From: Polytrichum commune
Lineage: Eukaryota > Streptophyta > Polytrichopsida > Polytrichales > Polytrichaceae
Assembly: GCA_950295325.1 (NCBI GenBank)
Contig: OX485809.1
Location: forward strand, 34,534,001-34,598,000
Direction of reading: 5' to 3'
DNA: 64,000 nucleotides
Part shown: positions 1 to 64,000 of the stretch, piece after piece
Numbering within the stretch: the stretch's first letter is position 1
How the letters are laid out: each line of letters opens with the position of its first letter
Position numbers and translations under genes: made by a program
The notes under the pieces: model-generated
Databases searched by the model: none
Told to the model about the DNA's origin: nothing
The model's input: the letters and a program-made list of their open reading frames with translations, nothing else

Positions 1-333
1 GAGTTAGACAACTCTCGATGAGGTGCACTGGAGTTAGACCACTCCATAATTGGAAAGATAAATGCTATTCATTGGAGTTAGACAACTCTAATGAATAGAT
101 AGATCTAGTTGGAATTAGACAGTTCCAACTGGAATAAAGGATGGATGTATTTAGTTGGAATTAGACAATTCCAACTAGAAAGAAGGATGGATGAATCCAA
201 TTGGAATTAGACAGTTTCAATTGGAAGAATGAGATCAAGATAAGAGATGGAAGAAGGTTCTAGAAGAACCAAAGATAGAAGATTCATAGTAGAACTAAAA
301 GATAGAGCTATGAATATAATACTTTTATTATAT
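1..333. repeat. Train of about nine consecutive hairpins
   Basis: Six inverted repeats share a loop reading (T)AGAC: 1-14, 30-45, 65-98, 107-130, 153-176 and 197-224. The stem at 153-176 is a perfect 10 bp (AGTTGGAATT against AATTCCAACT). The one at 65-98 extends to about 15 bp with a single G.T wobble. Several mismatches in the others are also of the G.T or A.C wobble type. Three further stems follow at 256-270, 283-314 and 315-333. The window starts inside the array, so it may be longer. It sits upstream of a probable LTR end; function unknown. Confidence 0.75.
253..265. promoter_or_regulatory. Heat-shock-element-like triplet
   Basis: Three alternating units GAAnnTTCnnGAA occur with exact 5-bp phasing. 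This is the consensus heat-shock factor site known from plant heat-responsive retrotransposon LTRs. The match is seen; activity is inference, and the same bases form a short hairpin. Confidence 0.35.
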
Positions 334-364
334 GTAAAAATAGAAAGTGAAAGTAGTGCTTTGG

Positions 365-575
365 CATAAGAGGAAGCTGGGGGGAGGAGAGAGGATATTT
401 TTTTCTCTCTCCTATGGTCGGGTGGTTGAGCTTAGACCAATACCTACTTGGTCTACGATTGTAATATGACGTTATAAGATAAATAAACTGAGTGTTTCAA
501 CTTGTCATTTTGATTGATAATTGTGATTGTGAAAGTAGGTGACAAACCTGTGAGAGGTTTGTTACACACCCCCTC
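365..575 (+). mobile_element. Probable LTR terminal segment (partial)
   Basis: A purine-rich run (about 368-392), a polyadenylation-like AATAAA within 481-487 and a terminus reading TTGTTACA near 568-575 are arranged as in the R-U5 part of a plant LTR. No primer-binding site follows, so this would be a 3' or solo LTR. No coding part is in the window. The assignment rests on layout only. Confidence 0.3.
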
Positions 576-1219
576 ACTCTAGTGAATGATTGAGGCCCAC
601 TTTCTTAGAAGGTCATTTGTCACCCTTGTATAATAGCTTGGGGAAAAGCCTTTATGTTTTCTTTTGATCTAGAGAGGACCCCATAATTCTTGTAAGTGTT
701 AACTCTTAAAGGTTGAGGGAAATGTTTTTGTTCATATAATCATTGCTACCCTACAATACTTGCACACATTTTCATGTTATAATATTTTGGACAATTAAAA
801 ATTTGTATGAACAATCCTAACCCTATGCAACTTACATTTATATGATTAGATTTACTACGAGAGGTTCTCATTTGTTCTAAATTATCTTAGGCGATTTTGG
901 GTTGTTTTGCGTTAGTTCTTCTTATTCTATATGTTCTTTTTTATCTTTTTTTTCTTCTTCTCACAATAACATAAATTATGGCTCACGTATGTTATTGTAG
1001 AGGAACAAGGAGGCTTAAACATTTTATAATGAAAAAAATTGATTGTTTATTTATCATTTATATAGTATTAGTTATTTCAAAATTTTGTTTTTGAATTACA
1101 TTGGAAGAATACTTGGGAGTGATGACGGAGCGATTCATTAAATATTGTTTGTTCATTGTGCATTCTTGTGCCTCACAAATTCAAGGTGAGCTTCTTCTAC
1201 CTTTTCTATCAACCTCGTA

Positions 1220-3130
1220 TTAAATGTTTGCAAAGTTGTAATGTAATATATTTAATAAAATATAAGTGTTTTCAATGTAATTTTATATTTTTCTAATGAT
1301 ATGTCACCCCTATATAAATATAATTTGTGCTCTTAATTTCAATATAAAATTATGTTGTGATGGTCAATTTTTTTAAGTTAATATGAATCTAGAGTATACA
1401 ACGGACTTTATAAGAATGAAGTAGATTGGTTTAAATCAATTTTATGAAAATATTGAAGAAATAAATAATGAAAAAATAAACATAAAATATATTGCATTTG
1501 AGAATGATCATGAAATGCAATAATATTTTAGGGTTTCATATAATGAACGTAATTATTTTGATTTTTATGTTATCTAGTTGGTACATGTTTCCACTTAAGG
1601 CCTATACTTATATAATCTAATATATTAAAGGAGAGATTATTCTCACTAAAAATACGATTGAGGATGTTGATCCACAATTTGTTAATTTAGATTGGGCCAC
1701 CTATGTCATAAACCATGAAACTTTTACAAAATGTGAAAAAATTGAAGCCAATTTGGTTGTATGTAGGTTAGCAAATCATGAAGATAGATTGTACAATTTT
1801 TTTCTAAAATTCATCTTATATTCATTTTTTTGAAGAATGAAAAAATTAGTTACTTTGTTATATATTTCCCGCGATCTACATTTGGGAATGACAACCATCC
1901 GAAACCATATTCTAAGTGAAATTTGGCTAGTAGGAGCGACTTACATTCTGGCATAAAACATTAATTAACCATTATTGGCATGTAAATTCATTGAGCGAAT
2001 TAGAAAAATATTCGAGAGATAGTTGAGATAAACACTACGCGTTCAGATTTAAAAAGGCATTTCAAATTGTTGAAAATTACTGAATGATCTAAAATTACAC
2101 TGAATGTTATGAATGAATAAAACATGTCAAGTATGGATTTGAAAGTTATAATTTGACAAATGTTATATCAAAATATCTGAGCTATAAAAAATAAATGTAC
2201 TGACATATGAAAGTATACAAATACACATGATATTTGAGCATTAACTCCTTCATTTTATTTTCAAATAAATTTTATGACACTTTAATAACCTTGTCAAAAT
2301 ATATATTTTTGTTTATGTTGAGTTGGAGTTTGAACATCATTCAAAGATTTTGTTGAAATACAATAATAATATCTATGAATATTTTCTAAATATATTATGT
2401 GAAATATTGATTTTGTATCCCCACCAGCCAACCATGATTCAGATGATGTCCTCGAATGACTTTCATTTTTAATGTGGATCACATGAAGTATGTAACAATT
2501 TTTTTTCACTCCTTAACATAAATGAATATAAGTCGATTTAATAAAAAAAATATTGTGCAATCCATTTTCATCATTTGCTAACCTACACACAATCAAACTA
2601 GCTTCAAATTTTTTCGTTTTGAAAAAACTTTACGTTTTATGACATAGGTGGTCCGATCTAAATTAACAAATTGCGAATCAACATCCACAACTATAATTAT
2701 AGTGGGAATAATTTCCCCTTCATTATATTAAATCATGTAAGTATATGTCTTAAGTGAAAACATGTACCAAATAAAGGGCAAAAAATAAAAATGATTATGC
2801 TCATTATTTGAAACTTCAATATCATTGTGTATTTTATCATCATTCTCATATATAATATATTCCATGTTTCTTTTCTCATCATTGACTTCTTCAATATCTT
2901 CATAGAAATTTGGTTGAAAATATTATCCTTCATTCTTATAAAGTCCGCTATGTACTTTAGATTCATATTAACTTCAAGAAATGACCATCACAACATGATT
3001 TTTTTTATTAAAATTAAGAGTACAAATTACATTCATATAGGCGTGGCACATCATTATGAAAATGAGAAATTCTATTCAAAACACTCACATTTAATGAATT
3101 ACATTATACTACAACTTTACAAATATTTAG
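1220..3130. repeat. Large imperfect inverted repeat, arms about 620 bp
   Basis: The arm at about 1220-1840 matches the reverse complement of about 2505-3130 over nearly its full length, with scattered substitutions and small indels. The spacer is about 660 bp. Both arms hold the same degenerate reading frame, interrupted by stops in the left arm and split into two short frames (2294-2509 and 2733-2966, minus) in the right. It could be a fold-back element or two copies of one element inserted head to head. The encoded sequence was not recognised. Confidence 0.7.
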
Positions 3131-3149
3131 ACCTTCGTACCAGCCTAGC

Positions 3150-5030
3150 CACTTAGCCCCAACAAGACCTTAAAACCAACCTTCTTGAAAAAAGAAATAC
3201 ATGAGGCATGTGGCCCCACCCCGCCTTGGTGACGAGCAACAACCCTTGCCCCTGCCACCTAGGACCACTAAGGCCCTTGGATGGGTCTTGGTGAATCAAC
3301 GGGCCAGATGCACCATGGCTGTGACCACGCAAGGCCCATTCACAACGCCTTCCTGACGCGGTAGGGGGTATTGGGCTATTTCATTCTCTTTTCTTCCTTC
3401 TTTCCTTTCTGGGCTCCTGTTATGTGGTTCATTCCGAAGGATGGCTAGGGTATCTGGTCCTTGAGCTTTGATCGGTTGTGTCCGAGTTTGGATCATGAAG
3501 CTTCACTCTTGTACTTGGCCTCTGAGTTGGGTCCTTCTCCTAATCTGGTGCTCTCTTTCTGTCTGGTCCTTCTTTGATATATTGAAGGTGGTTGCTCTGA
3601 AGGTGGTTGCTCTGCCATCGATCTCCAGTCCTCGAACAAACCTTAAGCTCTGTATATCACCATATGGGAGTGCTAAAGCTCTAGACATTATAACACGGCA
3701 CTCACACCTATCTCTCGATCGAGTACTCTTTCTTTTGCTCTCAGCTTGTCATCATTTGCTTCGTGAAATGCAAACTTGCTTGACGTTGGATATGCATTCC
3801 TTTGTTTTGCTATGTTTCTAATTGCAAGTGCATTGTGGTAGCAAATATATTGTGTAACAATCGAATTGAAGCAAATACATTATGTAACGAATGTGTCCGG
3901 CTCTGGATCGGGAGTCCAACATCGTGGTGCTCTTCTTGTGCATCTGTACTCAAGATACAGAACATAGTTTTTGCATCGCAGCTTCAAGCCCCTGAACGCT
4001 CATGTGGGAGTATCAGGAAGAACCTCTAGTACACGACGAATGTGTTGAACGTCTTACTGCTGATCGAACTCTTATGAATCTTACACTTCAACTTCTGTGG
4101 GCACATACCTACACTCTTATCTTCTAAAGCTTGTTGGATCTGATATTGCTCTCCTTCACAACCGGAAACCTTGTTGTAATGCTCAGTCCAGATCCAGATC
4201 AAAAATCAAACCTAGTGTTTCCGCTTAATCCAAATCTGTATGCTCATAGTCAGATCTACACTAATCAAAACTCACTAGACCTTGATCGGATGCAAAAATA
4301 CTCATATACGCCACATAAATTTAGGGAGGTGACTTAAAAAAAACACTCATTTGAAGGTTTTAAAGAAGGGCATGAAGATATATATGATTTTTCAAGTCAA
4401 AGTGTTTTTTTCAACAACCTAACATGTTTCGTTAGCCAAATTTGAAGATTTCTTTATGCAATTATATATCCCTCGTAGATTTATAGGACACTCAAAATAG
4501 AGCGCAAAACAGATATCAAACCCTAATCAATGGAAGTAATTCACGTCGGTACAATCCGACATTCACTTTTTTGCGTTCTTTTTAACAACAATCACGGAAA
4601 GCCAACACATTAACACTAGCACAGATCATGGCTCTTTTGAACACGAAAAAAAGCCATTTTATCACAAAAGGAGTCATTTGCACTAGTGTTCAAAACTTGG
4701 TTCATGGTTCCCCAGCTAGTCCAAAAAAACATTGTTCAAATCGTATGCTAAGGGCCATGCCCCTTTTGACACAAACCTCCTCCTATTGTAGGCCTTGTTA
4801 GATTATCCACCTCCATCTCAGATTTTATGACAAATTAATTTTGATGGATCCTGACACAAATATATTCTTGTATACAAATGTAAATCTCGTTTTTGATACT
4901 TACCATTTTTTGACATGGTAAAATTTGGTATATATTAATTTTTTGTAACTTTAGGTGGTATAATTCAACGGTAAGTTTTAGTGGTAAGTTTTAGAAAATG
5001 AATAATCATATACATTTGATTAAAAGCCAC
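3150..5030. other. Intergenic, no gene recognised
   Basis: Short open frames only (longest 117 codons at 3468-3821, plus), none with a recognisable motif or splice structure. The part up to about 4100 is somewhat richer in GC than its surroundings. Nothing else is supported here. Confidence 0.5.
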
Positions 5031-5034
5031 ATCT

Positions 5035-5155
5035 AATATGTAGGTAGGCCCTTCTCACAAGAAGATGAGGCCAAGGGGTGTTGGCCAAAGGATTCAAATC
5101 TTGGACCTCACAATCTCACTCCAACACCTTAGCCATCTACTCATTACAAATCACA
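5035..5155 (-). mobile_element. tRNA-derived SINE-like head
   Basis: Read on the minus strand, an RNA polymerase III A box (TGGCTAAGGTGTTGG, 5121-5135) is followed about 20 bases later by a B box (GATTTGAATCC, 5090-5100). The flanks do not fold as a complete tRNA acceptor stem, so a tRNA-related SINE promoter fits better than a functional tRNA. No poly(A) tail or target duplication was identified. An alternative is a decayed tRNA gene. Confidence 0.4.
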
Positions 5156-5304
5156 TGTGTAAATAAATGGCTTTGAAGCACTTTGTATGTGATTCCAATT
5201 TTTACCTTGTAATGTAAGAATGTGAAGGAGAAAACCTCTCACTCATCGAACATAAAAATTTGTCTCTTATAGATTTTTGGTAGATTCATCTCAAATGTTT
5301 TGGA

Positions 5305-5640
5305 CTATACTAATTTGGGGTCTTTGAACCTAAATCCGGTGTCTTAATGTTTGAATGTAGTAGAATGTGGCTTGTATACTATTTCAGGGTTTCATTGTTG
5401 GATGAATGAAAAACATTTGTATGTGATAATGTCCTCTCTCTTTCACATTGGTAATACGTAGGGAGGTGACTAAATTATTTTGGGGTCTTTAAACCTAAAT
5501 CCGGTGTCTAAATGATTTAATATAGTAAACATGTAGCTTGTTTATTATTTCAGGGTTTCTTTGTTGGATGAATGAAAAACACTTGTAGGCGGTAATTTCC
5601 TCTTTCTTGTTCACATTGGTAATTACTTAGAAAGGTGGCT
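5305..5640. repeat. Two-copy tandem duplication, period 165 bp
   Basis: The segment beginning near GGGGTCTTT at 5317 recurs from 5482. Both copies run through a shared GGGTTTC-GTTGGATGAATG block and end at CACATTGGTAAT. Divergence is moderate, so the duplication is not recent. Confidence 0.75.
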
Positions 5641-6553
5641 CACATCTAGATTTAAACTAGATCTACAAGATCTCTAAAAAGAAACAAAGATAGAACATTC
5701 CTTCATGAAGATTCCATAATCAACATGAAATTTAATTTGTGAACTTTAATGAGTAGCCAAAAATATAACAATCTGGAGGAGGGGACATAGACAACTCTAA
5801 GAAGATCTCTAAATTAAACAAAATGAGAACATAGGTCCCTTTTTGTACGATACATTTAAAAATATGCATGGAATCTAGATATCATGGATAAAATTAATGA
5901 AATCTATGACTAATAAGTAACCAAAAATATAATTGAAACTTCACGGACCTAACGCATAGTGAACAAAATAGCAAGACGGTACCATGGCCCACAAGAATGT
6001 GATTATTATCTACAAGACTAATAGCACAAATTTAGTGGTGATCCAGATGACAAAATGGCTCAATGACGGTTTAGAATGAGCGTGATCCATGGACACAAAT
6101 GAAAATTGTGTTCATTCCAAGTGTACAAAAGAACCATGATTTGTACTAGTGTAACTTACCGCCAAACAGTGTTCAAGCTCTACCTATAGCATGCAATAAT
6201 AAGGTTCAGATTCCAAGACAACCTCATGCTTAGATCAGTGTAAAATCAGCATTCGATTCAAAAACGAATGCGAGCATCACACATGATGGAAGCGAGGGGG
6301 AGGTACTGCACATCAGCCTGCACATGTTGCAGGAAATCTGAATTTAGGGCGTCCTTGTGTCAGATGATTAAAAGACTCCACGGATGATGACGATTTCTCA
6401 AATATAAAAACCGTCCTTGCTGGAAAAACTGACATTACGTGAGAATGTTGGGCCCTTAGATTTGGCTCCTTCCTGTACATACAGTATAACATCTGCATCT
6501 CTGGATCTAAGCAGCTTTTAAGATACTTTTCCTATGTGTTTGGACACACAGAT

Positions 6554-6750
6554 CACTGACAGCTAGTTACAGATTAACCAGTTGAAGTTCGAGAGTTCAG
6601 GAGAATTACGATCATTTTAGAGGAATCTACGGAGTATACCTCAAATGAATGAAGCAAAATTGGAAGATGTCAACATGTAACCGGTTGGATTTAGAATCAC
6701 TCGGATCTTGACCCACTATGCATGCTCAAAAACTTTCTTCCCGGGCACTG
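6554..6750 (+). mobile_element. AACCGGTT-rich hAT-like MITE, copy 1 (truncated)
   Basis: Shares the body of the 226-bp family defined by the intact copy at 28637-28862: a GATCATTTTAGAGGAATCTA block, GATGTCAACATGTAACCGG, and the terminus GCCCGGG-CACTG in the same orientation as 54487-54716. The left part is shortened. No clean target duplication found. Confidence 0.65.
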
Positions 6751-6794
6751 TTACACACAGCATTCCACCACGAATCATCCATGAATGTCTGTTT

Positions 6795-7009
6795 CTATGT
6801 CCAGGAAGAACTGGTGGTAAGTTACAGATGATGAACCGGTTGACGTTGGAGACTCCAGAAGAATTACCGATCATTTTAGAGGATTCTATAGAAGAATATA
6901 CCTCAAATGAATGAAAGCAACACTGGAAGATGTCAACATGTAACCGGTTCAATTTGAAATCACTAGGATCTTGACTGACTATATATGCCCAAAAACTTCC
7001 CGGGCACTG
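6795..7009 (+). mobile_element. AACCGGTT-rich hAT-like MITE, copy 2
   Basis: Follows copy 1 in the same orientation after 44 bp, with the same central and terminal blocks and the right end CCCGGGCACTG. Two AACCGGTT-type palindromes are preserved. Flanking 8-mers do not match, which suggests either decay or local tandem duplication with copy 1 rather than independent insertion. Confidence 0.65.
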
Positions 7010-7144
7010 GTACGGATACAGATATTGAGAGCAAGTATGAATAAGTACTGTAGTGTAATTTTTACTTGACTTGCCACATCGATTTGTCTTGATAGGGTGG
7101 TTGACCATGACTCTTTTCAGTCATGAACGGAGAAGAACCAACTG

Positions 7145-7531
7145 CTACACTTGATTATCCCAACTCGTGAAGGAGGGTTAATAGTGTGTGTGGGATATTA
7201 GTGAAGGTGATAATAAATTTCTTTACGCTATGAAATTAGTGTCATTAAAAAAGCTAGGAAATGTCGTTCATCTCGATGAGGTGTACTATTCATTGAAAGT
7301 ACTGGCATTATTCACCGACAAACATGTGTTTGCATATAATGTTTTTGTATTGCTCTTCGAGCACCTTAGAGCCCTCACTAAGTTTTTTTAAATGCATGGT
7401 AAATGAGCATGTATCCATGAATTTAATATCAATAAGTCAAAAAACTAGCCCTTGCTAATTTTGAGATTTGGCAAAATAGTGCATGGTTTTGGAATCAGTA
7501 CCACACATACTAATTGGGATAATCACTGTAG
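7145..7531. mobile_element. MITE with GATTATCCCAA terminal repeats, copy 1
   Basis: The ends are inverted copies of each other: CTACACTTGATTATCCCAA at the left, and the right end reads as its complement with few changes (TTGGGATAATCACTGTAG). The interior matches 49069-49466 at high similarity. This copy keeps the uninterrupted TAATTGGG site that is split by an insertion in the other copy. Open frames here (for example 7188-7391) are incidental. Confidence 0.7.
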
Positions 7532-7740
7532 TTATGGATAAATTGCTTGAGTTTGAGAAATATCCGGTTGCAATTCAAGACTTTAGGAGAATTACTAATC
7601 ATTTTAGAGAAATTCATAGAATATACACTAAATTAATATTAAAAACATGAAAGATGTCAACATGTAACTAATTGGACTTAAAAATACTAGGATTTTAGTC
7701 AATCATGCCCAAATGTCTCCTTGGATGATGCTTATGATTC
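7532..7740 (+). mobile_element. AACCGGTT-type MITE, decayed copy 3
   Basis: Directly abuts the preceding MITE. It keeps the family blocks (AATCATTTTAGAGAAATTCA, GATGTCAACATGTAAC) but most CCGG cores have mutated, as expected for methylated CpG decay. The termini are not definable. Confidence 0.55.
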
Positions 7741-9540
7741 GAGAGTTACATGGGCCATGACTAGATGCCCACCTCTTTGAGCTTGACCCCTACTACCCCT
7801 AGCATTAATCCTAACTCTATTTGTAGAACAATATGGCTCCTATCATGTGCCTCTCCCCTAGATTACTATATCTTCTTATCTTTGAAGAATTTGAAGAATG
7901 CCTACTTAAATCTTCAAATGAGAGCACATATTCTCAGTCTTCAAAATGTGGTAGATAATGTCTTAAGATCTACTTATTCACTATGTAGGTATGGGTAATT
8001 TTAAAAAATAACCCGAGAGGTCGTTTTTTGGCCCTCATTTCCACCTCTAGTTTCCTCACCTATGTGGCCTAAGTGGTATTTAATCAACATGGAGCGTACT
8101 AATCCCAAGTGGTTTGCTAACTTCCAAGTATCTCACTAATGACTTACCCATTTGAAACAATTCATTCTTTGTAGTCATAACTCACTAATTCCCAAGTGGC
8201 CTATTAGCTACAAAATAGGCTCCCTTATCTTAAGTAACTTGCTAATTTTGTGTACCTTAGTTTTTGTGGATGCAGCTCGCTATTTTTACGTGGGCCATTA
8301 ACTAATATTCGGACATACCCTCATGTGGTGTTACCCTTGGTACCCGGTTCATATCCCCGATCCCGGTCTTTTACCTTATGGTGGCTCTCTTACAAACCCT
8401 CCTTATGGGCTCCTGTGTGGATGTGGCTCTCTCTCTTTGTAACGAAACTCTAATTCCTTGTTGGAAGTTTCTTTGGCATGAACCACCCAACCACGAGGTA
8501 AGTCAAAGGAACCTTACTCTTGCGCAAGAGCCCTTTATATACCTCCCCACCATGCATGGTTGTCTTAAGTTTAACTGAAGGAAAAAGCAAGTTCAACTAT
8601 AATGAACTCTATGCTTCTATTTCAAACTCATTTTAGACTACCGTTATCTTAGTTCTAGTCAACATGTACCAATAGTGGCCCATGTTACACTCTTGCTACC
8701 CTTGGCCGCCTTCTTCGGTCATCCTTGGTGCTCAGTTTTTGTCTCCTAGTTGCCACTAGATCAACACTCTTGGTTGGACTACTTTTGTTGTCGTAGAGTC
8801 TTTTGAATTAGGTCAACACACTAATAATATTCACTAAGAACTTAGCTCCCAAAATTAGGCCACTTAGTTGCATTTGTTTTTTGACCCCTTCACTTCAAGA
8901 TTCTAATGTTTTTTCTCAAGCAAGAACCAAATCCTCCAAGTTTGCATGCAAATAATATATCTCACCAAGAACACATATCCAAAATATTATATCAAGATTT
9001 CACTCCAATCATGCACAATACATCAAAATCAATATTCAAAAAAATTCCCTCATAAATCATATGTAGATGATATAACTATTGCCTCTAATGTCTCGCCTCA
9101 CTTCTCAAAATCACCTCAACACCCTTAAACATTCTAAAAACTTAGAAGCACTTAGAAAATGCTCATACTCTCGAAACCTTCTAATCATCAAAACTCCAAG
9201 ACTCAAATACCCATTCCAATGATTAAACACTCCAACTCCCCTTTCTTAAATATCTATCCCTTAGACCCCTTTGGCCAATAAGAAGTCAATGGGGTTAGGG
9301 CACAAGGGATCCCTTGGTAGGTAGGGTTCCGCCGCCGCCATTTAGCCTTAACTCATCATAACCTAACCTTAACAACCAACTTACATGGTATACAAACTAA
9401 GACCATTCCTCAACTAACCACAAACAATACATGAACTAGAACAATAATTATATTGGCATCAATCTAGTAGCATACTTAGGAACACAACTTATTCACATAA
9501 ATGTCTAAGTTTTAACCATTGACCGGCCCACATTACGACA
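7741..9540. other. Intergenic, no gene recognised
   Basis: AT-rich sequence with short incidental frames (the longest are 77 and 67 codons). No domain, splice structure or clear repeat boundary was found. Confidence 0.5.
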
Positions 9541-9559
9541 CGCTTGCAATTTTTTTAAA

Positions 9560-9800
9560 GAAATGAATGTAGAATCTAAAAATATGAAAAGTTATTTCTA
9601 GTCCCTCATGCCAAACTTGTGGTCGTTGTTTTAAAAATAAGGTAATGCATTCATTAAGTTGATTGGACTTTGTGTGAACTCCCCAGTCATATTATTATGA
9701 ACAAAGATGTTATTATCTATGCCAAAATACCACGGTCATAGGATAGTAGTGAGTGTATCTACAAATATTTTGCCTCCTGTACAATTCACGAGTTACCGCC
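9560..9800 (+). repeat. Dispersed repeat, copy 1 of 2
   Basis: Aligns with 13780-14010 in the same orientation. Shared landmarks are CCAAACTTGTGGT, GAACTCCC, ATCTATGCCA and ACTATAGGATA-like blocks. Nature unknown. The open frame at 9707-10054 begins inside it and is probably incidental. Confidence 0.55.
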
Positions 9801-12516
9801 CAGTGCTCATCGCTCACTACTCACCCCTCACCCCTCATATGATAACAATCCCTTGGTATGAGGAATCACTCCTCGACCAAGATTTAAGCGTCCTACCATC
9901 ATTCCTAGGTTGGAATACTTTTAATTCACAAGGACACTCCCTGATTTTTTTCCTTCCAATTCAAGTAACTTCAAAGACTATTGACTCCACAAAACCAACA
10001 AAGGTTCGAGGTAAAAATCCAAGTTCGTCTCTTTCAACATCAAAAATGATGTAGATTATATATTCACAAAAGAGCATGTGTTAATTCCCAAGGCTACCCC
10101 TTCTCCAATCAAACCATAATCTCCTCGTATCTTCTCCTTTCCAGATCCCCTAGACTATGACCTTAATTTGCAAAAGTCAATTAAATTTCTAATCCTACTA
10201 AGCTTCGTTCACATTGTTCTTCCTTGTCCACTTTAATTTGGCCAAAATTTTGACCCCACAACTTTAAAGAAAATGCCCAAACACAACATGTTGAAGGGCG
10301 AATGATACATGAGCAAGACCGTGAGGCCTAGGAGGAACATGAATTTGTTCCACTCCCATGCACATGATACGATGCTCAAGTAAATAAACAACTTCAATCG
10401 CTTGGAGCATGAGAGGAAGATAGTGTAATTTGCAACCCTTTTCCAAATTTTGAATCATGGTCAAGTACGAAATCCGGGAGTCTTTGTACACACTTCTAAA
10501 GGTACTAAAGAATCCTCAAATGCACTAGTCAATTTCTTTCGGTTGGGTTATGAGGGAGTTTATGTTCGGCATTGTGAAAGAAGAAATCCACACAAAAAAT
10601 TACAAGGTGAATTTCATTGCACTAACATACGATGAATACAATAGGTAATGAATCTTGGTTTCCTTGCCACGCCTATGTTATTGAGAGTATGCAATGCATG
10701 CCTTATCTAGTGGGTGCAAGCACGGTAAAGTGGACTATTCTTAATCCCTGCAAAGATTTAAGTTAAAGTGATTCCAAATTTTATACTTAACTATACTTGC
10801 GCTAGTGTATTTGCTTTCATTTCAAGTTATGCTTATGTATGTGAGTTTGTTTTCATTTCAAGTTGTGCTTATGTTTTCTTGTTCTTTTTCTTTCAATTTT
10901 AGATTATGCTTGATGTTATCATGGTGTTTTTTCATGTGTTGCATGTGTAGGCCCTCATGGACACTATGTTGTCCAATGCCAAAGCCACAATGGAACCAAC
11001 ACTTGTTGTGAACTTGGTGGAAGGTTGTGGCGTACCATTGATGCAAGTTGAGTTCTTTCATAATCCATTTCAAAGTTTTTAAAGCTTGGAGAGATGTGCT
11101 CAGTGCACGTCATTGGCTCGAGGAGGATGTATATTATGCCTCAAGCATACTAAAGGGCTCCTTGGACAATCATCCGGCATTGGTGTTTGGCTTGTATAGT
11201 TAGACTCATGTCCATATGACATTGTGTTTGATCAATGGATGGGGGCAGCAAAGGAGAAAAGTTCATAAGTTATACTTCATAAGAGGATACATGTGATAAG
11301 ATGAAACTTCAAGGTCTTAGAAGCTTGAGCAAAAATGATGAGAATGTGATGTGCTAGAAGCATGGGATGTGCTTCAACCTTTCTGTTTCCTTAAGAATCG
11401 CAACTTTCATGGCTTAGTGGAGGCCACACAATGGTTGAGTTCTACACATGGATTGTGTGACGTATATGAAAGTTTTTTCCTATTATTATTGATTTTGAAC
11501 TTATGGTAGGCATTGGAGTGTGTGTTTGTATTATGTTGTGCAAGTTGCATGTGTGAAGGTTTTACATTTGCTCCAGGTAGCATACATTACTTCCAACAAT
11601 AGGAGTTTGGCTATCGCACATTTCAAAATGTAGTCATTTAGCTTTAGAGCCCTTATGAATGTTGCCACTTTCCTTCAGACTATGTACGCATGTTGCCACT
11701 TTACTTTTGAGGCTTTTTGCATGTTGCCATTTTCCTTCCATTTAAACACACTTTAGCTGGCAAGTGGTTTGATGCAAACACATATGGAGCCATTTGTTCT
11801 TTTGCTAGTAAAAACCCTTGTCACCACTTGATGATTTTTATTTAGGTAACTGGAGCATGTGATTTCATCCAATTTCTAATACAACTCACCATATTAGCTA
11901 ATTGAGATTCATTGTCGTAGCCAATTTAGCATTTTCCGCAAACTTAAATAAAAAGGGCTAGTGCTTTGTATTGCCTTTCACATCATGGGTGGTATGAAAG
12001 TTTGGAGTTCAGTGGAATGTACCCCTCAACAATAAAGGGCTAACATTATGAAGAAGTCTACACTACCTTATAGATGTAAAGCATGTGCCTATTTGTTGTA
12101 GAACGAATTGGTACTTGCACAACCTGCATTTGTTGTTTGAACTTTGTCCTTGTGTAAAGTGTGTCAGGCATAACATACTCAATTGATGAGTTGTGCTCAT
12201 GGGCCTAAAAGTAGATATGAGTGCTAGTAGCACGGGAATGTGATGTGCTAGTAACACTTGAATACTAGTCAATAATGCCAGAGTCCCCACTGCTTCAAAT
12301 CAAATATGAAGCCAGGTGAGTGAGTAATCACTAAGTGAGTAATGCTTATGGGGATAATTGTACCTTTCTTGGTGATTGTTTTTGTATTGCGCATGTTTTA
12401 GAGTAATATTTTAGTTTGACTCTAGGCAAGCATGAGACTATGATCGTCATGAGAAAGTATGTGGTTACTTTTTTAAAACTAGACCACTTCTCATAGGATG
12501 TGAAACATGCAAATAA
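9801..12516. other. Intergenic, no gene recognised
   Basis: Contains repeated TTTCATTTCAAGTT-type words near 10816-10865 and incidental open frames of up to 75 codons on either strand. No conserved domain was recognised. Confidence 0.45.
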
Positions 12517-12852
12517 GGCCATTTCATACACGAGATTGAAGGCTCGTGACCATTGCATTTTTGGATCTCGTTGGTCAAAAAGGTTGAGACCATCCAAGTT
12601 CATTGCACATTAGAAGGTGGAGGCGTAAGGGTCCAAATAAATTCTCATGGGCGAAAAGTCTACATGGATTCTTAGATGGCATATTATGATTAGTATTTCA
12701 TGGTTTGCTAGATTTATATCCGACCCACCTCCAGGAGGTAGTCCTAGCACAAGTTCTGGCATACCATGTGAGTGGTACAACCTTTGGGTGGGAATGAATG
12801 GCCCTCACAATAACATATTCATGGCCCTTTGGCTTGTGCGTGAAGTGGTCCC
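12517..12852. mobile_element. GGGCCACTTCACACA-type MITE, copy 1
   Basis: The left end GGCCATTTCATACACGAG and the complement of the right end (GGGACCACTTCACGCAC) are diverged versions of the family terminal repeat. The interior matches 50700-50915 in the same orientation, then has an internal deletion before the right subterminal block. The frame at 12647-12934 lies across it and is not a gene. Confidence 0.65.
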
Positions 12853-13779
12853 AAGTAGTGCTAGATGGTTAGCAAATCCAAATTGTGGCCATAGCCACTT
12901 TCCTCATGTTTTGCAACTTGTATTAATATCCTAATGATTGTCATAGTGAAGATTATCCAAGTTATAAAATGATCACATATGGGCCCCAATTATGTTGATT
13001 ATTGAGCTTAGATTAGTTGTTATTGAATTTTGAGCATGTAGTCCAATTTATTTCCAACACATATCTTCTTGGTGTATGTTCTTAGATTCATACCATATCA
13101 TTCACCACTCGAATATAAGTGTCCATTTAGGATGAGGCATCAAGTTAGGCATATATATCTTAAGTAATACCATAGGTTGACCTTTTACTGACATGAATGC
13201 CACTAACTTGGTATGTTGCCCTATTATAGGCAATTTGAACTCCACAAACAATTTTGAAAGTTGGAGTGGATTTGAACTTGTCTCATTTGATTAGCACTTG
13301 CAAATAATGAAAGTTATGTTTCTATTTTCAAAGTAGGAGCTAAGATGTACAACTTATAGGAGGTCAAAGTGGAGATCCTATTTCTCTTTATGTAATCACA
13401 CGATGTCTCCCAATTTTGCTAATTATTAAACTTAAAGCATGTTTACACTGGTGACCACGGACCATGACAATTGCTTTCTAAATTCTTTCATTGGTTGAGA
13501 AATGAACAGTGGTCCCACTTTGTTTTACACAAGTCACCAAAATCAAAATGACCTTGTCAAAGAATGAATGGAAAAGTAACATGAAATTCTACATGTCAAG
13601 AAATGGGTAATGTTTGATGTGTGTCAGCAACACGATAGTGTAGTTGACTATGTGTGTTTTAAATTATGTGATATCATTTTGTATTTCATTAACCTCTCAG
13701 TAGTGATGGGATTTGTGTGCACTCCTATTGGTTTTTGTGTATTGAATTTCTCTTGTATTCATTTTTTGGGAAATTGAAT

Positions 13780-14010
13780 GTTGACAAATCTAATAGCTAT
13801 ATTAAACCTAATCCTCAAAACCCTTAGGCCAAACTTGTGGTTGTAATAGATGAAACTAAAGTGAATGATTTTCTTCCGTTGATTGCATTTGGTTTGAACT
13901 CCCTATCCATATTAACCTCTGTCAATTTCAAATACATCTATGCCACAACATCACGACTATAGGATACTAGTTGGTGTCTTCCCCATCACCATTGACAAGT
14001 TACAGTTGAC
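13780..14010 (+). repeat. Dispersed repeat, copy 2 of 2
   Basis: Counterpart of 9560-9800, same orientation, diverged. No terminal repeats or coding potential identified. Confidence 0.55.
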
Positions 14011-15232
14011 CATGACCACATATTGTATATCATGTTTTCTCATGGCCCTTGATCATGTGTGTTAAACGATCCTTGCACTAATGTGTAAAATTTGAACATA
14101 GTATAATGTCATTATAACATGGATCATTTTGGTGTCTAAGCTTGACTACAAGCCCTGCCATTTCATTTGAATATAGGCATCCAATTATGAAGATTAAGCA
14201 CACATTAAGATGCCTACACCTTAATATATTTTCATGAAATGAATTCCTAGGGCCGACACTTCCCAAAAATTAGAAACTACATGTGGCCAAAGATAGATTT
14301 TTTTTGGATTGATGGTATCAAAATACTAAAGCTTTTTAAAATAAAATAGGCCCCGCATTATTTGAGACTTTTAGTTAAAAAATGGATGTTGTTATATAAT
14401 CGATGAAATAGTTTTGTATTATTTCTAAGATACCATGATATAAATCATATATCATCGGTCCATAGTTCCGCAATGAAAGCAATTCATGTGTGTTGTTGAA
14501 TGAATACAATTTTGTGTATGTTTGTTTTGTATTGTGGATTTACGAAATTGCTTTGAGGCTAAATTATATTTTAATGAATTATTGGCTCTACAATTTGAGA
14601 TGTTTAAATGAGCCAAAGTTTGGCATTGATTGGACAATCAACTAATATTAGCCATGTGTGTAGGATAGACACATGGCATAGCACTTTTGTGACAAATTGC
14701 TTGTTGATTAAAATAAACATATAATACATGAAGATGATTCACCCCAACCTTTTAAGGTAACTGAAAGGTACTTCAAAATATGCACAATTAGAAAACTACC
14801 TAATGGAATGGGTCATTTAATTGTTTATTGCCAAAATAATACCCCCCAGACAATTTTACCCTTGATACACGTGGTTCTCGTAAGTCACACTAAATGTCAG
14901 CCCCGAGAATGAACTACTCAATGCACTATGTATTCAATCCTATCTTGGACGTGGACCCATTCATGTGAATTATAAGTTGGCAAAATTTGAAATGTAACCC
15001 TTAAAAGACCGATGTGTTATTTTGACAAGTAAGACAATCATAAATGAAAAGTTAAATTGCCTTTAAAAGAAAATCCTTGAAAATTAACATTGGTAGAAAT
15101 GACCTAAAGATAACATCTGCACGGTTGGAAGTCTTATTAGCAATTTTGATGTGGTGAAAACTACATTTATAATTTTGAAGTGTATATTTATTTGTATGAT
15201 AGATTTAAATGATCAATATAGAGATCATCTCG

Positions 15233-15233
15233 A

Positions 15234-15273
<40 letters not shown>
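15233..15273. repeat. (GATA)n microsatellite
   Basis: About ten uninterrupted GATA units. Confidence 0.95.
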
Positions 15274-15274
<1 letters not shown>

Positions 15275-16224
15275 GTTGGGCATTTCTTGAATATATCTAT
15301 GCTTATTTTCAAGTTTAGTATTTTCTTATAACATCCTCTTATTCATAGGCCGGCCCATTCTATTACATATTTACGTACCTTTCAAAACTCGGGAGGATGG
15401 GTGGGACCAACCCTCATGACCATATCTCAGTATAACTATCTCCATTCTTTTGCAACCTTCTCAACTCGGTATGTCTCTAAACAAGTTAACACCTAAGTCA
15501 CTCAAACTATTAAGGTCTCATCCATTTAGTCCTTAAGTAAAGCATTGCATTCCATATCCAAAGTTGGTAAAGTGAAGTTCAAAATATTATAAAAGACATG
15601 TTCATAAATACTTCAAGGTGCTATCACAAATCAAAATTGCTTTGTCTTCCAAACTATCTTGTAGGAAGTCAAAGCTACATGCACATATTATTTTTAAAAG
15701 AAAATGATATACAAAACCTAAGTGAGCCATCAATTTTGTGAAGGGTCTGCCTCACATGTGCCCATGCCACCAACCAAATCCAAAGAGAAGATTAGTAACG
15801 TACACGAGGTGAATAACAACAGAAGCCAATTGTTATCTATGTCACACAATCATGTACGGCATAATCATACATTTTGTATCTTTGAATACCCATACAACCA
15901 ATGAGTATTTTACATGTTCCTTAGCCATTTGAACCTCGTGTGACCGAAGTTTGAGGCAGATTACATACACCTCCCACTAGTTCGCACCACTTTCACTAAT
16001 CCTAGAAATTACTTAGGGTAAACCGCCGTTGCAGCTTAACCTTTGAAAGGAGGTTTGCTTGTCTCCTCCTTGTTAATATATGATTAGGTAACAATTCTTG
16101 GCCATAGATGCATAGAATCACATCTATGGTGGATATTTGTTAGGTGAAGCTTACCTAACCCAAAAGTAAAATTCCTTAGGGTTATATTTTTACTATGTTG
16201 ATTTATTCCAACTAAGGCCAAAAC

Positions 16225-16226
<2 letters not shown>

Positions 16227-16261
<35 letters not shown>
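16227..16261. repeat. (GA)n microsatellite
   Basis: About seventeen uninterrupted GA units. Confidence 0.95.
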
Positions 16262-16263
<2 letters not shown>

Positions 16264-16529
16264 GCACATTAGGTTGTGAGAAGCAAAGGAGATTGTGGAA
16301 AGTACCGCATCGCGTCCCTTGTACAAATTTCTCTTGCTTAAGTATGCACTTTGAACCGGAGCCGTTGGTGCACACTTAGTTGGTAGGTGTATACTTTACT
16401 CATATCGCCAGTGTTCCAAATTGGGCTAGTCGGAAAAAGGTAACCATTTAATACCCATCTAGCTTACCCCTGAAGAATACACCTTAGGGTGCTCACAAAG
16501 CCGTTGGTTTTGTTCGATCTCCATCCTGT

Positions 16530-16823
16530 CGAGACTTGATGTTGATGGACAAGCTTCGACAACCTTCAAAGAAGAACCATCTATCGATGACGAAATCCAG
16601 CTCATCGAGACATTTGCTAAATATGAAAATGCTACTGACTCCAAAGGCTTTGAAGCACAACACTATCCTCGACATCGACGACCAATTGCTTTGCTATGAT
16701 GTTCAAACGGAAGCTAGACATATGTATGATGAACTGCGAGGATTGTTTGAGACGTTTCAACGAAACCTTAACAAACTGACATTGAATGTCAACGTGAAAA
16801 ATCCATGCATTCACAACAAATGA
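16530..16823 (+). pseudogene. Frameshifted coding-like remnant, unidentified
   Basis: Two overlapping plus-strand frames look protein-like in succession. The first, about 16537-16698, contains EEPSIDDEIQLIETFAKYEN. The second, to the stop at 16821-16823, contains ARHMYDELRGLFETFQRNL. Joining them needs a one-base shift near 16660-16680. An ATAAAG-type signal follows about 25 bp after the stop. I do not recognise the family. It may be a captured gene fragment or chance; both halves are acidic or amphipathic and so more protein-like than neighbouring frames. Confidence 0.25.
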
Positions 16824-17036
16824 CTATGCATGATATGTTCAAACAATAAAGTATATGAACCCTCGTTTTGTCAAAAAAAATTGTGCACTTAACCAGGATG
16901 CGTACTTAAATGGGTGCGTACTCAAGCGGGAAATTACTGTACTTAATAAGAACATGTAAAAACATAAAAGTGTCCTTGAGAGGTGGTCCATTCTCGGGGA
17001 TCCTTGGGCATTTAACGGCTACATATCAGTGATGAG

Positions 17037-17250
17037 GGAGATTTTTGGGCATAATCGGTTGAGATCCTAGTATTTGCAACTCCAACCGGTTACATGTTGA
17101 CATCCTCCGTTTTTCTATATTAATTTGAGGTATATTCCTTAAATTCTGAAAAATGATCGGTAAATTTCATGAAGTTTTGAACTTCAACCAATTATCTCTC
17201 AAACTCAACCGGTTCATATGTAACTAATTGTCGGTTCACTCCGATCATTG
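17037..17250 (-). mobile_element. AACCGGTT-rich hAT-like MITE with perfect 8-bp duplication
   Basis: A 214-bp element beginning CAGTGATGAGGGAG and ending in CATTG, flanked on both sides by CTACATAT (17029-17036 and 17251-17258). The 8-bp duplication and CA(G/A)TG ends indicate hAT-type transposition. It is inverted relative to the copies at 6.5-7.0 kb and carries AACCGGTT palindromes near both ends. Non-autonomous. Confidence 0.85.
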
Positions 17251-17309
17251 CTACATATATGTGAATCCCGTCTCAGAATGTTTCATATACATGTTAATCA
17301 AGATTGTCC

Positions 17310-18030
17310 ATAAGATCCTCAGGAGGTGGACTCTTCATATCACATGTGAAATAATGTGAGTGTAAAAAGGGGTATTATTTGATGTATTAGTGTACGAGCA
17401 TTCTATTTCATATGTTCTAATGCCCAAATATAGTTTTCACATGGGATACAAGTGGGTCTTAGTCATGTGAGCATGACATGTAGCAATACATGAAGAAAGA
17501 GGAATTCTTTTTTGTTGGAAGAGAAAGCCATGTACATTAGTATATATAAGGAAGAGGTATTTTTGACTCTAGTGTGTACAACTCAAGAAACTATCAAGAA
17601 ACTTTGAAGTAAATGTAGATGTACAAAAGGGAGACCTAAGGTATAGAATTATTTTTTGGCAATAAATGTGCTAGTTTCATCCAATTTACATTTTTTCATA
17701 CAAATGACATGTTTGTTAGGGTCGGATTAATATGAATTGTATCCTATGGATAAAAACGTGTTCAATGACATTCTCATTGGAAAGTGAAAGTGGATTGTAT
17801 GTGCAATTAATGCCTATTGATTCCATTATTTATGTTTTGTTTATGTGGTGGAGGCATTTATTACATTAAATTGAAAATCTTAGTATAAATACATGAGTCC
17901 ATTTTCTATATGTATATATGTATATATGTATCCTTTGTACATTTATCGCATACAGGGGGTTTTATTTCATAGTCTCCCACACATGTCATTTAGGTTTCCA
18001 ATGAAAAGTCTACCCCATGCATAAAATTAA
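17310..18030 (+). repeat. Dispersed repeat E, copy 1 (LTR-like)
   Basis: Matches 45450-47240 once the 1070-bp insertion there is removed, and about 26218-26315 in part. It contains a TATATATAAGG box near 17543 and a purine-rich start, as LTR promoters do. No coding sequence or terminal TG/CA was secured, so the class is open. The TAA near 17350 is the unoccupied version of the site hit by the Harbinger-like element. Confidence 0.55.
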
Positions 18031-18559
18031 CCAAACTAAACTTCATTGAACCTCCTAAGGTTGCATCTAGCTCAAATTCCAGTTTGTTGGATGCGGCATG
18101 AGGCACCATTTTACACTACAAACATCGAGGGTCGAAGAAATAAGCCTTGTCATCAGTTGAGAGTCTTTTCCATGTCTTTGTCCACTCAAATCAACTTTAT
18201 ACTTGAGTTTTGAACTTGAGAGCTATAACCTTTTACATGGTTTTCAATAGTTAATGCACCACCGCAGTTGCTTGTTGACACTTTGAGTATGAAATATTAG
18301 TGTCGTTTTGAGGTGGGTGTTGCTTTAAAGCACACATGGCTTAGATTGTCTTGATGGATCTCATGTGCACTTGATTGCGACAAGCTTTCAGTCGTTTTCG
18401 ACAAGTTATTGGTCAATTTCCTAAGGTTATCTCATAGAGGTTGCTTCTAGGAATGTTGACAGTTCAAGCTCTTGTCTTATGGGTCACAAGCCTTGAAGTT
18501 AGGGCTTTCAAACATTCCTTGGCTTGTGAATGAATTATCTTTTGCGTAAGGGTTGCATG

Positions 18560-18960
18560 CCTTAATCAAACACTAGTCTTACGCATATGCCTATATTTGA
18601 ATGATATATGACAAGGTTTGTATTTTAAAATGGATATCCAAAAGATATGTGTTTCTATGAGATTGGAGTATGTGCTCAAAATAAAGGACACTAATCTAAG
18701 TTCAATAGTTAACACTATTGGGATGTGAAAATTCCAAAAAGAAAGAAGAATCCCCCTATGACCTCTTATAATTTTTGTATCTCAACTTCAATTCTGACAC
18801 TTGAAAGGTCAATCTTTATGATCCACAATGGCCAACTGGATGAGATAATTTGCAATGACACCCGATGGCCAAAAGTGTATGTGGGGTTGGAAGTGTCAAT
18901 CATAGGCTCCCAGACCATTGTACCATTCCTTCCTTGATATGTCACTATGAACATAACCAC
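18560..18960 (+). repeat. Dispersed repeat B, copy 1 of 4
   Basis: Aligns with 37510-37930, 42040-42390 and 45045-45440. Shared landmarks are ATTTGA-TGATA-ATGACAAGG, TATGTGCTCAAAATA, GTTCAATAGTTAACAC and GACCTC-TATAA-TTTTGTATCTC. Terminal repeats are not evident. The short open frames on both strands (18725-18960) are incidental. Confidence 0.6.
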
Positions 18961-19502
18961 TTTACACTTGCTTGAATAAATGAGAGTGTGAGATCGGTTG
19001 AAGCTCTCATAACACTAACATTGAGCTTTGGATGAAAGGTTGTCAACTTTGTGTAACAACTCTTGAGGATTGCAACTTCAAGCTCCCAATCTGAGCTCTT
19101 AGAATAAGCGGGCTTAGTACGGTTTCATATCTCAATTGAACACATGTATTTGAGTGGTGAATGATTAGGTGCAAATCTAAGAAATCACAACATGACAACA
19201 CATATTTAAAATACATTGAACTATTTGCTCAAGATTTGTTAACCATTCTAGACTCAATAATTACATAATACGAGGAACGAAACTCATGTGACCTTATCGC
19301 TAATTGTTAATGAACTTTGTTAATTCTTAGCAATTCGAGACTAGCTCCATCACTCTATGAGATTGATCGTGGCTGCTTCATATACATTTGTGGACGCATA
19401 TAATTTCGACCTCACAAATAATGCAAGTATGTAGCAAACAATAAAAGTGGCTAATTAGGCCCATGCACCTTTAATAGTAAGAGCAAGTCTGAGCTGCTGA
19501 TG

Positions 19503-19510
19503 AGTGTTAC
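19503..19510. repeat. Target site duplication, left
   Basis: AGTGTTAC immediately before the CAGGG terminus. It is identical to 20633-20640. Confidence 0.9.
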
Positions 19511-20632
19511 CAGGGCTGTTGTTTCACAAAGTTTTTACCCGTCCACGTCCCAAAACCTCGAATTGAAAGGCAAAAAAAATTGCAACCCGTCCCAAAACCG
19601 GTAATTTCAAAACCAACCCGTCCATGGAAAGGTTGAAGAAAAAACAACCCGTCCCAAAACCGGTAATTTCTAAACCAACCCGTCCATGAAAAGGTTAAGG
19701 AAAAAACAAATCGATAAAGATAACCCGAAAGATGTCGGCATGTGATTGGTGCACTTGCCACTTGGAAACAATAGTATCTTGCTATCTTCGTTCATTTCTG
19801 CTTTTTCTATTATAATTACCAATTTGCCAGCCTGCCACTGCCCCATTTTGTCTGTTTGTCCACATACTAGTTCAAAGAAACTGAACTAGACTCAGTCACT
19901 CAAACTCAACCGGTTCATTTGAAACTAACTCGAATTCAAGAAGTTGGAGAGTGCCGCTGGAACAATCTCCTCCTACAATCTTGAACTTCAACAAGTGTTT
20001 TCTCAAACTCAACCGGTTCATTTGAAACTAACTCGAATTCAAGAAGTTGAAGAGTGCCGCTAGAACAATCTTCTCTTGCAATCTTGAACTTCAACATGTG
20101 TTTTCTCAAACTCAACCGGTTCATTTGACGACTGCAATCAAGTTATCTCTCACCGGTCTCTCAGTTGCTTTAGCTTTTAGTTGCATATGTTCGATTCATT
20201 AGCATCCTAAATCTTGAGAGTCTTATTCCTCTCTTTTGTTGTGGGTTGAGTGCAGATTCGAGGGCTGTGCAGGAAATTTCTGTCAATTCGAGTTAAACCC
20301 TAGCAAATTGCAAGGTTGAGCTTGTACGTTGTTGGGTCAATGTATGAGTAGATATTTGAGCCTTACATGTGCCTAAGATGGTGGAAGCGTTGTCTTTGCA
20401 AGGATAGTGCAAGCGTTGTCTATTTATTAGTTGGATTGATTTTGCAGGTTCAAGTCTCAAGCCCCATCATGATTCCGATTAATTTTTAAAAATGTTATTT
20501 TTAGAACCCGTCCAAAGTGAATTTGACACGTCCCAAAACCGGTTCATTTTCTAAGAACCCGTCCACTGGAAATGTTTTTTTTTATGAACATGTCCCTAGA
20601 CATGTTAGGGACCTTGTGAAAAAACACCCCTG
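19511..20632. mobile_element. Complete non-autonomous hAT-type element, 1122 bp
   Basis: The left end CAGGGCTGTTGTTTCACAA and the complement of the right end (CAGGGGTGTTTTTTCACAA) form an imperfect terminal repeat with few mismatches, bounded by a perfect 8-bp duplication AGTGTTAC. CAGGG-type ends with 8-bp duplications are diagnostic of hAT transposons. Both subterminal zones are packed with ACCCGTCC and AAAACCGGT words (19538-19690 and 20501-20580), the layout of transposase-binding sites in Ac/Ds-like elements. A pair of 62-bp tandem units lies at about 19583-19706. No transposase frame is present, so it must depend on a relative elsewhere. Confidence 0.92.
19899..20135. repeat. 103-bp tandem repeat nested in the hAT element
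   Basis: CTCAAACTCAACCGGTTCAT recurs at 19899, 20002 and 20105, giving exactly 103-bp spacing and about 2.3 near-identical units. The unit contains the terminal block of the AACCGGTT-rich MITE family (GAACTTCAAC-CTCAAACTCAACCGGTTCAT), so it seems to have grown from a MITE end. The minus-strand open frame at 19936-20124 is a by-product of the repeat. Confidence 0.85.
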
Positions 20633-20640
20633 AGTGTTAC
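20633..20640. repeat. Target site duplication, right
   Basis: AGTGTTAC directly after the CCCCTG terminus. Identical to the left copy. Confidence 0.9.
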
Positions 20641-21136
20641 GTCAAACCTCACCAACAACAACATGTTTGTGGCACTCATTAAATGCAACCTAATCACAAT
20701 CCGTTTTGTAAGGCATTTTTAGCAAAGACCAACATTATTTCAGTGTAAACGGGAAACTCAGACGCATCCTCAGAAGCATCTTCACACTCCAAGGCAAGGG
20801 ACTGAGGCAGTAGGAATAATAAGCATAGAACAATCTAATCTCTAGTATGATTTGGTCTTGCCAATTTCCTGTGTTCACATTGCGGGAGGCAACTTACAAA
20901 GTTGCAGAATATGTCAGTTGCATAAGTGGTGATATGTAATGTTATTTGAAGGTGTGCTTGCAGAAATGTAGAGTTAAATTCTCTCTCCTGGGAACTCACT
21001 CGTCTTCCGTGAGATGAGACAAGATTTGCATTGCAATCAGGGTGTAGGGTTTAGGGAGTCTATGTGTTGGCTGAGTAGCAGATAAACCCCATGCGAGGGG
21101 AACGCAATCAGAGAGTAAGAATCCACATACATACAA

Positions 21137-21172
<36 letters not shown>

Positions 21173-21488
21173 GCATAAAAAAAAAATCTCTTCTTTCCAA
21201 TCAGGAGATGATTGAAAGCCCGGTTCTTGCAGAAACTTGCTTTTTAGCTGTTGGATAGGTTGGAGGCTGGCTAATCCAGTCGCTGACATTGTTCCAGGAT
21301 ATGTATGATGGACGACTTTCGTATCCATGAAACTCATTTGTTGGTGTAGCTCATTATCTCGGTGATCATAGTTGGGTCATCGAATGCTCTGTTTTGGATT
21401 TAAGATGATAGGTTTTTTGAAGCAGACGTAATTGATGCACTGCTTCATTTGCACATTTGGGCTACAACCGGTAATATATATATCAGCC

Positions 21489-21590
21489 ATGGCAGCAGGG
21501 AGTTTCTTGATGCAGAAACTCGCTTTCTTCATATCTAAGTTTTGGGATATGTATGATGATGGACATTTCTTTCATATACATGAAACATGA
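21489..21590 (+). CDS. Short upstream ORF in duplicated leader, copy 1
   Basis: 33-codon frame beginning MAAGSFLMQ, from the ATG that matches the third methionine of the PORR frame. It diverges after four residues and stops. It would act as an upstream ORF if transcription starts above it, otherwise it is a relic of the duplication. Expression is not shown. Confidence 0.3.
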   Translation: MAAGSFLMQKLAFFISKFWDMYDDGHFFHIHET

Positions 21591-21725
21591 GAGCTCATTT
21601 TTCTCGGTGATCACAGTTGGTTCACCGAGTCTTTGTTCTGGACCACAGATGATATGTCTTCTGAAGCAGGCATAATTGATGCACTGCTTCATTCGCACAT
21701 ATGGGCTACAAATTGGTGAAATCCA

Positions 21726-21824
21726 ATGTCAGCTATGGCACCGGGGAGGTTGCGTATACGACATCCGACATGGTTTTCACGATGTATCCTCAGTATATCC
21801 ACAGTGGCTGTGTTTAGAGTATAG
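21726..21824 (+). CDS. Truncated PORR presequence copy
   Basis: 32-codon frame starting MSAMAPGRLRIRHPTWFSR, nearly identical over its first 12 residues to the presequence of the real gene (MSAMAAGRLRIRQ), then reaching a stop. It is rich in Arg and Ser and lacks acidic residues, as organelle presequences are. It could be a decoy or regulatory upstream ORF, or an abandoned first exon. Confidence 0.35.
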   Translation: MSAMAPGRLRIRHPTWFSRCILSISTVAVFRV

Positions 21825-22031
21825 GGTTTAGGTTGAGGACGGGCTAATTCAGTCCCTAACAATGTTCCGGGGTATTTATGATGATGGACAATTCTGTTAT
21901 ATCCATGAAACTTCTTGGTGGAGCTCATTTTTTCGGTGATTACATTTGGTTCATCGAATGCTCTGTTTCTAGACTAAAGATGATAGGTCTTTTGAACCAG
22001 ACCTAATTGATTCGCTACTTCGTCCGCACGT

Positions 22032-24784
22032 ATGGGCTACAAATTGGTGATATCCATGTCAGCCATGGCAGCAGGGAGGTTGCGTATACGACAACCACGA
22101 TACGTGCAATGGAGGCATCTAAGAACACAGGTGCATCCTCGAGATGTTGACCGAGATTATGCCAAGAGGCCTCGACCATGGACAGAGCCAGGAGTCATGC
22201 GGTTTCCCGAACTCGAGTTTGATAAGGTGGCTGCCAAGCAACATGCATTTCGGATGGTCATGCAAGTTCAGGAGCTTCTGGCCAGGCATCCAGAGAGGTT
22301 GTTAGACATCATAGAGCTTGAAACAAGAAACCCTAAGTTGGCTGCTGCCGTAAGAGCATACCCCGGGGTCTTCAAGGTTCTGGATTACTGGCAGGGGAAA
22401 AGATTGGTTTGCTTTACAGCAGAGGCTGAATCTCTGCACAAACAAGAGGAAGGGTTGAAAGCAGAGATTGAGATGCGGTCTGTTGGTGTCCTCCAGAAAT
22501 TGCTTATGCTGTCTGTTCAAAGGCAGCTTCCATTGAGAAGGATAGAGATGTTGGCCATGGACCTTGGTCTGCCTGGTGACTTCCAGCAGGATTTGCTGGG
22601 GCGATTTGGACATGTTTTCAGGCTCTCTACAAAAAGTGATTACATCACTTGGTTAAGCCTCGTTGCGACGGATCCCGAGTTGGCAGTCAGCTGTGCTGAG
22701 CTTCAACACAAGCAACGAAGGCCTGGTATGTATAACTCAATTCTTTGTGTTTTGTGTTCTGTTTTGTGCATTTTATTTGGGTATCATTCCATCTCTAAGC
22801 GCCACTTTACACTATGACCATGAAATTGTGAGGGCCCTTGAACCTCATTCAAAGGTGGTGCATGGAAATTGAAATTGGATATTGTGTGGGTATGGGTGTC
22901 CAAGTGTAGTGTAAAGATATATGAGACTGGGCTCTCAACTGAATGCTATTTTATTACCATCTTATTCATTTGGGTCCTTCTACACAGTAAGTTTTAATAA
23001 ATCAAGGGTTGTGAGATTTTGAATTGTCTTGATGATGCAAATTTGGTAGACGATGAAACATTCTCCAATTCATGCCATGGAGGACTTCATGTAGGTTTTC
23101 AATTCATTCAAACTTCCATGGTCCCTCAGGCCCTCAAGCTCTAGTGTAAAGTGGCCCTAGGTATATTCTGTGGCAGGGTGGATATTTGCACCAATCTGTT
23201 TGTTTGGACAAGGCAGTTGTGCATCAGAGACACTTTCTTGAGTAAAGTGTAGTTGGTCAAGCAGGTCATATACTGATGTATCTATTTCACATTAGCTTTT
23301 CCCTTCCCTAAATATCCGAAGTCGCTCAATCTGAAATGTGTTCTAGATTCGTGTTGTGATCTCACATACAATTTTCTTCCTAATCTGAAGCACCTTTGAG
23401 CAAATTCTTTGTGGAAAAGTAGGATTGTGGAGATCTGGCTTTCTCTTATATCCTAAGTGTCCTTCCTAAAGTCCACAAAGAATTTGTGATCTGCTTTTGA
23501 CATGATACTTGTGTAATATCCACAGTTCTGATTGTAATATTAATGACAGTTTTCCTTGACATTAATGACTGAAAGATTACCTGATGTTACAGGGGTCTCC
23601 TACTGAAACTGCTGACACTATCCCTCTCCAATTTCTTTTCTTCTGTGGGATGTCACTCTGCTCTCCACCCCTTCAAGCAATCGCAGGGAGTTGCTTACAT
23701 AACAACCTTCCTACAATCATCGATTGGTGATTAGTAGTTGGCATATAAAATTGAGGATTATCTAACATTGACATATCACATCTATTGTAGTATATTGAAG
23801 ACTGTAGGCATATATGATAATCACAGCTAGTATGCTTTCCATAAAAACAATTTGGCAAAATCAACACAATCAAGCATAGATCATCAGTATTCTGAAAATA
23901 TTCTGAAATGCTTTGAACAAAATGGAGTACATTTGAGGCTATGTACAGCTTTCTGACCTAAAACTTCTATTAGTAGAAGAGGACTGTTTCAGACTTTATT
24001 CGCATGCAGCCTACCATATTTGTTGAGGTCTTATTTTGTTGTTTCTGAATATGCTGCACTTCCTTTTATGACTTGATGAGGCGACTAAAAGTGGCTCATA
24101 TTGTTATTGTTATGGATGTCGAGTTGGATTGTCTGATTGATTGACTACAAGATCAGGCTTATGCTCATAACCTCTTCTCTTGATCATATTGGAGCATAAC
24201 AAGAGTAGTTTGCATTTGGTACTTTTCAGATTGCTCATTAATCAAGCCGTTTGCCTCTCTTGCAAATCTAAAAAGATCTCTACTTCTCAACGAGGACTTT
24301 TTTTTATTGGAGGTTAACTTTGATGTGTACCTTGTGTGCTCCAGGAATGATGACTGAAATGGAAATGTGGATGCCTAAAGGGAACATTCTTTCAAAGAGG
24401 CATCGGAAGTTTCTAGCGCGCTTTCGAGAAGCCCCTTTTGTGTCACCATATGCAGACTCTCAGGGATTGAATTCGCTTGATATTAAACTGGAAAGACATG
24501 CTGTTGCAGGATTGCATGAGCTTTTGAATCTAACTTTGGAGAAGAGCCTCATGCTCGACACCCTGACAGGATTCAAAACTGAGTTTTCTTTTTCCCACAA
24601 ACCATTGAATCTAGCCCTGCGGCACCCAGAACTCTTTTATGTATCCGCAGTCAATAAACAGGATGTGGTGTTTTTACGGGCAGCCTATGACAGAGGCAAA
24701 TTATTAGAGAAGAACTCACAAGTGTTGCTAAGGGAACAATTTGTCAAGCTACTAGAAACAGGACTAAATCAACAAGGAAGCTAA
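22032..24784 (+). CDS. PORR-domain organelle RNA-binding protein (WTF1-like)
   Basis: Two exons, 22032-22725 and 24346 minus one, that is 24345-24784; the GT-AG intron is in phase 1. The product is up to 377 residues. An Arg-rich, organelle-targeting-like N-terminus (about 1-45) precedes a PORR domain filling the rest: FPELEFDKVAAKQ, LLDIIELETRNPKLAAAVRAYP, VLQKLLMLSVQRQLPLRRIEM, LGLPGDFQQDL and the C-terminal FSFSHKPLNLALRHPELFYVS are typical blocks. Family members (maize WTF1, Arabidopsis WTF9 and RPD1) bind RNA and promote group II intron splicing in plastids or mitochondria, and the length is usual for them. In-frame ATGs lie at 22032, 22056 and 22065. Comparison with the two upstream copies of the leader favours 22065 (GCCATGG context conserved in all), so the longest start is only a default. 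Target organelle not predictable here. No other gene nearby. Confidence 0.9.
22726..24344 (+). other. Intron 1 of the PORR gene
   Basis: 1619 bp, donor G|GTATGT and acceptor CCAG|GA. Joining restores the frame across a glycine codon. Contains a 355-bp MITE near its 5' end. Confidence 0.85.
22801..23155. mobile_element. GGGCCACTTCACACA-type MITE inside PORR intron
   Basis: Perfect 14-bp inverted termini GCCACTTTACACTA / TAGTGTAAAGTGGC. The interior shares TGACCATGAAATTGTGAG, GGTTGTGAGATTTT and CATGCCATG-AGGA blocks with 32167-32767. Flanking duplications are not clear, so the superfamily (hAT or Mutator-like) is undecided. It begins 76 bp after the donor and leaves both splice sites intact. 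Confidence 0.8.
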
Positions 24785-25980
24785 GTTGGAAAATCCTGTG
24801 TAGAAATTGCGACCAAGTTTGGTGTGCTCTGCATCAGGAAGGTGCCTTTTCATACTTCTCTAGTACAAGAAAACAAGCTGGTAACTCCTGCATTAAATTC
24901 CAGAAAATGGTCAGAATGTCCCCACATATTAGCATATCTTCAAAGGTGATGTATTGCCTCCAACCATCACCTACAGGCAGGCAGTTGAAGAGCTCCAATT
25001 TGGCAAACGGTTTAGAAGTCTCATTTACTGTATGTACACAAATAGTAATGGAACCGGTACGTTGGCAACCACCTGACAGTCATTCAGATGATCGAGAAGA
25101 TGGACGTTCAGTATCTACCACCAGACTGCAGGCCTGAGAATACTCTCATGGCAGGCTTTCCCATCTTTCAGGTGCGCCTGGGTCCAAGTTGGGGTTTGCT
25201 TACACTTGTGGTTATTTTTAAGGGAGGCTCATAAATCAATATATAATGGTACATGAGTGTTGAGTAACAAGAAACTTGACGTAAAGGAGCTTGGGACCCA
25301 AGTTCTTCAAATAATTTTGTGCACTTGATAAAAATGGTGTTCTTGGTGATCATGATGTCTTGGACTGATTGTTCTCTTATGAGGATGATTTCCACAATCT
25401 TCATAAAAAAATGCGAGAGAAGAATTCGTTTTAGGTAAGCCCCAAGGTTGTGTACTTGATCCTAAAAGCAATCCTTTGGTTGACCTTACTGCAAGATAGG
25501 TATCAATCCCTACTTGTTGGGCATCCTACTGAATTACCTTGTGAATGCGAATAGATTCTATATTAAAGTTCGTGGAGTTTCTGTTGCCATTGTAGCAACT
25601 GTGTTAATAGTGATTAAAAATCAGTATAATGGTCAGGATGTAAGTTCCAGTCAGCAGAATAACATTCATTTAACTGCTTTGAGTAGTAATTCGGGGGTTT
25701 CAGGAATCAGATCTTACTGGCCTATGTAAAAATTTACTAGGGTTAGTTTCCATGTAGGCCACTCGCCCACCTTATTCTAGTGGAAATGTAGATTCTACTT
25801 GAAGAATCACAAGATCTACAACTCTGTAGTATGAACAGCTCGTCAGTATTTTCAGAACTTGTTTCTTTCTGTCCCCCACATGTTTGCACAATGAGGCACA
25901 TGGGCTTGATCAGGCCCCCATGTAGTGGATCCCTGATGTCTGTCCTTGAATTACTGTAAAAGGTGCTTTATTTCAGCTTT
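24785..25980 (+). other. Downstream of PORR: 3' UTR and intergenic
   Basis: No secure polyadenylation site was identified. Open frames (24907-25137, 25514-25729) are short and carry no motif. The first few hundred bases are presumably 3' UTR. Confidence 0.4.
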
Positions 25981-26201
25981 ACTACACTGATTATTATCCC
26001 AATTAGTGTGTATTATTTTTCGGAGTTATGCATTGCATAACATCTTATTCAGGAGTTCGATTTTTACTAATGAAAGTTCATTAGGTTGTTTGGACATTAT
26101 AGAACATAAATGACTTTTGCTTGGTAAAATATTCTCATTAAATATTTTTAGCACTGTATCTCCAAATAGAAACATGCACTACTTGGGATAATCAGTGTAG
26201 T
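25981..26201. mobile_element. MITE with GATTATCCCAA terminal repeats, short copy
   Basis: Perfect 14-bp inverted termini ACTACACTGATTAT / ATAATCAGTGTAGT with the family's CCCAATTAGTG next to the left one. The 221-bp body differs from the 387-bp relative at 7145-7531, so this is an internally deleted or rearranged form. Flanking octamers TCAGCTTT and TCAGAATT agree at 6 of 8 positions if the right end is taken at 26202. Confidence 0.7.
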
Positions 26202-26217
26202 GTCAGAATTGAGTTTA

Positions 26218-26315
26218 CATCTGGGATTGAAGTGGGGTCTTAGCCAGGTAGGAATGACATGTGGAAAAGGTTGAGGGAAACGAATTTTCTGGTGGAATAG
26301 AGAGCCCTCTATGGT
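26218..26315 (+). repeat. Dispersed repeat E, fragment
   Basis: Short match to about 17437-17530 (GTGGGGTCTTAG, AATGACATGTGG, TGGAATAGAGAGCC). Truncated on both sides. Confidence 0.45.
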
Positions 26316-27490
26316 ATCAGCTTCTCAGTTGTTCCCTCCCATTCCTTTAACGATTATTACGTAGAGAAGGCAATGTACACCCTGGATGCTTGTCAGCCCT
26401 TAAAACCAGGTACAACCGGTACACTAGTAACAAGGAACATAGATAACAAGGACAACGAGTACTGCAAACACTGATTCACTCCAGAGAGGATCATTCAGAG
26501 ACTTGGACAAATGTGCTTGATTCATGGAATTTCTGTGAAGATTACCTAGTTGGAGATTAGAAAGAGATTATTCAGAAGAACTAGGTTCAGTTGTTGGAAC
26601 GACTAGGTTCCAAACTAGAGCGGGTTAAGATTTCAAATCAATCAATTAGGTTGTGGAATAGAATCTAATTACTTTCGAGAACTGTGTCTCAGGTATGTCC
26701 AGAAAAGAAATTATGCCTAAAAATCTGAATTCTGAATCCAGGATACACCCTAAACTGGGAGTATGCCCTTTCTTAATGCATAGGTGTGGTAATCTCAGAT
26801 ACGAGTCTTAGTAACACACCATATGCGTGTGCATCTTAGGCGAGATGACAATCACATGGACTATCACATGGACTGAAGATGTAAGTGTCAGTTTGAATGT
26901 TATGATGGAACATAAGTCGCTAAACACATTTCCAACATGACTGATCCTCCTGGGTTTATATGATGCAGGAGCAGGAGGGATGAGTTATTTAAGATGTTTC
27001 TTTGTGAACATTTGTTTAGGGCCAGAAACTCTCACAGTAAGCAATCTTTTATGAATCCTGTTATAGATAGAAAGGAATTGATTCAGCACGAGTGAGGGTG
27101 TGTATGTGTTCTTCATATAGAAAAAGAAAACAATAGGTACTCGATCACATATTAGGGTTAGGAAAGGTTGTCCTTCACAAGAGTTCTGCCTTTTATCTAC
27201 TGGAAGTGCATGATTGCAAAATAGTGAGCTCTCTCTAGGGCATGATGCATGGCTCTCCCAACACATTCCTTCCTTCTCACTATCAACCTGACCTTTACTA
27301 TCAATAGTTCAAAATATCATTGTGTAGCTCTTAATACACTTTGGTGGGAAAACAGCATATTATGTGCAAATATTCTTTTTTATGTTCATCCCTTATTGGA
27401 GAATGCGACTGCCCAGAGGATTTGTGTCTTCTGACTTAAGTAAACCAAATAATTCAAGGAGTCATGCTGGTTGTTTTTCATGGTGGGGGC
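26316..27490. other. Intergenic, no gene recognised
   Basis: Only short motif-free frames (up to 93 codons, 26985-27266 minus). No structured repeat seen. Confidence 0.4.
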
Positions 27491-27496
27491 AGGACA

Positions 27497-27825
27497 GCAA
27501 TACATCATATAGTGTACGAGGAGACATCTGGAACTTTCGGTGGCCTTTGGGTAGGCACAATCAAAGAGTCGATAGTGTCTTGAAATATCTTTGCCGTTGG
27601 GAGGCCTTAGACTTGGCAACCACATCAGATTCATCGTTTCAATGTATGTGCCATAACCCTTCAATGCACGTCTCCTTCTGTTGACCAAGTTGCCATAGGA
27701 TATAAGCACCCAATTTTTGTCCATACCTCTTGAATTTCATCGACAGTCTTTGAGAGGTTTGACTTTATTCCCATGGGAGCCCCAAAATCCTCATTGTGAA
27801 GTTGATCATCAATCACTGGTTTCAG
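27497..27825 (-). pseudogene. Broken coding-like remnant, unidentified
   Basis: On the minus strand, a 54-codon open frame ending at 27661 contains NLSKTVDEIQEVWTKIGCLY. Further down in another frame lies TIDSLIVPTQRPPKVPDVSS. Both look more protein-like than the 112-codon frame (27386-27724) annotated by simple ORF calling over the same bases. Stops and a frameshift separate them. I cannot name the family. Confidence 0.25.
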
Positions 27826-27829
27826 TTAC

Positions 27830-28636
27830 TCTCATTTTGGATAACTGCAATACCCAAATGCCCCAAATGCCCGGGGGTAATTTTGACTCATAGTACCTAG
27901 AAAAGAATTCACTTTTACTTACAAATGCTATCCAATGAGACTTATTCTAATTGAGATATTTATAATTTCTTTATTAATGGAGTCTGTATGGTCAATGGTT
28001 GGCTGGATAAAGGTTTTGGAAATGAACTTTTGTCCCCATCAACGTGCTGTTGCCGATGACTAGAAGTTGCTTCCGTTTTGATGGACCACATTTGACTTGA
28101 ATGGGAACAGAATTTGGAGGTTTATATTCGACAATGTTCAACATTTACAGGTGTAACCAAGGTTGAAGTATTCTATAGAGGTTGTAGGAGGGTTGGAGCC
28201 CTTTGAAGGTTTGTTACATAATCAGGTTAAAGTTGAAAGGCAGATAACTTGTCTAAATTGGCATGTGCTAAGCTATGAATTCTCTGTACCTATTTACCTA
28301 TATGGAAGCAAATGAGAGATGCACGTAGGTTATGAAACCCTAAAACAAAACGTCAAATGAGTACCTAATCTGCAAAATATATTTGAGCAGATCTTGTACT
28401 CATCACGTTTCTCCTAAACAGGGTGTTTGTACTCCATGTCAGGTGCACTTCAGTTTGGAAGAATTAATTGGAGAGATTAATAGGTAAGTCAGTCAACTTC
28501 ACTTTTCCACTCCCTGAAGCTCCCGAATTTAACTGGGCAAAAATGTCAATCCACAGCCCTATTGAGTGCAGGCTACTGTTCATTAAGGATTGGTGACTTA
28601 TGTGTTATTTTGAACCAGCCTTTCCATGATCAAAAC
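27830..28636. other. Intergenic, nothing recognised
   Basis: AT-rich sequence without long frames or evident repeats. Confidence 0.4.
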
Positions 28637-28862
28637 CAGTGATCGGGAAGTTTTTTGAGCATAACCAGTTGAGATCCTAGTGTTTGCAAGTCCAACCGGT
28701 TACATGTTGATATCCTCCGGTTTTCCTTTATTAAACTGGGGTATATTCTATAAATTCCTCTAAAATGATCGGTAATTAGCCTGCGGTCTTGAACTTCAAC
28801 CGGTTATTTCTCAAACTCAACCGGTTCATCTGTAACTAACTGGTGGTACTCCCCGATCATAG
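28637..28862 (-). mobile_element. AACCGGTT-rich hAT-like MITE, intact copy with perfect duplication
   Basis: A 226-bp element from CAGTGATCGGGAAG to CCCCGATCATAG, flanked by ATCAAAAC on both sides (28629-28636 and 28863-28870). Termini are short imperfect inverted repeats around GATCGGG(A/G)AG. Several CCGGTT cores lie inside, near each end, including three full AACCGGTT palindromes. This copy defines the family. No coding capacity. Confidence 0.9.
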
Positions 28863-28870
28863 ATCAAAAC

Positions 28871-30730
28871 ATCATCAACATTTAAGAGACGAGCATCCAA
28901 TCTAGAAACAGATAAAGATCTCCTCTGTTGCCCATGACAGATATTGCGATAGACTTGCCCTTTGGCCGCTTGTTGACTGGATTTTTTCGCCAATATCCTT
29001 ATCACCAAAATCTTATCTTAGGCTATTTTGGCATGCATTATCAAAATTCGCAGAATGGACCGACCATCATGGTTTTTTCCCAGTTTTTCAGCGAACTGGA
29101 TCAGAATGCAGGATGCCGCCTTAATGCAACGGCTACATACATGTAAGTTAGCTTAGCTCCTTTTCCATCCCACAAGCCGTGTAGGAGTTTTGGCCCACAA
29201 ATTTGGAGCCAATGGAGTGATACCACCACAATGTGACACCTCAGCCACCCCAACCGCCATTCCGCAACAACTCTTTTTTATTCTTTTCTTATTTGGGGCA
29301 CAAATGAAAGGATATTATTATTGCAAAGTGTCACATTTATAACAACCAACCCAACGGACCTTCGCTTAAAATAACAATATTCAACTTAATCTCAAAAGTC
29401 CATGCTACCATGGGACTTTGTGGGGTTGGACGTTGTTTTTTCTCTCATGCACTAGTATGTAATTATGTCATAGTTGTAGGCACCTATCCAGTCCCATAGG
29501 TCCCCATGGAACTATGATAGTAGGTTTGAATAGTGTTATGAACTTAGGACTAACAATGTGAGGCAATTGTGGTGAAATTTCAAGTGCATTGGTGGATATG
29601 GAATTGTTGCATGTAGGGGCCAAGTTGGCCAAAACCACTAAATGGCTCTAACCCCCCTCCCCATCCACTTGGGAAGTTTGTTTGATTTTGGCATGCAAAT
29701 GAGATCTGATGGTTGGAAATAGTTTGGGGAAGTTGAAGTTTAAGGAGGGCTAATGAGAAAGAATAAAAGTATAAAAGAATAAAATTTAAAAATAAACTTG
29801 GTTTGAGTGGAAAAAGAATCGATTTGCACAACTAGTGTGATTTTGAGGTTGTGGCAATTCAAGTCAAACCTTGTGTTCATGTATTTTGTTTATTCAAGCC
29901 ATCCCCCAAAAGCTCTTTTTCAATTATCTAAAGTATTGAGGTATTAAAATTCAATCATGTCCTCATGCAACACTCACTGGTGGATGAAAGGATGTCAATC
30001 ACTTCCAATTTACATGTTTGACAACAATGTAAATCTACACTCTCTTGTTAAAGTCCTTTACTCAACATGAAAAGTGCATGGACAACAAAACATTGAAAAA
30101 TCCCATCAAAATGTCGTCGAAATTGAATTTCTTCCATGAGAATGGTTGGTGCACATAAGTCATGCCTAGCTTGGGTCCACTAAATAATGCATCATTAGTC
30201 CAAAGAATATGTACCATTACTCAACAAGGGTGCAACTCTCAATGGGTTTGGGCATCTACAAGGCATTATGCCACCCATATTCAGGGGATTTTCCCTTTCC
30301 CCATATTATCAATATGACTAGCGAAGATAAGCAAGCTACTTTTTTACCAATGGTTGTTTGACACAATGCAATACCAACCAGGTGTGCCAAGAGAGATTCT
30401 TACTAGTAGTAGCAACACTACTCTAATCTTGTTGGGTACAATAACAACATCAATAACACATCCGATATTGGAGATTGTTTGTTATCATTTGCCACTAGAA
30501 CCCACACTCCAAGGGTAGAAGAGACTTCATTACTCTAAGTTAACCAAGGGTACATCTCTACTATTATGAGTGATGTTATGTATGGTTCTCTAAAACACAA
30601 TTGCAAAATCGACATAACCACAATCCAAAACAAGACAAAAACCTTGTTGGTAGGACCCTCTTCCTACTACTTACACATAGAAATGATTCGGGTTTTTGGA
30701 AGGTTTGCTCATGTGGGTCCAAGTATGTAA
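28871..30730. other. Intergenic, no gene recognised
   Basis: No repeats with definable ends. Open frames of up to 83 codons carry no motif. Confidence 0.4.
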
Positions 30731-30952
30731 GGTAAGTTAGACCAATTCTTCCATGATGCATACGAGTTCCTCAAGAATGTCCAAAAACCATCCACCAAAG
30801 TCGAGTTGTTTGATGATGCCTTGTGGGCCATAGCTTCATTACAACCACCAACGTCATCCAACGGTGAGGAGATGTTGTTCATTCATCCCAAAAAAATTGC
30901 CCACTATTTTCCTTCTGCCTCAAGTGATGAATTCCATCACTCCCAAAATTGA
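30731..30952 (+). pseudogene. Coding-like open segment, unidentified
   Basis: A 73-codon stretch open between TAA (30728) and TGA (30952) with no early ATG. It reads as a plausible globular fragment (FFHDAYEFLKNVQKPSTKVE, then LFDDALWAIASLQPP and EEMLFIHPKKIAHYFPS). The only ATG in the frame (EEM) comes late, so it is an exon-like fragment or gene remnant rather than a complete gene. Family not recognised. Confidence 0.25.
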
Positions 30953-32166
30953 CTTCTCATTTATATATATAAATTTCCCCAACAAGAGGGGATTGTTGAA
31001 TACGAGCATTCATGCCATTCATCCGACCAAAAGTCTTGAATGTTTTGATAAAATATTTCTCATGAATAATTTGACATTGGAATGAGTTTCAAAAACTCTG
31101 AATTAGTCAAGTGAGTCACATTTGTAATAACAACCACAACCTTATGGAGGACGTGTGTTCATATATACATGTGCAACAAGCCAGGACAACACATGTCCAC
31201 GCTAATAGTATACATTCCATCTTGAGCATAATGATTTCTTAGGTCTATATTTTTGAACATTATATCATCGAAATTTGGATGAATGATGTTAGATTTCTAA
31301 ATACCCTATTGCTTATGTAAAAATAAAATCAAACATGAATGACATAAATGGACATTAGTCTTAAGCTCAATTTTCAATCATTCTAGAAACGTGTTGAAAA
31401 TTTTCAATCTTTTGCTTTTGCCTTATTCGAATCAATTAGCGGTGAAATAGCGTAGTCTAGTGTGAAGAACTCTCTTGTGTCCCCCTTGGCCTTGACATGG
31501 GTGATCAACCACTGACTTTTTCTACCAATAACTCACATCATAACCTAGATGCACGTTGTACAATGTCAAAATACCATATACATGAGAGGCTAAAATCAGG
31601 CTTGAAAAGCATTGAGATGTTAAACAGGGATATATATTTGTGGAAGTGCGGAAAACAAAGTCTATTTCCGTGTTTTGCATGCTGATTAGATCAGCTAATG
31701 AATTAGTACTCACATGCATATGATTGATACGATCGTTCAACTAACCTATGAGACGATAGAATTCACTAACAGGCTTTGCACGCAAACCCTAACTTATCAA
31801 ATTCAATGTTCCAAATCACTCAATGCTAGTAAGGTAAGTGTGCCTAAAGTGGACACTTCCAACATTCCAACATATATATGTAGGGGTTTGACAATCCAAG
31901 AAGCACTTACGTGAACAAATTAGCAAATTCGAACGAGGAACATAAGAGTTGGTCTTGTTATTTTTGGAATGAAAGTGAATATCTTATGAATTCTTGAAGT
32001 GGTGCTCATAGATCTTCTTAAATGGTTTTCTTTTAGATATGTACGTTTTAGACTTGAACGTGTACTTATATGCTAGAAACCATTTAAGATCACATACCAT
32101 TTTAGGACTACATACCTTATGTAAGTTACGCCTGCCACGACCTACTTGTTGAAACTTTGCACGAAA
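30953..32166. other. Intergenic, nothing recognised
   Basis: No supported gene or bounded repeat. Confidence 0.4.
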
Positions 32167-32767
32167 GGCCACTTCACACATGAGCCAAGAGCTATTACCA
32201 TGAAATTGTGAGAGCCCAAAAGAAGTGTCCAAAGGCCGTCCCAAGACACTTCCAAAATCATGTGGTGTGGTCACGGGCCCTCAAGTATAGTGTGAAGTCA
32301 TATGTGACCGTTCCTTCCCTATATATAATTCAAAACCCAAAGGCAATAATTGAGTGCATTATCATTTTTTTTGTGTGTTGGTCAACCTAAGCTGCAATAT
32401 TACTGTAGGGGTTTGGGCCCTCAATTGATGCTATTTCAATGAATTTCTCTTCATGTGAGGTCCTCACACATGGTAAACTATAATTAAACAATGGTTGTGA
32501 GATTTTGGAGCACCATAGTGTCTTGTGGTTATGTGTTAGGCCAACCTCCAAGAGGTGGTTCATGAAAAATAATCCAAGTGACCATGGAACATGATCCATT
32601 TCATGCCATGTAGGAATCCATGTGGACTTTAAATCCATCTTGCATTCACTTACTCCAATGGTCCATGAAATGTAGTGTGAAGCGTACTTGGACTAGCTCC
32701 ACCTTTTCCACCAATGAGAGTGCTTGAAGTGCAATGGTCACAAGCCCTCTGTCTCATGTGTGAAGTG
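32167..32767. mobile_element. GGGCCACTTCACACA-type MITE, longest copy
   Basis: The left end GGCCACTTCACACATGAG and the right end CTCATGTGTGAAGTG are inverted repeats. At 601 bp this is the fullest copy, and the shorter ones (12517, 22801, 50684) are internally deleted relative to it. It is inverted relative to 50684-51143. It contains a second internal CACTT-like inverted pair about 135 bp in from each end. Confidence 0.75.
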
Positions 32768-32779
32768 ATTCGAAGGGTG

Positions 32780-33130
32780 GGTTTACAGTGGGGTCCAAGA
32801 CCAAAGAAACTTCAAAAGGGAGTGATCCCATTTATTGGTCAAGAGCAAGCTTTTGGACCCATGGAGTTTATACTAGGGTCTAGGTCCAAGGCCTTTGGAA
32901 AAAATTAAGTGTTGTTAATGTGACATCATTTTTTGCCAAATATCGATGGTACCTCTCCCACTTTAAAAAACCAGTCCTCATACTTAAGTCTCAAAGTAAG
33001 ATTCATTGAGGGTGATTGAACCCTAAGTTTCTTGACCCGGGATCCTAATGTTTACCCACCCTAGACCAAACAATACTAAGACTTTTCATCACTTTAAGCT
33101 CTAAGCATATAAACTTTTGTTGTGTTTAAG
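32780..33130 (+). repeat. Dispersed repeat H, copy 1 of 2
   Basis: Aligns in the same orientation with 44640-44960. Shared blocks are GAAAAAATT-AAGTG-TGTT, ATCATTTT, AAACCAGTC-like, AAGATTCATTG and CCTAAGTTTCTTG. Class unknown. Confidence 0.55.
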
Positions 33131-36100
33131 CAAGTTCTTAACGATTCTTGTTAGCAATTCACAGAGGATTCCTACTCACCAAAAGATGTCGTATCTGAAT
33201 TGTGCATTGCTTTGACTGTAAACGACATCTAAGCATTGGAAAAAATTTCCCCTATGAAATCATCTCAATCTCCCCAAACATCACCCATTCTAGTACACCC
33301 ACATTGGAAACAAACCCTCCAAATAATTCTTCCTCGTGAACACGAGCTCTCTTACTTCATAATGCATTAGCACTCCAACCACCAAAGAAACGTGAGATTA
33401 AAATGGACTACCAATTGTAACGTGATGAGAATCTTCTAAAATGTACGACGTCTCTTCATTTCAGAATGCAAATCTAGAAGAGTTGTATGTTGATAGTTTA
33501 AGAAAAACGTGTGTCCGAGGCGGCACCTTATTAAGTACTAAACCTTCACCTAGGGTTTCTTCCCAACAACTTCACAGGTTCGACCTTGTCTTCCACAAGG
33601 CTCCTCAACCTTTAGCCTGCACAAATACCCCCGAAACCAGCTGGCAGGGCCTCATGCTGATGTGTCTCGTATCCAACGTTCCGCCCAATGAGCACGATCC
33701 ACATAGCTTTCCGGCCTTATCTCCATCCTCATTGCCCCATTTTGGGGGTACCGGTGGGACCCACCACCCACCCCCCATCTAGTTCTTCTACAAAGGACTT
33801 AGGTCACCGGGCCCTACAAAGCTACAATAATACCTCATGTGTAGTACTCTCCCCTCGGGCCGGCCTGTTCATGCCGTGGCTTCATGTATCTACTACTAAG
33901 TAAATATAAGGTAGACTCGACGGGCCCCATTTATGTGGGACCCCCCAACTCCACGGACAAGTTTGACCGTTAGATCGAATCGGAATTTGTCATCTCCACT
34001 TAGCGATTGCAAACCTCAAAGATTATCATTTCAAGGTTTTGATATCGGAATGGAGATGGTAAAAGCTATGAGAAGTAAGTCACGGCGACGAGTTCCTTAC
34101 TCTTTTGTGATTGGTACTCTATATATAAGCACTCCTGTTGGTGACGATGTTTCGTTATTAAAAACTAAAACGATGTCTATATTTTGAGCACGTTGTTCAA
34201 TCTCGTCGTAAAAAATTGTTTGTTTGGTGTTTGGTGTTTGGTCTTCATTATAAACATGGCATAATCAATCCTCCATTGTTGGTTCATAACCTAAACGTAG
34301 CCAAGTCCGTTGTTTGCAAGAAAATATTAATACTAATAACTGTCATTATTTTCAAATTTGTGCGCTGTTGGGAGTGTCGTTTACAATAATCACATGTCCT
34401 CCTCATTCATTTTCGAAATTAGTCCAAACCTCGGCCACTACACTTTAAACCCCGTAGTGTCACACCTGTGGCAACCAAAGTCCACGTCACATTACGGAGT
34501 TTTGTAGTTTTAACATGGATGCGTGATACTGTAGAATTAGTGTAGCATGTGACACTATGGAGCGTGGTCCACTCCCCTTGCCCTTCCCATAGGATGTGGC
34601 ATATGCATGCACCAACATTCAACAAGTGGCAGAAGAAGAAGAAGAAGGCACTCCACATATTGACACATGGCGCAATGCGAGGGTGTGGGTTGACTTCTTT
34701 GATGGTTTGCATTCATGAGAAAATTTGTGATATAAGGGAGAGAAAGGCGACAACAATAAGGAGTGAGATTTGAACTACAAACATCCGTTCCCTAGGGTTT
34801 CATGATATAAGAGAGCGAGTGACATTATGGAGGTTGATATTACAGAGTTTAAGGTGTATTTGAATCATATTATTGACTCGATGCAAGAGTATGCAGCAGG
34901 ACCAGATGTTGGCCCCACCAAACTCAACCCCCCCATCTCATGCCCCGATCACACCAAACTTTCCATCCGGTTCCAGATATGAAATTGCTGGGGATTATGT
35001 TGAGAAATAGATATTGGCCCGCCACTTTTCACACTATTACAACCGGAGATGTTGACGGATGGTGCTAGAAGTGATTGGTGTGATCAGCCCCTCACTCACC
35101 TAAAGAACGTGTTAAACCTTGCCATTTACCACTCAAATGTAGGTGTCCAAGTTTAGAAGAGTGAACACATATGGCCCATGTACCAAGTAACGGATGCAAG
35201 TGCTTTTAGTGTTACTCTCTCTCTCTCTCCCTCCCTCCCTCCCTCCCTCCAAACCCCACACGTATTGTATGTTATGTTATTCCACTTTCTTCGCCCAGTC
35301 ACCATTCTCTTTTGTGGGAGGATCTTTTGACAACCGACTCCCAATTGGGGCGGCCCTAGCCTGCCGCCCCCCCTCACCCTTCGCTCTAATTCTTCGCTTG
35401 TCTCCGCGAATCCGGGACCGGCCACATTGCCTCTCTCTCTCTCTCTCTAGAGCGTGCCCACTCTCTCACATACATATGCATGATGCATGGCTAAAGGCCG
35501 GTTCTAGACGACGGTGAAGAAGCGCACCAATCAAGAGGTTTAGGGGAATGGAGTAACATGATTGGCTACGAATTGGGTTTAACGTACGTACACTACAGCT
35601 AAGACTTCTCCAGGGAACAACTTCAAGAGTGGGTGAAAGAATGATGTGGCTATCGACAGGGCGACACGTGGTGCTAGGGGAGTTCCAAGTTTAGTTTCTT
35701 GGGCAACCTCAAACCTCGGGCAAAAGACTCGGACTCTGGAGAACTCCGACTTGAGGCGTTTTTTTATTGTATTTTTTTTCCATCTTCTCCACCACACCAA
35801 TTGTTGCCTCAAACAACCTAGTCTTGGGTTGAATTTATTGATCGGCCATTGCACTTTTCACTGTAGTCTAAACCGGCCTTAAGTCGGAGCAAGTGAATTA
35901 CTTATTTGGAGTTTGATTCATGATAGTTGTAATGTCTCTCGAAAAGGGAGGAAAAACAAGAGGCATGATCCACCCAACCTTGATCCTTATATACTTGTAA
36001 GAACTAAGAGTTAAAGCTCCCCTCAACTAGTCCTCAAGCATGTAGTTAACCCCCCTGCCTTTGGGGTGAATTAAGTGCTCTTCGCTAATGATCGTTACTC

Positions 36101-36669
36101 GTGAGGTGAGGACATTGTGTAACGCCACAATCCCAACTAGTGGGTAACTCCCCTTTACCTTTAAAAACTATTAGATCTCCCATGGCAAAGTCCTCTAGTC
36201 TTACAAATAGTAAAATCTAGTGGGAATTAGAATCCTCTAATCTTATATATAATAAAGTCTAGTGAAAATTAGAAATAGCAAAAATAACTAATAAATAGAT
36301 ACATGTTACAATCCCTACCAAGAAGGGTAAAAACTTATCTCTCCTAAGTTTGTTGTCATTCTAATTAGATCCCACGACGTTGTTTATTATATGTAATGTC
36401 ACTTACTATCTATAATAACAGTGTGCATCTTATTCAAGAATGTAAGTTTCACCAAGCAAAGCTCGTAATGTTCTGAATTGTGAAAATTATAGCAAGAATC
36501 TTAGCATCGAGTTTTACCATTAATCTTAGCAAGCAGTGCTAATTACCATACATAAACGGCCAAGACTGGACCGGGGCCAATTACATCAAAAACGAAATAT
36601 CATTGGGCTACATGATATTTCTGTATGTTTCATCCTTCTGACGTGGCAAAAAAACATACCACAAGTTTA
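33131..36669. other. Intergenic with simple repeats
   Basis: Contains CT/CCCT-rich low-complexity runs (about 35215-35250 and 35430-35449). No intact gene. The frames at 35194-35517 and 33441-33782 follow GC-richer or CT-rich sequence and show no domain. Confidence 0.45.
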
Positions 36670-37320
36670 CGACTAAACAAATTAGTCTAGCATGGTCCAG
36701 TTGGAATGAATTGGCCCTCCATGTATATGGGCATGGCTCCACGATAGGTGAGTTCACATAGACATCACGAAGCCCAAGCCCAAGAGCATAGGGGTGTCTA
36801 CGTAAAGTCATCTTTTGGGAAGGTGGAACCACAAAGAAGCATTCTAAAGCCTGCAATTTTACACGTTTAGTTGGGTTTGACTTTCAAAATGGTATTAGAA
36901 ATCTTGAGCTAAGTCTATTAGAGTCCATTTGGAATGAATCGGCCCTTCACCTATATGGGGTTGGTTCTATGATGGATAAGTTCACAAAGACAACACCAAG
37001 CCCAAGCCAACGATAGTCATGGTGTTTAGGTAAACTCGTCCATTGGGGAGGTGAAACTGCAGTGACATAATCTACACCTTGTAATTTCTACTTGTCATTA
37101 ATTTGACTCCACCTATTGCATCGGAGATCCAAACCTCCCCCAAAATTATTCAGTATGATCCAACTGGAATGAATCAACCCTTAACTTACATGGGTCTCAA
37201 TCTTTCTTTTCTTTTCTTTTCTTACTACAATGCCTTAAATTGACTGTGAATGGGATCACCTAGACTCCACAAAGCCCAAGGCAATGACGCATGCAATGAC
37301 ATCAACCATGTATGTAATAT
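36670..37320. repeat. Three-copy diverged tandem repeat, period 228-235 bp
   Basis: The landmark (T)CCA-TTGGAATGAAT recurs near 36697, 36925 and 37160. Each copy continues with a TATATGGG block and AAGCCCAAG-CAA. The third copy is interrupted by a TTTTC-rich tract (about 37201-37225). Confidence 0.7.
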
Positions 37321-37509
37321 GTCCTATTCAATCTAAGCTTCATGTTGCCAATAGTGTTCTTGAGCTCCTTATGGGGCCACCCATAGACGAGGAATCAAAA
37401 GTTATTGCAACAAGAATAATGAACCCATTCCGTATGCTTTAAGGATGAATCTAGGTTACTCAAGTTTCTCCTTACCCTAAATATGCTAGCTTGCCTCGAG
37501 TGTCTGTTT

Positions 37510-37930
37510 TGGAAAAGGCGTGAAGGTATGTGGACCTTATGTGGTCACTCTATTTAATTGGACAACTATTTTCTAAGTGGGGTATGACAAGGCTTGTGGT
37601 CATACACAAACACCAAAAAATACACATGTTATATTGGAATTGGATTATGTACTTGCAAATAAAGATACCGTTCTAGGTGCAATAGTGAACACATTTGGGA
37701 GGGGCTTTGTGACCACTTAAAGAGAAATAACAATTTATGTTGACCTCCTATAAGTTATGCATCTCAACTCCGAATTCGAAACTTGAAATGGAAAATGTTG
37801 TGATTCACAAACGCTGAAGCAATGATACGATTCCCAATTGATCGATCCAACATTCAAAATTGCTTGTGGAGTTGGAGGATCCCACAATAAGGACACACAC
37901 ATTAGCATAAGGTTCGTCACCCTGATGTTG
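37510..37930 (+). repeat. Dispersed repeat B, copy 2 of 4
   Basis: Same landmarks as 18560-18960, for example GGTATGACAAGGCTTGTGG, GGATTATGTACTTGCAAATA, GTGCAATAGTGAACAC and GACCTCCTATAAGTTATGC. Confidence 0.6.
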
Positions 37931-38519
37931 CTAGCTAGTTTTGGGCCCCAAAGCAACAACAAGTGAGTGCGACGGTGCATCAAGAAAGCCGAAATGAAAT
38001 GTGTTAGAATGATTTTGAGGAGATCGTTCACCTTCACAATAGCTAATCTACGATCCACCCACTGCACGAGGTGGTAAGAAGTGTTTCATAAAATGAATGT
38101 GAACGTTACCCTCACTCAATGAAAGACCCCTCACCCAAGATAATAAGGCCGCTACTGCGGCGCTTCTCACCTAACAATTCAACAATAAAAAGCCTAGTAA
38201 CCCTTGAAAACGACTTAGCCAATTGCATTTTTCTCTCTCTCTTTCTTTTCCTTGTTTTTAACCCACTGCATGCTCTTCACATTTATGCAGATTTATGAAA
38301 AAAAAATTTAAAAAAATGAACGTTTATGAGCTCTAGAACGTACTAGAAAATGCCAGTGTCACTTCTAGGCACACATGCCTTACTGCCTGGGTCGAGACAA
38401 CGATACATAGTATGCATGTGGTGCCCGAGAATCTTTCCCAGGTGACAGTAGATAACCAAAGCTGGCTGCAGAGTGTGCATAAGTTATTCTAATGATTCCT
38501 GTTAATGTATCTACACAAA

Positions 38520-38625
38520 ACATGATATTTAGTGTTTGATACACTAAATACGAACACATACACTAAATATCAATAACCCTATGAAAGCAAGTAACATTAA
38601 ATGTAAACTCAAACACTAAATATCA
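38520..38625. repeat. Cluster of ACACTAAATATC palindromic words
   Basis: TATTTAGTGT and ACACTAAATA form a perfect 10-bp stem with a five-base loop (about 38524-38548), followed by two more ACACTAAATATC copies near 38568 and 38611. Short (TGTAG)n and (AAGGC)n runs follow at 38830-38855 and 38920-38945. Confidence 0.6.
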
Positions 38626-39241
38626 ACTATGATAATATATGAAAGTTACAAGTTTGAATTTAGTGTTAGTAAGGATATGAAAAAGAAAAAAGATATAATA
38701 AGGGAGGTGCCAGTAGGGAAAGTAGTGGCACATTTATGTCTAACACTATTTGTCAAAAAATTAAAAATTAGTGCTGAGCATGGTAGGGTGGTAAGAACAC
38801 TAAATAAAATCAAACACAAAATATAATATTTTGTGTAGTGTAGTGTAGTGTAGTTCTGACCCCAGACACCGGCCATATGCTCCCAGGTCTATGACTGATC
38901 CTTTCGGCTCCCGTACCTCCAAGGCAAGGCAAGGCAAGGCAAGGGGCTGGTGGGGGCTTTGTCTACAGACCTGATCATCATGTGCTCGTGCTTGTATTCG
39001 AAAGCACAGCACAGCAAAGGGAATGCAACTGTACATTGTCATTTGTCGCCCGGGGGGAGGGGGGCACTTTTGTATGATAAAAGGCCCTGGCCCGGCCGCA
39101 TCTCAACAAATCTCCAAAACTGTTGAATGTTTCAAGCTCGTGGTTCCTAGCGCTATGGCCCTGGGGTTCTGCACCCCCCCCCCCCCCCAAGCCTTTCCCT
39201 TGTACATTTCGAATAATGTGTGGCACGACAATCATTGCGGG

Positions 39242-40216
39242 GTCCCTCCGAACAACACACGTAAATGGGAATATTGGAACTGTATTAGCTTGAACTACAT
39301 AGTGAGGTGAGGTTAGGAAACATTAATTAACTTCTTTGAAAGCCGAGATGCATGTTTTTGTCTGGGTAGTCATCGTCACCTGACCACATTTACGCTAGGA
39401 TCTTATGATTGGGGCATGTAGACGGGTGGAAACTTGCGGAGTCCCTCTGAACAACACACGTAAATGGGAATATTGGAAATGTATTAGCTTGAACTACATA
39501 GTGAGGTGAGGTTAGGGAACATTAATTAACTTCTTTGAAAGCCGAGATGGATGCTTTTGTCTAGGTAGTCATCGTCACTTGACCACATTTACGCTAGGAT
39601 CTTATGATTGGGGCATGTAGATGGGTGGAAACTTGCGGAGTCCCTTCGAACAACACATGTAAATGGGAACATTGGAACTATATTAGCTTGAACTAGTGAG
39701 TAAGGTTAGGGAACAATAACTCTCCTCAAGGCACCGAGATGGATGCTTTTGTCCAGGCAGTCATTGTCACTTGACCACATTTACACTATGATCTTATGAT
39801 TGGGTAACGTAGACAGTTGGAAACTTGCGAGTCCCTCCGAACAACACATGTAAATGAGAACATTGTAAATGTATTAGCTTGAACTAGTTAGTGAGGTTAG
39901 GGAACATTAACTCTCCTCAAGGCTGAGATGGATGCTTTTGTCCGGGCAGTCATCGTTACTTGACAACATTTACACTATGATCTTATGATTGGGGCATGTA
40001 GACGGTTGGAAACTTGCGGAGTCCCTCCGAACAACACATGTAAATGGGAACATTGGAACTGTATTAGCTTGAACTAGTTAGTGAGGTTAGGGAACATTAA
40101 CTCTTTTAAAGGGCCAAAATGGATGTTTTTATCTGGGCAGTCATCGTTACCTCACAACATTTAGGTCATGGTCTTATGATTGGGGCATGTAGACAGTTGA
40201 AAACTTTGTGTGAACA
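39242..40216. repeat. Five-copy tandem array, unit 190-199 bp
   Basis: GTCCCTCCGAACAACACA-like starts lie at 39242, 39441, 39640, 39831 and 40021 (spacings 199, 199, 191, 190). Every unit holds AAATGGGAA-ATTGGAA, TATTAGCTTGAACTA, GGATGCTTTTGTC and ATCTTATGATTGGG. The first two are most alike and divergence grows rightwards. A C-homopolymer (about 39174-39189) lies just before it. Confidence 0.9.
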
Positions 40217-42039
40217 ACGCTAAGTCTATGAATCTTCCATTCATACGGTCGGATCTATCACAAGACATATTGAGCTTCTTTAATGAGCTTATGAAGTGGA
40301 TTGTATTGTTTTAGGTGAATTTGTGGCGATTTTGGTTTAGCCTTTAGGGGTTGATATGTCTCTTAACGCATTTGTGTTGATGAGTTTAGGTCACTATCTC
40401 TACTGTAAGGCATAAGGATGGCTACAATTGCAACTGAGCTATAAAGCTTCTCTCAATTCCTCAAACCTCACAAGTGGGGCAACCTACTAATACAAGCTAC
40501 CTTGATGTACATAGCGCTCACGGTATTATAAAATCATTGGTGTGTTATGTCTTCATTGGAGACAAACACAAAACATATAGACTGTGACAAGTAGTCCTCA
40601 TGACATGGTGAATACTACGCTAAATATCGTACACTCGTTGTCTTACTGCAGGTTATAGCATGGCTCCTTGTGTACCTACCTTGTTGATTTTGCGACTCAA
40701 TAAATTGTTGCAAACCATAGTAGAGTTCCTCGCATATGTCCATGCCAACTTTTGGCTTCAACAAATCACAATAGTTTCAATTTACGAAATAAAATTATTG
40801 AAAATGAGTTGTCCTCATATGTCTATCTTCCTACATGGGATAATTTTGCACCGCCATATCCTTCTCCAGATATGGTGCCGAACCTCTTAAGTGATCGGTT
40901 ACAGGTGCCTCGAACATAAGACATATAATTTAGATACATTTCTTCACTTGTCACTGCCAGGAGCCTGAATTGCACACGAAGCACAACGAATCTATGATGA
41001 CAATAAATCAAGGAGAGCCGTTTTTGGGAACTTCTCCTTTGTAATTAAGCAGCTTCGAATCTGAACAAATGACCTTTCATGGGGTAACTTACCTAGTCCT
41101 GCTGAGCCTTGGCAACCACGACCAAATTCGTCAGGGTTGTACTAGAGCTCTTTGAACAATTCTTGACCTGAGAACTCCGGACTATAAGTTACTTCTTTTG
41201 CATATCTGCATGTGGTGGACGTATCATCACATAACATTACTTCACGTTCAACTCTCACTTTGTGGGTCTTTAGAATATGACAGTCGGATGTTCGAAAAGC
41301 TACACAAGGAGATCCCGACTGAGCTTCCAGCATCCCTCTATTACATTCAGAGGGCCAACGTCATTGAGTAATGTTATGTAGAAGTGGGGAGAAAAATTTC
41401 ATGAAGAGAAATAGAAATAAGAAGCTTTTTGTATTTTTCAAAATGTTTTTCGCAAGAACCAAGTTACTATGGATCTTTTAAAGTGGGTGTTCTCTTCGGC
41501 GTATATTTCTGATATAGTTACCCTATTTCCGATCACCGATTGGTTCCTAAACCGAGAATGCTTGATTCTCATAATCGATAGTTGTGGTACCTACATATAT
41601 TTGCAATATGAATAGTTGTCAACTTAGGCATTGATATTTGGCTAAGTTGGATTTCGAGCATGACATGTCAACAATGATCAAGTTTTGATGATGAGTTGCA
41701 AAGAATCAAGTTGGCTTAAGCTGTGAAAATGAGGTGATGGTTGAGAACGGGATGGCTACCTTACTAAAGTCTATGTGCACATAAGACATAATAATAAGGT
41801 GAGCATCGATATTTTACTTCAATCTCAAGAAACCCTTACAAGCTATATGCCACCTCGCCTGGGTTATCTAAGTCCACCTACATGTAGTAGCATCATCGCC
41901 CATATTCATTACATATTGCTAGTCAAATATAGCCACTGAAATGATTATGACATGTGGCCAAATTTCTTCTTAGAAGTAATAATCTTGTGTCTAAATCAAT
42001 CAAACAACACCATATCTATACGACTTTAGCAATGCGGCA
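40217..42039. other. Intergenic; weak coding-like traces on minus strand
   Basis: The minus-strand frame 41142-41333 ends in an acidic, protein-like run (EVTYSPEFSGQELFKEL) but has no recognised domain and no splice partner. Otherwise nothing supported. Confidence 0.3.
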
Positions 42040-42390
42040 TTGGGGACGAGATAAAAGGTACATGGGCCTTATCCTCACTATGGTCACTATAGTCACTACT
42101 CTTGATATGACACCTACATTTGAGTAGTATATGGCAAGGTTTGTAGTGAAGAATGGAGGAGGGGGGGGGGGAAACTACATGTCCCAAGGTAATTGGACTA
42201 TGTGCTTAAAATACACAAAGCATTCTAGGTTCAATTGTTAACACAATTGAGGTCCTACAACATGAGAGAGAGAGAGAGAGTCTTCCTTTGACCTCTATAA
42301 CGTTTCGATCTCGTCCTTGATTATAAAACTTGAAAAGAGCCAACATGCGTGATTTGCAAATTACTAACCAAAGGTACTAACCCCGATTTG
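42040..42390 (+). repeat. Dispersed repeat B, copy 3 of 4
   Basis: Shares ATGACACCTACATTTGAGTA, GGCAAGGTTTGTAG, GACTATGTGCTTAAAATA and GTTCAATTGTTAACACAATT with the other copies. It contains a G-homopolymer (about 42158-42169) and a short (GA)n run. Confidence 0.6.
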
Positions 42391-42394
42391 ATCA

Positions 42395-42570
42395 AAAGCC
42401 AAGATCGTCTAGGGTAACGTACCTTTAAGTCTTTGAGCTAAAGATTCCATTGCAAGCATATGAGTCTTGGTTGATTATCATGCATGCATCAGTGAAAACC
42501 CCTTCTATCTCCCGTCGTGGTAGATTTGCATATTTCTTTCACCGACGCATGACAATTGTCTAGGACTCAT
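42395..42570 (+). repeat. Dispersed repeat F, copy 1 of 2
   Basis: Aligns with about 48620-48850: GCAAGCATATGAGTCTTGG, CATATTTCTTTCA-C, GGCATGAC-like and GACTCATATG-TGGTAGTG blocks. Confidence 0.45.
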
Positions 42571-43150
42571 ATGTTGGTAGTGTCTACAGCTTGATACACA
42601 CTTGGAATCATCTGAAGCCTAAAGACAAGTGTGTATAGGTATAATGAGCTAGTTGTGATTCTCTCTCTTCACGACAGGACCCAACCCTACCCTCAGATAT
42701 GTTGAGAGTTAGATGGCATCCTTGGCTCATTCGTTTGGATAGAATTCCAAAACAAAGATACTGTATCGGAGCCCAAAATGAACCTGTTTCCGAAAACTAA
42801 ACGGTTACCAGTGTATCCCTGTCCTAGATTTGTATTCTAGAATGAATGTACGTGCTACATTTTAGACGATTCTAACCACTTTAACTATCGGTGTCCGGTT
42901 TAGGCTCGCTCACATACTACCTTACAATGAGGCCCTAGCTCGTCAACATAGTTTTGTACCTAGCTACTCCATGAGATTCAAAAAGGAACCTTGTACCCAT
43001 CACTTCCATCATGAGCTTTTGCAGAAGAGGCCGGTGGCTGTTGTATTCATGCTAGAAACCACAAAAGGGTTTTATTATTGTTCCCGAAGGCAGCTTTGAA
43101 AGATTTAAAGATACTCTAAGCTAGATGAGTCCAATATATATGCAGGCGAG

Positions 43151-43380
43151 CATGAACGTGGAGTCCGAACGCTAGTTACAGCTGAACCGATTTCAGTTTG
43201 TGGAAGGTATAACCAGTTGAAGTTCAAGGCTTCCGGAAAATTATCCATCGTTTTAGAAGAATCTGGAGAATATACCTTTAATGAATGAAGAAAAATTGAA
43301 AGATGTCAACATGTAACCGATTGGATTTGGAAATACTAGAATCTTGACCGAATATGTCCAAAAAAACCCCCCGGACATTG
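43151..43380 (+). mobile_element. AACCGGTT-type MITE, diverged copy
   Basis: Same orientation as 54487-54716 with most family blocks (AGTTGAAGTTCAAGGCTTC, GATGTCAACATGTAACCGAT). Most CCGG cores are mutated. Ends CATGAACGTGGAG and CCCGGACATTG; flanking octamers do not match. Confidence 0.65.
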
Positions 43381-44426
43381 GTTCACGAACTCATATTGGC
43401 TTCAGGGGTTGTTTACACCATGGACCATGAAGTCGTTCCAAGGTCTTGGAAAATATGTGATTGGATGTTGAGCTCGTCCTGTGATCACTTCGGTTTACAC
43501 CGAGGGAAAAAATGTCAGAGTGATCATGGAGTTTCGAGGTCCACAAAAGACATATTTTAAGGCCTACATTATCCACTGACATGGTCCAACGGGTTTTGCG
43601 GTGGGAGAGGCAAAAGAGGTGCTCAGGTAGAAAAAGGCAGAGAGGCCCATGGCAAAGACATGTTGTTGCAATGATTTTTCGATGAGATTTGTTTTGGGGA
43701 AGAGAAAACAAAGACAAAAGAAGACAAAAGAATGGTCAAACTTGAATTCCCCCAACCCCCCCCCCCCCCTCCCCTCAAAACTACCCTTTTTGGGCACATA
43801 TAAAAAAATAAAAAAATAAAAAACAACACATTCACATTTGGGTGCACGATCATTCCTCTCGGTCAGTCCACATTCGGTTTACACCTAGTGAGGAGCCCAA
43901 AGACTTTATAAATTAATTTTTCTTTAGGGAATTGGGCCATGGAAGTCGGACCGTGGGAAAAAGGCCATCTTTCCATGGTCCATGGTGTAAATTAACAACC
44001 GGCCCTCATCGGTCCCTTGCAATATGGTCGGCATAGTATTGTTTGGCCCTAGTATCAAAGAGAATGGGGTGGGGAGACTGAGTCCACCCCCACCCCGGCA
44101 GACCAGACAATAGAGTAGGGTATAAGTAACAAGTCTTTAGGTTGTTGTGCTTTCAATCCTTGGGTTGTAGTGGGAACTGTACGGAAAGATATGATGCATT
44201 TTTAAGGTGCGTTTGGGGTCACGGGTGGCCTGGACTGGACGAGAGTTTGTAGTATATATGTACCTATCATATATATCGCCTTTGTTTACTTAGTCACGAC
44301 AAGGTTGCAGTAAAGTGGGGAGGCTATTGAATAAGTCCACCCCACCTGCATTTTACTACGTACCTGCCATTCTTCTCAAAGGAATATGTGTCCTTACATG
44401 CATGGTAGTAGTACATTACTATGTAG
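43381..44426. other. Intergenic, nothing recognised
   Basis: A homopolymeric C/G-rich run lies at about 43752-43775. The frames over it (43564-43853 minus) are low-complexity artefacts. Confidence 0.4.
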
Positions 44427-44630
44427 GAGTGTTTAGGGAGATTTTGGGGCACAAGCACTCGAAATCCTAGTGTTTCCCAAGTCCAACTAGTTACATGTGA
44501 TCCTTCGCTTTTCTTTGTTAATTTGAGGTCATTTCCATAAACCTCTCTAAAATGATCGGTGTTTTTCTTGAAATCTTGAACTTGAGCCGGTTCTTTCTCA
44601 AACTCAACCGGTTTCCTTCCCCGTTCATTG
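44427..44630 (-). mobile_element. AACCGGTT-type MITE, right-truncated copy
   Basis: Inverted like 28637-28862. It retains GAGTGTTTAGGGAG at the left, the AAATGATCGGT block and CTCAAACTCAACCGGTTT, but about 20 bases before the right terminus are missing. No matching duplication. Confidence 0.65.
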
Positions 44631-44639
44631 ACCCTTTGA

Positions 44640-44960
44640 GTCGAGTGCAGCAATTTAGACCCCGAGTGCGGAATTTGTATTAGAGTTTGAACAAGTATGA
44701 AAAAAATTGAAGTGGTGTTGACGTGCTATCATTTTCCTGATGAACGATGGCAGTCTCCACTCAAGAAAGCACTCCTCTTAGTTTGAGAAACCAATCATGA
44801 GTTCAAATATAAGGTTCATTGTTGGGTGTTTTGGACCCCGAGTTTCTTGTACCTGAAGCCCTATGTGAAGCTCACATTTAGCATCTTTGCAAGAAATTAG
44901 ACTTCATTTAGAGCTTGGGTTTGCGGGATTGATATTCATGAGAAATTCACTGCAAACATG
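44640..44960 (+). repeat. Dispersed repeat H, copy 2 of 2
   Basis: Counterpart of 32780-33130. It begins directly after the preceding MITE. Confidence 0.55.
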
Positions 44961-45044
44961 AAGAACGCTTGCACTTTTCCCTTTGTATTTTGGGCTTTAT
45001 TCATATTTACTATCTCAATATTCTAGTTTTGTGATGGTACATAA

Positions 45045-45440
45045 AGTATGTGGATCCAATGTGGACAATTTCCTTAACATGACACCTATATTTGAGTGAT
45101 ACATGACAAGCCTTGTAATATGTAATGAAAATACCCGTTATCATCATCTTAGACTATGTACTCAAAATATATCAACCATCCAAGGTTGAATAATGAACAA
45201 AATTGGTAATGTGCTTGCTTAGAAAGAAAGACTTCTTTTTGCGCCTTGGTCTCTCACATAACTTTTGTATCTCATCTCCCATTGAAAAACTTCAAATGAC
45301 CACCTCCATGATGTGCAGTTCCTAATTGGATGAGGCACTTGCCAATTGTTCCACTTGTCGAAATTGTCTATGGAGTTGGATGTGTCCACAACAAGGCCAC
45401 ATACCTTAGTGCATCATGCCATGAAGCCTTCAAATATGCA
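45045..45440 (+). repeat. Dispersed repeat B, copy 4 of 4
   Basis: Clear match to the other three (ATGACACCTATATTTGAGTG, GACTATGTACTCAAAATATA, CTTTTGTATCTCATCTCCCA). It runs into repeat E at its right side. Confidence 0.6.
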
Positions 45441-45480
45441 TTGAAAGCATGGGGGTGGACGCTTCATACTACGTACAAAC

Positions 45481-46556
45481 TAAGGCCAAGGTTCCATGTA
45501 CCGGTCCCGGTCTGTTTTTTAAATGGATGAGAAATGGGTGACATCATCCAAAAAATGGGTGATGTCACCCATTTTATGGAGGGGCACTTCTATGTGGGGT
45601 GCCGGTTTATTTCGATTTCCTACTTTCTAACTAAATTTGGTGAGTGATAAGACATGACACTTTATGAATGTCACCGGCAATGGAGGTCATCATCATTTAA
45701 CTTTTCATATTTGATTTGCACATCAATTTCCATACATTTATTGAATGAATTCCAAATTATGTGTTGTTGATATGCGTAGGTTGGTACTACTGTCATCTAT
45801 GGAAATATGTAAATATGTAAATATTTTTATATTTTTAATTGACATTGTCATTGTACATTGTTTATAAGTGATTTTTGATACTTTTTTTTATTAAACCGGA
45901 CACGTAACATGGGCCATCATTAGTACATATTGACTAGAATTAAGATAACGGTAATCTAGAATGAATTTAAAGTAAAAGCACATAGTTCATTATTTTTGCG
46001 TTAATAAATTTGCAAAAATAACATGCATTTACATGGTTTAGGGTTTGTTACATGGTTTGTTACATGGTTTAGGGTTTGCCTCGTAAAAGAATTGAATTGT
46101 TACAGAGGAGAGATTCCTCATGTGATTGTCAATATATGGTTTAGCTTATTGACACAATCCATGAATATTTTGATTACTTTGGCCAAGATTGGGTAACAGG
46201 CTATAGCAGGACACCCTAATTAAAAATCATAGTTAATCTAACAATGTCGACAATTTTGATTAATGTTGACTACATTGTAAATTTCAAGTTACACTAACTT
46301 CAATTTCAAGTTTCCTAGGTGACCGGCCGATCCGGTCACCGGAGCTTTCTAACTGGCACATGTCCTTCTTGTGACCGTTAGGACCGCCAATCCTTTGGCA
46401 CTCGTTCTTGCACAACACAAAATATGGGACACCCATCCATGGGGGGTACCGATCCTTAGGTGAGAGGGATGGGCACATGGCACCACCCTCTTTTCACCGG
46501 CCCACCCTTTTTTTTTTTTAAAAGGACAGGGACCGGTACATGGAACCTTGCCCTAA
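45481..46556. mobile_element. PIF/Harbinger-like non-autonomous element, 1070 bp, with TAA duplications
   Basis: The element proper is 45484-46553. The left end GGCCAAGGTTCCATGTACCG and the complement of the right end (GGGCAAGGTTCCATGTACCG) are near-identical terminal repeats of at least 25 bp. TAA flanks both sides (45481-45483 and 46554-46556). The related repeat E at about 17330-17370 has one TAA and no insert, so it represents the empty site. GG-start termini plus a 3-bp TAA duplication fit PIF/Harbinger. Two strong internal hairpins are present: 45532-45574 (15-bp stem) and about 46319-46341 (9-bp stem). No transposase frame. Confidence 0.88.
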
Positions 46557-47240
46557 CATGAGCGTAAGAAGGGTTATTATTTGAGGCATTAGCGTACATA
46601 GTATACATAAGGGATATGTGTTGTTTTCCTTTAGTGTGTATATTCAAAAAGGCTATTAAGAATCATGAAGTAAAGGTAGATGTACAAAAGGGAGCCCTCA
46701 GGTTTAGAGACTTTTTTGACAACATATGTGTTGGTTTCATAAAATTCACATTTCATCCATTGTCGTCACATGGTAATAATCCTCAATGACTATCATGTCC
46801 ATTCTTTGAATGACTTGCATTCAAGTTTAGGTTTTTGCAAACTGGAGGCTCTTGGAACACTCACAAACTCCCTTGAGATTGGCTCTCCAGATCGAGGTTA
46901 AGTTAAGTTATTGTGCATTGGTCTCTGTTTGGTTGATGTAGTCATTGAGTTGCATGAAAAAAATGTCCAATGACTTTCTCATGGGAAAAAAGTGAAAGTG
47001 GATTCTATTTGTTCAACGAAGGCCTATTTAACTCATGATTTACATTTTGTACATATAGCAGAGGCGTTTATCACATTAAATCAACAAGATTAGTACAAAC
47101 ACATGAGTCCATTTTCTTACACGCCATCAGTACGAATACATTTGCTTTTCTTTATAAACCTCTCGTATACCACGGGGGGTTTATTCCCACCTGACCCACG
47201 CACGTCATTTAGACTTCCAATGAAGAGCTCACCGTTGAGG
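46557..47240 (+). repeat. Dispersed repeat E, copy 2 (right part)
   Basis: Continues the match to 17355-18030 after the Harbinger-like insertion: GGTTATTATTTGAGGCATTA, GTAGATGTACAAAAGGGAG, ACACATGAGTCCATTTTC and GTCATTTAGACTTCCAATGA. The left part of this copy is about 45450-45483. Confidence 0.6.
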
Positions 47241-48600
47241 TTGAAAGGCCCTCCTTATCTCATGGAATGCAAATGCCATATCTTTCTTCATGTGTGAACT
47301 AGAATCCCCTCTCCTCCCTCAAAAAATTCAAGAATGTTCACCACCCAGGGCTCCCTATGGAGAATAAACCAACCGGTAGCCTAGACATGACATTTCATGA
47401 CCTAAAGACACAATCGTGAGGTCATGGCGCACTTCGTAGGTCCTCGAATTTCGATCATGCATCCAAACAACGAGCTCATATATTTATTAGGTCGTAAAGT
47501 CTGAACACCGGTTTCAAAATAACCTCCAAGTGATTGAATCCAAATCCGGGCGCTGAACTTATCACAAGGGACATATATATGGATCTGATAAGCTCAAAGG
47601 CATGCCATCTAAAATGGACATCGGCCGTAACGTGGTCGATAGTGTTTTAAAATTGTAGCATTTTAGAATGCAATAAAAGCTCGGCGAGGGTGTGCACATT
47701 GGCAACCGTATTATAAGCAAAACATCCGTCGTTTCGGGCTCATATCTTAGCTCTCGGCCAAGGTTCACGAGAAGTCGTCATGTGCTACATCCATTCTCGG
47801 TTTATATAATGTAGAAAGAAGTGGTAGTTGGAAACGAATGCTCCTTGAAAGTGTCGACGTTTTGTCATATTGAAGTTGGGTGTGTTGTGGGGTTCATGAT
47901 ACGTTATCTCGCACTCTTTTGTAAGCTACGATTAGTGTTATGATCTCAAGGCCAATTGTCTTGATTGGCTACCTAAACACTACTTTGTTGTTGAGGATAC
48001 TTGTGGATGAAAGGGACACGAACATACGTATGCAAATAGTGGTCACACAATCTGTTTTCAAAATGGGGTAAAGTTGGCCAAGGTAAAACGAGTTTTGACC
48101 TCGGCATGCGCCTAACATTGGGGAGGTTGGTCCCGAGGTTTGTTCTCTCTTTCTTTTTTTGTTGGGCTTAGAACCATCGATTTCAGTCGGAGTTGAACAC
48201 TCCACCCAAAAAAAGAGGTGCGTGCCTTGAAACAAGCCCTTGATAATTAGGCATGTGTTAAGGTCGATTTTTTTATTACATTGGCCATAGTACCTTGTTT
48301 TTGCACATGCGACCCCATGAATCAATATGTCTTTTTTTGTATGTGCTTCTAACCTTTGACTTGAATCCTTCAAAAACCTTCTAGTGATTCCCCAACAACT
48401 AACTTAGTAGTTGGCGACATGGTGACCAAGTAAAATACCATAAACCACCAATTTGATTCAAGATATGACAAGATTATCTAGACAAAGCTTCCAAAATATG
48501 TGGCATCGACATTTTAATCAAGATAATATACATACCCCAACCAAGATATGACTATTGGTGTGTGAATGATGGGTTGATATCAATAAGAACCATGAGAACG
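47241..48600. other. Intergenic, no gene recognised
   Basis: Includes the longest non-genic frame of the region (47969-48373 minus, 134 codons, with KPNKKRKREQ). No domain, no splice context and a skewed composition; not called as a gene. Confidence 0.4.
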
Positions 48601-48619
48601 CCCTTTTTTGGAGGGTTGA

Positions 48620-48850
48620 CATGTAGCTCCGTGAACGGTAGATAGGTCTATGAGAATCCCCTCCTTAAAAAGCCTAGTTCGCACTACAAGCATATTAGTC
48701 TTGGATATTAGACTCGGGTCATCAGAAAAAAAAATCTCTTGTAACTTGAAAAAGTATGTAAATCTTCCACAATGGTAGCCTTATAGGTTTCTTTCATCAA
48801 GGCATGACGGTTGCTTGGGATTCATATACTAGTAGTGGAGGGTCACCAAT
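48620..48850 (+). repeat. Dispersed repeat F, copy 2 of 2
   Basis: Counterpart of 42395-42570. Shared CAAGCATATTAGTCTTGG, TTTCTTTCATCAAGGCATGA and GGATTCATATACTAGTAGTG-like blocks. Confidence 0.45.
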
Positions 48851-49068
48851 CTATTCACCTTGTTAAACAAGGGAGCATTACCCCATGCCGTAATTGCTAC
48901 ATTGTCGTTCAACTATCACCAACACAACTATGCACCAACGTGACACCATTCTTTTTAGCGACACTATAATGTGAAAGGTGGTGTATTGGATGGGGTATCC
49001 AATCTCCCATATATATATGCTTCATCACCAATCACTTAACAACTATATTATGCACTTTCATCACCATG

Positions 49069-50434
49069 TTACATTGATTATTCCAATTAGTGAGGGATGG
49101 CTAATAATACGTGTGGGAAATTAGTGAAGGTGATACTAAATTTCTTTATGATATGAAAACACTGCTACCAAAAGATATAGGAAGCATTGTTCGTCTTGGC
49201 ACTAACCATGGAAATACTATTCATAGCAACACTGGTCATTGAAATACGGGCACTTTTCATCTTGACATTATTCACTGACGAACATGTGCTTGCATATTAA
49301 AAAAATCACTCTAGAAGCACCTTGGAACATGCACCGCTTTTCTTCAAATGTATGATAAATGAACATATATTTATAAGTTTAGTATCACTCAATAAAAATT
49401 CCAGCCCTCACCAATTTTGAAACTTGGCAAAATAGTGCATGTTTTGAGAATTAGTACTACACGCATTACCGTAGTTTACTAGCAGGTTCGGCAACTTGCT
49501 GCCTAATATTTAATTAAAGTTCAAAAAGTAGGTTCGGCACCTAAAAATAGTATATTCACATTTTCAGCAATTTTCTCTTTTAATTTTTAAAAATTTGGCT
49601 TCAATTCGTTTTTAATTTTCTATTTAAGCTTACATCTTGAACATCTCTCTTGCATTAAATGACAAGTAAGATGTAAGTGAAGTGTTGAGAATGCTTTGTG
49701 CTTTATGCAAGTAGAGTGGAGTTGTGTTCAACAATGCATATGGGATATGTAAACTTTGAGGTGAAGCACCTAGTTAGACTTCATTTTTATAACACGCATA
49801 ACTTTTGCATAGAGTCTTCAAATGACATAAAATTTGTTGGAGGTGAAAGATTACTTGATTTCTAAACTTTTCTTAGACCAACAAAATTCCAAAAAAGTTG
49901 ATCTTCTATGCACAAATGAGCTCCGAAAAACTGTTATGAACGCATTTTAATTTTTTGATCTTTACACGGCTGCAATGTTTTGTCCATATCTTTTGCATAA
50001 AGACTTATTTTGACACAAAACTTGTTGGAGGTAGAAGAAGGATTGATTTCTCAACTTTTGTTAGTTGGACAAAATTTTGTAAAACTTCATCTTCTATGCT
50101 CAATTGGACTCCAAAAATTTGTGTACAACACATTTGAAAAGCCTCATCTAGAATCTTGCTACTTCTTAACCCATATTCTTTGTGGACTAATGTAAGTGAG
50201 CTTGATTACAAAAGGAGCACCTTCTCTCCTTCAAAATTCACATATGCTTCCACTGTAAGTAAAACTCTAGTGAGAAGTAAAAATTTCTTACTTTTCGGCA
50301 ATTTTGAAAAATAATTAATTTTATATTGGACAAAAAATGCCAATAATATTCCAAAATTTTAGGCATCTATTTTTAGAATTATTTTGTGCCTAACCTGCTA
50401 TTTAACTACGGTAATTGGGATAATACATGTAGTG
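49069..50434. mobile_element. MITE with GATTATCCCAA terminal repeats, copy 2, split by an insertion
   Basis: The left part 49069-49468 and right part 50412-50434 together match 7145-7531. The right terminal repeat (TTGGGATAAT) lies beyond a 943-bp insert, so this MITE was in place before the insert arrived. Confidence 0.8.
49469..50411. mobile_element. 943-bp TIR element with TA duplication, nested in a MITE
   Basis: The left CCGTAGTTTACTAGCAGGTT and the complement of the right end (CCGTAGTTAAATAGCAGGTT) form a terminal repeat of about 25 bp. TA flanks both sides (49467-49468 and 50412-50413) and occurs once at the intact site in 7145-7531. The TA target suggests a Tc1/mariner-type element, although these ends are not a standard Stowaway sequence. 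Internally, about 49800-49930 and 49983-50120 are diverged direct copies (TTTTGCATA-AGAC/GTC, AAACTTGTTGGAGGT, GATCTTCTATGC). No transposase. Confidence 0.85.
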
Positions 50435-50683
50435 AAAACTTTGTGGGGTTTTTGTCGTCACCAGGCTTCAAGATTAGGATAGATCACTTTCATGATGTGA
50501 GCTTTGCTTTCGTTTGCAATTGCACTATCTTTGTTGATACGTCATTGAACGTTGGGAATTGCTCCCCTTGTAAATGCCCAGAGCTTTATTTCATCCAATT
50601 GTAATGGCACATGTGTGCATAACCCTCTGTTCAGTTTCCTTTTTCTTTGGTTTTGTTTTGCTTTTTGTGTGGTTTGGCATCTA

Positions 50684-51143
50684 GGGCCACTTCACACATC
50701 AGACTGAGAGCCCATGACCATTACACTTCAAGCACTCTCATTGGTGGAAAAGGCGGAGCCGGTCCAAGTTCGCTTCACACTATGTTTGAGGGACCAACGG
50801 AGTATGTGAATACAAGATGGATGTAATGTCTACATGGCATTGAACGGATCATGTTTCATGGTCACTTGGACTATTTTCAAAAACCACCTCTTAGAGGTAA
50901 GCATTCCAAACTCTCACAACTGTTGGTTTATTCTATTTTATCATGTGTGAGTACTTGCTTCAATAGAAATTCATTAAAATAGCATTTGGTTGAGGGTCTA
51001 ATCACATATGACTTCACACTACACTTGAGGGTCCGTGACCACACTACAAGGTTTTGGGGTGTCTTGGGACGGCCTTGGGACACTTTCTTTCGGGCTCTCA
51101 CAATCTCATGGTCACGGCTCTTGGCTCGTGTGTGAAGTGGCCC
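50684..51143. mobile_element. GGGCCACTTCACACA-type MITE, perfect 15-bp termini
   Basis: GGGCCACTTCACACA at the left and TGTGTGAAGTGGCCC at the right are exact inverted repeats. Body inverted relative to 32167-32767. If each terminus is extended by one base, the flanking octamers are TGGCATCT and TGGCTTAA (5 of 8), so the duplication is unproven. The plus-strand frame 51035-51370 is not a gene. Confidence 0.8.
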
Positions 51144-52594
51144 TTGGCTTAATCCGGATACCTTTCTTAAAGGGATGGCTTATGTACACATCTATATTGC
51201 ATGCATGTTTGAAAGGCTTTTCCAAGGACCGTGCCCGCAAGATAAATAAGTTCGACATTGTTTTCCACGTGCTTTCCATCTTTTGCAGCACGGTCACTCA
51301 ATCCTTGAATAAGAAAGTAACACAGGAATTTTCATGTTCCTTAAAGACACCCCATCGATGGACCCCATGATAGAGAATATCCAATTTGCAGGGCCTTCTT
51401 ATGAATAAGTGAACAAATATTACCACGGATGATGGATGAGTACGTCCATTGGCCAAAACCCTACCTTCTCTTGCCAGCAACTTGTGATGAAATATTGTCA
51501 TGGTTGATTGAAATTTGGATGAAAAACCACTTGGTAAGTGACAGTAATTGCACCATTAGAAATATATAATCCTCCCCCAAAAAAAATTCCAAGGAAATGA
51601 CAAATATTGTTGGGTTAACATTTAGTGTTGGTGACACTATACCACAATTTACCATTGAGCAATACAGTTAGAAACGGTGACACTAAATCTCATATTTAGT
51701 CTAGTTATACAGAAAACCTGATGTTGGTATTTTAGAGTTTCATGTGTCATCGAACTGAGAATGCGAGTAATAAACGCTTAAAGTACATTAACTATGATAT
51801 TTGGTGTCACTTGCTATTTGGATTTACACAATGCTATTCCAAATAGTAAGTGGTCATAATATGAAATGGGCAGCTAACAAAATATAATCATGGTCATAAT
51901 ACGTATTGTTCACGTTCATGACATAGGAGTATGCCTTGCTAAAATTGCATCCCAACATCATGGCAACCAAGACCCCTCCTCCAATGTGGAAGTCCAACAT
52001 TCGAAGTCTTGGTTGTTGTGTTGTTGTTGTTGTTGTCATTCGATGTTTTTTTCCCCTATAAGTGCACAACCTTCATATATTTTCAGACGAGTGGTTTGTT
52101 CAAATATACTTTGATGATAGTTACCTCGGTGTTAACAATTGGGGTGACATTTATGATTACATAATTGTTGATTACTTACAATATGGTTAAAGCTTTGCAA
52201 GTGTTTGTTGAGGCCAAAAATTTGACTATCACTTGTGACAAAGTGACAACCGTCCACAATTAAAGCTTAAGGTCAATACGTGCTTATCATGTGACTAAGT
52301 TATTATGTGCAAGCAATGATATGTGAGACCACATGAAAAGGTACAAAGCTCACAAATACAACCTTCAAAACAACGACCGAGGTAGATGGCAATGCTTGTT
52401 TGCAACGTCCAAGATGTCCTAGTTGAGACATTTGGGAGACATTTACAAGGTTGCCCATAAAAGTACCTCCCTTCCCCACCCCCCAAGTAAAGACATGCTT
52501 GACATCAACATGACACATATCATGTAATTGGGCACCACATTAATTACAATACTATATGTACGTATTTCAACATGGGTTTTGTGCTAAAATGGAA
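51144..52594. other. Intergenic, nothing recognised
   Basis: A (GTT)n run lies near 52014-52036. Short frames only. Confidence 0.4.
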
Positions 52595-52598
52595 CAAG

Positions 52599-52765
52599 TA
52601 GGATGTGACGTAGTGACAAAAGTACCAACAAAAGAAGCTTCCTACGCTATCATAGTACTGGGGCTAAAAATCGAATAAACGACATAGGACTAGGATGTGA
52701 CATAGTGACAAATGACCAACAAGAGACACTCTATGTGAGATCTTACTACTAGGGTCACAACACTA
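52599..52765. repeat. Two-copy duplication, period about 92 bp
   Basis: TAGGATGTGACGTAGTGACAA at 52599 recurs as TAGGATGTGACATAGTGACAA at 52691, each followed by CCAACAA(A/G)AGA. Confidence 0.6.
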
Positions 52766-54478
52766 CATGAAAATTAACCAACTTCTGAATTTTACGTTGC
52801 ATGAGAATACTTTTTGTTGTTAACAATTAAAAAAAAAATGTTACTTTGAAAGTTATGCGATATGTATTACTGTCCAAATATTGCACCTCAATTTACTGTC
52901 TCATTTGTTGATACACAAGGGTGTTCACACCTCGTTCACACTAAGTCTCAATACATGATGCTTGTTGTTGTTGTTGTTGTTGTTGGGGTACCATGTGTAT
53001 ATATATTCCACTCTTTCCATGTCGAAATAGATTCTTAGTGTAAAAACAGTCGTTTGCTTTTGAAAAGACCAATGCAATCCAAAGTGGAATGATATGGGTT
53101 TATCCAAAAACCATGTCAATCAAATTTATGATCACATTTTTGCATATGGGTTAGAATCGTTAAATATCATGCCTTGATTTCAAATGTACATAAGAATATA
53201 TCTATATCTATACCTTCACACACACACACAAACTAGGAGCAACTTACACTTTATATGTCCCTTCCCTTCTAAAGATGTGGTTGATTAATGCCAAGGTCCA
53301 ATCAAATTCTTCAACATTGTTTTCACCTATTTGATGGTACCTTCCCGGACTATAGCTGGTCCGACCCATCATATTCCCACAAGTACAAGTCTACTTCATG
53401 GTTTGTAGGCTAAAAGGGAGTTATCTTAATGCATACGAATGTACCTCTTATCCATCCAAACTAACTTTTAACCCATTTTTCTAGGTTTGTGGTTAGCAAG
53501 TCAATTCAATGGGATCCCACTAAACTACTTTGAAGGCTTTGAAAACTAAATTTATTGTTCATTCGAATTCCTAGCAATCAATGTTTCTCAACAATTTTTG
53601 CAATGAGGTTTGGTAGGCATGTCTTATTCAAACACATATATCTTGGGTGCAAAATGGTTCAATATTCTCCCAGTAGAACGCTTTAATATTACAATAGATC
53701 AATATGATAGTCGGGATACCCAAAACTCCAGTGATCAATACATGTTTGACATTTGGTATCACATCTATACAAACACTTAAGTAACGGTATGTTATTCACT
53801 TTTTGAATGATTTGTCACGAATCAAGGTTTGTTCACCTTAATATCGTTCTTATGGCATCGGAGTCAAAGAAGATTTACTATTTGATTGGGTTTCCCCCCT
53901 TGGATGTATTGCACCTCAAGAGAGGTAAATCTTCATGAACGTGTACTGTAATGTATTCATCTGCTCGTGATTGTTCACGACCCTACCGAAGGAGGGGGTG
54001 AACCGAGGGAAGGGAATGTGAAAATGCTAATGATTAGTGCATAGCACTAGGGTTGTTGTTTTTAGCAAAACTAAACCCATGTATTGGGACCAGTGACCTC
54101 GAAATAATCTAGTGAACTTGAATTGGTATAAAGCAACAAGAAACCTGTGAAGTGTAGCATTTTACTATTCCCCCTTGGGTAGCTAGTATGAAACAAAACC
54201 CTTGAGGGTTTGGTTTATGTACTAGATATTATACGTGAGGAGCCATACTATGGAATGTAGCAAGACATCCTCGTGTTACCCTACTCCATGTAGCATGGTG
54301 AAACATGTACACGACATCGAATGTAGTGCTAACCATGTCGCAAGGACTGCTTGCTACGAACTATATTTGTCGTGCTTGTGTTCAATGAATTGCAACATGC
54401 CAATGAGATATGAGATCGTCAATGTTACACCAATTGAGGGGAGGGATTTGTGATGGCATCATTTACAAAGAAAAGTCA
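52766..54478. other. Intergenic, nothing recognised
   Basis: (TTG)n (about 52961-52984) and (CA)n (about 53217-53230) tracts. No gene supported. Confidence 0.4.
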
Positions 54479-54486
54479 GACTCATG

Positions 54487-54716
54487 CATTGAACAGGGAG
54501 AACTGACTGCTAGTTATAGATGAACCGGTTGAGTTTGAGAAAATAATCGGTTGAAGTTCAAGACTTCAGTAAAAATTACTGATTGTTTTAGAGGAATCTA
54601 TAGAATATGCCTCACTTCTATAAAGAAAAACCGAAAGATCACTTAACATGTAACTGGCTGGGCTTGGTAAGAGTAGGATTCTGACCGGTGATGCCCAAAA
54701 TTCTCCTCGGGCACTG
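54487..54716 (+). mobile_element. AACCGGTT-rich hAT-like MITE next to the EDC4 upstream region
   Basis: A 230-bp copy starting CATTGAACAGGGAG and ending CTCCTCGGGCACTG, flanked by GACTCATG and GACTCAAG (7 of 8). Family blocks are intact (TGAACCGGTTGAGTTTGAGA, TTTTAGAGGAATCTATAGAA). Confidence 0.85.
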
Positions 54717-54789
54717 GACTCAAGTCTCTCATCAGTGTGAGAAAGGGATTCAGGTGTTTTGACCCTGTCTCGTCGAAGGATGAACAGAT

Positions 54790-54985
54790 GTGGGCAAGTA
54801 ACATCATCCATAAGTATCCATCCTCATTCATTCATCGTTGATTGGCTTTCCTTTCACTCGCTACCAAGGTTCGCTTAAGTAACTTCATCCGGAAATATTC
54901 ATCCGTCCGTCCGTCCGTTCGTCCGTTGTTCGTTGTTCATTGGCTTTCCTTTCACTCGCTTCGAAGTTCGCTTTGCTCAATGCAA
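54790..54985. repeat. About 100-bp tandem duplication with (CCGT)n
   Basis: AAGTAAC-TCATCC and ATTGGCTTTCCTTTCACTCGCT occur twice, near 54797 and 54878 and near 54841 and 54939. The second copy contains a short CCGT/CCGTT expansion (54902-54935). Confidence 0.7.
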
Positions 54986-55068
54986 CAGAGAAGTCTGCTG
55001 GGCCCGCGAAGTCGCTAGTCTTCGGGGCAGCAGGGCGATCTTCATCGTTCCTGGAGCAATCCAGAATG

Positions 55069-55075
55069 GACGTAA
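55069..55075 (+). other. Candidate 5' splice donor upstream of EDC4
   Basis: GAC|GTAAGTAAC is a near-ideal plant donor at the edge of a GC-richer, exon-like stretch (about 54950-55070). It could end a non-coding first exon of the EDC4 gene, but transcription here is unproven. Confidence 0.25.
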
Positions 55076-55196
55076 GTAACGCTCCGTGCATTCAGAGCTG
55101 CTCGCACGACCGGTGCGGAGCTGGAGACTCCCTCAATTCCACTTCTGGTGCTGTATGGCGCCTGGTTGAAGCCTACTTTGAAAGGTGCGGTGTATT

Positions 55197-56420
55197 TTCT
55201 TGGAATAGGAATAGCAATAGAAATAAGAAGAGGATTAAGAAGAGTCGGAGGAGTCGGGAGCAGACAGGAAACTCAGCGCAATGAGGAAATTCATTTGAGA
55301 TTTATTTTTGGGTATCGGATCGCACTTGGTCTTTGCTACTGAGGTATTCATTGTAGCGTTCTTGGAATGATGAGAGGAGGAGGAGGAGGAGGAGGAGAAG
55401 GGGGGGAAAGAACCTCGGCGCGATCTGCGATTAGGTAAAAATTCTTTGTGCGCTTGGTTTGTTTTGGTGTGGTGTGAGATTTATTTGAGCGCATTGGAAT
55501 GATCGCACTTTGGTATTTAGTTGAAGATCTTGTTCGTATTGCGACGTAGTGTAGTTTTCTAGGAATAGGAACGGGAGTAAGAGGAGGAGGAGGAGGCAGG
55601 GGAGGACCTCGGCGCGGTCAAGTAATGGATGAGATAGATGCTTGCGAATAACTGAGTGAGTGTGAGCGTTTGAGGTGAAGTTGGGTTGAGAAACCATCGC
55701 ACATGAGTCTTTCCATTGAGGTGTTCGTTGTGTAGCTATCTTAGGAATGGGAACAGGGGTAGGATGGCGGGGGAGGGGCTCAGCGCGATCATCAAGGGGC
55801 AGGTGGACTCTTGTGCGCGAGTGAAATTCGAATGCGCCTGTGAGGTGAGAGGGAATTTGAGTGATCACGATTTACACCTGCTTCTATAAGTGAAGGTGTT
55901 CGGTTACCAGTGAGGTAGTTTTCAAGGAAAGGGAGGTGGAGAGGGGACGAGGTCAGCGCGAGGAGCGAATAGGTATATTCTTGTGCGTGAGTAAGTGAGC
56001 GTTTGAGGTGAAATTAAGTTGAGGAAATATGAGTAATCACACCTGGTTTTGTAATTGGAGGTGTTCGTGTATTAAGGAAGTGCAGGTAGCTTTCTAGGAA
56101 TGGGAGGAGGAGGAGACGAGGTCAGCACGAGCAACGAGTTCGTATGCGCTTGTGCTTGAGTGACTGAGCGTCTGAGGTGGATATTCAGTTGAGTGATCGC
56201 ATCCGAGATTTGAGTGATCGTACAGTGAGATATTGTAGCTTTCTAGGAATGGGAGGAAGAGGCGGAAGGAGGACCCCAGCAGCGCAATTAACGAATTGGT
56301 AGACTCTTCTGTGTAAGTACGTGAGCTCCTGAGATGGAATTCAGTGAGCTGAGGACGGTTGAGTGACATATATAGGAGTGATAGTAATACCAGTTTTTGT
56401 AATTTGAGATACTCAGGTGT
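55197..56420. repeat. Seven-unit GA-rich tandem array upstream of EDC4
   Basis: TTCT(A/T)GGAAT-like starts at 55197, 55359, 55557, 55739, 55921, 56092 and 56241 (spacings 149-198 bp). A full unit reads: purine-rich (GGA)n block, AG(C)GCGA box, TCTTGTGCG-GAGTGA, GAGCGTTTGAGGTGAA, GAGTGATC-CAC and a TGAGGTGTTCG end. Units are well diverged. GC content is higher than the surrounding intergenic DNA. Confidence 0.85.
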
Positions 56421-58932
56421 AACTGAGGTTATGATGTTGAAGTGGAGTGGAATCTGTTGCTCCGAGCGTGATGGTAGCAGGATTGAGGAACAGTAGTATT
56501 CTGTAGAAGAATTAGTCAACCTCTTGGGTTAATTCCTCGGGATAGAGATCCGAAGTGCAGTGTGACAGCTCGCGCTGTGTTGATAGGGAAGCATTGCTGA
56601 TGGAACTAGTTCATCTCTCTGTTTGTCTCTCTGTTCCGGAACGTGTAGAAAGGCTAAACGTCTTTGAGCGCTTATGGTTGCGGAAAATTCCAGTTGTCAC
56701 TTAGTTTACTTCCATGCACGTGCACTAGTATGTCCGGTTAAGAAATACGTCAAGGCTCGCGTAATGAAGGAATTTTCTTGAGTATGCTTTGTGCTTAAGC
56801 GAAATTTCTTTATCGCCTTTTCACTCATATTTGTGCTGTAACAGGCTCAAAAGGAAGTGGTGTAAGTCTACCTAAAGATCACACAACGCAAAATTATTTT
56901 TTGATTGCTAAGCACATGAGGCTTGCTAAGCTTGAATGTAGCGCTATTATTATTTTGATGAATCGACTTAGTCCGTGAACACAACCTCAACTGTCGAGGT
57001 TCCTTCAAAGCACAACTATACACAGTGAACCTCCATTTCGATATGCACACCAACTCAAATTTCTGGAGAAAATTCTTGGTCATGGAAAATTGTAACACAT
57101 CATGGCGCAAACAGAGACATGGGGAAGACAAAGCTAAGTCTCGTCTTAAGGGAATCTATTGTCCTGTAGAGTAGATTCTTTGTAGGTTCCAAACATAGTT
57201 TAGGTTGCATTTATTGCACGCGCTGCTCATTCCCATCAAGTTGCATTTTGTTGTTACATCTCTGTTGTAGTAAGTACTAAATTACGTTGAACGCAAGTAC
57301 GCTCAATGTAGGTAGAGAGGGGAGTAGTTTGCAGTTAGAGATTTATATTTATTTCCCATGGAGAGTTAGTTTGCAGTTTGGCAGAGCCGATTGAGCTCAT
57401 GCCGTGAATTTGTGATATATCACTACTGTTTAGAGTGTACTTTTTGCTTTTATTAATTGCAGATGCGACTCTCTCTTTATAAAACTCTGCATGCCGCCGT
57501 ATTGACTCATGCCACGGCATTGATATCATGTTCCATTCTCGTTCAAGATTATACCAAAAGTATTTTATCCATATTGACTTGAGATAGACTTTTGAGAACA
57601 GGGTGGAGAGTGCTTCTTGCGCACATTGGAGGAACCGGAAACTACGGTTACTCCGGGACATTACGTTGACAACGAGCTTTTGGAAACCAGCTCAGCACTT
57701 GGCCACAGGTGGATTCAATCGCCAACAATACAGCAACCAAAACATGCATCTCTAGCATAACTTTCTTGGGATTTGAAAGCTTACATTACTTTCCTGTAGC
57801 ATGTATGAAGTCGGACGTCCCAACTATTCTACAGGACATGCATCCAAAGTACAACGGGGGTAGGTTTGTCACTCTTTAACCCATACTTGATTGTGCTCTC
57901 TAGTGAATTTTTAGTTTAACTAAAGTAAGAACTACTTCATTCTGGTCTACCCAGTCTTTATTAATCATCCTTCTGCCTTCACCAAAACCAGAATTTTCTA
58001 TCTCCTTCACTTTCTCTCCTCCGTCTGCACTCCGCTTTGCACCATGTAGACACTTCAGGTGCGTGAGAAGATCGGCATCATTCTTTGTAGAACTGAACTA
58101 ATATGGCAGAGAGATCCTTTGAGAGCAACTAATCTCTCAGATTGCTGAATATGTCAAGCCTCATTGAAGCCTCTAGCTAATATCGGCCTAATTCTAGTCT
58201 GTTAGTTCTCTCTTAGGGATAACTTGGTCTAGGTCATTCTTTGACAAATTTGTCTCTTTGAATGCTAGTGTAGTTCTAACGGTCGTAGATTAAGACGTGA
58301 ACGTGGGTGTTCAAATATTGTTCTGATTTTTGAAGGCTTCCTATTGCTCGTTGATACACTACTGCTGTACATCCTCTGCTCAATTATCGTCGTAATTGCA
58401 GAAAGTGCTCCAGCTTTAGGCGTTGTGTGGCCGACGATCAGTTCTCCGTGGAGGTGGTACGACCTTGGATCCGTAATAGGTCAAGTATTCTGGAGATTAA
58501 CTAAGAATGACCATGGATACCATCATTCCACTACACCATAACTGACAAATTAAATGTTTCTTTCATGTAGGTGCCAAAAATCCTTTTCAGATTTTCTGTG
58601 CGAGCAATATCTTTAGCACACGTTTCTAGTTGCAGCCTAATTTGAGGTAAGTAATGATTGAGTGCCCTCCATCAAAATCTAAGCTTTGACTTATCGAAGT
58701 AGGTTGGTGGTTTGTTCGAATTTTCTCTAGCATAAGCTTCGTGACAGTGAGCACAGTGAACGGGAAGAAACGGGAGTAACAAAATCACCCAAATCCTCCA
58801 GATTATCCCTTTCATCAGTTGGTCTAAAGTATGCACTGCACTTGTGGCGTTCTCAGGACAATAAGATTACTCGGCCATTATTCATCTTGTGACTAATAAG
58901 CATTGTGCGGTGGTGTTCGCTGACCATCAGCT
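56421..58932 (+). other. EDC4 upstream region / possible leader
   Basis: No coding gene. A good donor G|GTAAGTAATG at about 58646 with acceptors near 58819 or 58900 suggests the leader may be spliced. Promoter elements could not be fixed. Confidence 0.35.
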
Positions 58933-58956
58933 ATGGATATGAATGCAGAGGGTTGA
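58933..58956 (+). CDS. Seven-codon upstream ORF in the EDC4 leader
   Basis: ATG GAT ATG AAT GCA GAG GGT TGA encodes MDMNAEG and stops two bases before the main start at 58959. Such close spacing would permit termination-reinitiation or act as a translational brake. It would remain in the leader whichever upstream acceptor is used. Confidence 0.45.
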   Translation: MDMNAEG

Positions 58957-58958
58957 AG

Positions 58959-61900
58959 ATGGGGGCTCCAGGTCCTCCAGGGCCATTTGATCTTCAAAAA
59001 TTCTTCAGAGCGCCACCTCAGAGTCCCTACCAACCTCAATCACCTGGCTATCAACCTTCGTCCCCTGGCAGCTCATTTCACCATCAACATTCATCCTACC
59101 CACCCGGAAACAGCGCTCCCAGCAACTATCAGCAAAGCACAAGTGGGTATTCCAACGTCCAGGGCTCAAACTACCCCTACAATACCACCACACCCCAGCA
59201 GTCGGGCTCCCCAGTCTACCATGGTACTCATGGTCCTCAGTACATGCATTATAATCCAGACCATGGACCTCGTCCAGTTCCTTATTCGGCTTCTCCTTTT
59301 AGTCAACAATCATCCCAATTCTCTCAACCTCCTTCGTCCCCTTCTCACTCCATCCAACCTCCACCTTCTCCCACGATGTCATCAATCCCTATGTCTTCGC
59401 AGCCGATGTTTTCTCAATCTAAATCATCCCAACCGCCGTCGCCCCTTCCTGCGTCCTCCTTACAACAAGGCAATGACAGGCCCAACACCGCCTCAAGCCA
59501 GCCATTGGATGGAGCTCGTCTCATTGCTCTCTTAACCACGCAATCTGGAGGTGAAGCTGTTGATGATGATGAGGATACACTCCCTCTACCAGGACCCCCT
59601 CTAAACTCTCCAAGGCCCCCCCTCTCATCAAGACATACAGATGGTTCTCACAGCAGTGGAGGAGATGTAGGATGTCCTCCGCCACCCATGGCCTCATCTG
59701 GACCAGGTCGGCCACCGTCTAAGTATCCAAGGGGAAGACATCTTAGAGGAGATCACATAATTTATGATGTGGATGTGCGCAAACCTGGGGAACTCCAGCC
59801 CCAGTTGGAAGTTAGTCCTATCACCGTGTATGGTTCGGAGAATGTCCTAGTATTAGGAAGGCAGATATCAGTGAACAAGAAATTTGTCTGCTATGGGTTG
59901 CGTGGTGGCCCTATACGAATTCTCAAAATCAACAGTGCACAAAAAGCCTTGCTTCGAGGCCATACACAAGTTAGTCTTCGGCCACTTATTTGCCTTCAAA
60001 TTATGTGCTTCAATGAATTCAATGACCTTTTTGACCTTTTTCTTGATACTATTTTGCCATCATAGGACGAGCACTTGGAGAATATCACTCTAATTTTCTA
60101 CTGTTGTGACAGAGGTTGAATGATATGTCCTTCTCAGAAAATGTGCATATGCTCGCAAGGTAAGCTAACATACTGCGACTCGGTGTTCAATACGTGGTAA
60201 TTGGTTTTCAATTTGTAATCAGTTCAAAATGACAATGTTTTAGGGTTTTCACAATGAAGAACTTGACAATGCATTCATGCTCCATTTCAAATGCCTGTTT
60301 CCAGACTAGTAGCAAAGAGTTCGATATACTCAAAGGTTATGGGGATATATGATCAGAGCTGCTAATAAACATGAAGATCACATATACATGGTATTATTGG
60401 AACACCTGGCTTGTTGACAGGAAACTTTCAACTAAGAATCGTTACTAATATCTTGGACTTTATGATTATTTGGTTATCTTGCAGTGCCAGTCAAGATGGG
60501 CGGATATATGTCCGTAAAATTTTGGAGGGGAATAGTGAGGATGGAAAGGTGCTAGAGCACATTCTTCTTGCTCTCCGATTAGTTGGTGATTGGGGAACAT
60601 GCCATCCTCGCCTCTGCTGGCATTCGCACCTGCAGGTCTTTCCAATTTCTACTCCCTACTACCACTTTATCACCAGAAATGGGCCCTGCTATCGTAATTT
60701 ATATAATTTCATACGCTACTTTACCTCCATAAGTTTTTGGTTAGAAATCTATATCCTATCTGATTCAGGGTTACTACGAGACTATGATGAAATTATACGT
60801 TGAAACTCTGGAAACTTCTTGATCCTGTGAATGGATGATGCCAAGCAATCTACTCTCCTCACTTATGAACTCTTTTGACATATGCAGGACACCTTGATTG
60901 TGGCAATTGGAAGATTTATTGTCGCAATTAATGTCAGCAAAGCAGGGCAAGGAGTAATACCAGGTGGATTTAATGGGGAACATCCTCTGGAATGTCGATT
61001 GGATTCTCCTGTGAAGGGGGTCTATGTGGTTGGAGAACATGAAGAGGAGGTCACAGCATTGGTCTATTCTCTGGCAGGTCCTCCTCGTCTAGCGTCAGCC
61101 TCTAAGGATGGCACGGTGAGTCCTTAGAGAATCTTTTCACTTGTAACGTCATTGGTGGAGCAGTCTAGTCAGTAGCCTTCTCGCATTGAATATTGGTGGT
61201 ATTGAGCATTTAAGGTATGATTGGCCCCTGTTTTAGCTGCTGAATCTATTATTTGGATTTGAATTGTTATATGAGGCAGTCGATGGTTCAACTTACACAT
61301 GATTGTTGCCATGAATTTTATAAGGTCCGGATCTGGGGAGATAAGATGCAGTGCTTGTCAGAGATAAGAGGCGCACATGATGGTGGTTCAGTGGATGCCG
61401 TGGCTTACTTATCGACACCACGAAGTTTTGATCGGCACATCCTTCTCACTGCGGTACTTAAACTCATCTTTCCTACACCCATAACAAGTTGAGCATCTGT
61501 CTTGGGTGACGTATTCATAACATCCTTCTATGGTCGAGTTGCATAAAGGACGACCAGAAAATTTAGGAGTACTCTTTAATTTGTACAATTGCATTTACTT
61601 TGCACTCCTGATTTGCACTGAACCTATAATGGAAAAATGAACCTAGAGTTCTATGAATTTGACTGCACACCAGCCCCTAAGCTCTGTGACTTGTTTGATC
61701 TTCTTATATTGTAAGTACCTTAGTTTTGAGGCTTTCTTCCAACTCGAGTGGATACATTTTATATCACACTCGGGATTGTCTGAAATAGTCCGCTTGAGTA
61801 GACATTGATGCTCCATAGTGTGCTGCAGGGGCCCCTGAATAGAGAGTTAAAATTATGGATGTCTGAGGAGCTATCTTTCAAGTCCAGTCCAGGAGGTTGG

Positions 61901-64000
61901 CGGTGCATCCAGACACTGGAGTTTCAGAGTAGTAGCAAGCCAGAGACTGCATTTTTTAATCATGTTGTTGTGGCCCATCGAGCAGGTCTCATTTTGGTGG
62001 CTAATGCAAAACGAAATGCAATTTATGCAATTCGTGTTGATTTTGGACCTTCCTCTGCTGCTCCTCGTATGGAGTACTTGGCTGAATTCGCTGTAACAAT
62101 GCCCATTCTAAGTGTAACGGTTGCAGATGATGCAATCTCTGAAAACGGGGAGGGCGTCCTCAAGATATACTGTGTGCAGACACATGCCATTCAGCAGTAT
62201 ACTCTTGACATGTCACAATGCTTACCCCCTGCGGACGACCTGCATTCTGAAGGCTCTACTCCCAACACTCCCAAAAAAAGCTTGATAGTGCCACACACAC
62301 CGGGGACACCCACTTCAACATCATTCTCAGCGCTGGACAAAAATTATCCCAGTTTGATGACCATGACTAATCCAGGAGTAAGCGCATCAGCGATGAGCGC
62401 CAACACTGGCATTCCCCCACGGCCATCAGCGTTTGGGAGCTTGGTTGAGAGTCGAGGTCAACTGCACGTGACAACAGATGCTCATAAAAGTTCCGAGACC
62501 AAATTCTCCACCGTGCCATTGTTAAGAGATTCTAGAGATGGACCAGGATCAAAGCCAACCACTCCGGGTGGACACGCAAATTCTGAAGCTGGAGTACAAT
62601 CGAATAGCCGACTAAACACCCGGCCTGAGGCTTCAAGGGAGGGTCTGCCATCCTCAAATCTAACTAAGCCGCCCACGCCACCTCCGAGAAGACGCGCAAG
62701 ATCAAGAAGTCCAGCGAAAGCTGATATTCAGTATAATCCTGTGTACCCTGTCCACTCCAGGCACAAAGTAGAGAAAGAAGTAAAAGACATCTGGATGGAT
62801 CCAGAACCTGCCGCAGCAGTTGAGGCGTCTCTGTCCTCGTCTAGCAGCAGCTCCTTAGACGAATCATGTGACAAAGAGGACAGAGAGGGGGCGAACTCAG
62901 GCAACTTCCAGCATCAGAGTGGACCACAACTCATTACTCCTTCTGAAATTATGTCTCTCGCGGCCAGCGCCAAGAGGGATGGTCCCCAAATTCAAGGTGC
63001 GGGCCTCGATCCCATGGACGGTACGGATTGGCAAGAGGAGGAGAAATCTAGTATGTCAGGTGGTGGAAAACCTGGAATTAATGTCACAGATGATGTGCCT
63101 GGAGGTTCAGAATCGTTGCTGGAAGCTGCTGACGATTCCTCCAACGGACATCATGCCACTGGCGTTGATTCAGTCGAGAAAGAGATGATGGCTCATAATG
63201 ATGTCTGGTCTAGCCCGGGACTTAATGACGAGGTTCAAGATGGCGATAATACGGAGGACAGAGACGAGCCCAATCCGGATGATTTGCAAGAACAGCTTAA
63301 AGGAATGGCTTTGAAATTGGGTCAAGCAAATTCTAGTCTTCCTGTAATGCAATTCCAAACGTCTGCTACTCTGAAAGGAAGAAAAAGTAAGAACAAAAAT
63401 GGTGACCGTGCTTCTGCAAACATACCTCTACCCACATCTTCGCAGTTGGCAACCATGCCTTCTGGAACAATGTCAGAAGGAGAGGCTGGCAATCCAACTC
63501 CAGCTCCAGTAGAAATCGGCTTGATTACCCAAGTGATTTCTATGCAAGAATCTCTCAACCAGGTTCTGATCCATCATACCCATGTCTTTTCACGTACCCT
63601 TCCTGTAACTGACGGCGAAAGTAATATTCAGAGGATGGACTAAGTTTTCAATCCGCCCCATGATAGCAGCCAATTGCCTTACAATTTTGAAGGAACTGTA
63701 TTGAAGATGACCAAGAAAATGAGTCAAGATATGTGGAGGCTAATTGTTTTTATCAACTAGATTGAATCGATTCATTATTGCCTCATCTTTTTTATGTGTA
63801 CCTTAATGGCCCATCTCATTGTGTTAAGATGTCCGTGGAACTCTGTTAATCAACAATTTGGACTTGATGTTATGTGATATAAAGAGATGTCATGTGATAA
63901 AAGTATGCTTGGCTCTCTCCAGTTGGTCACCGTACAGAAGGAGCTGCAGAAGCAAATTACGGTGATGGTCGCAGTTCCAGTCAGCAAGGAAGGAAAACGG
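58959..64000 (+). CDS. VARICOSE / EDC4 mRNA-decapping scaffold (5' part, runs off the window)
   Basis: Seven exons join in frame: 58959-59969, 60113-60159, 60485-60635, 60888-61115, 61325-61453, 61829-63562 and 63923-64000 (1126 codons, C-terminus missing). All introns are GT-AG. Order: a Pro/Ser/Gln-rich disordered N-terminus (1 to about 262); a WD40-type propeller (about 264-660) with plant VARICOSE blocks such as VLGRQISVNKKFVCYGLRGG, LLRGHTQRLNDMSF, ASQDGRIYVRKI, GPLNRELKLW and VYCVQTHAIQQYTLD-like; a long Ser/Pro-rich linker with many SP/TP sites (about 660-1075); then the helical C-terminal part (LVTVQKELQKQITVMVAVPVSKEGKR). The family binds DCP1/DCP2 in P-bodies to promote 5' cap removal. 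The start is the first ATG giving the usual MGAPGPPGPFD-like N-terminus; frame upstream has no other ATG. The stop met at 63643 lies in intron 6, not at the true end. Confidence 0.93.

Follow-up and report, generated by a model that had tools for sequence, protein, structure and literature searches.

The PORR gene in this region of the Polytrichum commune genome (contig OX485809.1) is preceded by diverged tandem copies of its own 5′ end. The segment that contains its leader and start codon is present three times in a row, and the third copy alone leads into the open 366-aa PORR frame. We consider it likely that the copies stem from a partial tandem triplication long ago, formed at short stretches of matching sequence, and have since been drifting, so that copies 1 and 2 would now be non-coding remains. 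The verdict is based on the sequence within one 64-kb window, by which we mean the whole stretch of DNA analysed and to which all positions refer. What the sequence shows directly is that the copies exist and have diverged, that the PORR frame is open, that the copied DNA has no first-exon donor and that constraint is not detectable. Of the three readings offered in the preliminary description, namely alternative promoters and first exons, decoy upstream open reading frames (uORFs) that tune translation, and failed duplication, the last one is the best supported. Coordinates of the features are collected in Table 1.

Table 1. Features of the PORR gene and of the repeated leader upstream of it
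Feature	Position	Strand	Basis or remark
17-nt AGGGTGTAGGGTTTAGG, possible original left edge of the repeated unit	21039-21055	+	Matches 21816-21832; weak
Head of copy 1, matched in copy 2	21222-21255	+	21228-21243 matches 21511-21526
Copy 1 of the leader module	21256-21505	+	blastn to copies 2 and 3; ends with ATGGCAGCAGGGAG plus 3 nt, ATG 21489
Copy 2 of the leader module	about 21506-21766	+	blastn to copy 3 over 21544-21766; ATGs 21726 and 21735
Filler between copies 2 and 3	21767-21815	+	No match detected to the coding sequence that follows copy 3
Copy 3 of the leader module	21829-22096	+	Alignments to copies 1 and 2; continues into the PORR gene
PORR exon 1, from the ATG in the best context	22065-22725	+	Pfam PORR, E = 3.7e-34 (exon 1 alone)
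Single PORR intron (GTATGT...CCAG), putative	22726-24344	+	Joined frame open, GT-AG
PORR exon 2 with stop codon	24345-24784	+	Joined protein matches PF11955

The two exons joined give an open frame of 366 codons, and the resulting protein matches PF11955 (PORR) with an E-value of 1e-74 over profile positions 5-324 of 326, that is, over nearly the full domain. Its first 30 residues include eight Arg/Lys and two Asp/Glu; such an Arg-rich N terminus is a trait expected of mitochondrial presequences. Searches for relatives of PORR exon 1 produced 36 pattern matches in a collection of bacterial and archaeal contigs and one in a collection of viral contigs, none of which was confirmed, and a PDB search returned five matches, the best with an E-value of 0.38. 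Within the intron, positions 22750-23499 are strongly depleted in CpG (observed/expected 0.10-0.20, 1st to 6th percentile of the window), and this depletion may reflect gene-body methylation. The available text of PMC12359027 and PMC7947098 describes PORR proteins as a family of organelle group II intron splicing factors; judging from family membership, the Polytrichum gene presumably has a role of this kind.

A blastn comparison of positions 20900-22200 with the 64-kb window linked copy 3 both to copy 2 (21869-22096 with 21544-21766; 81.7% identity, E = 1e-56) and to copy 1 (21829-22081 with 21256-21505; 78.6%, E = 5e-54), and copy 2 to copy 1 (21545-21751 with 21297-21505; 75.1%, E = 8e-33). 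The same search detected no fourth copy of the module at E ≤ 0.01. Pairwise local alignments of the copies score 147, 225 and 234, whereas 200 dinucleotide shuffles of each pair never gave more than 32, and a direct-repeat search places three families (D1-D3) at the PORR leader, each with three copies. The array is absent from the output of Tandem Repeats Finder at the default score. The proposal of three diverged copies of one module is thus borne out by blastn and by the shuffle-tested alignments. An assembly artefact arising from recent alleles is an unlikely source of the copies because they diverge by 18-25%.

What the copies retain of the gene was also described correctly. In copy 1 it amounts to ATGGCAGCAGGGAG, 14 nt at 21489-21502 that recur without a mismatch in copy 3 from 22065. 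Copy 2, which was said to keep the first dozen codons before a stop, reads MSAMAPGRLRIRHP and ends in 41 nt of presequence-like DNA; its ORF of 32 aa is terminated at 21824, and the peptide comparison given for it, MSAMAPGRLRIR versus MSAMAAGRLRIR, is right. Measured against the 661 nt of exon 1, copy 1 holds about 17 nt and copy 2 about 32 nt, and both are devoid of the PORR domain, which only copy 3 reaches, as had been stated.

The PORR ORF has three in-frame ATGs, at 22032, 22056 and 22065, with the nearest in-frame stop upstream at 22008. ATG 22065 has G at both −3 and +4, whereas 22032 and 22056 have no purine at −3, and this context favours 22065 as the start independently of the copies. 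In addition, single-base indels between the copies fall between 22032 and 22056, so that 22032-22055 does not look coding. Judged by these features of the sequence, translation most likely starts at 22065. The preliminary description had pointed to the same codon on the grounds that it is common to all copies. It is indeed the sole one of the three in-frame ATGs with this property, but the sharing is not diagnostic: four further ATG triplets, out of the PORR frame, are also common to all three copies, and sharing therefore does not single out 22065.

The repeat had been drawn from 21040 onwards. Two short matches, of 17 and 16 nt, do lie in the stretch before 21256, but most of 21040-21255 is outside the repeat. 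The 17-nt match is identical at 15 of 17 positions (p = 0.008 against shuffles) and the 16-nt match has p = 0.002; alignment of 21039-21255, which includes a CA/TA microsatellite, to the copies revealed nothing beyond these two. On the other side, no homology was detected between the tails of copies 2 and 3 (alignment p = 0.75). Copy 1 ends in GGGAG followed by TTTCTTGATGCAGAAACTC, which matches GGTTCTTGCAGAAACTTG at 21222, and the equivalent place in copy 3 reads GGGAGGTTGCG, so that GGTT is found there as well as at 21222-21225. Reading the sequence in this way, the joint between copies 1 and 2 would have formed at the common GGTT, with later drift. The head of copy 3 is AGAGTATAGGGTTTAGGTTGAGG, and about 200 bp lying between two TAGG sequences in the head of copy 1 would have been lost from it.

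These observations suggest the following scenario. The stretch immediately preceding an intact PORR gene, together with the first ~5 to 13 codons of the gene, would have been copied twice in tandem, probably at short matching sequences such as those seen at the GGTT joint and the TAGG-bounded loss, and all three leaders would then have drifted at similar rates. The most probable place for transcription to begin is copy 3 or its vicinity; the two other copies may serve, at most, as upstream promoter DNA. The order of the copying events is less consistent. The joints suggest that copies 1 and 2 arose last, in which case they should be the closest pair, and the bootstraps run against that order: copies 2 and 3 are closest in 72% of them and copies 1 and 2 in 12%, while the K2P distances between the copies (0.23, 0.22 and 0.19) are about equal.

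Drift agrees with the pattern of divergence in the three-copy alignment, in which 145 of the 199 ungapped columns are invariant and 54 are variable. Changes unique to copies 1, 2 and 3 number 21, 16 and 15, respectively, and two columns differ in all three; no pair of copies differs in these counts (binomial p at least 0.41). Slower change in copy 3, which would be a sign of selection on that copy alone, was not found, its 15 unique changes standing against 21 and 16. Clustering of the variable columns was not detected (longest run of invariant columns 10, p = 0.94; variance over 20 columns, p = 0.99). The start block of copy 2 is kept at 37 of 41 nt, with third positions accounting for three of the four changes, and its identity does not differ from that of the part upstream of it (149 of 180; Fisher p = 0.34). 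None of these tests, which with three copies have low power, clearly points to function.

A different expectation would hold if a long 5′ leader carried decoy uORFs by which PORR translation is lowered or made conditional, a possibility that we regard as improbable. ATGs 21489 and 21735 do carry G at −3 and +4, and the listed ORFs that begin at ATGs in 20900-22031 all end before the main start (the last stop is at 22006), which would permit reinitiation. ATG is also invariant in 5 of 12 cases compared with 60 of 308 for other triplets when gapped columns are excluded, but the difference is not significant (one-sided p = 0.07), and TGA (6 of 8) and GAT (5 of 9) are retained as well as ATG or better, which indicates a few well-kept GATGAT stretches rather than selection on start codons. 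No conserved uORF peptide was found between the three copies: the three pairwise alignments contain 19 gaps, 16 of which have lengths not divisible by three and break the frames, and the peptides encoded differ. Nor are ATGs rare. Translated leaders are usually ATG-depleted, and positions 21256-22055 contain 31 ATGs against 23.6 expected (enrichment p = 0.027), a count at or above chance instead of tuned low. The tuning of translation by decoy uORFs is thus unsupported, with frames broken and upstream ATGs not depleted. How many ATGs would precede 22032 depends on where transcription begins: 31 for a start near 21200, 22 near 21500, seven from 21829 and none after 21983.

The reading as alternative first exons is disfavoured by the extent of the copied segment, which breaks off within exon 1 and does not reach the donor, leaving the two upstream copies with the short pieces of exon 1 given above. 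A donor-consensus scan of 20900-22099 found a single site, 20952, that equals the 7/9 of the real PORR donor at 22726; it lies upstream of the copies. Nine sites in the scanned region score 6/9, and the ORFs that begin at the copied ATGs 21489 and 21735 contain no donor-like site of at least 6/9. The site at 20952 could in principle pair with an acceptor-like sequence at 21973 to form a leader intron, the removal of which would take out copies 1 and 2 and much of copy 3.

In the reading as alternative promoters, each copy would have its own core promoter, giving up to three transcription starts and leaders of differing length in front of the same protein. The copied DNA covers what is probably the promoter-proximal region, TATAWA sites are present at 21158-21166 and 21475-21477, and a partial 5′ duplication produces two starts in Arabis alpina PEP1, according to the available part of PMC3527215. 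However, the TATAWA sites lie in copy 1 or upstream of it and none occurs in copies 2 and 3, a core conserved across the copies was not detected, and starts near 21200 or 21500 would leave the 31 or 22 ATGs counted above before 22032. Many upstream ATGs normally repress translation. Overall, we consider separate promoters unlikely. A working array in the fuller sense, with three promoters or start regions, graded numbers of upstream ATGs, of which two have a strong context, and promoter choice setting the amount of the splicing factor, appears very unlikely.

Other properties of the leader bear on where a promoter might be. The (TA)n run at 21158-21173 is followed by a pyrimidine-rich stretch, and the two together may constitute a core promoter that precedes all three copies. 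CpG observed/expected over the 500 bp beginning at 21750 is 0.85, a value at the 94th percentile for the window and a mild hint that the active promoter region lies there. TA-rich, TATA-like runs as such occur twice, at 21158-21173 upstream of copy 1 and at 21475-21482 just before its ATG. Results of a bacterial promoter and terminator scan were disregarded, as they are not meaningful for plant DNA.

The array might also be a target of small-RNA-directed DNA methylation and so be under epigenetic control, as at FWA, the promoter of which has two pairs of heavily methylated tandem repeats according to the accessible text of PMC2270340. The same text describes the FWA repeats as dispensable for silencing, SINE-related sequence being sufficient. 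The copies of the PORR leader, moreover, differ by 18-25%, and their CpG observed/expected values of 0.61-0.71 (7-8 CpGs each) are not below the 0.52 of the window. We consider control of this kind very unlikely.

Preservation at the level of RNA would be a further departure from drift, and nothing in the leaders is distinguishable from chance or drift in this respect. A conserved fold of the three copies predicted by RNAalifold was rejected, as the covariation term contributes just −1.4 of −51.4 kcal/mol; 9 of 83 pairs are changed on both sides in some copy. The hairpin at 21359-21383 in copy 1 and its equivalents have z-scores of −3.4, −3.9 and −2.8 against shuffles, but it was picked after the fact, and the best 37-nt stretch of random 230-nt segments of the window attains −3.4 in 13 of 60 and 47 of 200 cases and −2.8 in 19 of 60 and 82 of 200. 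Copy 2 folds best at another place, 21662-21698, with a z-score of −5.74 that 5 of 200 random segments attain. The arms of this stretch (GAAGCAG/CTGCTTC) are intact in copy 1, but copy 3, the leader of the gene, has changes in both of them, and we therefore take the difference as drift. Two other stretches are weaker, among them a second hairpin (z = −1.9, −0.1 and −0.9 across the copies), and folding of whole leaders does not stand out from shuffles (z = 0.04, −1.86 and −1.81 for copies 3, 1 and 2). Scans of the window with Rfam at gathering scores and for tRNAs gave no matches.

Tandem repetition is also seen elsewhere in the window. Two arrays precede the PORR leader by about 1-2 kb, at 19583-19709 (62 bp × 2.0) and 19899-20128 (103 bp × 2.2), and the AACCCGTCC motif of the former recurs at 20503-20514 and 20554-20565. 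A further, large array at 39235-40206 has a period of 199 bp, ~5 copies and 87% matches. An antisense ORF of 126 aa at 20999-21376 has no Pfam match and was taken as chance. Long ORFs at 58893-63640 on the forward strand resemble what we take to be a gene for a VARICOSE/EDC4-type decapping scaffold; three ORFs of this candidate gene have no Pfam match.

If the array is a relic, it is a clear example of a 5′ partial duplication that leaves start codons and scraps of presequence upstream of a gene, and such leftover start codons can mislead gene prediction and the calling of starts. If the copies are transcribed, they would form a natural series of leaders with a graded load of upstream ATGs in front of one organelle splicing factor.

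The Polytrichum protein resembles the PORR proteins of Arabidopsis and rice in having a near-full PORR domain after a short N terminus, which here is Arg-rich; a leader duplication goes unmentioned in the available portions of PMC12359027 and PMC7947098. The nearest published case that we found is PEP1 of Arabis alpina, an FLC orthologue. As far as the accessible text of PMC3527215 and PMC7927791 goes, the ~2 kb duplicated in tandem at PEP1 extend from the promoter through exon 1 into intron 1, and each of the two copies gives rise to transcripts in which its own first exon is used and spliced to exon 2. The two loci are alike in that the 5′ end of the gene alone is copied in tandem, the remainder being single and common to the copies. 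They differ in that ~250-330 bp are triplicated at the PORR gene, ending ~17-32 nt into a 661-nt exon without a donor, whereas the PEP1 arrangement works through a complete first exon in each copy, which the PORR array lacks. FWA likewise has a few tandem copies of a segment at its 5′ end. In the available part of PMC2270340, these repeats vary among Arabidopsis species from none to four copies, transcription begins within the promoter repeats once methylation is lost, and the 5′ tandem repeats are viewed as a possible consequence, not cause, of regulation. The FWA repeats hold SINE-related sequence and a mapped start site, whereas the PORR copies end at the start-codon region.
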